From: Marinomonas aquiplantarum
Lineage (GTDB): Bacteria > Pseudomonadota > Gammaproteobacteria > Pseudomonadales > Marinomonadaceae
Reading direction: 5' to 3'
DNA: 64,000 nucleotides
Assembly: GCF_003314975.1 (NCBI RefSeq)
Contig: NZ_QNRF01000001.1
Location: 620,001-684,000, forward strand
The first letter of the stretch is position 1, and every line of letters begins with the position of its first letter. A program made the position numbers and the translations under genes. Of this stretch, positions 1 through 64,000 are shown in pieces. The notes below the pieces were generated by a model. It worked only from the letters and a program-made list of their open reading frames with translations, ran no database searches and was not told the origin of the DNA.

Positions 1-697
1 CGTGACGAACAACAGGGCCTAGAGGCTCTTTAGAGATCGTTTCTGGAAGGATTACGTGAGCGTTTGGATCAGACAATTTTGAACGGTGAGCAGCAAGACC
101 TGATTTATCCGTTGTGAAAACGTCACAACGACCAGAAGCGTAAGCAGCTAGTGCTTCGTCTGCTTTCTGTACGATAACAGGTACATAGTTCATTTTATGC
201 TTACGGAAGAAATCCGCCATGTTCAATTCTGTTGTTGTACCTTGCTCAGTACAAACAGTGGCACCATCAAGATCTAGGGCAGATTCAACGCCTAAGTCTT
301 TACGAGCCATGAAACCTTGACCGTCATAGAAGTTAACTGCTGTAAAATCTAGACCTAGAGACGTATCACGTGTGTAAGTCCAAGTCGTGTTACGAGACAG
401 CATGTCGATCTCGCCAGACTGTAGGGCTGTGAAACGTTCTTTTGCAGAAAGAGGAGTGAATTTAACGGCTTGCGCATCACCAAAGATAGCAGCAGCGGTT
501 GCACGACAAGCATCAACGTCGATACCAGTCCAGTTACCGTTTACATCGGCATTAGAGAAACCAGGAACGCCTTGGCTCACACCACATTGGATGAAGCCTT
601 TTGCTTTTACGTCATCTAGGGTAGCAGCAGCTGCACCTGTGCTGATTGTTGCAGCAATGGCAGCGGTAGACAGTAATTTACCTACATTGGATTTCAT
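1..697 (-). CDS. aapJ: Amino-acid ABC transporter substrate-binding protein (AapJ-like), 3' end outside the window
   Basis: Periplasmic binding protein for general L-amino acid uptake. Reading the minus strand from the ATG at 697 gives an uninterrupted frame of about 232 codons that runs off the window start. A signal peptide (about 22 residues, ending in alanines) is followed by mature sequence with family hallmarks: an early Cys in IQCGVSQG, the stretch NWTGIDVDACRATAAA, and LSAKERFTALQSGEIDML. A GGGAGG ribosome site precedes the ATG. The permease and ATPase genes would lie beyond the left edge. Divergent lrp lies about 540 bp away, so Lrp control is plausible but not shown. Substrate breadth cannot be read from the sequence. 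Confidence 0.88.
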   Translation of the reverse strand, partial: MKSNVGKLLSTAAIAATISTGAAAATLDDVKAKGFIQCGVSQGVPGFSNADVNGNWTGIDVDACRATAAAIFGDAQAVKFTPLSAKERFTALQSGEIDMLSRNTTWTYTRDTSLGLDFTAVNFYDGQGFMARKDLGVESALDLDGATVCTEQGTTTELNMADFFRKHKMNYVPVIVQKADEALAAYASGRCDVFTTDKSGLAAHRSKLSDPNAHVILPETISKEPLGPVVRH

Positions 698-1238
698 TAT
701 ATTGAGCCTCCCAGGCGATTTTATATGTATGTTGTAATTTTGCAGAATTTCAATAGATTCAATTTGAAATCTATGGGTTTTAAAAGCAAAGTTGATGCCA
801 ACATTTAATTATTCTTGTTGTCTTACATATGCAGACGATTCCTCTAGAGGATCATCACATGCCCCTATAGAATTACTCTTTTGCGTCATAGTCAAGAATA
901 AAATATTAAAAACATGTCCCAATGTACTTATTTTTTGCACTTTATTTGACGATAAATGGTCTAGCAGAGGAATAGGGATCAATTTACTTAAGTGAAATTT
1001 AATTCAAAGAAAACAATGCGTTAGTATTAAAAAACTTTGTCTTTGTGCGCCTTTTTAGGGCGCGATAGTGTTTTTGTAGTCCATATTTGTGCGCGTGTGG
1101 TTTTGATGCTTTATTTTGGTGCCTTTTTGTAACAGCAAAGCCCATACAAAATATAATGGATAAAGCGCTTTCCCAAAATTACCCTCTACATGGTAAACTT
1201 AGCCATTCTTAGATGTTTAGTAAGGAGATCCATATCAA
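698..1238. other. Intergenic region between aapJ and lrp
   Basis: An AT-rich region of 541 bp between divergent genes. A 67-codon plus-strand frame at 792-995 has no ribosome site or family resemblance and is not called. A short inverted repeat (GCGCC/GGCGC) lies near 1049-1065. The lrp promoter candidate is at 1127-1157. The aapJ promoter must also lie here, but no clear boxes were found for it. Confidence 0.5.
1127..1157 (+). promoter_or_regulatory. Candidate sigma-70 promoter of lrp
   Basis: TATAAT at 1152-1157 is a perfect -10 box. TTGTAA at 1127-1132 is a possible -35 box, but the 19-bp spacer is long. The position, about 80 bp upstream of the lrp ATG, is reasonable. Confidence 0.4.
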
Positions 1239-1715
1239 ATGGATAACTCAACAAAACCACTTGATCGATTGGACAAAAAAATTCTACGAGAGTTGCAAAT
1301 AAACGGTCGTTTATCCAATGTGGAGTTGGCGAGTCGTGTTGGTTTGAGTGCGACTCCTTGCTTGGAGCGGGTGCGTCGACTAGAGCGGAACGGCTATATT
1401 ACGGGCTATTGTGCTTTGGTTAACCCCAAAAAAGTGGATGCAGGTCTGTTGGTGTTTGTTGAGATTAGGTTAAAAACCACGTCACCTGAAGGCTTTAATG
1501 AATTCAAAACCGCAGTGTCTGAAATTCCAGAAATTTTAGAGTGTCATTTGATTGCTGGGGATTTTGAATACCTATTGAAAGCTCGTGTATCGAACATGGA
1601 CTCTTATCGACTGCTATTAGGTGAAACCTTACTGACCTTACCTCATGTGCGTGAGTCTCGCACTTATGTGGCGATGGAAGAAGTGAAGAGCACCACAGTC
1701 GTCAATATTCCTTAA
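1239..1715 (+). CDS. lrp: Leucine-responsive regulatory protein Lrp
   Basis: Global transcription regulator of amino-acid metabolism and transport. The 158 residues align throughout with E. coli Lrp (164 aa). An N-terminal AsnC-type helix-turn-helix (LSNVELASRVGLSATPCLERVRRLE, residues about 26-50; the ATPCLERVRRLER core is nearly identical) precedes the RAM ligand-binding domain (HLIAGDFEYLLKARV, then LPHVRESRTYVAMEEVK). AAGGAG lies about 10 nt before the ATG. The gene is divergent from the aapJ-like transporter gene, a likely target. Its stop codon is only 3 bp from the stop of convergent recG, with no terminator between them. Confidence 0.95.
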   Translation: MDNSTKPLDRLDKKILRELQINGRLSNVELASRVGLSATPCLERVRRLERNGYITGYCALVNPKKVDAGLLVFVEIRLKTTSPEGFNEFKTAVSEIPEILECHLIAGDFEYLLKARVSNMDSYRLLLGETLLTLPHVRESRTYVAMEEVKSTTVVNIP

Positions 1716-1718
1716 ACA

Positions 1719-3800
1719 TCAAACATTCAAATACTGATCATGATTCGGCAGCCATCGGCTTAGTAAGGGAGGGATGTGATCAGGAAAGTTCTGATGCAAT
1801 AATCCAGCGGCACGCTGTACATCGTCTAGCAAGGCTTTATCTCTCTGTAAGTCCGCCACTTTAAACTCCCACAAGCCTGTTTGTCGCGTGCCTAAAAGCT
1901 CTCCAGGTCCCCTTAGCTCTAAATCCTTCTCAGCGATTTTGAAACCATCACTGGTTTCTCTCATGGTCGATAATCGTGCTTTACCTTGTTGCCCAAGAGG
2001 GGCTTTGTAGAGCAGGACACAATGACTGGCAGCTTGTCCTCGTCCAACACGGCCTCGCAACTGGTGCAGTTGAGCCAAACCGAGGCGTTCTGGGTTTTCA
2101 ATGACCATCAAACTGGCATTCGGTACGTCCACACCGACTTCAATCACGGTGGTAGCAACAAGCAGCTGAATCTCTCCCGCTTTAAATTTTGCCATGATGT
2201 CAGCTTTTTCTTGTGCTTTTAAACGCCCGTGAACCAAGCCAATGCGCAGACCAAGCAATTGCTCTTGCAAGAGCTGCGCAGTATCTTCTGCGGCTTGGCA
2301 TTGCAGGGCTTCGGACTCTTCAATGAGAGTGCACACCCAGTAGGCCTGTTTGCCTTCTTGGCAGGCGCTTTTCACTCGCTCAATGACTTCTTGGCGACGC
2401 TGATCAGAAACCACTATGGTATTGACGGGCGTACGGCCTGGAGGAAGCTCATCAATAATAGAGCAATCCAGGTCCGCATAAGCTGACATGGCTAAGGTTC
2501 GAGGAATAGGAGTTGCCGTCATGATCAACTGATGAGGCTGAACCCCATGTTTCATGCCCTTTTCCCGCAAGGCCATTCGTTGATGAACACCAAACCTATG
2601 TTGTTCATCTATGATGGCCAGTGCCAAACGGTCAAATTCAACCGTTTCCTGAAATAGTGCGTGGGTGCCGACCACAATCTGTGCTTGCCCTGAGGCAATG
2701 AGCTTGAGTTCTTGTTCTCGAGTTTTGCCTTTGAGTTTGCCTGTCATCCAAGCCACCTGTAAACCGAGGGGCTGGAACCACTGGGTGAAGTTAGCATAAT
2801 GTTGCTCGGCAAGGATTTCAGTGGGTGCCATTACGGCAGCCTGATAGCCCGCTTGTACAACAGCCGCCGCGGCTAAGGCTGCGACCAGTGTTTTGCCCGA
2901 GCCAACATCGCCTTGTACAAGGCGCAGCATAGGATGCCCCGTCGCTAAATCTTTGAGAATTTCTCCGAATACGCGTTGCTGGGCTTGAGTCGGTGAGAAT
3001 GGCAATTGTGCTAACAGTTGTTCACTCAGTGCTCCAGCTTCAGCCACCTTGATGCTTTTATCTTGTTTAGCCTTGATTCGCTTACCGATTAAAGATAACT
3101 GATGCGCCATTAATTCCTCAAACGACAACCGGTATTGTGCAGGATGGCACCCTTGCTTGAGCGATTCTAGATCGGCATCTCGGGATGGATGATGTAGAAA
3201 CTGAATGGCGTCATTTAGTGAAGATAGACTGAATTGGTGGCGCAATTCATCGGGCAACCACTCTTGTAAATTGTATGGTGTGAGTCGTTCCAATGCTTGT
3301 TCGCATAATTGTCGAATTTTGGTTTGGGTTAAGCCTTCGGTCAGTGGGTAAATCGGCGTCAGTTGAGACGACTCTAAAGGCGCTTCATCGTCTTCAATCA
3401 GTTTGTACTCTGGGTGGTACATTTCAAATCCGGCACTACCACGACGAATTTCGCCAAAGCAACGGACTCGCTTACCGGATTCCAGCTGCTTCTTTTGGGC
3501 AGCTGAAAAGTGAAAGAAGCGCAGGCACAGACTGCCTGAATGATCTTTAAGGCGACACAATAAGCTGCGGCGTTTACCCATTTTGACTTCGCAGCTCATG
3601 ACTTGGCCTTCTATTACGGCCTCATCACCAAAACCAAGTTGCCCAATGGGCACGACGCGAGTTCTATCTTGGTAGCGAATGGGAAGATGGAAAAGCAAAT
3701 CCTGTACGGTATGGAGGTGCATCTTAGCGAGTTTCTCCGCCATGGCTGCGCCCACACCTTTTAATTCTCGGACATCCTGTGTGTCTAATCCATCTATCAT
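1719..3800 (-). CDS. recG: ATP-dependent DNA helicase RecG
   Basis: Branch-migrating helicase that remodels stalled forks and recombination intermediates. At 693 residues it has the same length as E. coli RecG. The N-terminal wedge/OB region (about 50-150) is followed by two RecA-like domains: Walker A GDVGSGKT at 297-304, DEQH box at 398-401, helicase motif VI QLRGRVGRG, and the C-terminal TRG region. It lies 13 bp downstream of oxyR on the same strand, the oxyR-recG arrangement known from Pseudomonas aeruginosa, which suggests co-transcription and a link between peroxide stress and DNA repair. Confidence 0.97.
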   Translation of the reverse strand: MIDGLDTQDVRELKGVGAAMAEKLAKMHLHTVQDLLFHLPIRYQDRTRVVPIGQLGFGDEAVIEGQVMSCEVKMGKRRSLLCRLKDHSGSLCLRFFHFSAAQKKQLESGKRVRCFGEIRRGSAGFEMYHPEYKLIEDDEAPLESSQLTPIYPLTEGLTQTKIRQLCEQALERLTPYNLQEWLPDELRHQFSLSSLNDAIQFLHHPSRDADLESLKQGCHPAQYRLSFEELMAHQLSLIGKRIKAKQDKSIKVAEAGALSEQLLAQLPFSPTQAQQRVFGEILKDLATGHPMLRLVQGDVGSGKTLVAALAAAAVVQAGYQAAVMAPTEILAEQHYANFTQWFQPLGLQVAWMTGKLKGKTREQELKLIASGQAQIVVGTHALFQETVEFDRLALAIIDEQHRFGVHQRMALREKGMKHGVQPHQLIMTATPIPRTLAMSAYADLDCSIIDELPPGRTPVNTIVVSDQRRQEVIERVKSACQEGKQAYWVCTLIEESEALQCQAAEDTAQLLQEQLLGLRIGLVHGRLKAQEKADIMAKFKAGEIQLLVATTVIEVGVDVPNASLMVIENPERLGLAQLHQLRGRVGRGQAASHCVLLYKAPLGQQGKARLSTMRETSDGFKIAEKDLELRGPGELLGTRQTGLWEFKVADLQRDKALLDDVQRAAGLLHQNFPDHIPPLLSRWLPNHDQYLNV

Positions 3801-3813
3801 CTTAATACACTAC

Positions 3814-4719
3814 TTATAATTCGAGTTGTTTACAGGCGTCGCGAATAGACTGGCTGACAGACTCAATGGCTTTAGGGCGAGGGAAGCTGGCGCGCCAAGC
3901 CAAGGCAACGGTACGTTTTGGAACTGGGTCGGCAAAGGGACGTACTGCCAGCATTGAGTGATCAATGTTGGTTACGGCGGATTTCGGTAGTACGGTTACC
4001 CCAAGTCCAGAAGACACCATATAGCGAATGGTTTCCAATGAACTGCCATTCACGACAGTGCGACCATTATTGACTTCATTGTCGGTTAACAAAGGACAGG
4101 CTTCTAATACTTGCTCACTGAAGCAATGACCTTTACCCAATAGGAGCAGATTGTCGGTCGAGAGTTGGTCGGTATTAATGTTGTCTAACTGAGTCCAAGG
4201 GTGATTTTTCGGCATAAGGACAACAAACTCTTCCTCATAAATCGGTTGTGTCACCACGTCAGGTTCTTGGAAAGGCAGAGCGACGATAATCGCATCCAAA
4301 TCACCATTGCGAAGTTTAGGGCGCAGATTCTCGGTCAGGTCCTCTTCTATGATAAGCGGCATGCCAGACGTAATTTGGCTCAAGGAAGGGATCATCACTG
4401 GAAACAAATAGGGGGCGATGGTGTAAATCGCGCCCACTTTAAGAGGGCCTGTTAGCTGGTTTTTACCGGCATTGGCGAGCTCTTTGATCATATTTGCTTG
4501 ATCCAGTACTCGCTTGGCCTGAGTGATGATCTGTTCGCCCACTGGTGTAATGTATACTGAGCTTTTACTGCGTTCAAAAATAGCCGTTCCAAGCTCTTCT
4601 TCCAGTTTTTTAACAGCGACGCTTAGAGTGGGTTGTGAGACATAACAACGATCAGCCGCTCGACCGAAGTGCTTTTCTTCCGCCAGCATTACAATGTATT
4701 TTAATTCGGTTAATGTCAT
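3814..4719 (-). CDS. oxyR: Peroxide-sensing LysR-type regulator OxyR
   Basis: Hydrogen-peroxide-responsive activator of antioxidant genes. From the ATG at 4719 the protein has 301 residues. The LysR helix-turn-helix (FGRAADRCYVSQPTLSVAVK) is followed by a ligand domain carrying both redox cysteines in GHCFSEQVLEAC. With this start they number Cys199 and Cys208, exactly as in E. coli OxyR. A longer frame starts at 4743, but AAGGTG lies 7 nt before 4719 and nothing comparable precedes 4743. The start MTLTELKYIVMLAEEKHF also matches the family. It probably forms an operon with recG. Confidence 0.95.
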   Translation of the reverse strand: MTLTELKYIVMLAEEKHFGRAADRCYVSQPTLSVAVKKLEEELGTAIFERSKSSVYITPVGEQIITQAKRVLDQANMIKELANAGKNQLTGPLKVGAIYTIAPYLFPVMIPSLSQITSGMPLIIEEDLTENLRPKLRNGDLDAIIVALPFQEPDVVTQPIYEEEFVVLMPKNHPWTQLDNINTDQLSTDNLLLLGKGHCFSEQVLEACPLLTDNEVNNGRTVVNGSSLETIRYMVSSGLGVTVLPKSAVTNIDHSMLAVRPFADPVPKRTVALAWRASFPRPKAIESVSQSIRDACKQLEL

Positions 4720-4906
4720 GGTGCACCTTGCCTGATAGGCCATTATTACTAATAACTATGATAATACATAATTTAATAAAGTATACTCGTTGATTTTTGT
4801 TACAGACATTTTGTGGTGGCCAATTCCTTACTATCATCACCTTTGTAAAGTAGGGCCGTTTTTTGTGAGATGCATAAATTAATCGAATACATTGTTAGGG
4901 GGCTCA

Positions 4907-5755
4907 ATGGCAAACATACTGATTGCTGGTTGTGGGGATCTAGGAACAGGCTTAGCCAAGGATTTAGTGGCAAAAGGCCATCAAGTTACGGGCATTCGTC
5001 GCAAAGGGACTCTTTTTCCTGAAGGTGTTGAAGGCATCACTGGAGACTTACGAGAACTACCGCACGAGCTTCTACCAGATGTGTCGTTGATCTTCTTAAT
5101 CATGACGCCAAATGAGCGAAGTGAAGCGGGCTATCGGCAAGCCTACTATGACACCGCGCAAGTATTAGTGCGTCGTTATCAACATTCGGTCAACCCAGTC
5201 AAAATTGTGTTTGTCTCCAGTACCAGTGTTTATGGTCAAAACCAAGGTGAATGGATCGATGAACAAAGCCCTGCTCAGCCAAACTCAGTAACCGCCAAGG
5301 TCTTAATAGAAACAGAAGCCTTGTTACAGCAGGCGTTTACCTGTGTATCTGCAAGATGTTCTGGTATTTATGGACCTGGTCGTTTTGCGCTCATGAAAAA
5401 GGTGATGACAGAGCAAGCATGGGGCGCCAACAGTTGGACCAATCGTGTGCATCGTGATGATGTGGTCGCGGCCTTATTGCTGCTGGCAGAGCGGATGTTA
5501 AAAGATCAAGAGGTGCCTGCTCACGTGATTGTGACGGATCAAACGCCCGTTTCTATGTGGGAAGTAAAGCTTTGGTTGGCAACCAGTTTAGAGGCCGCGA
5601 TTAAAGCTAACCTAGAAGAAGGTTTCGCGCCGCAATCAGGTAAACGTATTGTGGCGGACTATTTACGCCAGCATGGTTGGCAACTTGCTTACCCAAGTTA
5701 TGTCGCTGGTTATCGAAAATTACTGATCGATTTTCAACAGAGTCTTGAGGGATAG
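4907..5755 (+). CDS. NAD(P)-dependent SDR/epimerase-like protein (YeeZ type)
   Basis: Extended short-chain dehydrogenase-like protein of 282 residues. The N-terminal Rossmann motif IAGCGDLGTGLA (about residues 5-16) binds the dinucleotide. VSSTSVYG with a downstream Tyr-containing segment matches the epimerase core, and the family resemblance is to E. coli YeeZ. The substrate is unknown. An upstream in-frame TTG at 4892 was rejected because AGGGGG sits at the right distance before the ATG at 4907. The gene stands alone, divergent from oxyR, and ends just before a strong terminator shared with ridA. Confidence 0.8.
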   Translation: MANILIAGCGDLGTGLAKDLVAKGHQVTGIRRKGTLFPEGVEGITGDLRELPHELLPDVSLIFLIMTPNERSEAGYRQAYYDTAQVLVRRYQHSVNPVKIVFVSSTSVYGQNQGEWIDEQSPAQPNSVTAKVLIETEALLQQAFTCVSARCSGIYGPGRFALMKKVMTEQAWGANSWTNRVHRDDVVAALLLLAERMLKDQEVPAHVIVTDQTPVSMWEVKLWLATSLEAAIKANLEEGFAPQSGKRIVADYLRQHGWQLAYPSYVAGYRKLLIDFQQSLEG

Positions 5756-5769
5756 AGGGTAATGTATTG

Positions 5770-5806
5770 GCATAAAAAAAGAGGCAAAAAGCCTCTTTTT
5801 TTATGC
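5770..5806. terminator. Bidirectional intrinsic terminator (4907-5755 gene / ridA)
   Basis: A perfect 16-bp inverted repeat: left arm 5770-5785, 5-nt loop, right arm 5791-5806. The stem has a GAGGC/GCCTC core flanked by seven A on one side and seven T on the other, so either transcript ends in a U-tract. It sits between two convergent genes. Confidence 0.93.
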
Positions 5807-5816
5807 TCAGAAGAGC

Positions 5817-6203
5817 TTAGTCTTCCAACACCATGATGCCTTCAATTTCCACTTGCACGCCTTTTGGTAGGGCGCGAACACCCATAGCGGCACGAGCTGG
5901 GTAAGGCTCTTTAACAAATTGTGTCATGACTTCGTTCACCGTAGCGAAGTTGTTTAAATCGGTCATGAAAATGTTGAACTTCACTACTTTTTCCAAAGAA
6001 CCACCAGCGGCTTCACATACGGCACTTAGGTTTTTGAAAACCTGAGTCGTTTGTTCAACGATGTCTTCACTGATGACTTCCATGGTCTCAGGAACCAAAG
6101 GAATCTGACCAGATAGGTAAACTGTGTTGCCAGCGCGTACCGCTTGCGAATATGGGCCAATAGCAGCAGGCGCGTTTTCAGTGTGAATAACCTGTTTTGA
6201 CAT
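5817..6203 (-). CDS. ridA: Reactive intermediate/imine deaminase RidA
   Basis: RidA (YjgF/YER057c/UK114) hydrolyses reactive enamine and imine intermediates, such as 2-aminoacrylate from PLP-dependent dehydratases, to ketoacids and ammonia. The 128 residues cover the whole family fold. Conserved segments are [34 protein letters not shown] with the catalytic Arg at residue 104, and the terminal VQVEIEGI. It follows spoT by 38 bp on the same strand, the usual gammaproteobacterial order spoT-ridA. Confidence 0.96.
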
Positions 6204-6241
6204 AATAATATCCTTTATAACTAAAGAAAGTTTGGACGCTG

Positions 6242-8359
6242 TTAACGTCCAACAATGGTCTCTCGTGATACTTTTTCAACACAGCGAACGGCTTTGATGC
6301 GACGCATAACATCCGCTAACCCAACACGACTTGAAATGGTGATGTTAAGGCGTAATCGGCTGACTCGACCTCGTTCAATGATGTCTAAATTTGACACTTG
6401 GAAGTCGGTGTCACTAATGGAGCTGGCAATCTTGGCAACAGCACCGCGTTCATTGATATAGGTGACAATCAAGCTGATGTGCAGCTCTTCTTCAATCTCT
6501 TTACCCCAAGACATATGAATAAAGCGCTCAGGACTGGATAAATGATCTTGTACATTGGGGCAATTAAGGTGGTGAATGACAATGCCTTTATCAACTTGCA
6601 CATAACCCACAATAGGGTCACCCGGAATAGGGGCACAACATTTCGCATAGGAAATCAGCATGCCTTCAGAGCCGTTGACCTTGAAGGACTTCGGCGTAAT
6701 TAGAGACTCTTCATCAATATTCGGGAAGAGCTCACGAGCCACTAGATAGCCAACGTGTCGGCCTTTACCAATGGATTCTAATAGGTCATCCATGCTGTCG
6801 AGTTGATGATTTCGAAGGACGAGCCCAATTTGTTCTGACGTCAATTCTTCAATATTCGTTTGGAAAGCGTTTAAGGAACGAGTCAATAATCGGTGTCCAA
6901 TTGAGATGGCGTTTTCTCTTTGTTTGTCTTTCAAGTAATGACGGATATTGGTTCGCGCTTTACCCGTGATCGCAAAGCTCAACCAAGCCACATTGGGTTG
7001 GGCGTTTTTCGCAGTGATGATTTCCACCGTTTGACCGCTTTCCAGTTGAGTGCTGAGCGGAGCCAAACGACGATTAATGCGACATGATATACAAGAGTTA
7101 CCAATCTCTGTGTGTACACCATAAGCAAAATCAACAGGTGTCGCACCAGAAGGAAGCTCAATGATCTGGCCATTTGGTGTGAACACATACACTTCGTCTG
7201 GGAAAAGGTCGTTTTTAACGTTATCAACAAATTCGACAGGATTACGCGCTTTCTGTTGAATTTCCAACAGACTTTTTACCCATTTTGTCGCTCTATCATG
7301 ATTGCTTGGTGCTGAAGAAGCGCCATTAACCTTATAAGCCCAATGAGCCGCGATACCATTGTTAGCCACCAAATCCATTTCTTCGGTGCGAATCTGGATT
7401 TCCATGGGAATGCCATTGGTGCCCAATACGGTGGTATGCAAAGACTGATAGCCATTAGACTTAGGCACCGCAATATAGTCTTTAAAACGACCTTCGATTG
7501 GCTTAAAGAGCGCGTGAATGACACCTAAAATACGATAACAGCTATCATGACGGTCAGTGACAATACGCACACCCATAACGTCCATAATCTCATCGAGAGA
7601 GCGACGCTTTTTATCCATTTTTTGATAAATGCTGTAAATGTGCTTCTCGCGTACGCTGATCTTAGCTTCAATGTAGTCTGCGGCCAGTTCAGAGCGAATG
7701 GTGTCTTCCAGTTTTTGCGTGTCTTTAATACGCTGTTGGCCGTACTTTTTGTGGATAGCACGTTGCAGCATTTGCGCCCGCATTGGGTAATACGCCTGAA
7801 AGGCTAAAGACTCAAGGTCTACTCTGACATTATACATACCCAATCGATTCGCGATGGGCGCATAGATGTCTAGGGTTTCTTTGGCAATGCGGCGTTTCTT
7901 ATGAGCTGGCATGGCATCAAGAGTGCGCATGTTATGCAGGCGATCGGCAAGCTTGACGAGAATGACGCGAATGTCATCTGCCATGGCCATGGCCATTTTC
8001 TGAAAGTTATGAGCTTGTTTTTCGATCTGATTGTTGAACTCAAGGTGAGTTAATTTACTCACTCCGTCCACCAAACTAGCGACTTCTTCACCAAATTGCG
8101 CGGCCAGCGCTTCTCGGCTAATGCCCGTGTCTTCAATTACATCGTGCAAAAGTGCCGCTGATAAACCATCACAGTCCATCCGCAGCTCAGACAATATCTT
8201 GGCGACGGCGAGCGGATGAGTGACATAGGGTTCGCCACTTTTTCGCTTTTGGCCATCGTGGGCTTGCTCTGCGTAATAGTAGGCGCGCTTAACTTTAGCA
8301 ACTTGTTCGTAGGGTAAGTATTGGCTTAACCCTTGTGCTAATTCTTCAATGGTATACAT
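6242..8359 (-). CDS. spoT: Bifunctional (p)ppGpp synthetase/hydrolase SpoT
   Basis: Controls stringent-response alarmone levels. The 705 residues match the SpoT length. The HD hydrolase domain carries HDVIED at residues 72-77, intact as in E. coli SpoT. The RelA/SpoT synthetase domain contains [21 protein letters not shown] and [14 protein letters not shown] domain ([24 protein letters not shown]), a zinc-finger-like/CC region ([13 protein letters not shown]) and a C-terminal ACT domain follow. An intact HD box is expected for SpoT and argues against a monofunctional RelA. It sits in the order gmk-rpoZ-spoT-ridA. Confidence 0.97.
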
Positions 8360-8425
8360 CGCTCACCTCACAAAGGCAAACACGAGGTGCGACGGTTGTG
8401 TAATGAGCGATACCATTCATAGAGC

Positions 8426-8650
8426 TTAAAACTCGTGAACTGGACGTTGTTGCAAGTCTACATTTTTGGCATTGATTAGGTCTTCAGCGATTTCACGCAA
8501 CGCCACAACCGTAAACTTGTCGCCTTCTAGCGCAACTTGAGCGTCTTCGCCGCCTGTTGCTAGTTGACGGGCACGTTTTGACGCCACCATCACTAGTTCA
8601 AAGCGGTTATCAACATTTTCTAAGCAATCTTCTACGGTAACTCGAGCCAT
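8426..8650 (-). CDS. rpoZ: RNA polymerase omega subunit
   Basis: Small subunit (74 residues) that helps RNA polymerase assembly and forms part of a ppGpp-binding site. [30 protein letters not shown] is the family signature. [11 protein letters not shown] follows near residue 49. The protein is slightly shorter than E. coli omega (91 aa) but within the range of marine gammaproteobacteria. It lies between gmk and spoT, the conserved location, which places an RNAP-ppGpp site component beside the ppGpp enzyme. Confidence 0.97.
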
Positions 8651-8708
8651 TTTGACCTCTGTGTTTAATTTATCTGTTTATCCAAGGGTGATTTTACTTA
8701 ACGGCTTC

Positions 8709-9332
8709 TCATAAAGACAAGAGATCATTGATGAGATTGCCATATTTTTCTTGTATTTTCGGGGTTTTAGCGCGCATGGCGGTAAAAATAGCCGACATTT
8801 CAGTTAAGGCCTTGTCAAAATCATCATTGATGATGACAAAGTCATATTCATGGTAGTGAGACATTTCATCGGCGGCCTTCGCCATACGGCGCTGGATGAC
8901 CTCTTCAGAGTCGGTTGCACGCCCTTTTAATCGTTCTTCCAAAGAAGCCAGTGAAGGCGGCAATATAAAGATTCCGATGGCGTCCGGATACAAGTGGCGA
9001 ACTTGTCGAGCGCCTTGCCAGTCGATCTCTAGAATAACGTCAAGACCCTGTTCGAGCATGCTAAAAATCGATGCTTTCGACGTGCCATAATAGTTATCGA
9101 AGACTTGGGCGTGCTCAAAAAATGCATCTTCAGCAATCATGTCCAAAAAATTTTCAACATCAGTGAAATAGTATTCACGCCCATGTTCTTCGCCTTCTCG
9201 CGCTGCACGAGTGGTATGGGATATTGAAATTCGAACCTTATCGTCTTGTTTTAACAAGGCTTTGTATAAGGATGATTTACCCGCTCCTGACGGAGCCGAT
9301 AAGATAAATAAGTTGCCTTTGTGTTCGCCCAT
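8709..9332 (-). CDS. gmk: Guanylate kinase
   Basis: Phosphorylates GMP to GDP with ATP. The 207 residues match the bacterial enzyme. The P-loop SAPSGAGKS is at residues 12-20. GMP-binding segments follow: SHTTRAAREGEEHGREYYF, then FFEHAQVFDNYYGTS, and the LEIDWQGARQVR strand. It is the promoter-proximal gene of gmk-rpoZ-spoT-ridA. In many relatives yicC sits directly beside gmk; here about 17 kb of other genes separate them. Confidence 0.97.
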   Translation of the reverse strand: MGEHKGNLFILSAPSGAGKSSLYKALLKQDDKVRISISHTTRAAREGEEHGREYYFTDVENFLDMIAEDAFFEHAQVFDNYYGTSKASIFSMLEQGLDVILEIDWQGARQVRHLYPDAIGIFILPPSLASLEERLKGRATDSEEVIQRRMAKAADEMSHYHEYDFVIINDDFDKALTEMSAIFTAMRAKTPKIQEKYGNLINDLLSL

Positions 9333-9583
9333 AAGACCTTTTTAAATCCGCCAACAATAATCAAATGTAAGCCATTAAGTGTACCACAGTTTTGCAAAAG
9401 GATAGCTAGCCTCTTTGTTCGCAAAGAGACCGTAGGAAGCCGTCAAATGTGATCGCGAGTGCAGTTGATGTTCTGCTTACAATGGCGAGAAACTAAGGAT
9501 TTATAAGGAAAAAAATAAAAAGACGACTAAGCTTCAGAAAAGTATTGTTGCGAAGTTTAATCAAGTTGTAAGGAAGCAAGTCA

Positions 9584-11779
9584 ATGGATTCTACCTCCCA
9601 TTTTGATTCGTCAATGTTAATGTCTGCACCAAAAGAAGTTTGTAAGGTGTTATCCGTAGAGGACGATGCGGATTATCAAATGGCATTAATGAACAGCCTG
9701 AGTGCTCTCCAATACGATGGTAAAAAGGTCGAGTTTTTGAAGGTATCTTCTGCCAGTGAAGCGGCCATCGTCATTGCAGAAAACCCAGACATTGCGGTGA
9801 TTTTCCTAGATGTTGTGATGGAAACAGACCATGCTGGTTTGGGGTTAGTTGGTACCATCAGAGAGGTGATCGGTAATGATCTGGTGCGCATTGTGTTGTT
9901 AACGGGGCAACCCGGCATGATGCCAACGGATAACCTAGTCGGCCAATACGACATAGATGATTATTGGTGTAAATCTGACCTGACTCAGGCGCATTTACAA
10001 ACAATAGTACTCAGTAATATTCGTACTTGGGAACATTTGCTAGCCATGCAGGAAGCACGTCATAGCATGCAGCTTTTGCTGTTCTCTAGCCAACGCTTGT
10101 CTTCAAAAAAAGACATATTGGAATATACCCATTCGATATTAGAAGAAGTTAGCCACCTCCTCAAAATTGAGCAGGGTGGCATTGTTTGTTTTTTTAATTC
10201 AGAGCAAGAAAAGCTTGAAGATGCGCTTATTGTGGCCGCCAGTGGCGAGTATGCGCCTTATGTACATCAATTTGCGTCGATGGCCATTAAAGATGAAATT
10301 TTAACCGAAGCGGCACGACAGACCAGCTTGAGTAAAAAGCATACTTTTGTAGAAGGCTTTTCGGTACTGTATTTTTCGAACAAAGAGTTGGATGGGCGAG
10401 ATTACATTGTTGTGGTCAAACTCAATCGAAATTTATCCTGTAACGAAGTGAATCTATTGCAAGTGTTTTGCGAAAATATCAGCGCAGGCTTTCGCAATGT
10501 GGCGCTAAACAACAAGTTATCTGAGCTCGCATACATTGAACCAACTTCGGGAATACACAATAAAAACTGGCTGGTTCGTGAGATCCGTCACATGTTTTCT
10601 TGGGAGCGAGAAAAGGCCAAACTGCTGATGCTGCACGTGGAGGATCTGGCATACACTGAATCTGTGCTGGGGACAAAATATTGTGACCAATTGACCTTAT
10701 CTTTGTACGAATATTTGTGTGATTTTTTTGATAACGCGGTGGATGTGGCGTTGTTCGAACGAGACACTATTGTGATGGTAATTTATGATAATAAAGAGTA
10801 CCACGAGGCCAATTTAGAGCAGGTGATCCACCCCAATGTGATGGTGGAAGACGCCATTCATTCCTTGGACTTAACCATTAGCTTGGTAAACTTTGCCGAT
10901 TTTCCAAATTACGAGGCCGAGCAGCTGGTCAGTGTTGGCAAAAGTACATTGGAACGTGCCAAGTACGAAGGGGTGTCTTTTTTAGCGTTTTCAGAGGCAT
11001 TAGCCTCTGCCATGTTTAGCCGATATGAGCTTTTGAAAGAGCTTCGAGATGTGATCTTACAGGATGAAATGCAGGTCTATTTTCAGCCCAAGGTATCATT
11101 GATTGATCATAAGTTAATTGGTTTTGAAGCCTTGGCTCGATGGAAGAATCGAAGTGGTAACTTTGTCTCTCCAGAACAATTTATCGCGTTAGCGGAGAGT
11201 AGTGGTTTAGTCGACAAATTGGATCAACAGATTTTGCGTAAAACCTGTAAAGCCATCAATGAATTGAAGGCCATTGGCGTCAATGTGCCCATTTCAGTGA
11301 ACGTGGCGGGTAATGAAATAGCTCGTCCGAGTTATTTTGAGCAATTTACCACTATTTTAAGGGAGGAAAATATTGATAATAATCTGATTGAGTTGGAAAT
11401 TACCGAATCGCAATTTATTGAAGAAAAAACCACCATCAATCGTCATCTTGATACCTTGAAAGAGATTGGTGTTAGAGTGAATATCGATGATTTTGGTACA
11501 GGGTATTCATCATTAACCTATTTATCGACATTATCCGTTTCCACCATCAAGATTGACCAAAGTTTTGTTTGGCGAATGCAAGACTCGGCAAAAGATTGGA
11601 AAATATTAAAAATGATTATCGAGCTAGGTCGCTCTCTAGGGTTAGATGTGATTGCAGAAGGTATTGAAACAGAGCAACAAAAAGCGCATTTGCTGACGTT
11701 GGGGTGCGAACAAGGTCAAGGCTATTTATTTGCTAAGCCGATGCCTCTGGCTGACGTAATGGCTTGGGTGAAATCATGA
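9584..11779 (+). CDS. Response regulator with degenerate GGDEF and intact EAL domain (c-di-GMP phosphodiesterase)
   Basis: A 731-residue cytoplasmic regulator. Its receiver domain is complete: acidic pair D27/D28, phospho-acceptor Asp76 in FLDVVM, Thr107 and Lys130. A middle region resembles DUF3369, and the next segment sits where GGDEF should be but has no GG(D/E)EF motif. The C-terminal EAL domain looks catalytically intact: FEALARW (Glu about 515), the NV motif, ELEITES, IDDFGTGYSS (Asp635/636), KIDQSF, AEGIET and QGYLF. The expected activity is phosphorylation-controlled hydrolysis of c-di-GMP. AAGGAAG precedes the ATG. The stop overlaps the start of the kinase gene (ATGA), its likely partner. 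Confidence 0.9.
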   Translation: MDSTSHFDSSMLMSAPKEVCKVLSVEDDADYQMALMNSLSALQYDGKKVEFLKVSSASEAAIVIAENPDIAVIFLDVVMETDHAGLGLVGTIREVIGNDLVRIVLLTGQPGMMPTDNLVGQYDIDDYWCKSDLTQAHLQTIVLSNIRTWEHLLAMQEARHSMQLLLFSSQRLSSKKDILEYTHSILEEVSHLLKIEQGGIVCFFNSEQEKLEDALIVAASGEYAPYVHQFASMAIKDEILTEAARQTSLSKKHTFVEGFSVLYFSNKELDGRDYIVVVKLNRNLSCNEVNLLQVFCENISAGFRNVALNNKLSELAYIEPTSGIHNKNWLVREIRHMFSWEREKAKLLMLHVEDLAYTESVLGTKYCDQLTLSLYEYLCDFFDNAVDVALFERDTIVMVIYDNKEYHEANLEQVIHPNVMVEDAIHSLDLTISLVNFADFPNYEAEQLVSVGKSTLERAKYEGVSFLAFSEALASAMFSRYELLKELRDVILQDEMQVYFQPKVSLIDHKLIGFEALARWKNRSGNFVSPEQFIALAESSGLVDKLDQQILRKTCKAINELKAIGVNVPISVNVAGNEIARPSYFEQFTTILREENIDNNLIELEITESQFIEEKTTINRHLDTLKEIGVRVNIDDFGTGYSSLTYLSTLSVSTIKIDQSFVWRMQDSAKDWKILKMIIELGRSLGLDVIAEGIETEQQKAHLLTLGCEQGQGYLFAKPMPLADVMAWVKS

Positions 11780-13656
11780 CAGAAAAACCCCTATCATTTT
11801 GGCAAAAAAGGCTGTCGGAAAAGCAGCAATTAATCTTGGCATTGTCCTTGTTGTTACTTGTGGTGGTGGCCATCAGTGCGGCCAGTTACCGTTTTTTTTG
11901 GCAACAAAAAGAAAGCCAGTTAGCTTGGAGTGAAACAGAGCTGTTGACCCGGAGTAGCAGTGCTTTTAGTCGCCAATTAGGACACATCAAAAAGAACACT
12001 TTATTGTTGCGTAACAGTGTTAAGGATCGTCTGAAAATATCCGCGGAACTGTCAGATGATTACGATTGGAAGGCCGTAATTGCGAATGAATTTCGATTAT
12101 TTGCGGCGACGTCGGAGTTAATTTCTCAGGTTCGTTGGATGTCTGCGGATGGTATGGAACTGGTTCGGGTGAACTCACAAGGTGGCGTGGTTTCTCGGGT
12201 GCCTGAAGCGCAATTGCAGAATAAACAAAATCGGCCTTACATTAAGCAAGCTTCGATTAGACCTGATGATGTCTACGTCTCGCCGCTTGATCTCAATATT
12301 GACAACGGTGAGGTCGTTAAGCCCTTTCAGCCAACTGTGCGTGGTGTATTGCGTATTTCTGGACGTGATTCAGGCTTCTTAGTCGTGAATTACAATTTAG
12401 CGGACATGTTTGATCAGCTTAAACAGCTGAATAATGACCTTGTTCACCTAGAAGTACTCGACAAACAAGGTGGCTGGATCATGTCCGATGACCAATCATT
12501 AGAGTGGGGGCATGTGTTACGCCCTACCGAGGATGGTTTGCGGATGTCGAGTCAGTTTCCCGATGTGTGGCAAAATATTTTGTCAGCAGATATGGAATTG
12601 AAGCGTCACTGGGGGCAAGGTCGTTTATGGAGTGTCATGCGCTTTTATTTAGACGAGGAAGACAGTTTACAACCAAGAGAAGTTCCATTTATTTACCTTG
12701 TGGCCCATTCCGAACCGACCGCATTTGCTCGCTGGCATCTTCAATTAATACTCAGCATTGTGCTTTCAGCTGGCATTCTTTATGTGTTATTAGCTTGGTG
12801 GTGCTGGCGTCATTTGCAAGCGCAATTTACCAGTCGGCGACTGCTAAAACAGCTCAAACGTGAAAAGCGTCAAACGGATCAAGCAAACCAAAAGCTGCAT
12901 GACATGAATAAAAGGTTAGTTGAGTTGCAAGATGAATTGGTTGAAACCAGTAAATTGTCCTCTCTGGGGATGATTGTGTCTGGCTTGGCTCATGACATTT
13001 ACACACCGTTAGGCGGGGTTAAATTGGCCCTTTCATCGGGAAGACAGTTCATCGATAAACCAGATTTGACCCCTGAAAATATCGAGCGCGTTGCTGTCTC
13101 ATTTAACATTGCTGAGAAAAATTTGAATCGGGCGTTAGAAGTAGTGTCAGGTTTTAAGCGGATCGCATCGGATCGTGCCATTCAAGATGTCCAATCTTTC
13201 CTCTTTAAGGATGTTTTGGATGACTTGCTCTTTACCTATCAGCCGCGGCTAAAAAAACGTCCGAAGCTGATTGTCATGTCTGAATGCCCCGAACCTATTG
13301 AAATGCAGGGGTATCCGGGTGTGATGTCGCAAATTTTGCAGAACCTCCTCGATAATGCATTGGAATATGCATTTCATGAAAATGAAGCCGGTCAAATTCA
13401 TATTACGGCTCATCAAGTCGGAAGCGATTTGGAGTTGGTGGTGCAAGACGATGGTTTTGGTATTGCATCGGAGATCATAGACACGGTGTTTGATCCGTTT
13501 AAAACGACTGGGCGGGATAGACAGCACAATGGCTTAGGCTTGTACTTGGTTCACCAATGGGTTTACAAACTGATGAAGGGGCGATTGAACCTTGAATCAG
13601 AGCTTGGTGTTGGGACTCGTTTCACAATAAGCATTCCTTTGCATATCGAAAAATAA
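11776..13656 (+). CDS. Membrane-bound sensor histidine kinase, coupled to the EAL response regulator
   Basis: A 626-residue kinase starting at the ATG that overlaps the upstream TGA by 4 nt; an in-frame TTG 12 nt earlier is less likely. TM1 spans about residues 18-39. A periplasmic sensor domain of roughly 280 residues follows, possibly Cache-like, then TM2 (about 321-343) and a coiled coil. The HisKA box SGLAHDIYTPLGG carries His406. The ATPase domain has an N box (Asn527 in NLLDNALEYA), G1 DDGFGIA and G2 HNGLGLYLV. All catalytic motifs are present. Translational coupling makes the preceding phosphodiesterase the obvious phosphotransfer partner. The signal sensed is unknown. Confidence 0.9.
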   Translation: MTEKPLSFWQKRLSEKQQLILALSLLLLVVVAISAASYRFFWQQKESQLAWSETELLTRSSSAFSRQLGHIKKNTLLLRNSVKDRLKISAELSDDYDWKAVIANEFRLFAATSELISQVRWMSADGMELVRVNSQGGVVSRVPEAQLQNKQNRPYIKQASIRPDDVYVSPLDLNIDNGEVVKPFQPTVRGVLRISGRDSGFLVVNYNLADMFDQLKQLNNDLVHLEVLDKQGGWIMSDDQSLEWGHVLRPTEDGLRMSSQFPDVWQNILSADMELKRHWGQGRLWSVMRFYLDEEDSLQPREVPFIYLVAHSEPTAFARWHLQLILSIVLSAGILYVLLAWWCWRHLQAQFTSRRLLKQLKREKRQTDQANQKLHDMNKRLVELQDELVETSKLSSLGMIVSGLAHDIYTPLGGVKLALSSGRQFIDKPDLTPENIERVAVSFNIAEKNLNRALEVVSGFKRIASDRAIQDVQSFLFKDVLDDLLFTYQPRLKKRPKLIVMSECPEPIEMQGYPGVMSQILQNLLDNALEYAFHENEAGQIHITAHQVGSDLELVVQDDGFGIASEIIDTVFDPFKTTGRDRQHNGLGLYLVHQWVYKLMKGRLNLESELGVGTRFTISIPLHIEK

Positions 13657-13686
13657 CCCTTTATTTCAATGACGTTAATTAAAAGC

Positions 13687-13716
13687 AGCCATTTAGTCTC
13701 TGCAGGCTAAATGGCT
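13687..13716. terminator. Hairpin between convergent kinase and MFS genes
   Basis: A perfect 10-bp inverted repeat AGCCATTTAG/CTAAATGGCT (13687-13696 and 13707-13716) with a 10-nt loop. The T-rich side is on the minus strand (GCTTTTAATT), so it best serves the MFS gene. A terminator role for the plus strand is weaker. Confidence 0.6.
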
Positions 13717-13731
13717 TGTGATGCTTCTGAA

Positions 13732-14937
13732 CTATGACTGGTCAGACTGAGGTTTAGGGCTAGCAAACCATCCTAACGTCATCCAGATCACACCAATTGA
13801 CAAGAGCACATACAGAGGCGGTTGCCACGATTGTTGCCAATCATACAGAGCGCCAATCAGTACTGGGCCTAATGCTGCTAAGGTGTACCCAAACAGTTGT
13901 GACATTCCTGACAAGCTTGCCGCCTGTTTTGTGGTGTCTGTTCTCATGCCGATAAAAGACAGTCCTAAAATAAAGCCCATACTGATACCAAAACCATAGC
14001 TTAACGACCAAAAGCCAGACCAAGTCGGCACATAGAGCCAGCCTAAAATGCTAAGAACGGTGAGGCTAGTCGCAAACAAGCATAAACGTCGGTGGCTACC
14101 TAAGTGTTGAATGAAAGGCGCCAAGATGAGCGAAGGTAATGCGCCTGCCAGTTGCAAATAGCCTTGATACAAACCTGCCGTGGTATCTGTGTAGCCGTGA
14201 CTCACTAAAATGGCCGGAATCCACGCGACAACGATGTAATTAAACAAAGAATTAAACGCCAAAAAGCCAGCCACTTGCCATGAGGATAAACGACGCCAAA
14301 GTGTTCCATTGGTTTCACCGCGGGTATTCTTAGGTTGATGATGCTGGGTAATACGGCAACAAAACCACACCACAATCGCAGGTACAATAATCACCGCCTG
14401 ACAAGCCAAGGCAAATGACCAACCGCTGATGGGAAGTTGCGCTTGATTGGCGAAGTCGCTTAATGGCACAGCAAAACTCGACATCACAAAGCCGCCAACG
14501 CCCATCATCAAAACGTAAATGGCGGTGAGCTGTACGACAAACTGAGGAAACTCGCGTTTTAATAAGCTTGGTAGCAATACATTGCCAATGGCAATGCCTG
14601 CACCGATCAAAAGTGCGCCCAAGTAAAGGCTACCTATCGAGCCGGTGGTGCGAATCAACATACCGATGGCGATCAGCGCCACACCACTGGCGAGAATCTT
14701 TTCAATGCGAAAAAAACGCGTTAGCCAGGAAGCCACAGGGGCAAATAGCGCAAAGGCCAGTAAAGGAATACTGACCAGTAAGCCGGATTGTGAACTATTT
14801 AATTGTAATTCCTGACTGATACGATCCAGTAGCGGTGGTAACCCCGTGACTGGGCCACGCAAACACAGGGCAATGAGAAAAATAAAGAGTAGCAAGAACC
14901 AAGCATCATGCTTCATTAATTGTTTTATTGTATTCAT
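13732..14937 (-). CDS. MFS transporter, CynX/NimT family
   Basis: Twelve-helix major facilitator protein of 401 residues. The N-terminal signature LCLRGPVTGLPPLLDRISQELQL and the SGLLVSIPLLAFALFAPVASWL region match the CynX/NimT (YeaN) group, which includes the cyanate-linked transporter CynX and the nitroimidazole exporter NimT of E. coli. AAGGACA precedes the ATG. No cyanase gene is nearby, so a cyanate role is not supported and export of a small toxic compound is the more cautious guess. The next gene upstream on the same strand is a small multidrug-resistance exporter. Confidence 0.82.
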   Translation of the reverse strand: MNTIKQLMKHDAWFLLLFIFLIALCLRGPVTGLPPLLDRISQELQLNSSQSGLLVSIPLLAFALFAPVASWLTRFFRIEKILASGVALIAIGMLIRTTGSIGSLYLGALLIGAGIAIGNVLLPSLLKREFPQFVVQLTAIYVLMMGVGGFVMSSFAVPLSDFANQAQLPISGWSFALACQAVIIVPAIVVWFCCRITQHHQPKNTRGETNGTLWRRLSSWQVAGFLAFNSLFNYIVVAWIPAILVSHGYTDTTAGLYQGYLQLAGALPSLILAPFIQHLGSHRRLCLFATSLTVLSILGWLYVPTWSGFWSLSYGFGISMGFILGLSFIGMRTDTTKQAASLSGMSQLFGYTLAALGPVLIGALYDWQQSWQPPLYVLLSIGVIWMTLGWFASPKPQSDQS

Positions 14938-14986
14938 GGATGTCCTTAATATTGCTTATTACTAGCGCAAGGTCGCCATTATACGC

Positions 14987-15304
14987 TCAAGCTGCGAACT
15001 TAAGTAAGGCCACGCCAAGAATGATCAGCAGTACGCCCATGTAGCGCATTAATGAGGTCGGGTCACCATAAAACCAGACGCCGACGAGGAACGTACCTGC
15101 AGCGCCGATGCCTGTCCAGACGGCATAAGCGGTTCCCATCGGAATGTCTTTTTGTGCCATCCATAGCAAGCTGCCACTGATCAACAAAAAGATCACAGCA
15201 ATGCTGATGCCTAACAAACGTGACTCACTGGACTGGGCCATTTTTAGACCAATGGGCCAACCAATTTCGGTGAAACCTGCTAACAACAAATACAACCAAC
15301 TCAT
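14987..15304 (-). CDS. sugE: SMR-family exporter, SugE/Gdx type
   Basis: A four-helix inner-membrane antiporter of 105 residues. The essential membrane Glu lies in TM1 (AGFTEIGWPIGLKMA, residue about 13). GTAYAVWTGIGAAGTFLVGVWFYGDP matches the SugE/Gdx branch, whose members export guanidinium; EmrE-type drug exporters differ here. No guanidine riboswitch is visible in the 90 bp between this gene and the divergent LysR gene, so LysR control is the more likely mode. Confidence 0.85.
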   Translation of the reverse strand: MSWLYLLLAGFTEIGWPIGLKMAQSSESRLLGISIAVIFLLISGSLLWMAQKDIPMGTAYAVWTGIGAAGTFLVGVWFYGDPTSLMRYMGVLLIILGVALLKFAA

Positions 15305-15394
15305 GACAATTCTCTCCCAATGCAGAGACTATTTGCCGTGCATACTATCAACAACTAAGATGATTAAAAGTTAGTAACTATCGAAATAATTCAT

Positions 15395-16279
15395 ATGTTG
15401 AATCTAGAACAAATAAACATGCTGGTTTTGTCTGCTGAGCTCGGCTCCTTTTCTGCGTGTGCGAGGAAGTTGGGCAAGGTGCAGTCTGCGGTCAGTCATG
15501 GCATCAATAATTTAGAATTGGATTTGGGCGTCACCTTGTTTGATCGCTCGTCACGCAGTCCGAAACTCACGCCCGAAGGTGAGCGCTTAGTACGCAGTGC
15601 CAAGGCACTGCTAACGCAATCGTTAGAATTTGAAAAAATTGCAGAATCCATCATACGCAAGGAGGAAAGTGCACTTAGCATAGTATTGGATGACGCTTTG
15701 TTGGAAACGCCGGTTGCCACAGTGCTAGCGGATTTTGCCGAGCAATTTCCTCATCTACAACTAGATGTTTTGTCCATGGCGTCGGTGGAGGTGACGCAAG
15801 CGGTAGCCGCGGGCGCGTGTGATTTAGGCATCATGTTTTCCGAGGTGGACATTAATAAGCAAGTGGACTTCTGCTATGTTGGCGGTGTGGATTTTATTGC
15901 GGTTTGTCATCCTTCTTTTGCCTTGGCGACGAAAAAAGTGGTGTCGGAGTCCGATCTGGCGCCTTATCGACAAATTTCTGTGCGTGGCAAAAGCAAACAA
16001 GAATCGCAGATTCTCATCAGTATGACGCCCTCTGTGTGGTGGTGTTCCAGTTATTATTCCGTGTTGGCATTGGTGGAGCGCCAGATTGGTTGGGCTTATG
16101 TGCCTGTCTCATTGGCACAACCCAAAATCGCTCAAGGGCGTTTGGTGAAAATGGATGCGGCGTTTGATCACAAGCCTTGGTCAGTACCTGTGGATTTGGT
16201 GTTTAAAAAAGGCGGCGAGCGTGGACCGGCGTTGCAATGGTTGTTTGATGCGTTCAAAAATGCCTTTTCTGCAGGATAG
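15395..16279 (+). CDS. LysR-type regulator divergent from sugE
   Basis: A 294-residue LysR-family protein. The N-terminal winged helix (LGSFSACARKLGKVQSAVSHGINNLELDLGVTLFDRSSRSPKLT) is followed by a periplasmic-binding-protein-like effector domain. The divergent layout with the SMR exporter, 90 bp apart, is the classic arrangement for a LysR protein controlling its neighbour. An ACTAA/TTAGT inverted repeat lies in the shared spacer. The effector cannot be read from sequence. Confidence 0.85.
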   Translation: MLNLEQINMLVLSAELGSFSACARKLGKVQSAVSHGINNLELDLGVTLFDRSSRSPKLTPEGERLVRSAKALLTQSLEFEKIAESIIRKEESALSIVLDDALLETPVATVLADFAEQFPHLQLDVLSMASVEVTQAVAAGACDLGIMFSEVDINKQVDFCYVGGVDFIAVCHPSFALATKKVVSESDLAPYRQISVRGKSKQESQILISMTPSVWWCSSYYSVLALVERQIGWAYVPVSLAQPKIAQGRLVKMDAAFDHKPWSVPVDLVFKKGGERGPALQWLFDAFKNAFSAG

Positions 16280-16356
16280 AAAAATTTGGTATGAAAGGGG
16301 TTTATCTGTAGAATATCACATACAAACTTTTAGTAAGTATGAGAAAGAAGGTGAGT

Positions 16357-16767
16357 ATGGGTGTTTCTATAGAGACGCAAGAAGGCAAGGTTGTTGAATT
16401 CACACGCGGGAATGTGCTGTCGACTAAATGCCCTTCACGAGAAATTTTAAAGCACGTTACCAGTCGTTGGGCTGTGCTGATTTTTATGGTGCTGCGAGAC
16501 GGTGAACGCCATAGATTCAGTGATCTGCGTCGCACCATTGAAGGGGTAAGTGAGAAGATGCTCGCGCAGACTCTGCAAACCCTTGAGCAGGATAACTTTG
16601 TACAGCGTACTTCTTATCCTGTGGTGCCGCCGAAGGTGGAATACAACTTAACGCCAACCGGGCTGAAAGTGGCGGATCATGTTATCGAGCTAGTTTCTTG
16701 GCTGGAAGACAATATCTTTGATATCTTGCCAGCGGACAGCATCAAGGCATCACAGACTTCAAACTGA
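16357..16767 (+). CDS. HxlR-family transcription regulator
   Basis: A 136-residue winged-helix regulator of the HxlR/YodB family. The signature is CPSREILKHVTSRWAVLIFMVLRDGERHRFSDLRRTIEGVSEKMLAQTLQTLEQDNFVQRT; the N-terminal Cys is the conserved, often redox- or electrophile-sensing residue. The frame opens at 16339, but AAGGTG lies just before the ATG at 16357, which is preferred. The gene converges with the DUF2955 efflux gene and overlaps it by 9 bp. Control of that efflux unit or of the aldehyde genes beyond it is plausible. Confidence 0.87.
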   Translation: MGVSIETQEGKVVEFTRGNVLSTKCPSREILKHVTSRWAVLIFMVLRDGERHRFSDLRRTIEGVSEKMLAQTLQTLEQDNFVQRTSYPVVPPKVEYNLTPTGLKVADHVIELVSWLEDNIFDILPADSIKASQTSN

Positions 16768-16777
16768 CGTCTGTGAT
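16749..16777. terminator. Hairpin across the 3' overlap of the HxlR and DUF2955 genes
   Basis: A perfect 9-bp inverted repeat ATCACAGAC/GTCTGTGAT (16749-16757 and 16769-16777) spans the overlapping ends of two convergent genes. On the plus strand it is followed by AGGGCTTTTT. It probably terminates both transcripts and is partly coding. Confidence 0.6.
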
Positions 16778-17757
16778 AGGGCTTTTTGCCCGAGTCGGTT
16801 CAGCCAATGGGCCAAGGTATAAATAATCAACAGGGCAATTAACAGCTCTACCGCTCGCAAGGCAATGGCGCTCAAGCCAAAATCATTACTATATCGTGCC
16901 ACGTAGAGCTGATATGGAATTAAAAAGCCCATCAAGGCGTCCGCATGAATGGCACGATCTCCCACTTCAGCGTAATGACTCCAGTGTAAAATCAAATACA
17001 CCAGCAGAAATGACACCACAAAATAGGTGAATAAATTCACTTCTGTCCCAGAGTAAATCAGTGAAGCAATCACCGCCAAACTACAGCCGCCAATCTGTGA
17101 CAGTATCTTCTCGGTAGCGTGTTGTTTCATGTGAGCATGGGTTGGTTGCATCGCTGAGGTAATCAAAGGCACCAAACAAAACACAGCACTGGTGATTTCA
17201 TTAATCATAATGAAAGCTAATCCACCACCTACCAGTACCAGCATTTTCAAACGATCATTGCCAGTAACGGGCTGTGGAACAATAACGGGCTTAGCTGGCT
17301 GTGCTTTCACTGGCATTAAATGATTCACTAAACTGGCTACCAAGGCCGCCAATAGGGCGCTCAATACCACGTCACGGATAATGTTTGGTATGGCTAAGGT
17401 GTAATCACTGCTGTTGTGATAAGTGGTAATGAAAATGATCATGAACAAAGGCAGGGTTGCCATGCGAATGCGCAGATTATTGTCGGCGTGACGACGAACG
17501 TGATCAAAATACAGAACACAACAAGTCCAAATAATAAAAGGATGTGCCGCAAAGGCCTGATTCACTAAAACCGCTCCGATTGCTGCCACCACCGACGGCG
17601 TTAAGCGCTGCAATAGGCTGGATAAGTGCTTAGAAAAGCTGGTGGTTGCGACCACGATGGCGAACAACACCACATAGACACTGACACTAAGGTGCAGCAT
17701 TTTGCTCAACATTAAGCACAATACGATGATCAGGGTTTTGCGAATCAGTTCGTACAT
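16759..17757 (-). CDS. DUF2955 inner-membrane protein (FUSC/YccS-like efflux component)
   Basis: A 332-residue polytopic membrane protein with about ten hydrophobic helices in two halves separated by a polar linker, the layout of DUF2955/FUSC-like proteins that partner HlyD-type adaptors. The start at 17757 overlaps the adaptor's stop codon by one base (TAATG), indicating translational coupling. A longer frame beginning at 17796 would run into the adaptor and is rejected. The substrate is unknown; aromatic acids or similar amphiphiles are typical for related pairs, but that is inference. Confidence 0.82.
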   Translation of the reverse strand: MYELIRKTLIIVLCLMLSKMLHLSVSVYVVLFAIVVATTSFSKHLSSLLQRLTPSVVAAIGAVLVNQAFAAHPFIIWTCCVLYFDHVRRHADNNLRIRMATLPLFMIIFITTYHNSSDYTLAIPNIIRDVVLSALLAALVASLVNHLMPVKAQPAKPVIVPQPVTGNDRLKMLVLVGGGLAFIMINEITSAVFCLVPLITSAMQPTHAHMKQHATEKILSQIGGCSLAVIASLIYSGTEVNLFTYFVVSFLLVYLILHWSHYAEVGDRAIHADALMGFLIPYQLYVARYSNDFGLSAIALRAVELLIALLIIYTLAHWLNRLGQKALSQTSV

Positions 17758-18662
17758 TAGTAGATGTACCTCATCCAACTCAGTATGGTCATCCAAATAT
17801 CAGCCACATGACTGCCATCGCGGACCATCACACTGGCACGACTTCCCGCCACTAATAATGCAGGCGCTTGATCAGCTTGAATGCGTACCCGAATTTTTTG
17901 TTGAGGGCGAATCCAGCGAGTTTCTTCCTCAACTTGTGCCAAATTAGCCGTGCTTTCGGCACCAATGGAAATAGCCGGATCAACAGAACGGATATGACCT
18001 CGAAATACTTGATTGGGATACGCATCAAATACGATGTTCACTTCGCGATTGGTGGTCAGTGCCGGTAAGCCTTTTTCCGTAAAGTCGGCGGCGATCCATA
18101 AGCCTTGTGGGTTCACTATGTGTACTAAGGTGTCAGCTGGCGTGACATACATTCCAGCCTGATAGGTCAGGTTAGTCACAATACCGTCTTGCGTAGCCGT
18201 AATGGTGGTGTGTTCTAGATTACGTTGGGCAATCTTTAAATCGGTTTTAGCGGCTTGTAAATTGGCACTGGCACTTTGCTCATTCGTAAGGGCTTCATCA
18301 CGCTGCTCCTTGCTGGTGGAGGCCGATTGGTACAAAGACTGAATACGTTGCAAGTAGCGATCCGCTTGTTGCCATTGGCTTTGTGCTTGTTGAAGATTTG
18401 CTTGCGCTTTGTCCACGGCCAATTGGTATTGGCTGTCGTCTAACTCAAATAAACGTTGACCGGCGACGACACGATCCCCTTCATTGACTAAAACTGTGGC
18501 AATGTGACCAGAGACTTCGGGAGACAAATCTAAGGCTGCCGTTTTAACGCGAGCCTGAGTGGTGAAAGGAACCTCGTTGTCACTGATCACCAAAAAGACA
18601 CTAAACGCAATGGCCAAAATCAGCACAAAAGACGTTAGGTAAGCATAAATATCACGTTTCAT
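17757..18662 (-). CDS. HlyD/EmrA-type membrane fusion protein
   Basis: A 301-residue periplasmic adaptor from the ATG at 18662; an upstream in-frame GTG at 18689 has no ribosome site. One N-terminal anchor (about residues 5-27) is followed by a biotinyl-lipoyl half motif (LSPEVSGHIATVLVNEGDRVVAGQRLFELD). A coiled-coil hairpin rich in Gln/Ala, the second lipoyl half (ITATQDGIVTNLTYQAGMYV) and a beta-barrel complete it. It is the first gene of a two-gene efflux operon with the DUF2955 protein. No outer-membrane channel gene is nearby, so it would have to use one encoded elsewhere. Confidence 0.87.
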   Translation of the reverse strand: MKRDIYAYLTSFVLILAIAFSVFLVISDNEVPFTTQARVKTAALDLSPEVSGHIATVLVNEGDRVVAGQRLFELDDSQYQLAVDKAQANLQQAQSQWQQADRYLQRIQSLYQSASTSKEQRDEALTNEQSASANLQAAKTDLKIAQRNLEHTTITATQDGIVTNLTYQAGMYVTPADTLVHIVNPQGLWIAADFTEKGLPALTTNREVNIVFDAYPNQVFRGHIRSVDPAISIGAESTANLAQVEEETRWIRPQQKIRVRIQADQAPALLVAGSRASVMVRDGSHVADIWMTILSWMRYIY

Positions 18663-18751
18663 AAGTGTGCCTGTTATTAATAAGAACACCCCACCAGAGG
18701 GCTATCAGGAGTGGGTTGATAACCGCAATGGCAGGGTGAAAACGTAAGAGG

Positions 18752-19429
18752 TTACGCCAGTTGCTTAATCAAAGCCTGCGCCACCGCTTCAGAGCTGGCA
18801 GGGTTTTGACCTGTGATTAAACGGCCGTCTTCCACCACATGTGATTGCCAATCAGCTCCTTTTTCATAAAGACCACCAAGGCGAATGAATTCGTCTTCGA
18901 TCAAGAAAGGCACCACATCAGTCAGTTCCACACCGGCTTCTTCACCATTGGTAAAGCCAGTAACTTTACGACCTTTAATCAGTGGCTCGCCATTGGCGGC
19001 TTTCACTCGACGCAATACGCCAGGCGCATGACAAACGAAACTGATTGGCTTGCCAGCTTGCTCAAAGGCTTCGATCAATGAAATCGAGGTGGTTGACTCG
19101 GCCAAGTCCCATAGTGGGCCGTGACCGCCTGGGTAAAATACGGCGTCAAACTCATCCTGTGACACGTCATCCAATTTCACTGTATTGGCCAACACTTGTT
19201 GTGCTTGCTCGTCTTGCTTGAAACGCTCAGTGGCTGGTGTTTGGAAGTCAGGCAAATCACTTTTTGGATCAAGTGGTGGTTGACCACCTAGTGGAGAAGC
19301 GAGAACCAGTTCTGCTCCTGCGTCCAAAAAGGTGTAGTAAGGTGCAGCGAATTCTTCTAACCAAAAACCGGTTTTTTCGCCTGTGTCGCCTAATGTATCG
19401 TGTGATGTCAGTACCATTAAAATCTTCAT
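18752..19429 (-). CDS. DJ-1/PfpI family protein (Hsp31-like class I glutamine amidotransferase fold)
   Basis: A 225-residue protein of the DJ-1/PfpI superfamily. The nucleophile-elbow Cys lies in SFVCHAPGVLRRV (about residue 131), and a conserved Glu lies early in GFWLEEFAAPYYTF. The opening MKILMVLTSHD and the FYPGGHGPLWDL loop match the Hsp31/YDR533c-like branch, members of which act as glyoxalase-III-like or protein-protecting enzymes. It lies just downstream of an aldehyde dehydrogenase on the same strand, consistent with handling reactive aldehydes. The exact activity is not provable from sequence. Confidence 0.87.
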   Translation of the reverse strand: MKILMVLTSHDTLGDTGEKTGFWLEEFAAPYYTFLDAGAELVLASPLGGQPPLDPKSDLPDFQTPATERFKQDEQAQQVLANTVKLDDVSQDEFDAVFYPGGHGPLWDLAESTTSISLIEAFEQAGKPISFVCHAPGVLRRVKAANGEPLIKGRKVTGFTNGEEAGVELTDVVPFLIEDEFIRLGGLYEKGADWQSHVVEDGRLITGQNPASSEAVAQALIKQLA

Positions 19430-19463
19430 ATTATCCTCTCTGTCTAATTTGTATGCTGATGAA

Positions 19464-20882
19464 TTAGCTATTAAAAAATGCTTCTACGGCCGCTTGTTTG
19501 TCGCCGTAAGGCGCTCTCAAACGTAGGTTTGATGCCCCTTCTTCGCTTTGAATAACCACGGCTTTAGCGTGTGAGAATTGGCGGAAGCCATGAATGCCGT
19601 GATACGCCCCCATACCAGATGGGCCAACACCACCAAATGGCAGTTCATCAATGGAAACGTGTGTCATCACATCGTTGACCACCAAAGCGCCGGAGGTAGT
19701 TTGTTGGGCAAACTCTTGTTGTGCTGCGGTGTCTTCATTGAAGTAATACGCCGCTAACGGTCGTGGGTGTTGATTGATGTAATCAATGGCATCGCTTTCT
19801 TCTTGGTAGAGACGAATAGGCAGCAATGGGCCGAAGATCTCTTCTTGCATGATGGCCATGTCGTCGTTTACTCCGATGACCAAATGCGGCGCAATTTTTC
19901 GGCTTTTGGCATCGTATGCAGGCTCGTCTTGTGGTGCCAGCTTAACGATTTCAGCGCCTTTTTGACGGGCGTCTTCTAACAAGTTCACCAAACGCTGATA
20001 GTGACGTTCATTGATAATGGCGGTGTAGTCAGCGTTGTCTTGAATGCTTGGAAAAGTACGCGCCATAAAGTCACGAGCTTGCTCTTTAAAGGCTTGTGTC
20101 TGCGCTTCGGGCAATAAGACATAGTCAGGTGACAAGCAAATCTGGCCCGCGTTGAAAGATTTGATGGTCAAGGTGCGCTCAACGGCTTTGCTTAAATCAG
20201 CGGCTTTGGCCACCATAACGGGGGATTTACCGCCCAATTCTAAGGTCACAGGAACCAAATTCTCGGCCGCAGCGCGCATCACGTGCTTACCGACCGCCGT
20301 ACTGCCGGTGAAGACTAGGTGATCGAATGGCAAGCCACTAAAGGCTTGTCCTACGTCCGCATCTCCTAACACCACGGTGAGTTCTTCTGGGCCAAAATAA
20401 CGAGCGACTAGCTCAGCCAACAATTCGGATGTTTTCGGTGTTAGCTCAGACGGTTTTAACAGGGCGGTGTTACCAGCAGCGAAAATGCCAGCCAAAGGAC
20501 CGAAAGCCAAGTTAATAGGGAAGTTCCAAGGACTGATTACACCAATCACACCTAATGGTTGAAACTGTATTTCGGTGTGCATTTGTGGGTCGTGCGCGGT
20601 GGTTTCTTCCGCTTGCATCCATGAATCCAAATGGTCAATGGCGTGTTGCAGCATTTTGCTGGTAGTGACCATGTCGGCCACATTGGATTGATACAAGCTA
20701 CGATGACCAAAGTCTTCACTCATGGCTTTGGCGAGTGCTTTATGATTTTCACGAATCAATTTTAAGCAGCGTTGTAGGCGATCTTTGCGTAATTGAGCTG
20801 ACGCTGGACCGCTTTTTAATTGCTGACGTTTCATACTTTTTAGAATCGTCTCAAGTTCGCCTTGAATAGTGACATTTGACAT
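19464..20882 (-). CDS. Coniferyl-aldehyde-dehydrogenase-like NAD(P)-dependent aldehyde dehydrogenase
   Basis: A 472-residue ALDH from the ATG at 20882, which follows AGGGGGATGT; a longer frame to 20969 lacks this. Key segments are PWNFPINLAFGPLAGIFAAGNTALLKPSE (cofactor fold), FTGSTAVGKHV, the general base Glu in LELGGKSPVM, and the catalytic Cys in FNAGQICLSPDYVLLP. The class-3-like architecture and C-terminus match coniferyl aldehyde dehydrogenases, which oxidise aromatic aldehydes. A divergent LysR gene lies upstream and a DJ-1-family gene follows. The natural substrate is inferred only from family. Confidence 0.88.
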   Translation of the reverse strand: MSNVTIQGELETILKSMKRQQLKSGPASAQLRKDRLQRCLKLIRENHKALAKAMSEDFGHRSLYQSNVADMVTTSKMLQHAIDHLDSWMQAEETTAHDPQMHTEIQFQPLGVIGVISPWNFPINLAFGPLAGIFAAGNTALLKPSELTPKTSELLAELVARYFGPEELTVVLGDADVGQAFSGLPFDHLVFTGSTAVGKHVMRAAAENLVPVTLELGGKSPVMVAKAADLSKAVERTLTIKSFNAGQICLSPDYVLLPEAQTQAFKEQARDFMARTFPSIQDNADYTAIINERHYQRLVNLLEDARQKGAEIVKLAPQDEPAYDAKSRKIAPHLVIGVNDDMAIMQEEIFGPLLPIRLYQEESDAIDYINQHPRPLAAYYFNEDTAAQQEFAQQTTSGALVVNDVMTHVSIDELPFGGVGPSGMGAYHGIHGFRQFSHAKAVVIQSEEGASNLRLRAPYGDKQAAVEAFFNS

Positions 20883-20955
20883 ACATCCCCCTGTACTTGG
20901 GTGGTTTGTTTTCGATGTGTGTATGGTAGAAGTGATTGAGGTGAGGGTGGTAACA

Positions 20956-20969
20956 ATGCTATTTTGCAT
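20956..20969. promoter_or_regulatory. Inverted repeat in the aldehyde dehydrogenase/LysR divergent promoter region
   Basis: ATGC, six bases, then GCAT in the spacer of about 115 bp between divergent genes. The location suits a LysR-family operator. No second site was found. Confidence 0.35.
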
Positions 20970-20997
20970 AGGGTATAAATAAATTTATGGGGTGTTT

Positions 20998-21900
20998 GTG
21001 TCTTTACCAAGAATGCGTACTTTTATGGAAGTCTATCGCCAGCGTTCTATCAGTGGTGCGGCACGCTCGCTCAATTTAACGCAACCTGCGGTATCCCAGC
21101 ACATTGCTGGCTTGGAAGTGGCTATTGGTCGGCCGTTATTTGAACGCTCTCCCAGCGGGGTTGAACCGACCTCTTCGGCCGACGAATTAGCCATGGACAT
21201 TGGCGACAAATTGGATGCAGCAGAAGCTGCGTTAGCCTCTGCCCGCGCTCGATCCATGGACATTTCTGGTGTACTTCAAATCGTTGGGCACGCTGACTTT
21301 ATAGCGGAAATTCTCAGTGAACAGATGTTGCCCTTGTTGGAATCTGGGGTGAACATTCGTATGCACACGGGCAACGGCAGTATGGTGTCGAGCATGTTGC
21401 TAGAAGGCCATTGTGATTTGGGTATTTCCGCTCTTCCTGTGATAGATGACCGTTTAAAAAGCGAACGTATTTACACCAGTCGTGTATTGCCTGTGGCGGC
21501 ACCCAGTGTGGTAGAGCGAATCTTATCCGCAGGAGATTTTGCCACCGCTGTTCGAGCGGAACCTTTATTGGCCTACAATTTGGAATTATCTTTGATTGAG
21601 CCTTGGTTGATCAAAAACCAAATCAGCGTGGCATCCCTTGTGCCTGCGGTGGTGAGCCAAGATTTACGTGCTCAACGCAAACTGCTGACAAAAGGTTTTG
21701 GTTGGTCAGTCATGCCGGAGTTCCTTTGCCAAGAGCAAATTGCCCGCGGTGAATTAATGGAAATTCCATCACCAGTGGGCACGCGTGAGATTCATTACTT
21801 TCTGATCTGGGCGCCAAGCGCATTGCGCCAAGTACGTGTGGCGCATGCAAGACAAACCTTACTGACGAAGTTGCGGGAATTAGAGCAACAAAAGCGTTAA
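20998..21900 (+). CDS. LysR-type regulator divergent from the aldehyde dehydrogenase gene
   Basis: A LysR-family protein of about 300 residues. The N-terminal helix-turn-helix (SISGAARSLNLTQPAVSQHIAGLEVAIGRPLFERSPSGVEPT) is canonical, followed by an effector-binding domain. It starts with GTG: both 20992 and 20998 are in frame, and GGGGTG sits about 5 nt before 20998, which is preferred. Divergence from the aldehyde dehydrogenase suggests it regulates that gene. The co-inducer is unknown. Confidence 0.83.
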   Translation: MSLPRMRTFMEVYRQRSISGAARSLNLTQPAVSQHIAGLEVAIGRPLFERSPSGVEPTSSADELAMDIGDKLDAAEAALASARARSMDISGVLQIVGHADFIAEILSEQMLPLLESGVNIRMHTGNGSMVSSMLLEGHCDLGISALPVIDDRLKSERIYTSRVLPVAAPSVVERILSAGDFATAVRAEPLLAYNLELSLIEPWLIKNQISVASLVPAVVSQDLRAQRKLLTKGFGWSVMPEFLCQEQIARGELMEIPSPVGTREIHYFLIWAPSALRQVRVAHARQTLLTKLRELEQQKR

Positions 21901-21931
21901 ATTCAAGTGAATGACGTGCTTGGAATGGCAG

Positions 21932-22243
21932 CTAGATCGATGTTTTTTCGGTGATGGCATCGCACCAAAATTCAGCGTAGGAGTCACAAAAGAGTTCGAT
22001 TTTTATGGTGCAGAAATCGCGCTCGGTTTGTACTTCTTCACTAATCGTAATCTGCTGAAAATCCATCATTTCCATCACATTTTGCGGATCATCAATCCGC
22101 TCGAAGGCTAAGGTGATGCTTTGTCCTTCACGTTCAAAAGTCACTAACAAAGTGCTTTGCACTTGGTCTAAAGCGCGCTTTACCACTAATTGAGTGACTT
22201 TCCAGCTAGCATCAAATTCATACAGGGTGTTGTATTCAGACAC
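21932..22243 (-). CDS. Small protein of unknown function
   Basis: A 103-residue acidic protein opening with GTG, supported by AAGGA 8 nt upstream. It has no signal peptide or membrane helix. The composition (alternating beta-prone segments, many Glu/Asp, three Cys near the C-terminus in DFCTIKIELFCDSYAEFWCDA) suggests a small soluble alpha/beta or beta fold. I do not recognise a family. It lies between a LysR gene (convergent, 31 bp away) and a periplasmic phosphatase gene on the same strand. Confidence 0.65.
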   Translation of the reverse strand: MSEYNTLYEFDASWKVTQLVVKRALDQVQSTLLVTFEREGQSITLAFERIDDPQNVMEMMDFQQITISEEVQTERDFCTIKIELFCDSYAEFWCDAITEKTSI

Positions 22244-22350
22244 GGATTTTCCTTGTAAATAAACAAATTCAACAACGGTGGTTGAAGAATAAAATACGCC
22301 TAATCAAAACAATGAGCTAGTGTATTTTACTGGTATTCCTAGTCCGCGAC

Positions 22351-22926
22351 TCATTGAGTATTTGGCAGGTAGCGCCCTATGACTTCAATGGTTTGTTGTG
22401 GAGAAACCGCGATAAGAATCATCTCCCCAGAGCGAGGAAATATGCCAGTTAATGCCGTGATGTTGACTTGGTGCGTGACAAACAGAGCTTTTTCTTGTGG
22501 CGGCAGTGTGATCAACTTCTGACGTAGCGCTTGCGTTTGCGACTCCGCGGTACTGCGATCCGCGAAAAATGAATTCAACATGGGCTCGGGTTGCACATTC
22601 CCCATTGCCATTAACTGAGCGGTCTCTAAACATCGACACCACCGACTACTGAACACATAATCAAAACCCACACCCTGATCTCGTAGCGTTTGACCAATTT
22701 GTCTTGCTTGCTCTCGTCCAGTGTCATTTAAAAGGCGCTGAGTGGAACAGTCCTCGACACGAAAATGACTAGGATCACCCGTTCCTGGCGCAAGTGCATG
22801 ACGCATCAACACATGCACACCTGGCTTTAATAGGGATTCGGTAATGGTTGGCTCGGCTTGTAACCCAGAGCAAAAAAACACCAACGCGACAAATATCCAA
22901 TGGCGAATTTGAGTCGAGCTTTGCAT
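22351..22926 (-). CDS. Exported histidine phosphatase superfamily protein
   Basis: A 191-residue branch-1 histidine phosphatase with an N-terminal signal peptide (about 24 residues, ending LQAEP), so probably periplasmic. The catalytic His lies in VHVLMRHALAPGTGD, the conserved Arg in FSSRWCRCLETA, and the second His in LFVTHQVNITALTG. It resembles small SixA/Ais-like phosphatases. The substrate is unknown; a sugar- or lipid-linked phosphate in the envelope is possible. AGGAGA precedes the ATG. It marks the left border of the 685-bp region before the Fic gene. Confidence 0.83.
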   Translation of the reverse strand: MQSSTQIRHWIFVALVFFCSGLQAEPTITESLLKPGVHVLMRHALAPGTGDPSHFRVEDCSTQRLLNDTGREQARQIGQTLRDQGVGFDYVFSSRWCRCLETAQLMAMGNVQPEPMLNSFFADRSTAESQTQALRQKLITLPPQEKALFVTHQVNITALTGIFPRSGEMILIAVSPQQTIEVIGRYLPNTQ

Positions 22927-23177
22927 CCTGACTTTCTCCTAGTAACCGACAGTATTGATTAAGTGTATACGAGAGAAAATGGCATGTTGGGTTAGAAAGA
23001 GATGGTTGGAAAGAAATGAAAATACAGACCCGTTTTTGTGATGGGAATGGCCGTCTTGAAAGGCTTTATCGAAAGGATTTCTGTCAACATAGCTTGGTTA
23101 TTTTCTTAAAAATAAGCTCAACATGGATGCTTTGGTGTCCAAGAGTGATAAATCAAAGTGTCGAATATCATATATCA

Positions 23178-23220
23178 AGGTCTACAGATTATTACCTTTG
23201 AGGTAGCTTTGTGTAGACCT
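23178..23220. repeat. Nested inverted repeat (potential cruciform or structured RNA)
   Basis: Outer 9-bp arms AGGTCTACA (23178-23186) and TGTAGACCT (23212-23220) enclose inner 5-bp arms TACCT (23193-23197) and AGGTA (23201-23205). No T-tract follows on either strand, so it is not a typical terminator. Confidence 0.6.
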
Positions 23221-23280
23221 CTAACCTCTGGATTTTCCCGTTCAGTAAAATACACTGACGAGTACTCGATTTGCATTTCA

Positions 23281-23334
23281 CACTTTTACGCGCAGAAAAG
23301 TGCGAGTTTTTACATTTTTATGCGCATAAAAGTG
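23281..23334. promoter_or_regulatory. Tandem 22-bp palindromes, candidate operator upstream of fic
   Basis: Two copies, 23281-23302 and 23313-23334, differ at only three positions (consensus half-site CAYTTTTAYGC, with GCGCA at the centre) and are spaced 32 bp start to start, about three helical turns. The second copy contains the perfect 16-bp palindrome TTTTATGCGCATAAAA. This is the pattern of a paired dimer operator. It lies about 280 bp upstream of fic. The cognate regulator is unknown; HipB, encoded 1.6 kb downstream, is one candidate. Confidence 0.65.
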
Positions 23335-23611
23335 TAGCTTGGTTCTGGTTGAGTATAAAACGGCCGCTTAATATCCATCTTTCTTCTTTAAGTTGCCCTT
23401 GTTGGTTAAGTTTTAACCATGTGGGCATGGACAAATACTATATGAATATCACGCTCTTATTTTTGTTCAGCAATGTGAATGAGCAGATATGTAAAGTTAA
23501 AAAGATATAAAAAAGTGCGAAAGCTATATATTTGATGCGATATATGTATGATTTTTTATGAAATTTATACATTACCTTTTGGCCAAGTATAAAAAAGGAA
23601 GGGATTGAATC

Positions 23612-24103
23612 ATGTCTACGCCCATTGCATCACTGCCACTGGATAATATAGAACAATGGGAGACGCGTGCGGTGCTTAAAAAAGCGGCCGAAGCGCATCG
23701 CTACTTGGCTGAACTGAAAGGTGTGGCTGCGAGTATTCCTAACGAAGCTATTTTAATAAATACATTGTCTTTGCAAGAGGCAAAAGACAGTTCTGAAGTT
23801 GAAAATATCGTCACCACGCACGACGAGCTGTATAAAGCCAACTTGTTCGAAGAAGCCATTGTTAACCCTGCTACTAAGGAAATGCAAGATTACGCTTTTG
23901 CTTTAAAACAAGGTTTTCAACGTGCTCGAAACAGTAAATTAATCCGCCTAAGTGATATCTTATCCATCCAGCAAAACTTTGAAGATAACAATGCTGGGTT
24001 ACGTAAACTACCAGGCACCGACCTTAAAAATGCTCGAACTGGTGAAGTCGTGTACACGCCACCACAGCATGCGGATGAGATTGCTAACTTGATGGATAAC
24101 TAA
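23612..24103 (+). CDS. Fic protein, N-terminal half with inhibitory helix
   Basis: The 163 residues before the in-frame TAA. It carries the N-terminal Fic domain and the self-inhibitory motif (S/T)xxxE(G/N) as S60-S-E-V-E64-N65, typical of class-II Fic proteins, where this Glu blocks productive ATP binding. The catalytic loop is not in this half. AAGGAAGGG precedes the ATG at 23612. Translated alone it would be a free inhibitory module without an active site. Confidence 0.65.
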   Translation: MSTPIASLPLDNIEQWETRAVLKKAAEAHRYLAELKGVAASIPNEAILINTLSLQEAKDSSEVENIVTTHDELYKANLFEEAIVNPATKEMQDYAFALKQGFQRARNSKLIRLSDILSIQQNFEDNNAGLRKLPGTDLKNARTGEVVYTPPQHADEIANLMDN

Positions 24104-24691
24104 GTGCAGTTTATCAATGATGATGAGCTGAGTGATGCTGACCCATTGGTAAAAATGGCGATTATCCATCATCAATTTGAAAGTATTCACCCTTTCTATG
24201 ATGGTAACGGTCGAACAGGCCGCATATTGAATATTCTGTATTTGGTAACACAAGATCTGCTCAACTTGCCCGTGTTATACCTAAGTCGTTTTATCATCCA
24301 TAACAAGGCGGACTACCATGCTAACTTGCAGGCGGTAAGGGATACAGGAGAGTGGGAGTCTTGGTTACTGTTTATGTTAGATGGAATCATCGATACGGCA
24401 CAAAACACAGTATCTCTTATTACAGAAATGAAAACCCTAATGCATAACGTCAAACGGGGGATTCGTGAGCAGCTACCAAAAATTTACAGCCAAGATCTGC
24501 TCAACAACTTGTTCTACCACCCCTACACAAAAATAGACTTCTTGGTTGAAGAGCTAGGTGTGACACGCATTACCGCAACGAAGTACTTAGAATTGTTGGT
24601 CGAACATGGATTCTTAGTAAAGCAAAAAGTAGGGCGAGCAAACTACTACATAAATGAGCCACTGTGTGCGTTGCTGATAGCGCATAGTTGA
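24104..24691 (+). CDS. Fic protein, C-terminal catalytic half
   Basis: The 195 residues after the stop, opening with GTG immediately adjacent to TAA. It contains the complete Fic motif HPFYDGNGRTGR at residues 29-40 (catalytic His29, phosphate-binding Asn/Arg) and a C-terminal winged-helix-like segment (KIDFLVEELGVTRITATKYLELLVEHGFLV). Fic enzymes usually transfer AMP from ATP to Ser/Thr/Tyr of target proteins. No clear ribosome site precedes the GTG, so expression would depend on reinitiation or readthrough. If made, it lacks the inhibitory helix in cis. Confidence 0.65.
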   Translation: MQFINDDELSDADPLVKMAIIHHQFESIHPFYDGNGRTGRILNILYLVTQDLLNLPVLYLSRFIIHNKADYHANLQAVRDTGEWESWLLFMLDGIIDTAQNTVSLITEMKTLMHNVKRGIREQLPKIYSQDLLNNLFYHPYTKIDFLVEELGVTRITATKYLELLVEHGFLVKQKVGRANYYINEPLCALLIAHS

Positions 24692-24826
24692 GTTTATAAA
24701 AAGGTTACTGAGTTAAGAGGCATCTTGAGTAACTTTGAGATCGTATAAAACTCAGAAACTTATGTTATGTATTGCGTGACGATAGAACAAACTACGGTAG
24801 CAGTCGAAGTCACTATCACATATAAA

Positions 24827-24842
24827 ATATCCTTTATGATAT
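24827..24842. promoter_or_regulatory. Inverted repeat upstream of hipB
   Basis: ATATC, six bases, GATAT about 90 bp before hipB. HipB antitoxins usually autorepress through short palindromes here. The arms are only 5 bp in an AT-rich region, so the evidence is weak. Confidence 0.3.
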
Positions 24843-24929
24843 ATGCTAGTTAATCATTTTTGTTTTTTGTGATAATTTGATCTGTTTTGATGTATATTTT
24901 ATTTTTAAGATATAGAAAGGCATATCGAT

Positions 24930-25256
24930 ATGAGCTATGTAACAGAGCAGATACTAGAAAGCCTTCGAGAAGCTCGGATACGTAAGGGGTTTAGCCAAAG
25001 AGAGCTGAGCACGCGTTCGGGTGTGCCGCAAAGCCATATTTCGAAAATCGAGTCTGGTGGCGTTGATTTAAGAATATCCAGTTTGATAGCCCTTGCCCGT
25101 GTGCTCGACTTAGAGCTATTTGTCGCACCTAAAAAGTCTGTACCTGCCATTAAGTCGATTATCCGCAGTAGCAAGGGTACTCAGAATAACAGCCTTAGCG
25201 ATGAAGGTGAGCCAGTGTCGCCTGCCTACCAGTTAGAGGAAGACGACGATGACTAA
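24930..25256 (+). CDS. hipB: HipB-like XRE-family antitoxin/regulator
   Basis: A 108-residue protein with an N-terminal Cro/C1 helix-turn-helix (IRKGFSQRELSTRSGVPQSHISKIESGGVDLRISSLIALARVLDLELF, about residues 17-62) and an acidic tail ending EEDDDD. By family it binds the operon promoter and neutralises HipA. AGAAAGG lies upstream of the ATG. Its stop lies 8 nt inside hipA, so the two are translationally coupled. It could also bind the fic upstream palindromes, but nothing in the sequence proves this. Confidence 0.88.
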   Translation: MSYVTEQILESLREARIRKGFSQRELSTRSGVPQSHISKIESGGVDLRISSLIALARVLDLELFVAPKKSVPAIKSIIRSSKGTQNNSLSDEGEPVSPAYQLEEDDDD

Positions 25257-26478
25257 TCCTGTCTCTACGCTCAATGTTTTGCTTTACGGTGAACTCATTG
25301 CGACGATCACTAATGTGGGCAATGACAGAACGCTATTTGCCTTTACGGATACGTACATTGATGATGAATCGCGGCCTATGTTGGGGCTTGGCTTTAAAGA
25401 TTCGCTAGGTGGCTTGCTGACTAACTTCAAACCGACCCAAACCAAGTTAACGCCGTTTTTCTCCAACCTTTTGCCAGAAGAAACCATGTGTCATTATTTG
25501 GCAGAACGTGCCGGTGTGAACCCTGCGCGGGAGTTTTTTCTATTGTGGGTATTAGGACAGGATTTAGCAGGTGCGATCACGGTTGAACCGGCTGATGGTG
25601 ACGCGCTGCCGCCTAATGTGCATCAAGATATTGAAGATGAAACAAAAATTGAAGCGCCAATGCGCTTCTCATTGGCGGGAGTGCAGTTGAAGTTTTCAGC
25701 CGTGCAACAGGCTAACGGTGGTTTGACCATTCCTGTAACAGGCAAAGGTGGCTCTTGGATTGTGAAATTGCCATCGTCTCGATTTGACGCTGTGCCAGAA
25801 AATGAATATTCGATGATGGAACTGGCTCGAATGTTGGGAATGGATGTGCCAGAGACTCAGCTACTTTCCATTAATCAGATAGCAAACATTCCGAAGGGGA
25901 TTGGTAAATTCGGCAGCTCTTTTGAAAATGCACAGGCCTTTGCGATAAAACGCTTTGACCGTGTTGATGGTCAAGCTGTGCATATTGAGGACTTTGCGCA
26001 AGTGTTTGGCGTCTATCCGCAAGATAAATACAAAAAAGCCAGTATGCGCAATATTGCTCAAGTGATTGGTATCGAAGGACAAGACAAAGACATTGCCGAA
26101 TTTACTCGCAGATTGGTGTTCAATACTCTCATTGGGAATGCTGATATGCATTTGAAGAATTGGTCTGTGATTTACAAAGACAAGCGTACCGCATCGATTG
26201 CGCCTGCTTATGACTTTGTCTCGACTATTCCTTATATCCCCGATGATAGTGCGTCGTTAAAGGTGAGTCGGAGCAAGAAGTTCAGCGATTTCACGCTGGA
26301 TGAATTATCACACTTAGCGGCTAAAGCCATGCTGCCAGAAAAATTGGTGTTGGACACCGCCAAGCAAACAGCGGAAGGCTTTCGTGAAGTATGGGCGAAA
26401 GAGAAAAATCATTTACCGCTGACCAAATCCATGATTGAAGCCATAGATACGCACTTAAGAAGCATTCCGCTAGGCTAA
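25249..26478 (+). CDS. hipA: HipA-like serine/threonine kinase toxin
   Basis: A 409-residue HipA-family kinase. The N-terminal domain (about 1-110) is followed by the HipA_C kinase core. The glycine-rich loop region is SLAGVQLKF (about 141-149), the catalytic Asp299 lies in GNADMHLKNW, and the metal-binding Asp322 lies in APAYDFVST. Both key aspartates are present, so it is probably active. E. coli HipA phosphorylates glutamyl-tRNA synthetase and induces persistence; other HipA proteins have other targets, so the target here is open. It overlaps hipB by 8 nt. Confidence 0.9.
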   Translation: MTNPVSTLNVLLYGELIATITNVGNDRTLFAFTDTYIDDESRPMLGLGFKDSLGGLLTNFKPTQTKLTPFFSNLLPEETMCHYLAERAGVNPAREFFLLWVLGQDLAGAITVEPADGDALPPNVHQDIEDETKIEAPMRFSLAGVQLKFSAVQQANGGLTIPVTGKGGSWIVKLPSSRFDAVPENEYSMMELARMLGMDVPETQLLSINQIANIPKGIGKFGSSFENAQAFAIKRFDRVDGQAVHIEDFAQVFGVYPQDKYKKASMRNIAQVIGIEGQDKDIAEFTRRLVFNTLIGNADMHLKNWSVIYKDKRTASIAPAYDFVSTIPYIPDDSASLKVSRSKKFSDFTLDELSHLAAKAMLPEKLVLDTAKQTAEGFREVWAKEKNHLPLTKSMIEAIDTHLRSIPLG

Positions 26479-26570
26479 CATGAGAACCGACGCGTACAGA
26501 AATGCTGAGGCGTCGGCCACATTAGGTTTAGGTGAAGAGTTCTGAGAGAGGTAACTCTCAATCTAGGAAC

Positions 26571-27437
26571 CTATTCAATATTCTGGATCTGTTCTCTCAT
26601 CTGTTCAATCAATACCTTCAATTCTACTGCGCTCTGCGTGGTTTCCACCACAATCGACTTAGACGATAGCGTGTTGGCTTCGCGGTTGAGTTCTTGCATT
26701 AAGAAGTCTAAGCGGCGGCCAATCGGGCCTTTTTGTTTAAGCTGACGGCGGACTTCTTTGGTGTGGGTCGCGAGGCGATCCAGTTCTTCGGCTACGTCGG
26801 CTTTTTGGGCCAATAGGACGATTTCCGCTTCCACGCGCATTGGGTCGAGTTCGACTTTGGCGGCTTCCAGTTTGTCGGTCAGGTTTTGTTTTTGCGCAGC
26901 AATGATACCAGGCAGTTTGTCTTGCACTTCGGCCACAATGGCGTCAATGCTATCAAGACGTTGTTCTATGATGGCGACCAGTTGTTCGCCTTCGCGCAAA
27001 CGCATTTGGATGAGTTCGTCTACCGCCTTGGCGAAGAGTTCCGCTACGGCTTTTTTGATGGTCTCGGCGTCGTCGCTGGTGTCACTTAAAATGCCCGGCC
27101 ATTGTAGAATTTGCAGTGGCGATGGGGTTTTGATGCCATCAAACCAAGTGCCAAGTTGTTGTACGGCGTTGGCCAAGGCTTGGGCGTTTTCTGGTTTGAT
27201 GGTTAAGCTGGTGGCGGCTTTGTCGACCGCTTGGAAGCGCAGTTGGCATTCTAGCTTGCCGCGGTTTAGCTTTTTTCTTAACAGGTCGCGAAAGGAAAAT
27301 TCCAATTCACGAAAGGCTTCCGGTAAGCGGAAGTTAGGTTCTAAATAGCGTTGGTTTACTGAGCGAACTTCCCAACTGATAGTGCCCCAGTCGTAGCTGG
27401 CTTCTTGGCGTGAGAAGGCGGTCATGCTTGCTGTCAT
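26571..27437 (-). CDS. yicC: YicC family endoribonuclease
   Basis: A 288-residue YicC/YloC protein, recently described as an endoribonuclease family. The start MTASMTAFSRQEASYDWGTISWEVRSVNQRYLEPNFRLPEAFRELE is the N-terminal YicC domain. The C-terminal DUF1732 segment includes GRRLDFLMQELNREANTLSSKS and VELKVLIEQMREQIQNIE. It is divergent from rph, the conserved neighbour. The usual gmk partner is 17 kb away because of the accessory block. Confidence 0.95.
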   Translation of the reverse strand: MTASMTAFSRQEASYDWGTISWEVRSVNQRYLEPNFRLPEAFRELEFSFRDLLRKKLNRGKLECQLRFQAVDKAATSLTIKPENAQALANAVQQLGTWFDGIKTPSPLQILQWPGILSDTSDDAETIKKAVAELFAKAVDELIQMRLREGEQLVAIIEQRLDSIDAIVAEVQDKLPGIIAAQKQNLTDKLEAAKVELDPMRVEAEIVLLAQKADVAEELDRLATHTKEVRRQLKQKGPIGRRLDFLMQELNREANTLSSKSIVVETTQSAVELKVLIEQMREQIQNIE

Positions 27438-27539
27438 TTTGAATACCTAAGTTAAGAAAAATGTGGCGTTATTGTAGCTTATGCCATTGCAAGACGACAG
27501 TTTCCCCATTGTAAGGGGGGCAATTTTATGAGGGTTCGT

Positions 27540-27545
27540 TATAAT
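27540..27545 (+). promoter_or_regulatory. Candidate -10 box of rph
   Basis: A perfect TATAAT 39 bp before the rph ATG. The nearest TTGTAA (27509) is 25 bp away, too far for a standard -35 box. Confidence 0.35.
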
Positions 27546-27584
27546 TGCGGCTTTAGTGAAGATTAACCAATAGAGAGAGCTAGT

Positions 27585-28304
27585 ATGCGTCCAAGTGGAA
27601 GAGCCGTTGATCAATTACGTCCCCTTAAAATCACTCGAAATTTTACCAAACACGCCGAAGGTTCTGTATTAATTGAATGCGGTGACACCAAAGTCATTTG
27701 TACGGCGACGGTTGTGCCGGGTGTGCCGCGCTTTTTGAAAGGCAAAGGTCAAGGATGGATCACGGCAGAGTACGGCATGTTGCCGCGTTCTACTGGCAGT
27801 CGTATGGATCGTGAAGCGGCGCGTGGTAAGCAAGGCGGCCGTACGGTTGAAATTCAGCGTTTAATTGGTCGTTCATTGCGTGCGGCAGTGGATTTGAAAA
27901 AACTAGGCGAACACACCATCACCATCGATTGTGACGTGATTCAGGCTGACGGCGGCACGCGTACGGCGTCTATCACGGGTGGTTTTGTGGCTTTAGCCGA
28001 TGCCATGCGTCATCTTGTGGAGAATAAAAAGGTTAAAGAAAACCCGATTGTTTCTCAGATCGCTGCGATTTCAGTGGGAGTTTACAAAGGTACGCCGGTA
28101 TTGGATCTGGATTACCCAGAAGATTCTAATGCCGAAACCGATATGAACGTCATTATGAATGACAAAGGCGGTTTCATTGAAATTCAAGGCACAGCAGAAG
28201 GCGAGGCCTTTGGCGATGAGCATATGATGGGCATGCTGTCGGTGGCGCGTAAGGGCATCGCCGAAATCATTGAGCTTCAACGCGCGGCTCTCTTTGAAAA
28301 ATAA
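27585..28304 (+). CDS. rph: Ribonuclease PH
   Basis: Phosphorolytic 3'-5' exoribonuclease that trims tRNA 3' ends. The 239 residues match the family. [43 protein letters not shown], the [39 protein letters not shown] block (with phosphate- and RNA-contacting Arg residues) and [19 protein letters not shown] are all present and intact. AGAGAG precedes the ATG. It is divergent from yicC and followed by an intrinsic terminator about 75 bp downstream. Confidence 0.97.
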
Positions 28305-28376
28305 CAGTTGAAAAGTAAGCGCTGATAAACAAGAAACGAAAACAAGGCTGCGATAAATAAGCCTTTGTTAACGTTG

Positions 28377-28419
28377 AAAAACCTGATCATCGAACTGGAT
28401 GGTCAGGTTTTTTTTTGGT
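28377..28419 (+). terminator. Intrinsic terminator of rph
   Basis: A 14-bp stem with one G-T wobble: left arm AAAACCTGATCATC, loop GAACTG, right arm GATGGTCAGGTTTT, followed by a run of T. It sits about 75 bp after the rph stop. Confidence 0.9.
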
Positions 28420-28543
28420 CTAAAATTTGTCTAAAAAAGAGAGGTTTGGCGTTAATTGTCAGTCATTTTGGGTGTTTTTGCACCTCACATCATGAAACTT
28501 CTCTGCGATGATCAGATGACAATAACAATAAAGGAGAAGGCAA

Positions 28544-29050
28544 GTGAAGAAAATAGTAACCATGGGTATGTCGGCTATGTTGCTGAGCGGTGCTTTGCAG
28601 GCGGCTAATTTAGAAGGTGAGTGGCAGTTGCAAAATGCGGCCAATACGCAAGCTAAGCTGGATGAAGCGGTTGAAAATGTGGTGCAAGAAATGAATTTTT
28701 TCATCCGAGCGTTGGCAAGACCTGTATTGAAAAAGCAGACACAAATTTGTCAGCAGTGGCTATTGGCTAAACAAGCGGGCGAGTTCTCTTGGCAATGTGA
28801 TCAAGAAGAGGCCGACATGATCCCTCTGACCGCCAAGGGCGAAGTCTTTAAAACCGATGAAGAAGACATTGAGATTTCCGGCAGTTTTACCGAGAGTGCC
28901 CAAGCCATTGTGGTGGTTGTGGAATCAGAGCGAGGTAAACGTACCAATACTTGGCAGCAAGTGTCTGATAACGAGCTAACCTATACGGTTAAGTTAGAAT
29001 CTGAAAAACTGCCAACACCATTAACTTGGACATTAACTTACCAACGTTAG
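28544..29050 (+). CDS. Exported protein of unknown function
   Basis: A 168-residue protein opening with GTG; AAGGAGAAGG upstream supports this start. The signal peptide ends near LQAANL (about residue 21), with no lipobox. The mature part starts LEGEWQLQNAANTQ and has two Cys (QICQQW and WQCDQ) that could form a periplasmic disulfide. The C-terminal half is beta-rich (EISGSFTESAQAIVVVVESERG, then LTWTLTYQR). It may be a small beta-sandwich or lipocalin-like protein, but I do not recognise the family. It stands alone between rph and an esterase gene. Confidence 0.7.
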   Translation: MKKIVTMGMSAMLLSGALQAANLEGEWQLQNAANTQAKLDEAVENVVQEMNFFIRALARPVLKKQTQICQQWLLAKQAGEFSWQCDQEEADMIPLTAKGEVFKTDEEDIEISGSFTESAQAIVVVVESERGKRTNTWQQVSDNELTYTVKLESEKLPTPLTWTLTYQR

Positions 29051-29179
29051 GTCATGTCTTTATGCTGCGCAAAATGAATCGTTAGAGCAGAGATTGAAAT
29101 GGCTTAATACAGACTCCGGACAGATACTGAATAGACGCTAATCAGCGTCTATTCAGATAACAATAAAAAGGAGTTTGAT

Positions 29180-30193
29180 ATGAAACCTTTATGGTCTCTA
29201 CTGGCCTTGTCCATCGGACTAAATGCTTGGGCCGCCGCCCCTATTATCCCTGCTGAGCCTGCTAGCTATGATGATTTCCCCTATAGTCGTGTGGTCATCG
29301 ATGGGATGGAAAGCTTGGATGCAAAGCGGCTGCGTCGTTCGCTCAATACTGTGTTCAATGTCACCTATGCCCACAAATCTGGAAGAGATTTAAAGTTACA
29401 TATTATTCGTCCAGTACTTCGAGAGGCATTGGGAGAGAAAGCGTCTACAACGACTTTCCCTATTATTGTCTACGTCCAAGGCTCGGCTTGGTTTAAGCAG
29501 GATTTGGGGCTGAGTATGGCGCAGTTATCGCGCTTTGCAGAGAGAGGATATGTGGTCGCTATGGTGGAATATAGACCTTCACCAGTGGCGCCTTTTCCTG
29601 CTCAGGTAGAGGATACGAAGTCCGCTATTCATTTCATTACTGAGCATGCCGAGGAATATTATGGTGATGCGAATAACATCATAGTCTGGGGGGATTCTTC
29701 TGGAGGCCATACGGCAGCAATGGTGGGGGCAACACTGGATACTCGGGATTTTGATGACGTATCGAAATCGGCCATTAAATTAAAAGCTGTGATTGATTAC
29801 TATGGCCCGACGGCGCTTGATCAAATGAACGAAGAGCCTTCTACCTATGATCATATACAAGCGAACTCCCCTGAAGGGATGTTATTGGGTGGTGTCAATG
29901 TACTGAACAATCGAGATAAGGCAAAGCTTGCTAGCCCAATGCATTACATCTCGGCCAACGAAGACATGCCGCCTTTTTTAATTCTTCATGGCGATAAGGA
30001 TCGACTGGTACCGTTTGGGCAAAGTGTCAAACTGTTTGCTCGACTGCAACAGGATGGACATCAAGCTAGGCTAATTCGGTTACATGGCGCTGATCATGGA
30101 AGGGCACCCTTTTGGCAAGATGAAGTGTTAAATATAGTCGATCAATTCATCCGAAAAGCATTAGCTGCTGGGCCAAGAGGAGCACAGGGTTAA
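29180..30193 (+). CDS. Secreted alpha/beta hydrolase (esterase/lipase-like)
   Basis: A 337-residue protein with a signal peptide ending near AWAAAP. The fold motifs of the BD-FAE/HSL-like esterase group are present: oxyanion region VYVQGSAWF, nucleophile Ser in GDSSGGHTAAM, acid Asp in LILHGDKDRLVPF, and His in HGADHGRAPFW. It most likely cleaves ester-linked acyl or carbohydrate groups in the periplasm. The substrate is unknown. AAAAGGAG precedes the ATG, and an intrinsic terminator follows 15 bp after the stop. Confidence 0.82.
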   Translation: MKPLWSLLALSIGLNAWAAAPIIPAEPASYDDFPYSRVVIDGMESLDAKRLRRSLNTVFNVTYAHKSGRDLKLHIIRPVLREALGEKASTTTFPIIVYVQGSAWFKQDLGLSMAQLSRFAERGYVVAMVEYRPSPVAPFPAQVEDTKSAIHFITEHAEEYYGDANNIIVWGDSSGGHTAAMVGATLDTRDFDDVSKSAIKLKAVIDYYGPTALDQMNEEPSTYDHIQANSPEGMLLGGVNVLNNRDKAKLASPMHYISANEDMPPFLILHGDKDRLVPFGQSVKLFARLQQDGHQARLIRLHGADHGRAPFWQDEVLNIVDQFIRKALAAGPRGAQG

Positions 30194-30208
30194 TAATCTT
30201 GGTGGCAA

Positions 30209-30243
30209 AAAAAAGCCCTGAGCTTAACAGTCAGGGCTTTTTT
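30209..30243. terminator. Bidirectional intrinsic terminator (hydrolase / 5'-nucleotidase)
   Basis: A perfect 13-bp inverted repeat AAAAAAGCCCTGA/TCAGGGCTTTTTT (30209-30221 and 30231-30243) with a 9-nt loop between convergent genes. T-tracts serve both strands. Confidence 0.92.
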
Positions 30244-30263
30244 ATAACATGTTATTGATTGGA

Positions 30264-31871
30264 TTAGCGCTTAACCGCACCGTTTGGTGCGAAGTCTGCA
30301 ACATCAAGAGGCGTGTTGTTTTGCACGTATTCCACTAAGACATCCGCGTCAACGTAACCTGAGTTCACGTAGTTAGCGTGGTCGATGACTTTAGGGTAAC
30401 CGTCGCCGCCTGTCGCAACATAGCTGTTGATCGCGATACGGTAGCTCTTAGCAGAGTCTAATGGCTGACCGTTCACCATGATGTTAGTCGCTTTACCGTC
30501 TTTCAATGTCAGTGCAACACCGTCAAATTGACCGAAAGCACCTGTACCAGCTTGTTTGCTTGCAACAGCAGATAAGTAGTCAGTCAATTCGGCTGCGGTA
30601 AGGTCAACATAAGAAACAGCGTTACCGAAAGGCTGTACTTTTAGGACGCTCTTGTAAGTAATCACGCCAGCTTCCATGTCATCACGGATACCACCAGAGT
30701 TCATGATACCAATATCAGCGTTCACTTTTTCTTTCATGGCGCGTGAAATCAAGTTACCTAGGTTGGTTTCTTGGTTACGAACTACGCCACGTTCACCGAT
30801 GAAATCACCATTAGAGAAGCCAATCTCAACGTTTAGCTCTTCCTGACCTTTTTCTTGGAAAGGCGTCAACATGGCTAGCATTTCTGGGTCTTGAGCAATT
30901 TCTTCTTCGATGAAGACGCGTTCTGTTTTACCTTCCGCGTTTTTCACTTTTTTCTTCAAGTTAACTGGGATTAGGCGGTATTCAGACCATACGATGTCAC
31001 CGTTTTTGAAGACAAAGTCTAGACGGCCAACGTATTTACCCCATTCGTGGGCTTGTAGGATCAATGTGCCGTTTTGCTCATCTGGTTCGAACAGTGGGTT
31101 TTGAGAGTGACCACCCACAACCACGTCAATGCCTGGTACGGTACGAGCAAGTGTCACATCACCTGGTGCGTTGCCACCGTAGTTACCATTGTTGTAGTGA
31201 CCCATGTGCGTCACTGCAATGACGATGTCGGCTTTTTTGCGCAGTTCAGGAACCAATTTTGCAGCCACTTTGATAGGTGATTCGATCTTGATGCCTTCTA
31301 GGTACTCAGGATTACCCAGTTTAACGGTGTCGTCTGTGGTGAGACCCATTACCGCTACTTTTAGGTCATTTACTTGGAAAATTTTGTAAGCGTCGAATAA
31401 AGGCTCACCGGTTTCAGCGTCTGTGATGTTCGCCGATAGGAATGGGAAACCAGCCCATTCTTGTTGTTGCTTCAGTACGGAAAGTGGGTTATCAAATTCG
31501 TGGTTACCCAATGCCATAGCATCGTACTTCAGCATGTTCATGCCGCGGAAATCTGGCTCAGCGTCTTGTAGGTCAGACTCAGGAACACCAGTATTAATGT
31601 CACCGCCAGATAACAATAGAGAATTGCCATCGTCCAGTGCCACTTCTTCACGAATGTTATCGATCAGAGTTTTACGAGCAGCCATACCGTATTCGCCACG
31701 GCTACTTTGCCAGAAACGACCGTGATGGTCATTGGTGTGCAAAATGGTCACTCGATATTCTTTATCTTCCTGCCAATCGGGTTGTGTTGGGCCCATCATT
31801 GAACAGCCTGCAATGGCTAGTACAACACTGGAGACCGCAATATGCGTAACAAAACGCTTCGTTGATTTCAT
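30264..31871 (-). CDS. ushA: Lipoprotein 5'-nucleotidase/UDP-sugar hydrolase (UshA/NutA-like)
   Basis: A 535-residue bimetallic phosphoesterase from the ATG at 31871, which follows AAGGA; a longer frame to 31955 is not supported. The signal peptide ends in a lipobox LAIAGC, so the protein is a lipoprotein like Vibrio NutA; E. coli UshA is soluble and periplasmic. Metal-site motifs are ILHTNDHHGRFW, SGGDINTG, ALGNHEFD, THMGHYN and GGHSQN. The C-terminal substrate-binding domain follows (FGNAVSYVDLTAAEL, then ATGGDGYP). It salvages extracellular nucleotides by dephosphorylation. Confidence 0.9.
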   Translation of the reverse strand: MKSTKRFVTHIAVSSVVLAIAGCSMMGPTQPDWQEDKEYRVTILHTNDHHGRFWQSSRGEYGMAARKTLIDNIREEVALDDGNSLLLSGGDINTGVPESDLQDAEPDFRGMNMLKYDAMALGNHEFDNPLSVLKQQQEWAGFPFLSANITDAETGEPLFDAYKIFQVNDLKVAVMGLTTDDTVKLGNPEYLEGIKIESPIKVAAKLVPELRKKADIVIAVTHMGHYNNGNYGGNAPGDVTLARTVPGIDVVVGGHSQNPLFEPDEQNGTLILQAHEWGKYVGRLDFVFKNGDIVWSEYRLIPVNLKKKVKNAEGKTERVFIEEEIAQDPEMLAMLTPFQEKGQEELNVEIGFSNGDFIGERGVVRNQETNLGNLISRAMKEKVNADIGIMNSGGIRDDMEAGVITYKSVLKVQPFGNAVSYVDLTAAELTDYLSAVASKQAGTGAFGQFDGVALTLKDGKATNIMVNGQPLDSAKSYRIAINSYVATGGDGYPKVIDHANYVNSGYVDADVLVEYVQNNTPLDVADFAPNGAVKR

Positions 31872-32048
31872 GCTGTGATTCCTTGAATGTGATACTTGGA
31901 TTGGTTGAACAAACATATTAATCGAGTGCATTTTTGTAATAGCACTTCTGATCAATTATTACAGAAATGTATCTCATATTTGTGACAAGTTCGAGGGATT
32001 AAGGAAAAAAACTGACCATTTGTGCAAAATTTAATCATGAATGTAAAA

Positions 32049-32084
32049 AAGCCCATACAAAACGTTGCGGTTCTGTATGGGCTT
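32049..32084 (-). terminator. Intrinsic terminator of the gts operon
   Basis: Perfect 11-bp arms AAGCCCATACA/TGTATGGGCTT (32049-32059 and 32074-32084). Read on the minus strand, the hairpin is followed by TTTTTT. It lies 35 bp beyond the stop of the last gts gene. Confidence 0.88.
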
Positions 32085-32118
32085 AAACGTTAAATATTGT
32101 ATCGTTAATGACGCAATA

Positions 32119-33228
32119 TTATATGTCTAGACGTTGACCTGAGGCTTGATCAAAGACCACGGCTTTAGAGGTGTCAAACATCATTTCGATTACCGATCCT
32201 GGTGCTGCAGGATAAGCAGGGTTAGAGCGGCAGTTGATTTCAGCGTCGTTGACGCGTGTGATGATCATGGTGTCAGCACCCATAGGCTCGGTGACTTCTA
32301 CCTTAATGTCTGTGGTTGTAACGAAGTCTTGACCCACTTTGTGAGGCTGAGGCTCGGTAATCATTTCAGGACGCAAACCCAGTAATACGGTTTGGCCAAT
32401 GTGATTTGCTAGGGCTTCAGGTTTCGGGAACGGCAAGGTTACTGTTGAATTGGTTGCCAATTCCAACATAGGATTGCCATCTTGAGAAACCACTTTAGCA
32501 GGAATGAAGTTCATCGCTGGAGAGCCCATGAAACCGGCAACAAATAGGTTCGCTGGGTTGTCGTAGATTTCCTGTGGTGTGCCCAATTGTTGTACTTCAC
32601 CGTCTTTCATGACCGCAATACGGTCAGCCAAAGTCATGGCTTCGATCTGATCGTGAGTTACGTAAACAATGGTGGTGCCCAGTTTTTGGTGCAGCTTTTT
32701 AATTTCCGTACGCATTTCCACACGTAGCTTAGCGTCCAAGTTGGATAACGGCTCATCAAACAAGTAAAGCTGAGGACGACGTGCTAACGCGCGACCCATG
32801 GCAACACGTTGACGCTGACCACCAGATAGTTGCGCTGGCTTACGGTTTAACAGATGGCTGATCTGTAGTAGTTCTGCCACTCGTTGTACTTCTACTTCGC
32901 GCTCTTCTTTTGGCACTTTGCGCATTTCCAAACCGAAGGAAATGTTTTGTGCAACGGTCATATTTGGGTACAAAGCGTAGGATTGGAACACCATGGCGAT
33001 GTCACGATCTTTCGGACTGGTGTAGGTAACGTCGTTGTCGGCGATTAAAATACGACCTTCCGATACGTCTTCTAGACCAGCAATGGAGTTCATCAGCGTC
33101 GATTTACCACAGCCCGATGGTCCAACTAGGATCAGAAACTCACCGGCTTCGATGGCGATATTGATGCCTTTCAATACTTCCGTCGTGCCGTAGCGCTTTT
33201 TAACATTATCAATGACTAAGTTTGCCAT
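32119..33228 (-). CDS. gtsD: Sugar ABC transporter ATP-binding protein (GtsD/MalK type)
   Basis: A 369-residue MalK/UgpC-family ATPase. Walker A GPSGCGKST (about residues 37-45), the Q-loop VFQSYALYPNMTV, signature LSGGQRQRVAMGRALARRP, Walker B LYLFDEPLSNLDA and the switch His in VTHDQIEAM are intact. The C-terminal TOBE/regulatory region begins near residue 240. It energises the GtsBC permease. As the last gene of gtsABCD it is followed by an intrinsic terminator. The neighbouring gltR-gtrS genes support a glucose-type substrate, as in pseudomonads. Confidence 0.9.
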   Translation of the reverse strand: MANLVIDNVKKRYGTTEVLKGINIAIEAGEFLILVGPSGCGKSTLMNSIAGLEDVSEGRILIADNDVTYTSPKDRDIAMVFQSYALYPNMTVAQNISFGLEMRKVPKEEREVEVQRVAELLQISHLLNRKPAQLSGGQRQRVAMGRALARRPQLYLFDEPLSNLDAKLRVEMRTEIKKLHQKLGTTIVYVTHDQIEAMTLADRIAVMKDGEVQQLGTPQEIYDNPANLFVAGFMGSPAMNFIPAKVVSQDGNPMLELATNSTVTLPFPKPEALANHIGQTVLLGLRPEMITEPQPHKVGQDFVTTTDIKVEVTEPMGADTMIITRVNDAEINCRSNPAYPAAPGSVIEMMFDTSKAVVFDQASGQRLDI

Positions 33229-33297
33229 GTTATTACTCCAAAATTTTGTATTCCCTAAGCGGTTTGTTGCGCTTAGGAAGTGCGGAACGGTATAGGC

Positions 33298-34182
33298 TTA
33301 GCCTTTTACTGCACCGGCTGTTAAACCACGGACGAAGTATTTGCCTGCTAGCACGTACACAGCCAGAGTTGGTAGGGCTGCGATAATGGCGGCGGCCATG
33401 TCCACGTTATATTCTTTACCACCGAAACTGGTATTGACTAGGTTGTTCAAGGCCACGGTTACCGGTTGAGTATCAAAGCCAGAGAAAGCCACGCCAAACA
33501 GGAAGTCGTTCCAAATTTGTGTGAACTGCCAAATGACAGTTACCACAATGATGGGGGTCGATAATGGCAAGATGATGCGGTAGAAAATAGTAAAGAAGCC
33601 TGCGCCATCAAGACGGGCTGCTTTCACCAATTCGCCTGGAATCGCTTGGTAGAAGTTACGGAAGAACAAGGTCGTGAAGGCGACACCGTAAACCACGTGA
33701 ACGAACACCAAACCTGTGGTGGTATTGGCAATGCCTAACCAACCAAGAGTACGAGCCATCGGCAGTAGGATTACTTGGAAAGGAATGAAACAACCGACCA
33801 ACAGTGCAGCGAAGAATAAATCACTGCCTCGGAACTTCCATAAGGAAATAACATAACCATTGATGGCACCCAGTAAGGTTGAAATTAATACCGCTGGAAT
33901 AACGATTTGGAAAGAGTTTAAAAAGTAAGGTGAAATCCCGCCACAGTTATTGCCGGTGCAGGCTTCGCCCCATGCTTTGCTCCAAGCGCTTAAATCTAAA
34001 GTGCTTGGTAAAGACAACAAGGTGCCAGTACGAATCTCTTCCACGTCTTTAAGTGAGGTTAATAACATCACCAAGAATGGCATTAGATAAACCGCTGCCA
34101 TGATCAGTAGAACCGTATACAGGGCAACACGCAGCGCCTTTTCTACCCAGGTAGTTTGGCGGCCAATAGATGCTTTACTCAT
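33298..34182 (-). CDS. gtsC: Sugar ABC transporter permease (GtsC type)
   Basis: A 294-residue inner-membrane protein with six helices and the EAA loop near residue 190 (LVKAARLDGAGFFTIFYRIILPLS), the contact site for the ATPase. The start is the ATG at 34182, which follows GAGGTG; an upstream in-frame GTG at 34191 is less likely. It overlaps the end of gtsB by 8 bp, so the permease pair is translationally coupled. MalG/GtsC-type features include the cytoplasmic N-terminus and the C-terminal RGLTAGAVKG. Confidence 0.9.
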   Translation of the reverse strand: MSKASIGRQTTWVEKALRVALYTVLLIMAAVYLMPFLVMLLTSLKDVEEIRTGTLLSLPSTLDLSAWSKAWGEACTGNNCGGISPYFLNSFQIVIPAVLISTLLGAINGYVISLWKFRGSDLFFAALLVGCFIPFQVILLPMARTLGWLGIANTTTGLVFVHVVYGVAFTTLFFRNFYQAIPGELVKAARLDGAGFFTIFYRIILPLSTPIIVVTVIWQFTQIWNDFLFGVAFSGFDTQPVTVALNNLVNTSFGGKEYNVDMAAAIIAALPTLAVYVLAGKYFVRGLTAGAVKG

Positions 34183-35104
34183 GGCGTTCACCTCGTAATT
34201 CTGAGTACAGGTATGGAATCAAAATGGCTAATACACAGCCGAGCATTACCATGGCAGAGGCCGAACCTAGACCAATTTGGCTACGGGTAAAGGTGTGGGC
34301 GTACATGAAGTTAGCCGGTAGGTCTGAAGAATAGCCCGGACCACCGTTGGTTAAAGCGGCAACCAAGTCGAAACTCTTGATAGCAATGTGAGACAAGATC
34401 ACCATGGCACTGAAGAAAACAGGCTTCAATGACGGCAAAATAATACGACGGTATGTGGTAAAGGTGCTGGCTCCGTCTAGGTGTGCAGCTTTAATTAAAT
34501 CGCCATCCACGCCACGTAAACCGGCTAGGAATAAGGCCATTACAAAGCCTGACGCTTGCCATACGGCGGCAATAACCAAACAGTAAACCACCATGTCTGG
34601 GTTGATTAGCCAGTCGAATTTAAAGTTCTCAAAGCCTAAGTCGACCATGAGTTTTTCAAAACCGTTGGTTGGGTTAAGCAACCACTTCCAAGCGGTACCT
34701 GTGACGATGAATGAAATCGCCATAGGGTATAGGTAGATGGTACGAATCGCCCCTTCGGCACGAATCTTTTGATCTAAGAAAATCGCTAATACCACACCAA
34801 GGAACAGGCAGATCAGGATGAAAAGTCCGCCAAAAATACCCAGGTTGGTCAGTGCAACGATCCAGCGGTCGTTGTTGAATAAACGCTCATATTGATCCAC
34901 GCCAACAAATTTATAGCTGGGTAACATACGAGAGTTGGTAAAAGACAGAACGGCTGTCCAAATCATATAGCCGTAAATGCACACTAGTGTCACGACTACG
35001 GTTGGTGCCATAACAATTTTTGGCATCCAATCAGCCAAGCTAAGGCGTGCAGGACGTCCTGACTGAGTCTTTTGGGACCCAGAATTGGCAGCTTTTGTAT
35101 TCAT
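34175..35104 (-). CDS. gtsB: Sugar ABC transporter permease (GtsB type)
   Basis: A 309-residue permease with about six transmembrane helices and the EAA motif LIKAAHLDGASTFTTYRRIILPSLK. MalF/UgpA-like features include the extended basic N-terminus before the first helix (VMAPTVVVTLVCIYGYMIWTAVLSF). It lies 91 bp downstream of gtsA; a very stable hairpin occupies this gap and would lower its expression relative to gtsA. It forms the membrane channel together with GtsC. Confidence 0.9.
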   Translation of the reverse strand: MNTKAANSGSQKTQSGRPARLSLADWMPKIVMAPTVVVTLVCIYGYMIWTAVLSFTNSRMLPSYKFVGVDQYERLFNNDRWIVALTNLGIFGGLFILICLFLGVVLAIFLDQKIRAEGAIRTIYLYPMAISFIVTGTAWKWLLNPTNGFEKLMVDLGFENFKFDWLINPDMVVYCLVIAAVWQASGFVMALFLAGLRGVDGDLIKAAHLDGASTFTTYRRIILPSLKPVFFSAMVILSHIAIKSFDLVAALTNGGPGYSSDLPANFMYAHTFTRSQIGLGSASAMVMLGCVLAILIPYLYSELRGERHE

Positions 35105-35135
35105 AATTGATGCTTCACTACAGAGAAGAAACGAA

Positions 35136-35159
35136 GAGGCTGGCTTGAGGGCCAGCCTC
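35136..35159 (-). promoter_or_regulatory. Intercistronic hairpin between gtsA and gtsB
   Basis: Perfect 9-bp GC-rich arms GAGGCTGGC/GCCAGCCTC with a 6-nt loop in the 91-bp gap. No good U-tract follows on the minus strand, so it more likely stabilises gtsA mRNA or partly attenuates transcription, as the hairpins after malE do. Confidence 0.7.
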
Positions 35160-35195
35160 GTTTACTTATTGCAAGACAGGCTTGCGAATAGGTGC

Positions 35196-36443
35196 TTACA
35201 TGCTGGCTTTGATTGCACGAGCTAGCTTGTCTACGGCTTCTTCAGATGTCATAGAGTCATCGTTGAAGAAGTTAGTCACGACGTCAAAGATAGCGCCCTG
35301 AACCATAGAGTTTACTGCCATGCCATGCGCCATACTTGGTACAAGGTTGCCTGTTGTTGAACTGGCTAGGAAAGAATCCATTGCAGAGTGCGCGCAAGTA
35401 TCAAACTTATCACGAGGCATGTTCAAGCGTGTTGGGATAGAACCCTTGTTCAAGTTAAAGGTTTCTTGGAACTTAGGCTCAAGAATCAAACGAGCAAGGT
35501 CTTTTTGTGCGACTTGCTGTTCTTTACCGTCAACTTTAAACATCGCTAGAGAGTCGATGTTGAAGGTGAACGCATCGCTTGTACCTGGTGCAGGGTAGCA
35601 AACATAGTCGATACCGGCTTTTTTGCCCGCCGCAGTGAATTCACCTTTGGCCCAGTCACCCATGATTTGCATTGCTGCTTCACCATTGATCACCATAGAC
35701 GTAGCGATGTTCCAGTCGCGACCAGAGAAACCTGTGTCAACGAATTCACGCATTTGTTTGAATGTGCTGAATACGTCGATCATGTCTTGGCTGCGTAGGG
35801 TTTTGTCAGATAGACCAATGAACGCGCTGTTGTAGAACTTAGAGCCTTTAGACAGTGCAATGGCTTCGAACAAAGTCGCGTCTTGCCAAGCTTGACCACC
35901 GTGAGCTAATGGTGTGAAACCAGCGGCTTTGATTTTTTTCGCTTCAGTGATGAATTGATCCCAAGTAGTTGGGATAGAAGCGCCGGCTTTACGGAATACT
36001 TCAGGGTTCGCCCACATCCAGTTTACACGGTGAACGTTTACTGGTGCGGCAACGTAGTGACCATCGTACTTCATGACTTCGCTGACAACACCAGGCAGGA
36101 TGACATCCCAATCGCCTGCTTCAGCAACATCGTCAAGGTTGGTTAGGAAACCTAGATCGCCCCATTCTTGAATAGTAGGGCCTTTGATTTGAGCGGCAGA
36201 AGGTGGGTTGCCAGCAATGGCGCGAGATTTTAGAACTGTCATGGCCGACTCACCGCCACCACCTGCGACTGCAAAGTCTTTCCAAGTGTGACCAGCGTCA
36301 ACCATTTCGTCTTTAAGAACGTTGATGGCTGCGGCTTCACCGCCTGATGTCCACCAGTGAAGAACTTCCACTTCACCAGCTTGGCTTTGTGCCGCCGCTA
36401 ATGAAAGTGCAACAGATGTTAATCCTAAGGCAATTTTTTTCAT
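35196..36443 (-). CDS. gtsA: Sugar ABC transporter periplasmic binding protein (GtsA type)
   Basis: A 415-residue binding protein. The signal peptide MKKIALGLTSVALSLAAAQSQA is followed by the mature start GEVEVLHWWTSGGEAAAINVLK, typical of the glucose/mannose binding proteins GtsA/GltB. Aromatic residues (HWW, WMW, WDQF) probably stack on the sugar. It is the first gene of gtsABCD and lies just downstream of gltR-gtrS on the same strand, in the order seen in Pseudomonas. Glucose or a related hexose is therefore the likely ligand, by inference from context. Confidence 0.9.
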   Translation of the reverse strand: MKKIALGLTSVALSLAAAQSQAGEVEVLHWWTSGGEAAAINVLKDEMVDAGHTWKDFAVAGGGGESAMTVLKSRAIAGNPPSAAQIKGPTIQEWGDLGFLTNLDDVAEAGDWDVILPGVVSEVMKYDGHYVAAPVNVHRVNWMWANPEVFRKAGASIPTTWDQFITEAKKIKAAGFTPLAHGGQAWQDATLFEAIALSKGSKFYNSAFIGLSDKTLRSQDMIDVFSTFKQMREFVDTGFSGRDWNIATSMVINGEAAMQIMGDWAKGEFTAAGKKAGIDYVCYPAPGTSDAFTFNIDSLAMFKVDGKEQQVAQKDLARLILEPKFQETFNLNKGSIPTRLNMPRDKFDTCAHSAMDSFLASSTTGNLVPSMAHGMAVNSMVQGAIFDVVTNFFNDDSMTSEEAVDKLARAIKASM

Positions 36444-36654
36444 GATAGAAACCTTTGTTATTGTTATTTCATCTTGTCAAATGCGCGTTGGCTTTGACTA
36501 TGTTTGATTATTCTTATTTCGTACAAGTTTACTGAAAGTCAGCTTAAGCCTTTATACGAGTTAGTGAATTTAGCAAAGTAAGTCAAGGGAAGGGGTAAAG
36601 TAGAGCAACCTAATGTAACAAAGTCTTGCAAGACTGAGGATTAACTATGATTTT

Positions 36655-38121
36655 CTAGTGGCGAGGCAGCCAAACTTTGGCTTCTAAACCTTGCACTGGT
36701 TGGTTGCTCAAGGTGACTTCACCGCCGTGAGCGCGTGCGATATTTCGCGCAATACTCAAGCCTAAGCCCATACCGGTGGGGTGGCCATTGTGTTCATCAA
36801 TAAGACGAGTATAGGGTTGAAAGACCTTGTCGATTTTGTCGATTGGAATGCCTGGGCCTTGGTCGCAAATACGAATGCAAACGCCTTCTTCATCGTCTTC
36901 TATGTGAATGGTGGCACGTTTACCATAGTACAAAGCGTTATCGACCAAGTTGCCTAAGCAACGTTTAATGGCCAAAGGTTTGCCAATATAAGGGTGTTTT
37001 AATTCTCCTTTGAGAATGATTTTAATGCTGTGTAAATTGGCCGTTACCTGCATGTCTTTGAGCATGCGGCTAATGTCGACTTCGACACGATTTTCATGAA
37101 TATCTGTCTCTTTTACGCTTTGTAATGCGCCTTTTACCAGCATGTCCAAATCTTCTAGGTCACGGATCATGGCATCGCGAATGTCATCTTCGTCGAGCAT
37201 TTCTGCCCGTAATCGTAATCGAGTAATAGGGGTTTTTAAATCGTGGGAAATGGCAGCGAACAGCCTTTCTCTGTCATTTAAATAACGTTGAATTCGACGT
37301 TGCATATCATTAAAGGCTTTGGCGGTATTTCGGACTTCGACGCTGCCATTTTCTTTCATCGGGCGCCAATCACCTTGCCCGAAACGTTCTGCCGCTCTGG
37401 CCAGTGTCGCCAAGGGTCTGGTCACACGTCTTAGAATAACAATGCTCAATAACAGCACGGTAATAACCGACATGGCCATGGAAAAGAGTCGGTCACCACT
37501 GACTGCTGTGGTGTCATCTAAAAAGTAAGGGTCAGGCATTAAGCTGGCAAGATAGAGCCAATCTTTCTCGTTAATGGGGATCTGAATCACAATAATCGGT
37601 GGAGTGAGTGGTTTCACAAGCAAACTATGATGTCCCCAACGCTCCGGCAAGTCCATCAAACGGGTCTGGTTATTGATGACATGTAAGTCACTGGGGCTAG
37701 AAAAAGCGATTTTGGCGTTATGAATACCAAGTTGCTTCACCAGAGTGTCATTCACTTCCTGTTTTACAACGTCTTTTAACGGAGACGGTTCCAAAGGGTT
37801 GATAAGGATCTCTTCTTTGTTGAGAGTAACAAAAAAGCGGGTGCCGCCCATGTCTTGTAATTGGTCTATGACAATGTGGCGATAGTTGGTTGGCAATGAG
37901 GTGAAATAGCTGACTGTCGCTGCAATACGAAACGCCATATGTTTAGAGACTTCGCGTACGTTTTGTTCGGTATCTGATTCCAACTGTCGTAGCCAGAAAG
38001 TCGAGCTAATAAATTGCGCGCTCGCCACCCCTAACGCCATGATGATAAGGATCTGTCCTGTTAAAGACTGAGACCAGCGCTTTAGTCGTTTGGACAAGAG
38101 AGGAGAGGCGTTAGTTGACAT
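36655..38121 (-). CDS. gtrS: Sensor histidine kinase, GtrS-like
   Basis: A 488-residue membrane kinase. TM1 (about 22-42) and TM2 (about 205-225) flank a periplasmic sensor domain of roughly 160 residues. A HAMP segment, the H box FAAISHDLKTPITRLRLRAEML and an ATPase domain (NLVDNALYYG, DQGPGIP, TGMGLGLSIARN) follow; all motifs are intact. It overlaps the regulator gene by 11 bp. In Pseudomonas, GtrS senses ketogluconate-type ligands and tunes glucose uptake; adjacency to gtsABCD here suggests the same kind of role. Confidence 0.87.
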   Translation of the reverse strand: MSTNASPLLSKRLKRWSQSLTGQILIIMALGVASAQFISSTFWLRQLESDTEQNVREVSKHMAFRIAATVSYFTSLPTNYRHIVIDQLQDMGGTRFFVTLNKEEILINPLEPSPLKDVVKQEVNDTLVKQLGIHNAKIAFSSPSDLHVINNQTRLMDLPERWGHHSLLVKPLTPPIIVIQIPINEKDWLYLASLMPDPYFLDDTTAVSGDRLFSMAMSVITVLLLSIVILRRVTRPLATLARAAERFGQGDWRPMKENGSVEVRNTAKAFNDMQRRIQRYLNDRERLFAAISHDLKTPITRLRLRAEMLDEDDIRDAMIRDLEDLDMLVKGALQSVKETDIHENRVEVDISRMLKDMQVTANLHSIKIILKGELKHPYIGKPLAIKRCLGNLVDNALYYGKRATIHIEDDEEGVCIRICDQGPGIPIDKIDKVFQPYTRLIDEHNGHPTGMGLGLSIARNIARAHGGEVTLSNQPVQGLEAKVWLPRH

Positions 38122-38851
38122 GATCGAGGGCGTTGACCGAAGCGGTTAATATATAGCCCTGGCCGCGAACGGTTTTGATTAATTGTGGGTGACGAGCGTC
38201 TTCCCTTAGTCTATGACGTAAGCGACTAACATGCACATCGATAAAACGATCAAGAGGCGTACTGTCTCGTCCGCGAGTATTTTCGGCAATGTGCTCTCGG
38301 GTAAGTACTTCGCCTGGGTTTTTCAAAAACAACATAAGTAGGTTGTAGTCGGCCCCTGAGAGGGATTCTTTTTCATCAGCGTAATGAAGCTCGCGAGATA
38401 AAGTGTCGAGGGTGAAATCGGCGAAATGATAAAAGCGATGCGCTTCGTTCGCATGATGGTGTTCACTGACTTCGATTTGCTCCATGCGACGTAAAATGGC
38501 TTTCATTCTCGCCAGTAGCTCACGAGGATTAAAAGGTTTAGCCAGATAATCGTCCGCACCAATTTCGAGACCAATAATACGGTCCATTTCATCGGAATTG
38601 GCCGTCAACATAATCACAGGGACTTGTGATTGCTCTCGTAGTCCGCGACAGACAGAAAAGCCGTCCTGGCCAGGTAACATGATGTCTAAAATGACCAGGT
38701 CTATGTGTTGGTTCGGATCAAAGTCCGCCAAAAAGGCTTCCCCCGACTCGGCGGTGAAAACCGTAAACTGATGCTTTTCTAAATAGGATTTGAGCAGGGT
38801 GCGAATCTCGTCATCATCGTCTACCACATAGATATGTTTGGCTTTGGTCAT
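38111..38851 (-). CDS. gltR: OmpR-family response regulator, GltR-like
   Basis: A 246-residue two-domain regulator. The receiver has the acidic cluster DDDDE (about 11-15), phospho-acceptor Asp56 in VILDIMLPGQDG and the conserved Lys in DYLAKPFNPREL. The C-terminal winged helix (LSGADYNLLMLFLKNPGEVLTREHIAENTRGRD, then DVHVSRLRHRLRED) binds DNA. It overlaps the start of gtrS. Position and family suggest control of the adjacent gtsABCD operon. The divergent fructokinase gene lies 203 bp away across a spacer with a 20-bp palindrome. Confidence 0.88.
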   Translation of the reverse strand: MTKAKHIYVVDDDDEIRTLLKSYLEKHQFTVFTAESGEAFLADFDPNQHIDLVILDIMLPGQDGFSVCRGLREQSQVPVIMLTANSDEMDRIIGLEIGADDYLAKPFNPRELLARMKAILRRMEQIEVSEHHHANEAHRFYHFADFTLDTLSRELHYADEKESLSGADYNLLMLFLKNPGEVLTREHIAENTRGRDSTPLDRFIDVHVSRLRHRLREDARHPQLIKTVRGQGYILTASVNALDHVN

Positions 38852-38969
38852 ACTTTTGCTCAGTTACTCGCGGACAAGTTAAATTGTAATTGTTATCGGC
38901 TTCGAGTCTAGCAAGAAAGTACCATTGAACCAATTGGCTAAAGAGGGTTTGCCGTTCTGGAATTTAAAT

Positions 38970-38989
38970 AAATTAAATTGATTTAATTT
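38970..38989. promoter_or_regulatory. 20-bp palindrome in the gltR/fructokinase divergent spacer
   Basis: 9-bp arms AAATTAAAT/ATTTAATTT around a central TG. Size and symmetry suit a LacI-family or similar dimer operator. It lies 65 bp upstream of the fructokinase ATG. The AT-only arms lower the confidence. Confidence 0.5.
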
Positions 38990-39054
38990 CTTCCCACCTG
39001 CATAATTTTTCGACTAATCTTACCCTTGTTTATGAAATTTAAGAGATAAAGACA

Positions 39055-40026
39055 ATGACAACAAAAGTGATGGCGTTCGGTGAAGCCCTGATTGACTTCC
39101 TATCTAATGGTGCAACTAAAGCCGGTGAATTAGAGTCTTTCACCAAATTTCCGGGCGGCGCTCCGGCCAATGTGGCGGTTGCTGTCGCGCGTTTAGGCGG
39201 TAACAGTCACTTTGTTGGTCAAGTTGGTGATGACGCCTTCGGTCACTTTTTAAAAGCGTCACTAGAAGATTATGGTGTTGAAACCAGTAAAATGCTGATG
39301 ACTCAAGAAGCGAAAACCGCTTTAGCCTTTGTGAGTTTGGATGACACTGGGGAGCGCAGTTTTGAATTCTATCGCAGCCCGTCAGCGGACATCTTGTTCC
39401 GTGAGAAAGACTTTGATGCGAGTTGGTTTGCCGATGCTAAAGGGGTATTCCATACCTGTTCGAACACCTTAACTGATGCTGATATTACTAAAGCTACCTT
39501 GGCTGGTATCAAGATGGCGAAACAGGCTAATTGGATTGTCAGCATCGATGTGAATTTGCGTACTAACTTATGGCCGAATGGTCAGGTTGATACGCAACGA
39601 GTGATTGATTGGATGCAGTCGGCGGATGTCGTCAAAGCCAGTTTGGAAGAACTGGCGGTTATGGCTGAAGATCCTTTTGCGTTAATTGATGAGTCTTTAA
39701 ACGCTGGAGTCACCTTATTTGTATTAACAGATGGTGGCAACCCAATTCGCTTCTACACTAAAGGTCAAGCAGAAGGCACAGTCACCACGCCTAAAGTGGA
39801 GGTGAAAGACACGACGGCGGCGGGTGATGCATTTGTTGGCGGCTTGTTGTACCAATTGGCTGAGCAGGGTGGTGATCGTCAAGCTTTGGCGAATTTGTCG
39901 CAACAAGACCTGCATAACGTGATCCGTTTTGCGGCAGCCTGTGGTGCGGATTCTGTGACGAAGTTGGGTGCGTACCCATCGTTGCCCAACTTGGCGCAAG
40001 CGGAAGCGCAACTGAAGCAGTTCTAA
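39055..40026 (+). CDS. scrK: PfkB-family carbohydrate kinase, probable fructokinase
   Basis: A 323-residue ribokinase-superfamily sugar kinase. MAFGEALIDFLS (substrate region), FPGGAPANVAVAVARLGG and the second PfkB signature DTTAAGDAFVGGLLYQL (catalytic Asp in AAGDAF, anion hole) are complete. Overall similarity is to bacterial ScrK/CscK fructokinases. Placed before the alpha-glucoside operon, it would phosphorylate the fructose released when AglA splits sucrose. AAGAGATAAAGAC precedes the ATG and an intrinsic terminator follows. Confidence 0.88.
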   Translation: MTTKVMAFGEALIDFLSNGATKAGELESFTKFPGGAPANVAVAVARLGGNSHFVGQVGDDAFGHFLKASLEDYGVETSKMLMTQEAKTALAFVSLDDTGERSFEFYRSPSADILFREKDFDASWFADAKGVFHTCSNTLTDADITKATLAGIKMAKQANWIVSIDVNLRTNLWPNGQVDTQRVIDWMQSADVVKASLEELAVMAEDPFALIDESLNAGVTLFVLTDGGNPIRFYTKGQAEGTVTTPKVEVKDTTAAGDAFVGGLLYQLAEQGGDRQALANLSQQDLHNVIRFAAACGADSVTKLGAYPSLPNLAQAEAQLKQF

Positions 40027-40105
40027 TGCCGCTGTTTGACCGTGCAATTCGGTTTTTGAGTTAAACGGTTAAGAATAAATTCAGTGTGTTCAGAATTCTA
40101 TTAAG

Positions 40106-40130
40106 AGCGTGGCTTGGCCACGCTTTTTTT
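40106..40130 (+). terminator. Intrinsic terminator of the fructokinase gene
   Basis: An 8-bp perfect stem AGCGTGGC/GCCACGCT with a 3-nt loop, followed by seven T. Confidence 0.92.
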
Positions 40131-40353
40131 GTGCCTGTTGGACAGCGTACTAAAACCAAGAAATGTTAGAAAAAATGACCACTTATTCGATTTTACAGGA
40201 CGTTGAGTGTCTAAAATCTCCCCAAAAAAACCACTCTGTTGTATTTTTGTACAAAAAGTGAAATGAAATATTGCTCGCTTTTTTACCAAAACATACTAAA
40301 TTGAAAATAGAATTAAGATAATATTAAGGATATCGGAAGCTTGAAGCTGGGGC

Positions 40354-40373
40354 TTTGATTGTTAATAATCAAA
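40354..40373. promoter_or_regulatory. Candidate operator upstream of aglE
   Basis: TTTGATT and AATCAAA arms around GTTAAT; a 20-bp palindrome with one mismatched pair. It lies 104 bp before the aglE ATG. The LacI-type regulator encoded at the end of the cluster is a candidate binder. Confidence 0.5.
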
Positions 40374-40476
40374 AACCTTCTTAATCCTTATAGAAGAAGT
40401 GAGAACCTTGTTTCGACTCATGATAATAACAAACAAAGGCAAGCTTAGGGTTTCCTTAGCGAGTCTGTAAGGAGCA

Positions 40477-41832
40477 ATGATGAAAAAATCCATTCTGTCT
40501 ATGGCAGTTGCCATGACTCTTTCCGCGACCTCTGCATCTGCAGCCGATCTTGTTTTCAAGCCTGGCGAAGACTCTCGTTTCCATTGGGAAAATTACGAAG
40601 CGTTGAAATCGACAGATTTGTCCGGTGAAACCATTTCTGTATTCGGTCCTTGGATGGGCGATGAGAAAGCCAACTTCGATCGCGTAATTGCGTATTTTGA
40701 AGAAGCAACAGGCGCTAAAGTAAGTTACGCGGGTTCCGACTCTTTCGAGCAGCAGATTGTTATTGATGCTCAAGCGGGCAGTGCACCAAACGTTTCCGTC
40801 TTTCCTCAGCCAGGTTTAGCGGCTGATTTAGCGGCGAAAGGCTTTCTGACGCCACTAAACGATAACGTTAAAGAGGCCGTAGCGAAAGATTACGCTGCGG
40901 GTCAATCTTGGGTTGATTTGGCGACCTTTGAAAATGGTCAAGGCAAAGATGAATTCTACGGTGTTTTCTACCGTGCGGATTTAAAATCTTTGGTTTGGTA
41001 TTCGCCTGATAACTTCGCTGACGCGGGTTATGACATCCCAGAAACCATGGAAGAATTAAAAGCACTGACCAAAGAAATCGTCGCTGACGGTGGTACGCCT
41101 TGGTGTATTGGTCTGGGTTCTGGTGCGGCGACAGGTTGGCCAGCAACAGACTGGGTAGAAGATTTGTTACTTCGTACTCAACCAGCGTCTGTGTATGATC
41201 AATGGGTTACCAATGAGGTGAAATTTGATGATCCACGTATTGTGGGTGCCATCGAAGAGTTTGGTTGGTTCGCGCGCAATGATGAATACGTTGATGGTGG
41301 TGCCGGTGCGGTGTCTTCGACTGACTTCCGTGACAGCCCAAAAGGCTTGTTCCAGTCGCCGCCAAAATGTTACATGCACCGTCAAGCGTCTTTCATTCCA
41401 GCGTTCTTCCCAGAAGGAACAGAGCTTGGTTTGGATGCTGACTTCTTTTACTTCCCATCTTATGAGTCGAAAGGCCTAGGTAATCCAGTATTGGGTGCCG
41501 GTACTTTGGTGAGTATTACCAATGACTCTAAAGGTGCTCGTGCGTTTATTGATTTCATCCGTTCGCCTATTGCTCACGAGTTGTGGATGGCACAAACCGG
41601 TTTCTTGTCGGCTCACTTGGGTGCTAACCCAGAGCTGTACTCAAGCGACGCGGCGCGTAAGCAGGGTGAAATTTTGCGTTACGCTACCACTTTCCGTTTT
41701 GATGGCTCTGATTTGATGCCAGGTAAGATCGGTGCGGGTTCTTTCTGGACTGGCATGGTCGACTACACTGGCGGTAAAGAGGCTGAAGAAGTTGCGAAAG
41801 ACATTCAGAAAACCTGGGATGCGTTGAAGTAA
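40477..41832 (+). CDS. aglE: Alpha-glucoside ABC transporter binding protein (AglE)
   Basis: A 451-residue periplasmic binding protein with a signal peptide ending SASAAD. The mature sequence (ETISVFGPWMGDEKANFDRVIAYFEEATGAKVSYAG, then DWVEDLLLRTQPASVYDQWV) matches AglE of the rhizobial agl system, which binds sucrose, trehalose, maltose and other alpha-glucosides. AAGGAGC precedes the ATG. It is the first gene of aglEFGKA and is followed by a strong terminator-like hairpin, so it should be made in excess over the permease. Confidence 0.92.
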   Translation: MMKKSILSMAVAMTLSATSASAADLVFKPGEDSRFHWENYEALKSTDLSGETISVFGPWMGDEKANFDRVIAYFEEATGAKVSYAGSDSFEQQIVIDAQAGSAPNVSVFPQPGLAADLAAKGFLTPLNDNVKEAVAKDYAAGQSWVDLATFENGQGKDEFYGVFYRADLKSLVWYSPDNFADAGYDIPETMEELKALTKEIVADGGTPWCIGLGSGAATGWPATDWVEDLLLRTQPASVYDQWVTNEVKFDDPRIVGAIEEFGWFARNDEYVDGGAGAVSSTDFRDSPKGLFQSPPKCYMHRQASFIPAFFPEGTELGLDADFFYFPSYESKGLGNPVLGAGTLVSITNDSKGARAFIDFIRSPIAHELWMAQTGFLSAHLGANPELYSSDAARKQGEILRYATTFRFDGSDLMPGKIGAGSFWTGMVDYTGGKEAEEVAKDIQKTWDALK

Positions 41833-41843
41833 TCCCTTTTGTT

Positions 41844-41880
41844 AAGCCCCCAAGTAATCTTGTTTGCTTGGGGGCTTTTT
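41844..41880 (+). terminator. Terminator-like hairpin between aglE and aglF
   Basis: Perfect 11-bp arms AAGCCCCCAAG/CTTGGGGGCTT (41844-41854 and 41867-41877), 12-nt loop, then a short run of T. It should work as a partial terminator within the operon and lower permease expression relative to aglE. Confidence 0.88.
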
Positions 41881-41950
41881 GTAATTTATTTGCCAGATAA
41901 AAGATGAAGGACGTGAGTCCTGTTCATCGTAAATGTACCTTGGAGATGTT

Positions 41951-42961
41951 ATGGCCCAGCTCGCTTCTGCACTAGCGATTATGATAATGGGTGTATTGGG
42001 ATGCGCTGCCTATTTTTACGGATCTAATTTTTTATTAGATAAACTATTTCCGACTAAAGACCGACCTTATGAGCAGATTGCGCGAAATTTGCGTACTGCG
42101 AATATGGTTCGCCCTTGGTTGTTTTTAGGCCCTGCTGTTCTACTGCTAACCTTTTATTTATTCTATCCTGTGATCGATTCTTTCCGTCTGTCTTTCTTTG
42201 ACCGAACGGGCGATGAGTTCGTTGGCCTTTCCAATTACGTTTGGTTGTTTGGCAGTGATGAGTTCTTTGAGTCGTTCCGCAATAACATGTTGTGGTTGAT
42301 TGTTGTGCCGACGGCGGCGACCTTTTTTGGTTTGATTATCGCCACTATGACCGACCGAATTTGGTGGGGCAATATCGCCAAAAGTCTGATCTTTATGCCG
42401 ATGGCCATTTCTTTCATTGGTGCTTCGGTGATCTGGAAATTTATTTACGATTTCCGCAGCGGTGATGATGCGCAGATTGGTTTATTAAATGCCATTGTGG
42501 TGTTTTTTGGTGGTGAGCCGCAAAACTGGATCACCATTCCTTTCTGGAACAACTTTTTCTTAATGATCATCCTCGTTTGGATTCAAACCGGTTTTGCTAT
42601 GGTCATCTTGTCTGCTGCGTTACGTGGTATTCCTGATGAAACCATTGAAGCAGCGGTATTGGACGGTGCCAACGGCTTGCAAATTTTCTTCAAAATCATG
42701 GTGCCGCAGATTTGGGGAACCATTGCCGTGGTTTGGACAACCATTACCATTCTGGTACTAAAAGTATTCGATATCGTGTTGGCTATGACGAATGGTCAGT
42801 GGGATACACAAGTATTAGCCAATCAGATGTTTGATTGGATGTTCCGTGGCGGCGGCGATTTCGGCCGTGGCGCGGTTGTTGCAATTGTTATTATGGTGTT
42901 GGTAATTCCTATCATGATTTGGAACATTAAGCGTGCAAACGCAGAAATGGAGGGACGTTAA
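41951..42961 (+). CDS. aglF: Alpha-glucoside ABC transporter permease (AglF)
   Basis: A 336-residue permease from the ATG at 41951, supported by GGAG 7 nt upstream; an ATG at 41933 in frame has no such site. It has an N-terminal helix, then the six-helix core with the EAA motif TIEAAVLDGANGLQIFFKIMVPQIWG. The extra N-terminal helix before PWLFLGPAVLLLTFYLFYPVIDSF is typical of AglF. Its stop lies one base before the aglG ATG, so the two permeases are coupled. Confidence 0.92.
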   Translation: MAQLASALAIMIMGVLGCAAYFYGSNFLLDKLFPTKDRPYEQIARNLRTANMVRPWLFLGPAVLLLTFYLFYPVIDSFRLSFFDRTGDEFVGLSNYVWLFGSDEFFESFRNNMLWLIVVPTAATFFGLIIATMTDRIWWGNIAKSLIFMPMAISFIGASVIWKFIYDFRSGDDAQIGLLNAIVVFFGGEPQNWITIPFWNNFFLMIILVWIQTGFAMVILSAALRGIPDETIEAAVLDGANGLQIFFKIMVPQIWGTIAVVWTTITILVLKVFDIVLAMTNGQWDTQVLANQMFDWMFRGGGDFGRGAVVAIVIMVLVIPIMIWNIKRANAEMEGR

Positions 42962-42962
42962 T

Positions 42963-44105
42963 ATGGTTGCCTCTTCAAAGCGTACGCCGCTGACTTTTTT
43001 AGTACATGCCACTGTGTTGTTTTTGGTGGTGCTGTGGACCATCCCAACAGCAGGTTTGTTTATTTCATCGATTCGCGATAAGGATCAACTTTCGGTATCT
43101 GGCTGGTGGACGGCCTTATCAACCTCTGAACAACGTCTTGTGGCAAGGGCTTATGAGCCTAAATCACAAGTACAACAAGGTGATCGCTTTGAGATTCGCG
43201 GTAACTTGTTGGAAGGTGGTAACGGTGAGATCGCGCGATTTGGTTTTAGCTCACTAAAGCCTGAAGCTTATGCGGCTGGTGACGTAGCCGAGATGAAAAA
43301 AGGCCGCACTTTGCAGGTCAATGCAAATGGCGATTATGTTTTGTCTTCACCGACTGAATGGAAAGGCTCTCGTGGCCAGCGAATTTTCTACACCGCCGAA
43401 ATCCCACCGCGTTTCACTTTAGATAACTATCGCGAAGTGTTGAGTGCGGAAGGTCTAGGCCAATCTTTCATTAACTCTCTGACGGTGACCATTCCAGCGA
43501 CCATTATTCCTATTTTGGTGGCGGCGTTTGCGGCTTATGCCTTGGCGTGGATGCGTTTTCCTGGACGTGCCTTGCTGATTGCTGGCGTCGTAGGTTTACT
43601 GGTTGTGCCGTTACAGATGTCATTGATTCCGTTGCTTAAGAGTTACAACTTGATTGGCGAATTTTTTGGGGTAGGTTCAAAAACCTATGTGGGGATTTGG
43701 CTTGCACATACAGGATTTGGCTTACCGCTGGCGATTTATCTACTGCGTAATTACATCTCGGGTTTGCCGGGCGAAATTATTGAATCGGCACGTGTCGATG
43801 GGGCCTCTGACTTTGATATTTTCCGCAAAATCATTTTGCCTTTGTCTTTCCCTGCGTTGGCGTCTTTTGCCATCTTCCAATTCCTTTGGGTATGGAATGA
43901 TTTGCTCATTGCCATGGTGTTCTTGGGCAATAATCAGGAGCATTTGGTACTGACTGGGCAGTTACGTGAGCTCTTGGGTTCTCGTGGCGGTAACTGGGAG
44001 ATTCTGACGGCGTCTGCCTTTATCACCATTATTATTCCGTTATTGGTCTTCTTTAGCTTACAGCGCTATTTAGTGCGCGGTTTGCTGGCAGGCTCTGTGA
44101 AATAA
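42963..44105 (+). CDS. aglG: Alpha-glucoside ABC transporter permease (AglG)
   Basis: A 380-residue permease starting at the ATG at 42963; GGAGGG lies upstream, and the longer frame from 42933 is rejected. It has a large soluble insertion between TM1 (about 12-35) and the remaining helices, seen as a polar stretch of about 120 residues, a known AglG feature. The EAA loop IIESARVDGASDFDIFRKIILPLSFP contacts AglK. It ends RGLLAGSVK. Confidence 0.92.
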   Translation: MVASSKRTPLTFLVHATVLFLVVLWTIPTAGLFISSIRDKDQLSVSGWWTALSTSEQRLVARAYEPKSQVQQGDRFEIRGNLLEGGNGEIARFGFSSLKPEAYAAGDVAEMKKGRTLQVNANGDYVLSSPTEWKGSRGQRIFYTAEIPPRFTLDNYREVLSAEGLGQSFINSLTVTIPATIIPILVAAFAAYALAWMRFPGRALLIAGVVGLLVVPLQMSLIPLLKSYNLIGEFFGVGSKTYVGIWLAHTGFGLPLAIYLLRNYISGLPGEIIESARVDGASDFDIFRKIILPLSFPALASFAIFQFLWVWNDLLIAMVFLGNNQEHLVLTGQLRELLGSRGGNWEILTASAFITIIIPLLVFFSLQRYLVRGLLAGSVK

Positions 44106-44176
44106 AACCACCTAGGCGAGTGGGTTGAGCCAAGCTCCCCACTCAAGGTAAGCATTTAGATTGAGGCATTTAAATC

Positions 44177-45271
44177 ATGGCTGATGTTAAGTTAACCCAT
44201 GTAAAGAAAATTTATTCAAATAAAGTTGAAGTCCTAAAAGACATCAACTTGGACATCAAGCAAGGTGAGTTCATTGTGTTTGTTGGTCCATCAGGCTGTG
44301 GTAAGTCTACCCTATTGCGCATGATCTCTGGTCTGGAAGATATTTCGGCTGGTACGTTGGAGATCGACGGTCAGGTAGTGAACGACATTCCACCTGCTTT
44401 GCGTGGCATTGCCATGGTATTCCAGAGCTACGCTTTGTACCCGCACATGACAGTGTATGACAACATGGCATTCAGCTTGCAAATTGCTAAAACCAGCAAG
44501 GAAGACATTGACCAGCAAGTACGTAAAGCTGCTGATATGTTGCAATTGACCCCTTACCTTGACCGTTTGCCAAAAGCTTTATCAGGTGGCCAACGTCAGC
44601 GTGTGGCCATTGGTCGTGCGATTGTTCGTCGTCCAAAAGTGTTCTTGTTTGACGAACCTTTGTCTAACTTGGATGCAGCACTTCGTGTCGCAACACGTAT
44701 GGAAATTGCCAACCTGAAAGAAAGCATGCCGGATTCCACCATGATCTATGTTACCCACGATCAGGTAGAAGCCATGACATTGGCAGATCGAATCGTGCTG
44801 TTGTCAGCCGGTAATATCGAGCAAGTCGGCTCACCGCTTGAGCTTTATGAACACCCTGCAAATGTTTTTGTAGCGAAATTTATCGGTTCTCCGGCAATGA
44901 ATATTTTGCCGTGTCGAATCGAAAAAACGGGCGAGCAAACCGAAGTGTCTTTGTCGGCGAAAATGTCAGTGACTGCGCCAATTACCACTGACGCAAGCGA
45001 GCAATCCAAAGCGGCGTTCTTTGGTATTCGTCCTGAAGATCTGAGTGTGGTGGCGAGCGAAGAAGAAGGCATCTTGTCTGGGACAGTGTCTTTTATCGAA
45101 TCTCTTGGTGAAGCGACCCTATTGTACGTGCAGGTGCCAGGTTGTGAAGACATGGTGATTGCGAAAGAGTCGGGTACTTTGAGTATCCAACGTGGTGAAC
45201 AGGTTCATTTGTCGACTTCACCAGAGAAAATGCATTTATTTGACGATAACGAACTGTCTTATCGTCGTTAA
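44177..45271 (+). CDS. aglK: Alpha-glucoside ABC transporter ATP-binding protein (AglK)
   Basis: A 364-residue MalK-family ATPase. Walker A GPSGCGKST, VFQSYALYPHMTVYDNM, signature LSGGQRQRVAIGRAIVRRP, FLFDEPLSNLDAALR and VTHDQVEAM are intact. A C-terminal TOBE region starts near residue 240 (FIGSPAMNILPCRIE). It powers AglFG. A second MalK-type gene (gtsD) lies in the same cluster. The gene is followed by a hairpin before aglA. Confidence 0.93.
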   Translation: MADVKLTHVKKIYSNKVEVLKDINLDIKQGEFIVFVGPSGCGKSTLLRMISGLEDISAGTLEIDGQVVNDIPPALRGIAMVFQSYALYPHMTVYDNMAFSLQIAKTSKEDIDQQVRKAADMLQLTPYLDRLPKALSGGQRQRVAIGRAIVRRPKVFLFDEPLSNLDAALRVATRMEIANLKESMPDSTMIYVTHDQVEAMTLADRIVLLSAGNIEQVGSPLELYEHPANVFVAKFIGSPAMNILPCRIEKTGEQTEVSLSAKMSVTAPITTDASEQSKAAFFGIRPEDLSVVASEEEGILSGTVSFIESLGEATLLYVQVPGCEDMVIAKESGTLSIQRGEQVHLSTSPEKMHLFDDNELSYRR

Positions 45272-45292
45272 TTTTATAGGTCTTATTGTTGA

Positions 45293-45326
45293 TTGGGATA
45301 AGGCGCTGCCTTATCCCAAATTTTTT
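45293..45326 (+). terminator. Terminator-like hairpin between aglK and aglA
   Basis: Perfect 12-bp arms TTGGGATAAGGC/GCCTTATCCCAA with a 3-nt loop, then six T (45321-45326). It lies 17 bp before the aglA start, so aglA transcription may depend on readthrough or its own promoter. Confidence 0.88.
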
Positions 45327-45343
45327 GTTTTTGGAGAGTCAGT

Positions 45344-46963
45344 ATGACAACCAACTTGAACTGGTGGAAAGGCGGGATTATTTATCAAATTTACCCGCGT
45401 AGTTTTATGGATGCGAATGGCGACGGTGTAGGCGACTTGGTGGGTATCACTAGCAAGTTAGACTATGTTGCTTCGTTGGGTGTGGATGCCATTTGGTTAT
45501 CGCCTATCTTTACTTCACCAATGAAAGATTTTGGTTACGACGTATCGGATTACTGTGACATTGATCCTATGTTTGGTAGCTTGGACGATTTCAAAAAACT
45601 AGTGAATCGTGCTCACGATCTGGGTTTGAAAGTCATGATTGATCAGGTGATCAGCCATTCGTCTGACGTGCACCCTTGGTTTGAAGAAAGCCGTCAAGAT
45701 AAGACCAACCCGAAAGCGGATTGGTACGTTTGGGCCGATCCTAAGCCAGACGGTTCACCACCAAATAACTGGTTGTCGATTTTTGGTGGCAGTGCTTGGA
45801 AATGGGACAGTCGTCGTTTGCAATACTATTTGCACAACTTCCTAGAGTCTCAACCTGACATGAACTTCCACAATCCAGAAGTACGCAAGGCGCATTTGGA
45901 TAACATGCGTTTCTGGTTAGAGTTGGGTGTCGATGGTTTCCGTCTGGATACAGTAAACTTCTACTTCCACAGTGAAGGTCTAGAAGATAACCCACCCGTA
46001 CCGCCAGGTGAGCCAAAAACCAAAGGTGCACCAGAGGACAACCCTTACACTTACCAGCGTCATGTGTATGACTTGAGCCGTCCAGAAAACTTGGCATTCT
46101 TAAAAGAGTTGCGCGCTCTGATGGACGAGTTCCCAGGCAGTACGACTGTGGGTGAAATCGGTGACGATTTCCCTCTAAATCGCATGGCTGAGTACACGTC
46201 AGGTGGCGATAAACTGCACATGGCGTACACGTTTGATTTATTGAACAAGCCACACTCACCAGCTTATATCCGCGATGTACTAAAAAACATGCAAGATATT
46301 GTTGGCGATGGTTGGCCATGTTGGGCTGTGTCAAATCATGATGTGGTGCGTGCCCGTACTCGTTGGGGCGCAGATGAAGATGGTGAAGCTTACCCATTGA
46401 TCACTACGGCCTTGATTGCCTCTATTCGTGGTAGCGTGTGTCTATATCAAGGGGAAGAGCTTGGTTTGCCTGAGGCGGATGTGCCTTACGATCGTATCCA
46501 AGACCCTTATGGTTTTCCTCTATGGCCCGTTTTTAAAGGCCGTGATGGTTGCCGTACGCCTATGGTGTGGGAAAACAAAGCTCAGGGTGGTTTCTCTACA
46601 ATCGAGCCTTGGCTGCCAGTGGACAAAGACCATCTGCCATTAAGTGTGGCGGAGCAAGAAGCTAAGTCGAACTCTCTATTGCATAAAACCCGTCAGTTCA
46701 TCAAATGGCGTCAACAGCAACCTGCTTTGGTAAACGGTGAGTTAACGCAAATCGACGTTGCTAATGGTGAGTTGATTGCGTTTGTTCGTGATTACCAAGG
46801 GGAATCTTTACTTGTGGTATTGAACATGACAGGTGAAGAGCAAGTTGCCAACTTGAGTTCTGGTGACATTGAGCTTCTTGAGGGTCACGGTTTCCAATGC
46901 CAGTTGTCGGGTCAAACTTTGACCTTACCTGCTTATCAAGCTTGCTACGCGCGTCTGCGTTAA
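45344..46963 (+). CDS. aglA: GH13 alpha-glucosidase (AglA, HaG-like)
   Basis: A cytoplasmic glucosidase of 539 residues, with no signal peptide. It resembles Halomonas sp. H11 HaG very closely. The catalytic nucleophile Asp202 (GFRLDTVNFY), acid/base Glu271 (VGEIGDD) and stabiliser Asp333 (SNHDVV) fall at the HaG positions. Conserved region I is DQVISHSSD. HaG-type enzymes split small alpha-glucosides such as maltose and sucrose and can transglucosylate. Its place behind AglEFGK, with a fructokinase nearby, supports intracellular sucrose or maltose use. Confidence 0.94.
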   Translation: MTTNLNWWKGGIIYQIYPRSFMDANGDGVGDLVGITSKLDYVASLGVDAIWLSPIFTSPMKDFGYDVSDYCDIDPMFGSLDDFKKLVNRAHDLGLKVMIDQVISHSSDVHPWFEESRQDKTNPKADWYVWADPKPDGSPPNNWLSIFGGSAWKWDSRRLQYYLHNFLESQPDMNFHNPEVRKAHLDNMRFWLELGVDGFRLDTVNFYFHSEGLEDNPPVPPGEPKTKGAPEDNPYTYQRHVYDLSRPENLAFLKELRALMDEFPGSTTVGEIGDDFPLNRMAEYTSGGDKLHMAYTFDLLNKPHSPAYIRDVLKNMQDIVGDGWPCWAVSNHDVVRARTRWGADEDGEAYPLITTALIASIRGSVCLYQGEELGLPEADVPYDRIQDPYGFPLWPVFKGRDGCRTPMVWENKAQGGFSTIEPWLPVDKDHLPLSVAEQEAKSNSLLHKTRQFIKWRQQQPALVNGELTQIDVANGELIAFVRDYQGESLLVVLNMTGEEQVANLSSGDIELLEGHGFQCQLSGQTLTLPAYQACYARLR

Positions 46964-47110
46964 GAAAAATTCACGAAAGCCGCATCAAGTCCTTAAAGTG
47001 AATGTGGCTATTCGTACTTTTCAGAAAGCTTGATAGAATGTTTGAGTCTTATCCAGAGTGTCAAATGGACTATTGGGTGGGTAAGACTCTTAATTCTAGT
47101 GAGTGCTTGT

Positions 47111-48169
47111 ATGAAAAAAAGTATAAAAAAGCTGACCTTAAAAGACGTTGCAGAACGTTTAGAGGTATCAACGGCAACCATATCCAATGCCTTTAATCGC
47201 CCCGATCAACTGTCAGCCAGTTTGCGCGAAAATATTCTTAGTGAATGTGAAAAAATGGGCTATTTTGGTCCAAATGCCGCTGCACGAAGTTTACGAACTG
47301 GACGTACAGGGATTGTCGGCATCGTATTGTCGGATGATTTGAGTTACAGCTTAACTGACCCGGTTGCGAATCAGTTCCTGAAAGGCATGGCAGAGGTGTT
47401 TGAGGCCAATGAATATAACATGCTGTTGTTGTCTTCAGATGAAGTGGAACAGGATGCTCAAAGTCGCATGCAATCTTCGATGGTGGACGGTTTTATTGTA
47501 TACGGCCATAAACCTCAACAGTGTATTAATGCGCCTTGGTTAATGCCGAACAAAAATATCATTACCGTTGACAGTTTTATCCCCGGTACGACCTCGGTGA
47601 ACGTGGAAAATCACAGTGGTGCTTATACCATTGCGAAACATGCTTTGCAGCATAATCCTGAAACTGTGGCTATTCTGGGGTTGAGTCTATTGGATACTGA
47701 CAGGGTTTGTCGGATTCGTGAGGACGAGTTGTTTGATCGTGCTGCTTCTATTTCGATTCAGCGATTGTATGGTTATTTTGAAGCGTTAAAAGAACATCAA
47801 ATTACAGTGCCATCTGAGTGCATTTGGAACATTCCTGAGAACAATCATAAATTGGCTTATCAAGCGGCTCGTGAAGCGCTTACTATGGCCAGTCGTCCTA
47901 AGTTATTGCTTTGTATGAGTGATTGCATTGCCATTGCGGCGGTTCAAGCGGCATTGCAATTGGGTATTCGCGTGCCTGAAGACCTACAAGTAGTGGGCTT
48001 TGATGGTATTGCTGAAAGTGAGAATTTTCATCCATCCATTACGACGATTCACCAGCAAACCGTGGAGAAAGGTCGAGTCGCCGCGGAAGTTTTCTTAGGT
48101 CTACGTGAGGCCAAAGACGTGGTACTGGAAACCGAGTTAGTGATTCGCGAGAGCTGTCCAGCCCTGTAA
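47111..48169 (+). CDS. LacI-family regulator of the agl cluster
   Basis: A 352-residue LacI-type repressor from the ATG at 47111; the longer frame from 47030 has an implausible N-terminus. The DNA-binding domain (LTLKDVAERLEVSTATISNAFNRPDQLSASLRENILSECEKMGYFGPNAAARSLRTGRTG) is canonical, followed by a periplasmic-binding-protein-like sugar domain ending QVVGFDGIAESENFHPSITTIHQ. Its position at the end of aglEFGKA suggests it represses this operon and possibly the fructokinase gene. The inducer is presumably the imported sugar. Confidence 0.88.
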   Translation: MKKSIKKLTLKDVAERLEVSTATISNAFNRPDQLSASLRENILSECEKMGYFGPNAAARSLRTGRTGIVGIVLSDDLSYSLTDPVANQFLKGMAEVFEANEYNMLLLSSDEVEQDAQSRMQSSMVDGFIVYGHKPQQCINAPWLMPNKNIITVDSFIPGTTSVNVENHSGAYTIAKHALQHNPETVAILGLSLLDTDRVCRIREDELFDRAASISIQRLYGYFEALKEHQITVPSECIWNIPENNHKLAYQAAREALTMASRPKLLLCMSDCIAIAAVQAALQLGIRVPEDLQVVGFDGIAESENFHPSITTIHQQTVEKGRVAAEVFLGLREAKDVVLETELVIRESCPAL

Positions 48170-48175
48170 GGGCTG
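48159..48175. terminator. Short hairpin between convergent lacI-type and exonuclease genes
   Basis: 6-bp perfect arms CAGCCC/GGGCTG with loop TGTAA. It spans the lacI-type stop. No good U-tract; weak. Confidence 0.4.
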
Positions 48176-48886
48176 TTAAAGCCAATAATCGCTAATGTCG
48201 GCCTCTAGGTTCATGTGATAGGCAATTTGAGCCTGTAGTAACTCAGCAGATGACAGCGCGTCCGTCAGAGCATGGTGCGCTTTATACCTAGGCAAATGAT
48301 AGCGTTGTCGACAAGCATCTAAACGTAATGATGTTGGCTTGCCAAAGCGTTTCCACCAAGGTTTATGTTGTACCTGCCGCTCGATGTCCATGGTGTCTAA
48401 TACGGGAAAATATAATGGGTAGCCGTAGCGTTTAAGCGAAGCTTCTAGTAAGAACTGACGCTCAATCGAGACACAATGTACGACAACGACTTGTTGAATT
48501 AGAGCGTCCAAAATCTCATCCAAAATACTGTCCAATCTTGGCGCTTCCGCCAATTCAGCGTGAGTAATTTCATGAATGGTAACGGATTCGGCATGTAAAT
48601 CACGCTTGGGTTTGGCCATCCAATAACGTGCGCCCTGACAACGAATAGCATTATGGGTCATGGGGATTAACCCCAAACTGATGATCTCATCGGTTTTTGG
48701 GTCTAACCCTGTGGTTTCCAGATCCAGTGCGAGCAAGGGTGTGTCTTTAAGTGGTGTTGTGCTCTTGATCATCCCTGCTTGATAGTAACGTTTTAAAGCG
48801 CCTTCTGGTGCTTCCTCAGCCCATTGTTCAAAGTTAGCTTGCCAATCTTGGAAGGAAACGTCTTTATTTAACTCAATGTTAGTCAT
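48176..48886 (-). CDS. DEDDh-family 3'-5' exonuclease (DNA polymerase III epsilon-like)
   Basis: A 236-residue exonuclease domain protein. The metal-binding acidic residues appear as ALDLETTGL (DxE) and HHALTDALSSAELL (H and D, about residues 203-208); the middle motif is HCVSIERQFL. The N-terminal stretch of about 45 residues precedes the fold. It is probably a repair or proofreading nuclease like PolC/RNase T relatives, with unknown partners. It follows the DUF294 protein by 3 bp on the same strand, indicating co-expression. Confidence 0.86.
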   Translation of the reverse strand: MTNIELNKDVSFQDWQANFEQWAEEAPEGALKRYYQAGMIKSTTPLKDTPLLALDLETTGLDPKTDEIISLGLIPMTHNAIRCQGARYWMAKPKRDLHAESVTIHEITHAELAEAPRLDSILDEILDALIQQVVVVHCVSIERQFLLEASLKRYGYPLYFPVLDTMDIERQVQHKPWWKRFGKPTSLRLDACRQRYHLPRYKAHHALTDALSSAELLQAQIAYHMNLEADISDYWL

Positions 48887-48889
48887 AAT

Positions 48890-50746
48890 TTAACTGCGTT
48901 TACCGGCATAGCGGAATTTGATGAACTCTTGTTGACGCGACACTATGTCAAAAGCATCCCTGAGGTGGCGCTTTTCGAAAGAGGATAAGTTAGCTGGGTT
49001 CACATGATTATTGGGTGTTTCGCCAGCATCAATTTGGTCTTTCTGGTGACGAATACGCACCATACCAATCATTTCTAAGGCGAGAGCCAAATCTTTTGCG
49101 CGTCCATCAGGAAGAAGCCCTTCCGCTTCGATGTCTTCAAGTCGTTCTAAGGTATTGAGCTTATCACTGCCAATCGCCAAGGCATGCACTCGTACTATGT
49201 CGATAATTGGCGCAATGCCTCTTTCTTTCAAGTTAAAGGTGCGTGATTGTTTGCCTTCACCATCCAAGACAAACTGCCGGAAGAAGCCTAATGGCGGCTT
49301 TCTTTGGTTTGCGTTGCGGGCCATAAAGGTCAAGAAGCCCGAATGTGCTTTGGCTTCTGCGCGAATGTGACGATTGAGTTTGGTGGCTAGGGTTTTGTCC
49401 CCATAAATACCGCGTAAATCGAAGAAGATAGACAAACGCAGTAATGCTTCTGCTTTGGGCTCACGTATCCAATCCGTAAAGTACTGTTTCCATACAGAAA
49501 TCGGCTGACGCCAGCGAGGGTTTGACGCCATAATGTCGCCGCTGCATAAATCATAGCCACATTTATCCAGATTTTGACACACCCATTCACTGAGTTTCTC
49601 GAAATACTCACCGTGAAGGCTTTCATCGTACTTATCGCTGAGAATCAAAGCATTATCTTGGTCCGTCTTTATGATTTGTTCTTCGCGAGCCTGTGATCCT
49701 AGGGCGACAAAGCAATAGGGCACGGGAGCTTTACCAAATTGATCTTCGGCCAATTGTAATAAACGCTTCACAAAAGCTGTTCCGATGTGTGACATGGCAT
49801 TGCCTATCATCTGTGTATTGGCATCTGCGACGACTAATTGAGTGAAGGTATGCGTCATCTTACGGCTAATGGCTTGTAAACCTTCTATGTTGGATTGTTT
49901 GAAGATGTCGCTGATTAAATACACACTGCCGTGACTTTCTTTTTGGACAATGTCACCTGTACTAACCACCCCAATGGGACGATTGTCTTTAATAACAGGT
50001 AAATGGTGAACATTACGTTCCATCATTTTGAGTACGGCTTCAGAAGCGTAGTCACGACTGTCCATGACGATAGGATCAGGTGTCATAATGTCTGAAATGG
50101 GGGTGTCAAAAGGAAGCCCTTTGGCTAAGGCTCTAGTACGAAGATCTCGATCGGTGACAATGCCAATTAACTCATCCTGTTCGGTTATTAACAAACTGGA
50201 AACACGCTTGTCGGTCATGATTTGCGCGGCAGTGAGGATGTCTGAATCGGCTGTTGTGCTAACTGGCTGGCGTCTTAATAAGCTCATGACAGGACAAGTC
50301 ATTAAAGAGACATCGGAGCTTTGCGAGTCCATGGCAAGACGCAGACGAACTTCTCGCGCGAGTTCGAAGAAGTCAGAGAAGGTATCGTTTTCTTCGTACA
50401 GCTTGAGAAACCAACGAGCAGGAATACGGTACAACAAGCTGTCTTCAATGGCTCGCATGGATTGTGAGGATTTGCCGCCGCGTAACAAAGAAGCATAACC
50501 AAACAATTCACCTTCGTTCATACGACGAATGAGTTTGTCTTTTCTGCTCAAGGCTTCAATGGCGCCGCTACGAATAAAAAACAAGGTGTTGTTGAGTGTG
50601 CCAGGGGAAATAACCCATTCGCCTGCACGAACGTATTGGATTTCGATTTCCTTTGTCATCTCACTCAGCAGGGCTTCTTCTGCAATATCATTGAAGGGCG
50701 CGTGCTGACAAATGGCTTCCAAAATTTCAGTTAACTCAACGTCCAT
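48890..50746 (-). CDS. cNMP-binding, CBS and nucleotidyltransferase (DUF294) signalling protein
   Basis: A 618-residue multidomain protein from the ATG at 50746, which follows AAAAGG; the frame to 50815 is rejected because it would overlap the upstream gene. An N-terminal cyclic-nucleotide-binding fold (about 10-120) is followed by two CBS domains (about 150-270; IVTDRDLRTRALAKGLPFDTPISDIMTPDPIVM). A GlnD-like nucleotidyltransferase core has GSQAREEQ and TDQDNAL with its catalytic Asp pair, and DUF294_C ends the protein. It should integrate a nucleotide signal with transferase activity; no target is known. It is 11 bp after the GDT1-type gene. Confidence 0.87.
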   Translation of the reverse strand: MDVELTEILEAICQHAPFNDIAEEALLSEMTKEIEIQYVRAGEWVISPGTLNNTLFFIRSGAIEALSRKDKLIRRMNEGELFGYASLLRGGKSSQSMRAIEDSLLYRIPARWFLKLYEENDTFSDFFELAREVRLRLAMDSQSSDVSLMTCPVMSLLRRQPVSTTADSDILTAAQIMTDKRVSSLLITEQDELIGIVTDRDLRTRALAKGLPFDTPISDIMTPDPIVMDSRDYASEAVLKMMERNVHHLPVIKDNRPIGVVSTGDIVQKESHGSVYLISDIFKQSNIEGLQAISRKMTHTFTQLVVADANTQMIGNAMSHIGTAFVKRLLQLAEDQFGKAPVPYCFVALGSQAREEQIIKTDQDNALILSDKYDESLHGEYFEKLSEWVCQNLDKCGYDLCSGDIMASNPRWRQPISVWKQYFTDWIREPKAEALLRLSIFFDLRGIYGDKTLATKLNRHIRAEAKAHSGFLTFMARNANQRKPPLGFFRQFVLDGEGKQSRTFNLKERGIAPIIDIVRVHALAIGSDKLNTLERLEDIEAEGLLPDGRAKDLALALEMIGMVRIRHQKDQIDAGETPNNHVNPANLSSFEKRHLRDAFDIVSRQQEFIKFRYAGKRS

Positions 50747-50757
50747 AACTAGGCCTT

Positions 50758-51324
50758 TTAAGTGAGTTGCGGAGTCACAATGGTAATGATGCCGATGATG
50801 ATAAAGAGTATACAAGCCAGTTTCCGTGTGCAGTTGGCGTCGACTTTATCCATTAACCAGCGCCCAGCAAAAACGACTGGCACATTGGCCATCATCATTC
50901 CTAAGGTAGAGCCTATCAAGACCGCCCATACACTGCCATAGTGAGCGCCTAATAAAACCGTGGCGATTTGTGTTTTATCGCCAATTTCAGCCAGAAAAAA
51001 CAGCATAAAAGTAGCGCAGAAAGCCCCGTATTTTAATAATTGATTGTCCTCGCTATCGTCTTTGTCTGGGATTAACAGCCAAAAACCCACCGCGATAAAG
51101 CTGAATCCCACAATCCAGCTAGCGAAATAGGTTGGAATCCAGGCGGCAATGGTTGAACCAAACCACGCCGACACTGCGTGATTCAATAACGTGGCAATGA
51201 GAATGCCGAGTACAATTGGAGTTTTTGAGGCAAATCGTGTTGCTAGAAAGAGTGCCAATAACTGGGTTTTATCACCCATTTCAGCTAAGGCAACGGTTGA
51301 AGTAGAAGTAAACAGCGCTTCCAT
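50758..51324 (-). CDS. TMEM165/GDT1 (UPF0016) family manganese exporter
   Basis: A 188-residue membrane protein with six to seven helices and the two family motifs ExGD(K/R)(S/T): EMGDKTQ at about residues 15-21 and EIGDKTQ at about 112-118. Bacterial members such as Vibrio MneA export Mn2+ and belong to a cation-transport superfamily. The yybP-ykoY riboswitch directly upstream strongly supports the manganese role. It heads an apparent operon with the cNMP/CBS/nucleotidyltransferase protein and the exonuclease, an unexplained combination. Confidence 0.93.
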   Translation of the reverse strand: MEALFTSTSTVALAEMGDKTQLLALFLATRFASKTPIVLGILIATLLNHAVSAWFGSTIAAWIPTYFASWIVGFSFIAVGFWLLIPDKDDSEDNQLLKYGAFCATFMLFFLAEIGDKTQIATVLLGAHYGSVWAVLIGSTLGMMMANVPVVFAGRWLMDKVDANCTRKLACILFIIIGIITIVTPQLT

Positions 51325-51339
51325 TTTGAGATGTTCCTA

Positions 51340-51512
51340 GGTGGGCGATAATACAAAAGACAAACAACTTGAGCCCACCTGAGTCAAGTTCTTGTCTTAA
51401 GTCTCATCAATCCTGCGAATGGCGTCAGGACTTCTTTGCCATGAGCATGTGGCTCAATTATGTTGACAAAGAATCTTTGCAAATAGCAAAGAAGATTACT
51501 CCCCTAAGATGA
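51340..51512 (-). ncRNA. yybP-ykoY manganese riboswitch
   Basis: In the leader of the manganese-exporter gene, read on the minus strand. The hallmark GGGGAGTA (complement of 51497-51504) opens it. A hairpin TCTTTGC/GCAAAGA follows, then GTCAACATAA and hairpin TGAGC/GCTCA, and a CTTGACTCAGG element nearer the start. This is the known yybP-ykoY plan (GGGGAGUA, then the UCAACAUA segment). Mn2+ binding should turn on expression. Exact edges are approximate. Confidence 0.85.
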
Positions 51513-51546
51513 GGTGATGATAGTGTATTTTACGTACTGAAACAAG

Positions 51547-51568
51547 AAGGGCGGCCGAAGCCGCCCTT
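51547..51568 (-). terminator. Hairpin downstream of the BCCT gene
   Basis: Perfect 9-bp arms AAGGGCGGC/GCCGCCCTT closed by a UUCG-type tetraloop on the minus strand, unusually stable. The U-tract is weak. Confidence 0.7.
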
Positions 51569-51585
51569 GGTATATCTGTTAAGTT

Positions 51586-53169
51586 TTACTTATACAGATG
51601 CATGTCACTGCTTAAGCCTTTCCACAAACTGACACACATAACCAGCATCAATAGGGTGAAAGGCAAGCCAATGGTGATCGCAGCGGCTTGAATTGCGCCC
51701 AGCGCTTCAGAGCCACCACCGACTAGTAAGGCAATCGCAATGATGCCTTCCAATACTGCCCAGAACACACGTTGGATCATAGGTGCATCGGTTTTACCGC
51801 CCGCAGTAATACCATCAATAACCAAAGAGCCTGAGTCAGAAGAGGTGACAAAGAATACCAAGACAAGAATGATGCCTACGAAAGAAGTGATCGCCGTTAG
51901 TGGTAAGTGTTCAAACATTTGGAACATAGCCAAAGAAGAATCACTGATACCGTTTGCCAATTCGCCAACACCGTTTTGAACTTGTTCTAGTGCTGATCCA
52001 CCGAACACAGACATCCACACAAGTGTCACCAAAGTTGGTACAAGTAATACGGCGATAATGAATTCACGTACAGTACGGCCGCGAGAAACGCGTGCAATAA
52101 ACATCCCGACGAAAGGTGACCAGGAAATCCACCACGCCCAGTAGAATACAGTCCAGCCATGGTAGAAGGTTTCATCTTCACGGCCAATCCAGTTACTTAG
52201 AGGGATAATGTGTTCAACATAGTTCAGTAAGAATGATCCCATCGCGGCAAAGATGGCACCAGTATGGCCAACAATTACGATGAAGATTGCCAATGCTGCA
52301 GCAATGATCATGTTGACATTAGAAAGTAGCTTCACACCACCTTCCAGACCACGAGCTACGGATACGATGGCAACCGCTGTCACACCACAGATAACGAAAA
52401 TTTGTGTGGTGAGGGTGTTTGGAATATCGAACAAGAAGTTCAAACCACTCGTGGCTTGCTGCGCACCAAAACCAAGAGACGTTGCCAAACCAAAGATGGT
52501 GGCAATGACAGAAATGATGTCAATGAAATGACCAATAGCGCCCCATACTTTTTCACCAAATAGTGGGTAAAAAGCAGAGCGGATCGTTAGCGGTAACCCT
52601 TTGTTGTAAGCAAAGAAAGCCAATGAAAGTGCGACAACTGCGTAAATGGCCCAAGGGTGAAGACCCCAGTGGAACATAGTGGCGCCCATGGCTAGATCTT
52701 TTGCTTCAGGTGTGTTTTTCATGACTTCGAACGGTGTACCGTACCAGCCTGTGTAGTACGCAACAGGTTCTGCCACACTCCAGAACATCAGACCAATACC
52801 CATACCAGCAGCGAACAGCATGGAGAACCAAGTGATGGTCGAGTGTTCTGCTTTCGCTTCAGTACCACCAAGACGGATACGACCAAAAGGCAACAGAATC
52901 AAAGCCAAACAAAATAGAACAAAGATGTTACCAGCGACCATGAAGAACCAATCGAAGTTATTTATCGACCAGCTTTTGGCACCGGAAAGAACAGCGCTTG
53001 CATCGGCAGGAAATAAGATACTACCAAGAATGAAGGCCAAGATGATCAAGGCACTGGTGGTGAACACTGGGTTTAGGACGTCCAAACCAAGAAATTGGAT
53101 ATTGTCCTGTCCAACCTTGTAAGACGTGTTGTACTCCGCCCGACCACTGTCAGGTGCTTTATTACTCAT
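51586..53169 (-). CDS. BCCT-family transporter (betaine-type)
   Basis: A 527-residue, 12-helix carrier for quaternary ammonium or sulfonium osmolytes. The family signature WAWWISWSPFVGMFIARVSRGRTVREF is intact. The TM3 motif reads GMGIGLMFWSVAEP. Choline carriers such as E. coli BetT have Asp where this has the second Gly of GMGIG, and betaine carriers such as BetP have Gly, so a sodium-coupled betaine-type carrier is favoured by inference. A long osmosensing C-terminal tail is absent. It is consistent with a marine lifestyle, though DMSP is another possible substrate. Confidence 0.9.
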   Translation of the reverse strand: MSNKAPDSGRAEYNTSYKVGQDNIQFLGLDVLNPVFTTSALIILAFILGSILFPADASAVLSGAKSWSINNFDWFFMVAGNIFVLFCLALILLPFGRIRLGGTEAKAEHSTITWFSMLFAAGMGIGLMFWSVAEPVAYYTGWYGTPFEVMKNTPEAKDLAMGATMFHWGLHPWAIYAVVALSLAFFAYNKGLPLTIRSAFYPLFGEKVWGAIGHFIDIISVIATIFGLATSLGFGAQQATSGLNFLFDIPNTLTTQIFVICGVTAVAIVSVARGLEGGVKLLSNVNMIIAAALAIFIVIVGHTGAIFAAMGSFLLNYVEHIIPLSNWIGREDETFYHGWTVFYWAWWISWSPFVGMFIARVSRGRTVREFIIAVLLVPTLVTLVWMSVFGGSALEQVQNGVGELANGISDSSLAMFQMFEHLPLTAITSFVGIILVLVFFVTSSDSGSLVIDGITAGGKTDAPMIQRVFWAVLEGIIAIALLVGGGSEALGAIQAAAITIGLPFTLLMLVMCVSLWKGLSSDMHLYK

Positions 53170-53543
53170 AATATTCTCCTGATGAAGTGAAACTTTTCCA
53201 ATCTCTCAATATGCAACAACATGCGTGAATGTCACGACTTATCGCTTAACCCTATAAGAATAAGACTTCTTAAATTGTTCTTTAAACGACTTATTTTGTT
53301 CTGTTTTGGATCATAGGAATGCTTAGTATCGCACTCGGCTTACAAGGAAACTCATGGTTCAAAACAGAACGCAATCATATGCTTAACATTGAGATTGTTG
53401 ATGGAAACATCACTAATTTGATATTCCAATTAAGCCAAAAAAGGCCATCGAAGACGGCCTTTTTTGAATTATCGGGGCAAGAGTTACATCAATTTAGTTA
53501 GATGTCAAATTATAGTAAATGCGATGCACCCTTGTTGCAGGAA
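53170..53543. other. Intergenic region between the BCCT gene and hemW
   Basis: 374 bp. It carries the hemW terminator (53437-53465) and the presumed BCCT promoter region. A 60-codon plus-strand frame at 53319-53501 runs through the terminator and is not considered real. Confidence 0.6.
53437..53465. terminator. Bidirectional terminator of hemW
   Basis: 10-bp arms AAAAAAGGCC/GGCCTTTTTT (53437-53446 and 53456-53465) around a 9-nt loop, about 80 bp beyond the hemW stop. Confidence 0.88.
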
Positions 53544-54713
53544 TTAATGGAGAAAGAGTTCAAGCAGTTCATTGAGAAAGAGTTTGCCTTTTTCTGTGGT
53601 TTTAATGTGTTCTTTTTGCCACGCGTCTTCGTCGAGTAAACCTCGCTGTAGACCGGTTTTACAGGCTTGAATCAGTGATTTTGGTAACTCACTTTGTGCA
53701 TATCTTCGATATTCCTGCAAATCAAAGGATTCAAACAAGCGTAAGCGATTCATCATAAACTCCAGTGGCATGTCCTCTGGGTTAATGGCTTCTTTAATAA
53801 CGAGTGCCTCTGGTAGGTTGTTGAGATAGTGATTTGGGTGGCGAGTCTTTCGAGTACGAAATATTTGACCATTAACTAATGTGATCTTGCCGTGGGCCCC
53901 TGCGCCGATGCCAATGTAGTCACCAAATCGCCAATAATTCAAATTGTGCGCGGCTTGGCGTCCTTGTTTGGCATTAGCAGACACTTCATATTGCGCATAA
54001 CCTTGCGCAGCCAATAAGGCTTGCCCTGCATCTTGAATTTCCCACAGGGTATTGTCTTCTGGTAAGGCTGGAGGACGACGATAGAACTCAGTATTGGGTT
54101 CTATGGTGAGTTGATACCAAGAAAGATGCTCAGGGTTTAGGGTCATGGCCAATGTTAAATCGTCCATTGCCATGTCTAAGCTTTGGTCTGGCAAACCGTG
54201 CATTAAATCTAGGTTAATATTGTCGAAGCCTGCGGCTCTGGACTTATCCACAGCGTGAATGGCTTCTTCGCGGTTGTGGATTCTTCCTAGGGTTTTCAAC
54301 AGCTTTGGCTGAAAACTTTGGATGCCAATGGAGAGGCGATTGATGCCTGCTTGTCGAAAATGACGAAATTTTTCTTGTTCAAAGGTGCCTGGGTTGGCTT
54401 CCATAGTGACTTCAGCGTTGTCAGCCCAAGTTAGTTTGTCACGCAAGGCATCCATTAGGCGGTAATAAAAATCTTCGCTCATTAAGCTGGGTGTACCACC
54501 ACCAATAAAGGCGGTTTGTATTGGCCGCCCAGCGATGTAAGGTAAATCGACCTCAAGATCTGCCAGTAGTTGTGCGAGATAGGCTTCCTCTGGCAGCTGA
54601 TCGTCTTGGGTAAAGCGATCTGCTTGATGGGAGTTAAAATCACAATAAGGGCATTTTTTCACGCACCAAGGTAGGTGAATGTACAAGCTGAGCGGTGGCA
54701 GTAATCGACTCAC
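53544..54713 (-). CDS. hemW: Radical SAM heme chaperone HemW
   Basis: A 389-residue radical SAM protein. The cluster-binding motif reads CVKKCPYCDF, CxxxCxxC at about residues 16-23. GGGTPSLM, NPGTFEQEKF, RLSIGIQSFQPKLLKTLGRIH and LMHGLPDQSLDMAMDDL match HemW; the CxxxCxxC motif lacks the extra Cys (CxxxCxxCxC) of HemN. It likely delivers heme to respiratory proteins. Its ATG overlaps the rdgB stop by 4 nt, the common rdgB-hemW pairing. Confidence 0.93.
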   Translation of the reverse strand: MSRLLPPLSLYIHLPWCVKKCPYCDFNSHQADRFTQDDQLPEEAYLAQLLADLEVDLPYIAGRPIQTAFIGGGTPSLMSEDFYYRLMDALRDKLTWADNAEVTMEANPGTFEQEKFRHFRQAGINRLSIGIQSFQPKLLKTLGRIHNREEAIHAVDKSRAAGFDNINLDLMHGLPDQSLDMAMDDLTLAMTLNPEHLSWYQLTIEPNTEFYRRPPALPEDNTLWEIQDAGQALLAAQGYAQYEVSANAKQGRQAAHNLNYWRFGDYIGIGAGAHGKITLVNGQIFRTRKTRHPNHYLNNLPEALVIKEAINPEDMPLEFMMNRLRLFESFDLQEYRRYAQSELPKSLIQACKTGLQRGLLDEDAWQKEHIKTTEKGKLFLNELLELFLH

Positions 54714-55315
54714 AAGGTGTTATCCTGCTGAAACGCCGTTAATAGCTGCTGCAGAGCTTTGGCTCTGTGACTGATCTGATTTTTGACTTCTTTCGGCAAA
54801 CTGGCGGCGCTGCAATCGCATTCAGGTACGAAGAACAGAGGATCATAACCAAATCCTTCTTGGCCTTCTGTTGATGTTAAAATGCGACCTTCCCAAACGC
54901 CGTGAAAGACTTTAGGTGTCGGGTCATTCTGGTGGCGCATATAGGCCAGCACACAATGGAAACGAGCCGTTCTTTGCTCTGTTGGAACACCGTCTAACTT
55001 TTCCAATAGCAAGTCATTATTGGCTTGGTTATTACCGTGTTCGCCGGCAAAACGAGCGGAGTAAATACCGGGAGCACCCTTTAGATAGTCGACTTCAATG
55101 CCTGAGTCGTCTGCCAGAGCGGGTAGGCCTGTCTTTTCACAAGCATGGCGTGCTTTCAAAATGGCATTCTCGATGAAGCTGAGCCCTGTTTCATCGGCGT
55201 CTTCTACCTGGAATTCTTTTTGAGGTTTGACATCAAAGCCTATATTGCTCAGCAAAGCATTGAATTCTTTGATTTTTCCGGCGTTATTACTGGCCAGTAC
55301 GATGGTTTTTTTCAC
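54710..55315 (-). CDS. rdgB: Non-canonical purine NTP pyrophosphatase RdgB
   Basis: Hydrolyses ITP, dITP and XTP to keep them out of nucleic acids. It has 201 residues from the GTG at 55315, which follows AGAGGA; an upstream TTG at 55333 is less likely. The start KTIVLASNNAGKIKEF and the core LPALADDSGIEVDYLKGAPGIYSARFAG (catalytic Asp), FGYDPLFFVPE and SHRAKALQQLL are conserved. It is translationally coupled to hemW. Confidence 0.95.
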   Translation of the reverse strand: MKKTIVLASNNAGKIKEFNALLSNIGFDVKPQKEFQVEDADETGLSFIENAILKARHACEKTGLPALADDSGIEVDYLKGAPGIYSARFAGEHGNNQANNDLLLEKLDGVPTEQRTARFHCVLAYMRHQNDPTPKVFHGVWEGRILTSTEGQEGFGYDPLFFVPECDCSAASLPKEVKNQISHRAKALQQLLTAFQQDNTL

Positions 55316-55366
55316 GTTTTTGTCCTCTTGCAACGGCGTCCTAAAATGGCGACGATGTCTGCTGAT

Positions 55367-55963
55367 TTAGGCTTTTCGGCTGATATGGAAAATAGCCGTT
55401 TCACTGAATAGATTAGGCATAGAGCGAATCCACCAATGGTCTTTTAGGTGGCCATCTACCGCTGCCCAACGCAATACCTTAATGTCTTTTTCGTGGCACA
55501 AGCGTTCAAAGTCTTGAAAGGTGAAAAAGTGAATGTTGGGTGTGTCGTACCAGTTGTAAGGCATAAACTCTGATACAGGCATGCGACCTTTTAGCGCCAG
55601 ATGTAAGCGACTGCGCCAATGACCAAAGTTAGGGAACGTAATAATGCATTCTTTGCCGATGCGTAGCATTTCATCGATCAACAAATCTGGGCGACGAAAT
55701 TGCTGCAAAGCATGGGTCATTAGTACGAGATCAAAACTCTGATCTTCAAAGTTTTGTAGACCTTCATCAATGTTTTGCTCCAACACTGGAATGCCTTTTT
55801 GAATACAGGTGTTCAGATCTTCTGGGCCAATTTCTAAGCCATAACCACTGATTTGCTTGTGATTGATTAGATGATAGAGCAGTTCACCGGGACCACAGGC
55901 TAAATCGAGTACGCGAATATTGGGTTGAATCCATTCGTCTATGATTTCTAAATCAGCGCGCAT
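55367..55963 (-). CDS. metW: Methionine biosynthesis protein MetW
   Basis: A 198-residue SAM-fold methyltransferase-like protein. [15 protein letters not shown] (motif I) is typical, followed by [30 protein letters not shown] and the MetW-specific [44 protein letters not shown]. Though MetW lacks proven methyltransferase function in this pathway, it is required with MetX for efficient homoserine acylation in some bacteria. It overlaps the end of metX by 11 bp. Confidence 0.95.
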
Positions 55964-57134
55964 GTTCAGACTCTCCTTGGCGAGCAGGTAGCGTTACTTG
56001 ATCCGCGATGCGTGTTAAAAAACTGTTTACCGCCTGCATGTAGCGAGGAATGGGAAATAGGAAAGCATCATGGCCTTCAGTCGCTTCAATTTTGGCATAA
56101 GAAACCGCTTTGCCTGCTTTAATCAGCGCATTGACGATTTCTTCACTTCGCTCTGGTGAAAAGCGCCAATCGGTCGTAAAGGACACTAAAAGGAACTCGC
56201 ATTGAGCACGGCTTAAAACAGCCGCCAAGTCACCATTGGTTTGCGCGGCGGGGTCGAAATAGTCCAGTGCCTTGGTCATTAGCATGTAGGTATTGGCATC
56301 AAAACGTTTGGTGAAGGCTTCCCCTTGATAACGTAGGTAGCTTTCGACCTCAAATTCTATGCCGTAGTTGTATTGATACTGCTCATGGCGCATCTGACGA
56401 CCAAACTTCTCCCCCATGGCATCATCGGACAAATACGTTATGTGGCCTAGCATGCGTGCCAAACCAAGACCATTGGTCGGTACTGATTCATTGTCTAGGT
56501 AGCGGCCATCAAAGAAATCGGGATCACGTCGAATTGACTGGCGAGCCACTTCATTGAAGGCAATATTCTGCGTCGACAATTTCGGTGCTGAGGCGACAAT
56601 CACGGCAGATTTGAGACGCTCAGGGAAACGAATGCTCCACTCAAGAGCCTGCATTCCCCCTAAGCTACCACCAACAATCGCGGCAAAGGTGTGAATGCCT
56701 AGCAAGTCAGCTAAGCGGGCTTGGCTTTCGACCCAATCTTCTACAGTCACAATCGGGAAGTCCGCTCCCCAAACTTGATCGGTCTCAGGGTTGATGCTGG
56801 TAGGCCCCGTTGAACCGCAACACCCTCCAAGGTTATTTAGCGCAATGACAAAGTAACGATTGGTGTCGATGGCTTTGCCTGGTCCAATGGCCGAATCCCA
56901 CCACCCCGGCTTTTTATCTGCCATATCGTGGTAGCCCGCTGCGTGATGGTCACCACTTAATGCGTGGCAAATTAAGATGGCATTGGAAGCGTCTTGGTTT
57001 AGCGTGCCATATGTCTCATAGATGAGTTGGTACGATGCCAAGGTTTGCCCGCAGGTAAGCGTCAACGGCTTGTCGAAGTGCGCAATCTGTGGTGTGACTA
57101 GGCCCACAGAATCGACTGGAATGGCGTCTGGCAT
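55953..57134 (-). CDS. metX: Homoserine O-acyltransferase MetX
   Basis: First committed enzyme of methionine synthesis, 393 residues of alpha/beta hydrolase fold. The nucleophile Ser lies in [13 protein letters not shown]; the acid and base are Asp in [10 protein letters not shown] and His in ATEGHDAFL. The core [15 protein letters not shown] and [17 protein letters not shown] are conserved. In gammaproteobacteria with metW next door these enzymes are often succinyl- rather than acetyltransferases; the specificity cannot be decided from what I see. It starts at 57134, with AGGA upstream but rather far away. Confidence 0.93.
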
Positions 57135-57255
57135 GGGTGTTGGTAATCCTAATGAAATACTCGTGTTCCCGTGAAGATAAGCGAGGAACTAGACCAAAAA
57201 ATGAATCCACACAGTCTAGCGGCTGCATGGTTTACCATCAAGGGATAGAGAAGGA

Positions 57256-57288
57256 AATCCCCTTTATTTGGTGGTAATAAAGGGGATT
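57256..57288. terminator. Hairpin downstream of the chemoreceptor gene
   Basis: Perfect 13-bp arms AATCCCCTTTATT/AATAAAGGGGATT with a 7-nt loop. It lies just after the chemoreceptor stop on the minus strand. T-tract short. Confidence 0.75.
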
Positions 57289-57293
57289 CTATA

Positions 57294-59180
57294 TTAGGCC
57301 AGAGTGAAGATGTTGGTTTTTTGCGCCAATTGTTCAGAAAGTCGCTGAATTTGTTGGGTTTTGTCCGCCAAAATATCAATCGAACTGGTGTCTTGGCTAA
57401 GTTGTTGTGCGATTTGCTCCATTTCGGTGCTCATTTCAACAGCGGTGCTGGCGACGTCTTGGATGGCGTTTGCCATGGAATCTGTTGATTGCGTGCCTGT
57501 CATGGCGAACTGCTCAATGTTGCGCATGGCTTCTTCCGCTTTGCTGCCATTCTCACTAATGATGCTGAGGTTTGATTTACCGCTTTCCATCGTAGTGATG
57601 GCCGAATGGGTTGAGCGCTGAATGGTATTGACGATTTCAGTGATTTTCGCCGTGGCATCTACGGTTTTTTCAGCTAAGGCACGAACTTCGTCAGCGACCA
57701 CCGAAAAACCGCGTCCGGCTTCACCGGCTCGAGCCGCTTCAATCGCGGCATTGAGTGCTAATAAATTCGTTTGGTTGGCGAGATCATTAATCATGGCGAT
57801 GACGTTATCAATGTCTTTTGATAATTGTCCGAGTTGATTTAATTGATCGCTGGTAACTTGGACGATGCTCACCGTATCGTTAATACTGGTCAATACAAGG
57901 TTAATGGTATCGGCACCAGACTTAGCGGATTGGTAAGTATCATTAGACTGGTTTTTAAGTGTGTCCGTGGTGTTCGATAATTCCGTTAAGCGATTTGAGA
58001 TATCATCTGTTGCTGTGGCCAAAGAGTGAGTACGCTGGTTCACTAAATGGTTACTGGTGGTGATGTCACTAATGCTGCTGTTTAGGTCGCTGGACATGGT
58101 ATTAAAGGTATCCGTTGTGGTGACCACATCTTTGAGAACATCGCCTAACCCCTCGGTCATTTCGTTTAGTGATTGACCTAACTGATCAAACTCATCCAAA
58201 CGTTTTAGATTGACGCTGGCTTTAGAGGACATGTCTCCTTGCTTCACTTTATTTAAATCACTGATGATGTTTTTGAGTGACTCATTGACACTGCGTCCTA
58301 TGGTCATCATTAACAAGGTGGCAAATACAATCACAGCAAAGCTTACTGTAAGCAGTGTCGCGTTGGCTTGTGTGGAGCGACTTTCAGCCTCTTGTTCTGC
58401 GGCCGTCATAAGTTGTTCGATGACTTGACTGGCGTTGGTTTGACTGTCTCGAAAGGCCAATTTTTGCTGGTTAAACAGGTTTTCCGTTGTCAGCAGTTTT
58501 TGGTACTCCTGACCATACTTAAGTATCGCATCACGATAAGCATTGGCGGTGACACCGTGAGTACTTTGGAAGCCAAAATTAGAAATACGACGATCAAATT
58601 TTTCAAAATTACCGGTGAATTTTTCTAAATTGTCTGCAGTCGGGTCTGAAAGGTAGCTGGCTTCTGCTTGGCGTACGCTAGAAAATTCACGCTTGAGCAA
58701 GCTTAGGTTGCTGATGTCGTCGGTTATTTTATTGCCAAGCTGATCGATCTGGCCACGCATCCCTGATGTTGAGCCGAATCCGATAATGTTTTGTTCGCGA
58801 GCGAGGTCTAACAAAATTGCGCTGTATTGGCGGGTAATCTCAAGGTTGTCTTGTAATGTCGTGCTTAAACCAGCGTCTTGGCTTCTTTCAATATTGGCTT
58901 GTGTGCGTTCGGCATTTTGTTGCTCTTGGTTTTTGACCTGCTGAATATAGTCTTCGACGTTATCGCTTGAAATTGACCGAAAACGGTCGGCTATGGCCAA
59001 TAAATTGATGCTAATTTGATCATTAGATGTTTGGATTTTAGACAGTGTTCGAACGTCGCCATTGGCGCTTTGTTGAGCAGACAGTCCTTCAATGGCCACA
59101 AAAGTGACAATGACAAAGCCGATAACGGCGGACACGAGCAAAAGCATGAGTTTGATTTTGAAAGAAAGGTTCTTCAGCAT
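57294..59180 (-). CDS. Methyl-accepting chemotaxis protein
   Basis: A 628-residue receptor. TM1 (about 10-32) and TM2 (about 275-298) frame a helical periplasmic ligand domain of roughly 240 residues. A HAMP domain and the cytoplasmic signalling domain follow. The hairpin tip is highly conserved ([42 protein letters not shown]). No CheR-docking pentapeptide is present; the tail ends [11 protein letters not shown]. The ligand is unknown. It stands alone between metX and rsmD. Confidence 0.92.
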
Positions 59181-59375
59181 TATTAGACCTACCTGCCTTG
59201 TGAGCGGCTGATGAAAACATGAATAAGTAAAGTAATCTTACCTATGCAAATACCGTGCACATATCAATGACTTGTGCTGAGGCTGGTGATGTCTAGGGGG
59301 GGCTAGTCGATGATAGAGGGCGTTTGCCTCTTAATGGGGCAAACGCATTTGTAAAAGGTTATCAATAGCGCTTAT

Positions 59376-59981
59376 TTAACTTGGCCGCGACACGTTAAAT
59401 AGTCGGTAAACAAGTTGTCCGGCGACTTTTTCTTTACTGAGTTGCCAGTGTTCCGGTAAGACGGTAAGAGGTGTTTCTTTTTCCATTTCAATGTAGACCA
59501 ATGCACGTTCGGCTAGCCATCCTTGTTCCAATAGTGGGATGACTTTCTCCAGCCAACCTTTTCGAAATGGCGGATCCAAGAATACGATATCAAATGCTTG
59601 ATTGGCTGGTTGGCTTAGATAGGCGTCTGCCGCCTGTTGAATGACTTGGGCCTGCGATGCTTGCAAGGTGGCCAAGTTATCGGTCATTTGTTTGGTGACC
59701 AATTTGGCGTTATCAACAAAGGTCAAATGCTTGGCACCACGGGACAAGGCTTCTAAACCTAGGGCACCTGAGCCACAAAATAAGTCGGCGCAGACTGCGC
59801 CAGGTAGGTATGGGTTGATCCAATTAAACAGAGTTTCACGTACTCGATCAGGTGTGGGGCGCAAACCTTCGACGTTTGGGATAGGTAGCTGACGAGAGCG
59901 CCACTCTCCTGCAATAATTCGCAGTTTGGTTACCTTGTTCTTGGTTTTGTTAGCGTGATGGTTAGAGGCGTTTTTTCTCAT
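59376..59981 (-). CDS. rsmD: 16S rRNA (guanine-N2)-methyltransferase RsmD
   Basis: A 201-residue SAM-dependent enzyme that methylates G966 of 16S rRNA. The N-terminal LRIIAGEWRSRQLPIP and LRPTPDRVRETLFNWI, motif I LFCGSGALGLEALSRGA and the catalytic motif DPPFRKGW (about residue 137) are diagnostic. Its ATG overlaps the stop of the upstream M16-like gene by one base (TAATG). The rsmD-M16-ftsY neighbourhood is also seen in Pseudomonas. Confidence 0.95.
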   Translation of the reverse strand: MRKNASNHHANKTKNKVTKLRIIAGEWRSRQLPIPNVEGLRPTPDRVRETLFNWINPYLPGAVCADLFCGSGALGLEALSRGAKHLTFVDNAKLVTKQMTDNLATLQASQAQVIQQAADAYLSQPANQAFDIVFLDPPFRKGWLEKVIPLLEQGWLAERALVYIEMEKETPLTVLPEHWQLSKEKVAGQLVYRLFNVSRPS

Positions 59982-61297
59982 TATTGGTAAACCTGAATCT
60001 CTTGGTAAGTTTGCGCATTGATTAGTTGTTTTAAAGCGGCCTGGTAGTCTTCATAGCGAAAATTATCGACGGCTTCCTTGTAGTCTTGTGCAAAGGTTTC
60101 CAGTGTCAGCTCGCTGTCTTGGTGGGTGAATTGCCCTGCAATGACACTCCACCAAGTGGGTGACAAGGTGTTTTCCTCTAACTGAATAATGAGGCTCTCC
60201 AACAATTGCTCAAACCTTTTCTTATCCTTAATGGAAGGAACTTGTTCAACAAACACAAAGCTTTTTAGGCTGATGTCTGGCTCTCCTGTCGAAATGTTGC
60301 TGACGTCAGCGTGCTGATTCGCAGGGCTGTATTGAACGTTCCACCAGACCCATGGGTGGTGCGGAGATAGGGCTAAGTCGAGTTGAACAAAATCGATACG
60401 TTCTTGGGCGTTTAAACTGTCGACAAGGTCGGCGCCCCAAATTTGCAAACTTAACCATTGCTGAACCGTGCTAACAGGGGGCAGAGCAAGCGCGCTTCGG
60501 GTTTGCCATAAAATGCCTTGGTTTTGTTGAATCAGAGCACTTAAGGAGGCTAACTCAATGCTTTCTGAATGGCTCTGTTCAGCAGCAAAAGCAGGGGAAA
60601 ATTGCTCTGTAATCGCATTTAAACCGGCTTTCACAATGTTCTGGCTTTGTTCAGACATGTCACCAACGAGATAAATGGTCGCGACTGACTGCGTCATTTT
60701 TTGATAATACTCTTTCACGTCCGTTAAAGAGATTTGCTCAATCGGTGGTGTGTTTTGTTGAAAAAAAAGTATCTGCTCTAACTCATGTTGAACGGTTTGC
60801 TGATAAGGGTTGAGCCCTTGCCAATTGTCGAAGGTGCGACTTTTGAATGCTGTTTGCGTTAACCAGTTATTGGCGAGTTTGAGGCTTGGGACGAGGTATG
60901 ATGGGTTGTTACTGACGGTTAGCCCAAGTATTTGGTTTTCATGATCATAGTAAGTATTCGCCTTCGCTGCCAAAGGGGACAGTCTTTGGTTAATTGAGGC
61001 GGTACTTAGTGGCAGTGCATCACTCATTAGCATGGCGAGTGTTGACTGAATCAATTTTGTGTCTGTGGTGACGGCACGAAAAGAAAAACGAATTTCGAGT
61101 TTGTCGCTGCCTTGCCAAGTGTCTTGGTTAAGCCAAATAACAGGAATGCCAGAGTCGGTTGTCCATTGCTCAATGTTGGGGGTCGGCAATTTCGCGCTTG
61201 GCGCGGTAAGATTGAGCAGCCAAATCGCCAGTGTAGAGAACAACATAATCGCCGCCAAAACGGGGCGGCTAAAAAGAGGTTTATTTTTGTCGCGCAT
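59981..61297 (-). CDS. M16-like membrane-anchored protein without a zinc-binding motif
   Basis: A 438-residue protein with one N-terminal membrane segment (about residues 12-30, LAAIMLFSTLAIWLLNL) and a large periplasmic part that resembles the insulinase/M16 peptidase fold in outline. In the corresponding Pseudomonas locus two M16 genes sit between rsmD and ftsY. No HxxEH motif is found, so it is not an active zinc peptidase; it may partner one encoded elsewhere. Family placement rests on gene order and fold impression, so it is only moderately sure. Confidence 0.6.
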   Translation of the reverse strand: MRDKNKPLFSRPVLAAIMLFSTLAIWLLNLTAPSAKLPTPNIEQWTTDSGIPVIWLNQDTWQGSDKLEIRFSFRAVTTDTKLIQSTLAMLMSDALPLSTASINQRLSPLAAKANTYYDHENQILGLTVSNNPSYLVPSLKLANNWLTQTAFKSRTFDNWQGLNPYQQTVQHELEQILFFQQNTPPIEQISLTDVKEYYQKMTQSVATIYLVGDMSEQSQNIVKAGLNAITEQFSPAFAAEQSHSESIELASLSALIQQNQGILWQTRSALALPPVSTVQQWLSLQIWGADLVDSLNAQERIDFVQLDLALSPHHPWVWWNVQYSPANQHADVSNISTGEPDISLKSFVFVEQVPSIKDKKRFEQLLESLIIQLEENTLSPTWWSVIAGQFTHQDSELTLETFAQDYKEAVDNFRYEDYQAALKQLINAQTYQEIQVYQ

Positions 61298-61468
61298 AAT
61301 GAACCTTTAGACTGCCTGTTAACAGGGTAATTTGTGTAAAACAGGCCTGATTGCGAATCAGAATGATGATAAAATAGTCATTTTCTGCGTCCATCACAAT
61401 GGCGCAAGTCCTTATGATAGCATTTCACTGGTGTTTACTGCATCAGCCAAAACAAAGAGACGAATTGA

Positions 61469-62716
61469 ATGGAAGTTGTTAATCAGATTATTGTTTTTTT
61501 TACTCCCTATCTTGGTGAATACGCCCGTTATGTTCCTATAGTGATTGGCGCCTTGATGGCTTTGTTGGCGTTTGTGATTCGTCGTCGCTTTGTGAAAAAA
61601 ATGAGTGCAGATATTGCGCAAGCAAAGAAAAAGGATGCAGAAGCGAAAGAATTGCCAGTTGAACCACAAGAAGCCGTTGCATCTAAAGAAACGACTGACT
61701 CGCATGAGACCGACAGCGCCTCAGTGGCGTCGCAGCCACAAGAAGAAGCCGTTGCTACGCCAGTTGACGTAACAGAAGACGTCTCGACTCTGTCTTGGTC
61801 TGAGCGTATTAAATCTGGCCTAACTCGTACCCGAAGCGGTTTGGGGAAAGGGCTGTCTTCAATCATTAGTGGCAGTCGAAAAGTAGACGATGAACTGATA
61901 GAAGAGCTAGAAACTCAATTGCTGATGGCGGATGTGGGCATTGATGCGACTCGCACTTTGATTGAAGGTTTGACGGAAAAACTGAATCGCAAAGAGCTTA
62001 AAGATGCGGATGCTTTATTAACCCATTTAAAAGCAGACATGGCGGCGATTCTAGGTCAATCCCAACAGGAGTTAGAGCCGACGAATACTGACGGCCCATT
62101 TGTGATCTTGATGGTTGGGGTGAATGGTGTGGGCAAAACCACCACCATTGGCAAGCTAGCGAAGAAGTATCAAGCTCAAGGTAAGAGTGTGATGCTTGCT
62201 GCTGGGGACACTTTCCGTGCCGCGGCGGTTGAGCAGTTAGAGGTTTGGGGCGAGCGTAATAATGTGCCTGTGGTGGCTCAACATACCGGTGCGGATTCGG
62301 CGTCGGTAATTTACGATGCGATTGAATCGGCAAAAGCGAAAAACATTGATATCGTCATCGCTGATACCGCAGGTCGTTTGCAAAACAAACAAAATCTCAT
62401 GAATGAGTTGTCAAAAGTCGTTCGTGTGATGAAAAAGCTGGATCAGCAAGCGCCCCATGAAGTTATGCTGGTATTGGATGCAGGAACTGGTCAGAATGCT
62501 ATCAGCCAAGCCAAGTTGTTTTCAGAAGCGGTTGGGGTCAGTGGTATCACACTGACGAAACTTGATGGTACTGCAAAAGGCGGTATTATCTTTGCGATAG
62601 CGAAACAGTTTGGTCTGCCAATACGTTACATCGGTGTTGGCGAGCAAGCGGACGATCTGCGCCCGTTCGTGGCGCAAGAATTTATTGATGCTCTGTTCAC
62701 AGGGGATCAAGACTAG
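61469..62716 (+). CDS. ftsY: Signal recognition particle receptor FtsY
   Basis: SRP-receptor GTPase that docks ribosomes with nascent membrane proteins at the inner membrane. The 415 residues have an N-terminal hydrophobic segment (about 22-36), an acidic linker rich in Glu, and the NG domain: P-loop GVNGVGKTTTIGKLA, the insertion box LAAGDTFRAAAVEQL, G3 DTAGR and G4 TKLDG. The N-terminal helix looks like a true membrane span, unlike the peripheral A domain of E. coli FtsY. It heads ftsY-ftsE-ftsX, the standard order. Confidence 0.95.
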   Translation: MEVVNQIIVFFTPYLGEYARYVPIVIGALMALLAFVIRRRFVKKMSADIAQAKKKDAEAKELPVEPQEAVASKETTDSHETDSASVASQPQEEAVATPVDVTEDVSTLSWSERIKSGLTRTRSGLGKGLSSIISGSRKVDDELIEELETQLLMADVGIDATRTLIEGLTEKLNRKELKDADALLTHLKADMAAILGQSQQELEPTNTDGPFVILMVGVNGVGKTTTIGKLAKKYQAQGKSVMLAAGDTFRAAAVEQLEVWGERNNVPVVAQHTGADSASVIYDAIESAKAKNIDIVIADTAGRLQNKQNLMNELSKVVRVMKKLDQQAPHEVMLVLDAGTGQNAISQAKLFSEAVGVSGITLTKLDGTAKGGIIFAIAKQFGLPIRYIGVGEQADDLRPFVAQEFIDALFTGDQD

Positions 62717-62752
62717 ACTCAAGCCATCTAATAATCAGGACAGTGAAGCAGA

Positions 62753-63424
62753 GTGGAAATCGAATTTCAGCGCGTTGGTAAGAAATACGACAGTGGTCAA
62801 GAAGCCTTATCGCAAGTGAGTTTTCATTTGCAGCAAGGTGAAATGGCCTTTTTGACCGGTCACTCTGGTGCCGGCAAAAGTACACTGATGAAACTCATGA
62901 TGATGATTGAACGTCAGACTTCCGGACAAATTCTGATCGATGGTGTGGATTTGCGTACCTTAAGTCGACGAGCGATTCCACAACATCGCCGTCGTGTTGG
63001 GGTGGTGTTTCAAAATCACCAATTATTATTGGACCGCAGTGTGTTTCATAACGTGGCCTTGCCGCTGCAAGTCAGTGGTGCAGATCACGAACAGATCGCA
63101 AAACGAGTGCGTGCTGCGCTAGACAAAGTTGGGTTGTTGGAAAAAGAAAAGTTCAATCCAATGGCGTTGTCCGGTGGTGAGCAACAACGCGTGGGGATTG
63201 CGCGAGCAGTGGTGAATAAGCCGCAACTGCTGCTGGCCGATGAACCGACAGGTAACCTTGATCCTAAATTGTCCGCTGAAATCATGAACCTATTTCAAGA
63301 GTTTAACCGTGTCGGTGTGACTGTATTGGTGGCGAGCCATGATTTGGCATTAGTGGCGCGCATGCGCCATCGTGTATTGACCTTAAATCAAGGTCGCATG
63401 GTCAACGATGGGGGGTTCGCTTAA
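62753..63424 (+). CDS. ftsE: Cell-division ABC transporter ATPase FtsE
   Basis: ATPase of the FtsEX complex that controls cell-wall hydrolases at the septum. It has 223 residues from a GTG start at 62753. Walker [29 protein letters not shown], Walker [13 protein letters not shown] and the switch His in VASHDLALV are intact. It lies 36 bp after ftsY, and its stop overlaps the ftsX start by one base (TAATG). Confidence 0.95.
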
Positions 63425-64000
63425 TGGCACAAAAGCCAAGTCAGCGAGGCGCCACTCGTGCATCAGTAAAGGCTTCGAAACATCATTGGCCGACACGTTC
63501 CCGTTTTAACGCGAGTCTATATTTTCTACAGCATAAAACGACCTTGAAAGAGAGTTTTATGCGTTTGCTCAGTTACCCTTTAGCCAGCGTGATGACAGTG
63601 ATGGTGATTGCTATTGCCTTGTCTTTACCCGGTGGTCTTTATGTGGTGCTGAAAAATGTCCAAACCGTGACTGATCAATGGGAAAGGCAATCGGTCATTA
63701 CGCTTTATCTGTTTCCTAATTTGGAAGACACGGAGGCGCTGGCATTGTCTCACCAGATTTCGGCACAACCTGATGTGGCGTCTGTAGAATACATTTCTAA
63801 AGAAGAAGGCTTGCGTTACTTTGAGCGTTCTAGTGGTTATGAGCAGACGCTTTCTTCCTTATCTGAAAACCCTTTACCTATTGTGCTAAGAGTGATCCCG
63901 AGAGAGGCTGTGGATGTCACGACCTTGTCGAGCCTACAGGCGCTACGAGATGAGTTAGCGACTAAGCCTGAAGTAGAAATCGCCGAATTAGATGCACAAT
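63424..64000 (+). CDS. ftsX: Cell-division protein FtsX, 5' part only
   Basis: Membrane partner of FtsE, cut by the window end after about 192 codons. The ATG at 63424 overlaps the ftsE stop. The N-terminal cytoplasmic tail of about 50 residues is followed by TM1 (PLASVMTVMVIAIALSLPGG) and the start of the large periplasmic loop (WERQSVITLYLFPNLEDTEA, then YISKEEGLRYFERSSGYEQTLSSL), all typical of FtsX. The remaining loop and three helices lie outside. Confidence 0.93.
   Translation, partial: MAQKPSQRGATRASVKASKHHWPTRSRFNASLYFLQHKTTLKESFMRLLSYPLASVMTVMVIAIALSLPGGLYVVLKNVQTVTDQWERQSVITLYLFPNLEDTEALALSHQISAQPDVASVEYISKEEGLRYFERSSGYEQTLSSLSENPLPIVLRVIPREAVDVTTLSSLQALRDELATKPEVEIAELDAQ

What the first reader, a model, noticed from the sequence alone, without database searches (positions are those of the whole stretch)
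23612..24691. Fic AMPylase gene split by a single in-frame TAA, with a GTG directly after it
Two frames in the same phase spell one complete class-II Fic protein. The first half carries the inhibitory motif S60-xxx-E64-N65; the second carries the catalytic HPFYDGNGRTGR. The stop is followed at once by GTG. If the second half is translated by reinitiation, the catalytic domain would be free of its inhibitor, giving a split toxin/antitoxin-like pair from one locus. If not, it is a recent nonsense allele. Either way it is a clean single-codon event.
Basis: partly seen in the sequence, partly recalled or inferred. Interest (0 to 1): 0.75.

Follow-up and report, generated by a model that had tools for sequence, protein, structure and literature searches.

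The report
Phage-defence gene broken by stop
A bacterial gene of a known anti-phage family (SoFic, an AMP-transferring enzyme) carries one premature stop codon in the middle of its enzyme core, so it is most likely a recently inactivated copy in a region where defence genes come and go, and not a new two-part toxin system.

Summary
In detail: ORFs 23612-24103 and 24104-24691 lie in one frame, separated only by TAA 24101-24103, with GTG following at once. Both are pieces of one SoFic-type class II Fic protein. The 'freed catalytic domain' reading is not supported. The stop falls inside the Fic domain, within a helix of a modelled intact relative, so the C piece lacks half of the Fic core and, by homology, the dimer helix that EcSofic needs for toxicity (PMC12249575). 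The stop column holds one invariant sense residue in 120 of 120 homologues. Among strong matches only this gene has an internal stop: 1 of 11 in the genus, 1 of 44 in the class sample. The GTG is an inherited codon (10 of 15 loci) without a Shine-Dalgarno signal. Both pieces are otherwise undamaged, so the event is recent. The gene sits with hipBA in a variable slot beside yicC. Verdict: probably a recent nonsense allele of a known phage-defence gene. Sequencing error and weak reinitiation are not excluded.

The parts
23612..24103 (+). 5' piece of the fic gene (163 aa): Fic_N domain, inhibitory motif S60-xxx-E64-N65, first half of the Fic core up to the flap strand
   Evidence: model of an intact relative
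23595..23604 (+). strong Shine-Dalgarno-like sequence ahead of ATG 23612
   Evidence: read; anti-SD duplex -11.2 kcal/mol, second strongest of 36 starts tested (this one included)
24101..24103 (+). in-frame TAA inside the Fic domain, at a column that is one invariant sense residue in the homologues examined
   Evidence: 120 of 120 homologues; 57 of 57 loci with a sense codon there
24104..24691 (+). 3' piece of the fic gene (195 aa): catalytic loop HPFYDGNGRTGR, rest of the Fic core, SoFic-like C-terminal domain; opens with GTG
24930..25256 (+). hipB-like HTH gene
25249..26478 (+). hipA-like kinase toxin gene
   Evidence: 15 further copies 89-94% identical plus one 93% fragment in the genus search
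23303..26571 (.). variable slot: fic and hipBA lie between two stretches that align with sister genome G036, which holds other DNA here
   Evidence: G036 aligns to 21950-23302 and from 26572 on
26571..27437 (-). yicC, whose 3' end borders the slot; yicC is a published island integration site
   Evidence: PMC8978831 passages

Best explanation
This is a SoFic-type (class II Fic, AMPylase) anti-phage gene that sits with hipBA in a variable slot beside yicC. It was recently inactivated by a single nonsense mutation in the middle of the Fic core. Shown here: the stop, the family of both pieces, the invariance of the interrupted column, the lack of further damage, the absence of the stop in the relatives examined, and the variable slot. 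Inferred: the gene came in by horizontal transfer; ribosomes start well at ATG 23612, make a 163-aa fragment without catalytic loop or C-terminal domain, and stop; little or no C piece is made, so the allele is null for AMPylation and phage defence. Loss is plausible because SoFic proteins are toxic to the cell when expressed (shown for EcSofic in PMC12249575), so such a copy may be costly.
For: Stop column: one invariant sense residue in 120 of 120 full-length homologues; 57 of 57 loci examined have a sense codon there. The closest of the proteins fetched, P0245, is intact and 96.9% and 96.4% identical to the N and C pieces. In the genus search 1 of 11 matches of at least 367 bits has an internal stop, this one; in the class sample 1 of 44. 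Recency: the window departs from 2 of 102 (N) and 3 of 123 (C) columns conserved at 90% or more; 59 and 46 of the 120 homologues depart as often or more. Relatives show other, unshared breaks: G103 and G214 change frame, and L003, L025, L038, L050 and L051 are broken or fragmentary, as expected of sporadic loss. The break is inside the domain.
Against: No transcript, protein or phenotype data. The lack of further decay fits equally a sequencing error or a still-used gene. The start lies within reinitiation distance of the stop. Amino-acid changes unique to the window exceed those unique to L057 in the C piece with 8 of 8 comparison sequences and in the N piece with 6 of 8 (1 tie, 1 fewer). In the C piece L132 is closer to L057 than the window is, so it is no outgroup there; with the four more distant ones (L011, L012, L013, L009) the counts are small: C 10:6, 9:7, 10:3, 8:5; N 4:3, 6:3, 3:7, 5:5.
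Confidence: 0.85

Rival explanations
1. Sequencing, polishing or assembly error: the gene is intact in the organism.
For: Both pieces are otherwise undamaged, the sequence rests on one draft assembly of 30 contigs, and the N piece stands alone in the protein database, with one member on one contig.
Against: It lies in a 712 kb contig of an assembly rated 100% complete and 0.02% contaminated; a single wrong base in a finished contig is uncommon (recalled).
Confidence: 0.07
2. Termination-reinitiation: ribosomes that stop at TAA restart at the adjacent GTG, both halves are made and they reassemble non-covalently into a working (perhaps weakened) Fic dimer.
For: A distance of 0 nt is inside the -8 to +6 nt window that PMC10666635 gives as indicative of termination-reinitiation (passages). 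Both halves look preserved. ATG 24092, three codons before the stop, has a middling anti-SD energy (-5.9 kcal/mol, 15% of random sites as good), so extra ribosomes could reach the junction.
Against: The GTG looks inherited, not evolved: 10 of 15 loci aligned at that residue and 10 of 32 genes have GTG there as an internal codon. Its own upstream anti-SD energy is -3.1 kcal/mol, no better than random (49% of random sites are as good). The break is inside a helix. No conserved split form was seen: of the best 120 of 935 hits listed, only the window's own N piece is at 90% identity or more over its whole length.
Confidence: 0.05
3. The C piece is made alone, from GTG 24104 or ATG 24155, and acts as a constitutively active AMPylase free of its inhibitor, with the N piece as antitoxin.
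For: The inhibitory motif and the catalytic loop do lie on different pieces.
Against: The C piece has only positions 54-93 of the 93-position Fic domain. EcSofic needs alpha1 dimerisation for toxicity, and SoFic E73 (taken as the inhibitory-motif glutamate, inferred) coordinates ATP (PMC12249575). Neither start has an SD signal (-3.1 and -2.9 kcal/mol).
Confidence: 0.02

Closest known systems
SoFic / EcSofic, class II Fic anti-phage AMPylases (PADLOC SoFic PDLC03963; NCBIfam NF046030; PDB 3eqx, 3zcn, 3zec, 9tc4)
   Same: Both pieces match the same models and the same solved structures in order; inhibitory motif, catalytic motif and C-terminal domain are all present in sequence
   Different: The reading frame is cut by TAA inside the Fic domain; five stop-free same-genus relatives score 367-379 bits on NF046030, like this gene (373), below its cut-off of 550, so it looks like a sister subfamily of the SoFic equivalog (inferred)
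fic-hsdM-hsdS arrangements of close relatives (for example a Vibrio vulnificus plasmid, Alteromonas, Nitrincola)
   Same: The window's fic belongs to the same close group (74% identity or more in the C piece); in 9 of 14 loci of that group an hsdM-like gene starts just downstream of fic
   Different: In the window hipBA follows instead; the two HsdM matches of this genome (54% and 39%) are on other contigs
yicC-integrated genomic islands with hipAB (GI21 of Shewanella putrefaciens CN-32 and relatives; PMC8978831, passages)
   Same: hipBA lies immediately beside the 3' end of yicC in a slot that varies between related genomes
   Different: No integrase-sized ORF and no second yicC end were found here; GI21's genes are ordered hipA-hipB, here hipB-hipA

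Membership tests
SoFic-type class II Fic protein | Catalytic motif HPFx(D/N)GNGRxxR (motif recalled) | tested here: met
   HPFYDGNGRTGR in the C piece
SoFic-type class II Fic protein | N-terminal inhibitory motif (S/T)xxx(E/G)N (motif recalled) | tested here: met
   S60-SEV-E64-N65 in the N piece; S60, E64 and N65 invariant in 43 aligned proteins
SoFic-type class II Fic protein | Fic_N plus Fic plus SoFic-like_C domain order | tested here: met
   split over the two pieces
SoFic-type class II Fic protein | One uninterrupted reading frame | tested here: not met
   TAA 24101-24103; 43 of 44 class-sample matches have no stop inside the match
SoFic-type class II Fic protein | NCBIfam NF046030 equivalog cut-off (550 bits) | tested here: not met
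   pieces 130.9 and 229 bits; genome search 373.3 bits; five stop-free same-genus relatives also fall below it
SoFic-type class II Fic protein | AMPylation and phage protection | not testable with these tools
   needs expression and a plaque assay
Functional split gene or toxin-antitoxin pair by reinitiation | Split at a domain boundary, conserved across relatives | tested here: not met
   split inside the Fic domain and inside a helix; none of the relatives examined shares the stop
Functional split gene or toxin-antitoxin pair by reinitiation | Start codon within reach of the stop | tested here: met
   GTG at 0 nt; the window given in PMC10666635 is -8 to +6 nt
Functional split gene or toxin-antitoxin pair by reinitiation | Ribosome-binding signal for the second start | tested here: not met
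   -3.1 kcal/mol, 49% of random sites as good; reinitiation may not need one
Functional split gene or toxin-antitoxin pair by reinitiation | Both halves produced as protein | not testable with these tools
   needs proteomics or a reporter fusion
yicC-integrated hipAB island (GI21 type) | Integrase gene and flanking att repeats | tested here: not met
   no ORF over 96 aa in 23303-26571 other than the fic pieces, hipB and hipA; the yicC 3' end has no second copy in the window
yicC-integrated hipAB island (GI21 type) | hipAB adjacent to the yicC end of a variable slot | tested here: met

The most novel reading that the evidence does not exclude
The stop-GTG junction supports termination-reinitiation, so that the two halves are made in fixed proportion and reassemble into a weakened Fic enzyme: a natural 'split' SoFic that keeps phage defence while lowering its toxicity.
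Probability: 0.04. Interest if true: 0.5.

Novelty: new member of a known kind. Interest (0 to 1): 0.12.

Why it matters
If it is the nonsense allele argued here, it is one more example of turnover of costly abortive-infection genes at an island hotspot: useful for annotation (mark as a pseudogene), little more. If the halves were both made and active, it would show that a class II Fic enzyme can work as two chains.

Tried and rejected
Conserved internal start at the Met equivalent to residue 161: 12 of the 120 hits listed (of 4716) are exactly 199 aa, and 11 of these 12 begin at that Met, which first looked like a recurrent short form. A test on 32 genes (32 offered, 32 scored; 29 have ATG there) found no Shine-Dalgarno signal ahead of it: mean -2.83 kcal/mol against -3.30 for synonymous reshuffles, mean percentile 0.68. 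The consensus shows no other Met between the first residue and it, so gene callers would fall on it whenever the 5' part is missing (inferred). Rejected.

Conserved split form: among the best 120 of 935 hits listed, none but the window's own N piece is at 90% identity or more over its full length. The window's own C piece is not among the 120 listed, which I cannot explain with certainty; it may be clustered under a full-length protein outside the length filter.

dN/dS against L057: N piece dN 0.063 and dS 2.17, C piece dS not computable, so the ratios say little about the recent branch.

Promoter and terminator scan: 2 promoter-like sites against 7.2 expected, 7 terminator-like against 2.6 expected, one of them at 24665-24686 over the end of fic; not used. 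Literature: four searches on Fic, SoFic, restriction systems and split or premature stop (listed 20 of 20, 10 of 4935, 10 of 18 and 10 of 10 papers) showed, in the titles and abstract starts, none on a split SoFic or a fic-hsdM link. I opened only PMC12249575 (abstract, passages and all of Results), PMC8978831 (passages) and PMC10666635 (passages). The G036 slot ORFs were not searched for domains.

Full report
What is there. The window holds two same-phase ORFs, 23612-24103 (163 aa) and 24104-24691 (195 aa), separated by nothing but TAA 24101-24103; the second begins with GTG directly after it. Pfam puts Fic_N in the first and the end of the Fic domain plus the SoFic-like C-terminal domain in the second. 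NCBIfam and PADLOC assign both to SoFic, at consecutive positions, and both match solved SoFic structures in the right order.

The genome. The window is part of contig C1 (712 kb) of a 3.77 Mb, 30-contig assembly, and this gene is its only match to the Fic family PF02661. The genus set holds 48 genomes, and the family set is the same 48.

Is the split shared? Not in anything examined. When the two pieces are placed as separate fragments on an alignment of the 120 full-length homologues listed (the best 120 of 7999), exactly one column lies between them, and it holds the same residue in 120 of 120. Of 57 loci that passed a filter of at least 45% identity over at least 180 residues (the window's own copies left out; L050 and L051 did not pass), 57 have a sense codon there. 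In the genus search 1 of 11 matches of at least 367 bits has an internal stop, namely this one; three much weaker matches (53.1 bits or less) also hold a TAA. In a sample of 369 genomes of the class, 1 of 44 matches at E of 1e-60 or better has one, again this one. The closest intact protein among those fetched, P0245, lies on a 99 kb contig and is 96.9% and 96.4% identical to the two pieces.

Is it old or recent? Apart from the stop the gene is not visibly decayed. It departs from 2 of 102 and 3 of 123 strongly conserved columns (N and C), which is usual for the family: 59 and 46 of 120 homologues depart as often or more. Relative-rate counts against L057 lean toward more change in the window, mostly in the C piece, but are small with the more distant comparison sequences. 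So the stop is recent, or an error, or the gene is still in some use. Elsewhere in the family, breaks are sporadic and of other kinds. L127 (G103), L129 (G214) and L003 change frame within the gene, L025 and L038 lack an internal part and change frame, L051 lacks an internal part, and L050 is a C-terminal fragment. Not judged: G051, whose match begins about 120 bases from a contig end; G361, which matches only from position 76 of the model though its frame is open; and L008, L020 and L030, which are open to a contig end.

Could the second half be a freed toxin? This is unlikely for three reasons. First, the stop does not separate inhibitor from enzyme. The C piece matches only positions 54-93 of the 93-position Fic domain, and in the AlphaFold model of P0245 the interrupted residue lies inside helix 154-169. 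That model has mean pLDDT 81.7 from 43 sequences; block 161-170 has 93, but residues 58-61, 126-135 and 196-198, which include parts of the inhibitory motif and catalytic loop, are under 50. Second, in EcSofic both dimerisation through alpha1 and the C-terminal domain are needed for toxicity, and SoFic E73 (E70 in EcSofic) is among the residues that coordinate ATP (PMC12249575, Results read). I take E73 to be the glutamate of the inhibitory motif (inferred from the alignment). By homology the C piece would lack alpha1 and that glutamate. Third, the GTG does not look like an evolved start: 10 of 15 loci aligned at that residue and 10 of 32 genes carry GTG there as an internal codon. The region ahead of it has no ribosome-binding signal (-3.1 kcal/mol; 49% of 2000 random sites as good), whereas ATG 23612 has -11.2; the mean of 36 starts is -5.16. 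In favour of reinitiation stand the distance, since 0 nt falls within the -8 to +6 nt window described for termination-reinitiation (PMC10666635, passages), and a middling signal (-5.9 kcal/mol, 15% of random sites as good) ahead of ATG 24092, three codons before the stop. That keeps weak reinitiation possible.

Surroundings. Downstream lie hipB (24930-25256) and hipA (25249-26478), then yicC on the other strand. The sister genome G036 (YicC 99% identical) aligns with the window at 21950-23302 and again from 26572 on, but holds about 6 kb of other DNA between, including ORFs of 412 and 1125 aa. G040 and G027 show neither this fic nor hipBA there. Other genomes of the genus have hipBA near yicC without this fic (G022, G017, G005 and G011). 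fic and hipBA are thus cargo of a variable slot at the 3' end of yicC. yicC is a published island integration site, and the GI21-type islands related to those that go there carry hipAB (PMC8978831, passages). No integrase-sized ORF and no second yicC end were found here, so I do not file it as such an island. In the close group of this fic, 9 of 14 loci (L002-L013, L125, L132) have an hsdM-like gene directly downstream; L003, L009, L012, L013 and L125 do not. The window's copy also stands without it: the two HsdM matches of its genome (54% and 39%) are on contigs C4 and C13.

How it most likely works. Shown: a strong start signal, a stop in the enzyme core, an invariant column lost, no shared split in what was examined. 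Inferred: the locus makes a truncated, inactive N-terminal fragment, and the strain has lost this AMPylase and with it one possible phage-defence module. Loss without replacement is plausible because wild-type Sofic is toxic when expressed (PMC12249575) and the contents of the slot differ between related genomes.

Limits. No reads, other strains of the species, transcripts or peptides were available; a sequencing error cannot be excluded. The only functional evidence is by homology.

Noticed in passing
23280-23336: A palindromic element (two 23-nt arms, 87% complementary) at the left edge of the variable slot. Related copies lie in other genomes of the genus in loci with hipBA or fic (L121, L122, L124, L125, in both orientations), but only this one place was found in this genome.
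   Followed up: partly
L002, L004-L008, L010, L011, L132: In the close group of this fic, an hsdM-like type I methylase gene starts directly downstream in 9 of 14 loci, which suggests a fic-hsdM-hsdS defence cassette.
   Followed up: partly
L010:4615-6173: One of two Nitrincola sp. A-D6 fic-hsdM loci seems to have its hsdM split between two frames at about residue 192, while the other (L011) matches in one piece.
   Followed up: no
L117:4563-10003: In the sister genome G036 the same slot holds a 412-aa ORF that reads like a HipA and an 1125-aa ORF that reads like a P-loop NTPase (my reading, no domain search run), again defence-like cargo.
   Followed up: no
one search hit list: 12 of the 120 listed C-terminal SoFic homologues are exactly 199 aa, and 11 begin at the same conserved Met; most likely a gene-caller effect on copies without a 5' part.
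   Followed up: yes
L123:5642-5776: In G017 a second copy of the yicC 3' end lies 1.9 kb beyond yicC with hipBA further on, as expected of stacked island insertions.
   Followed up: no
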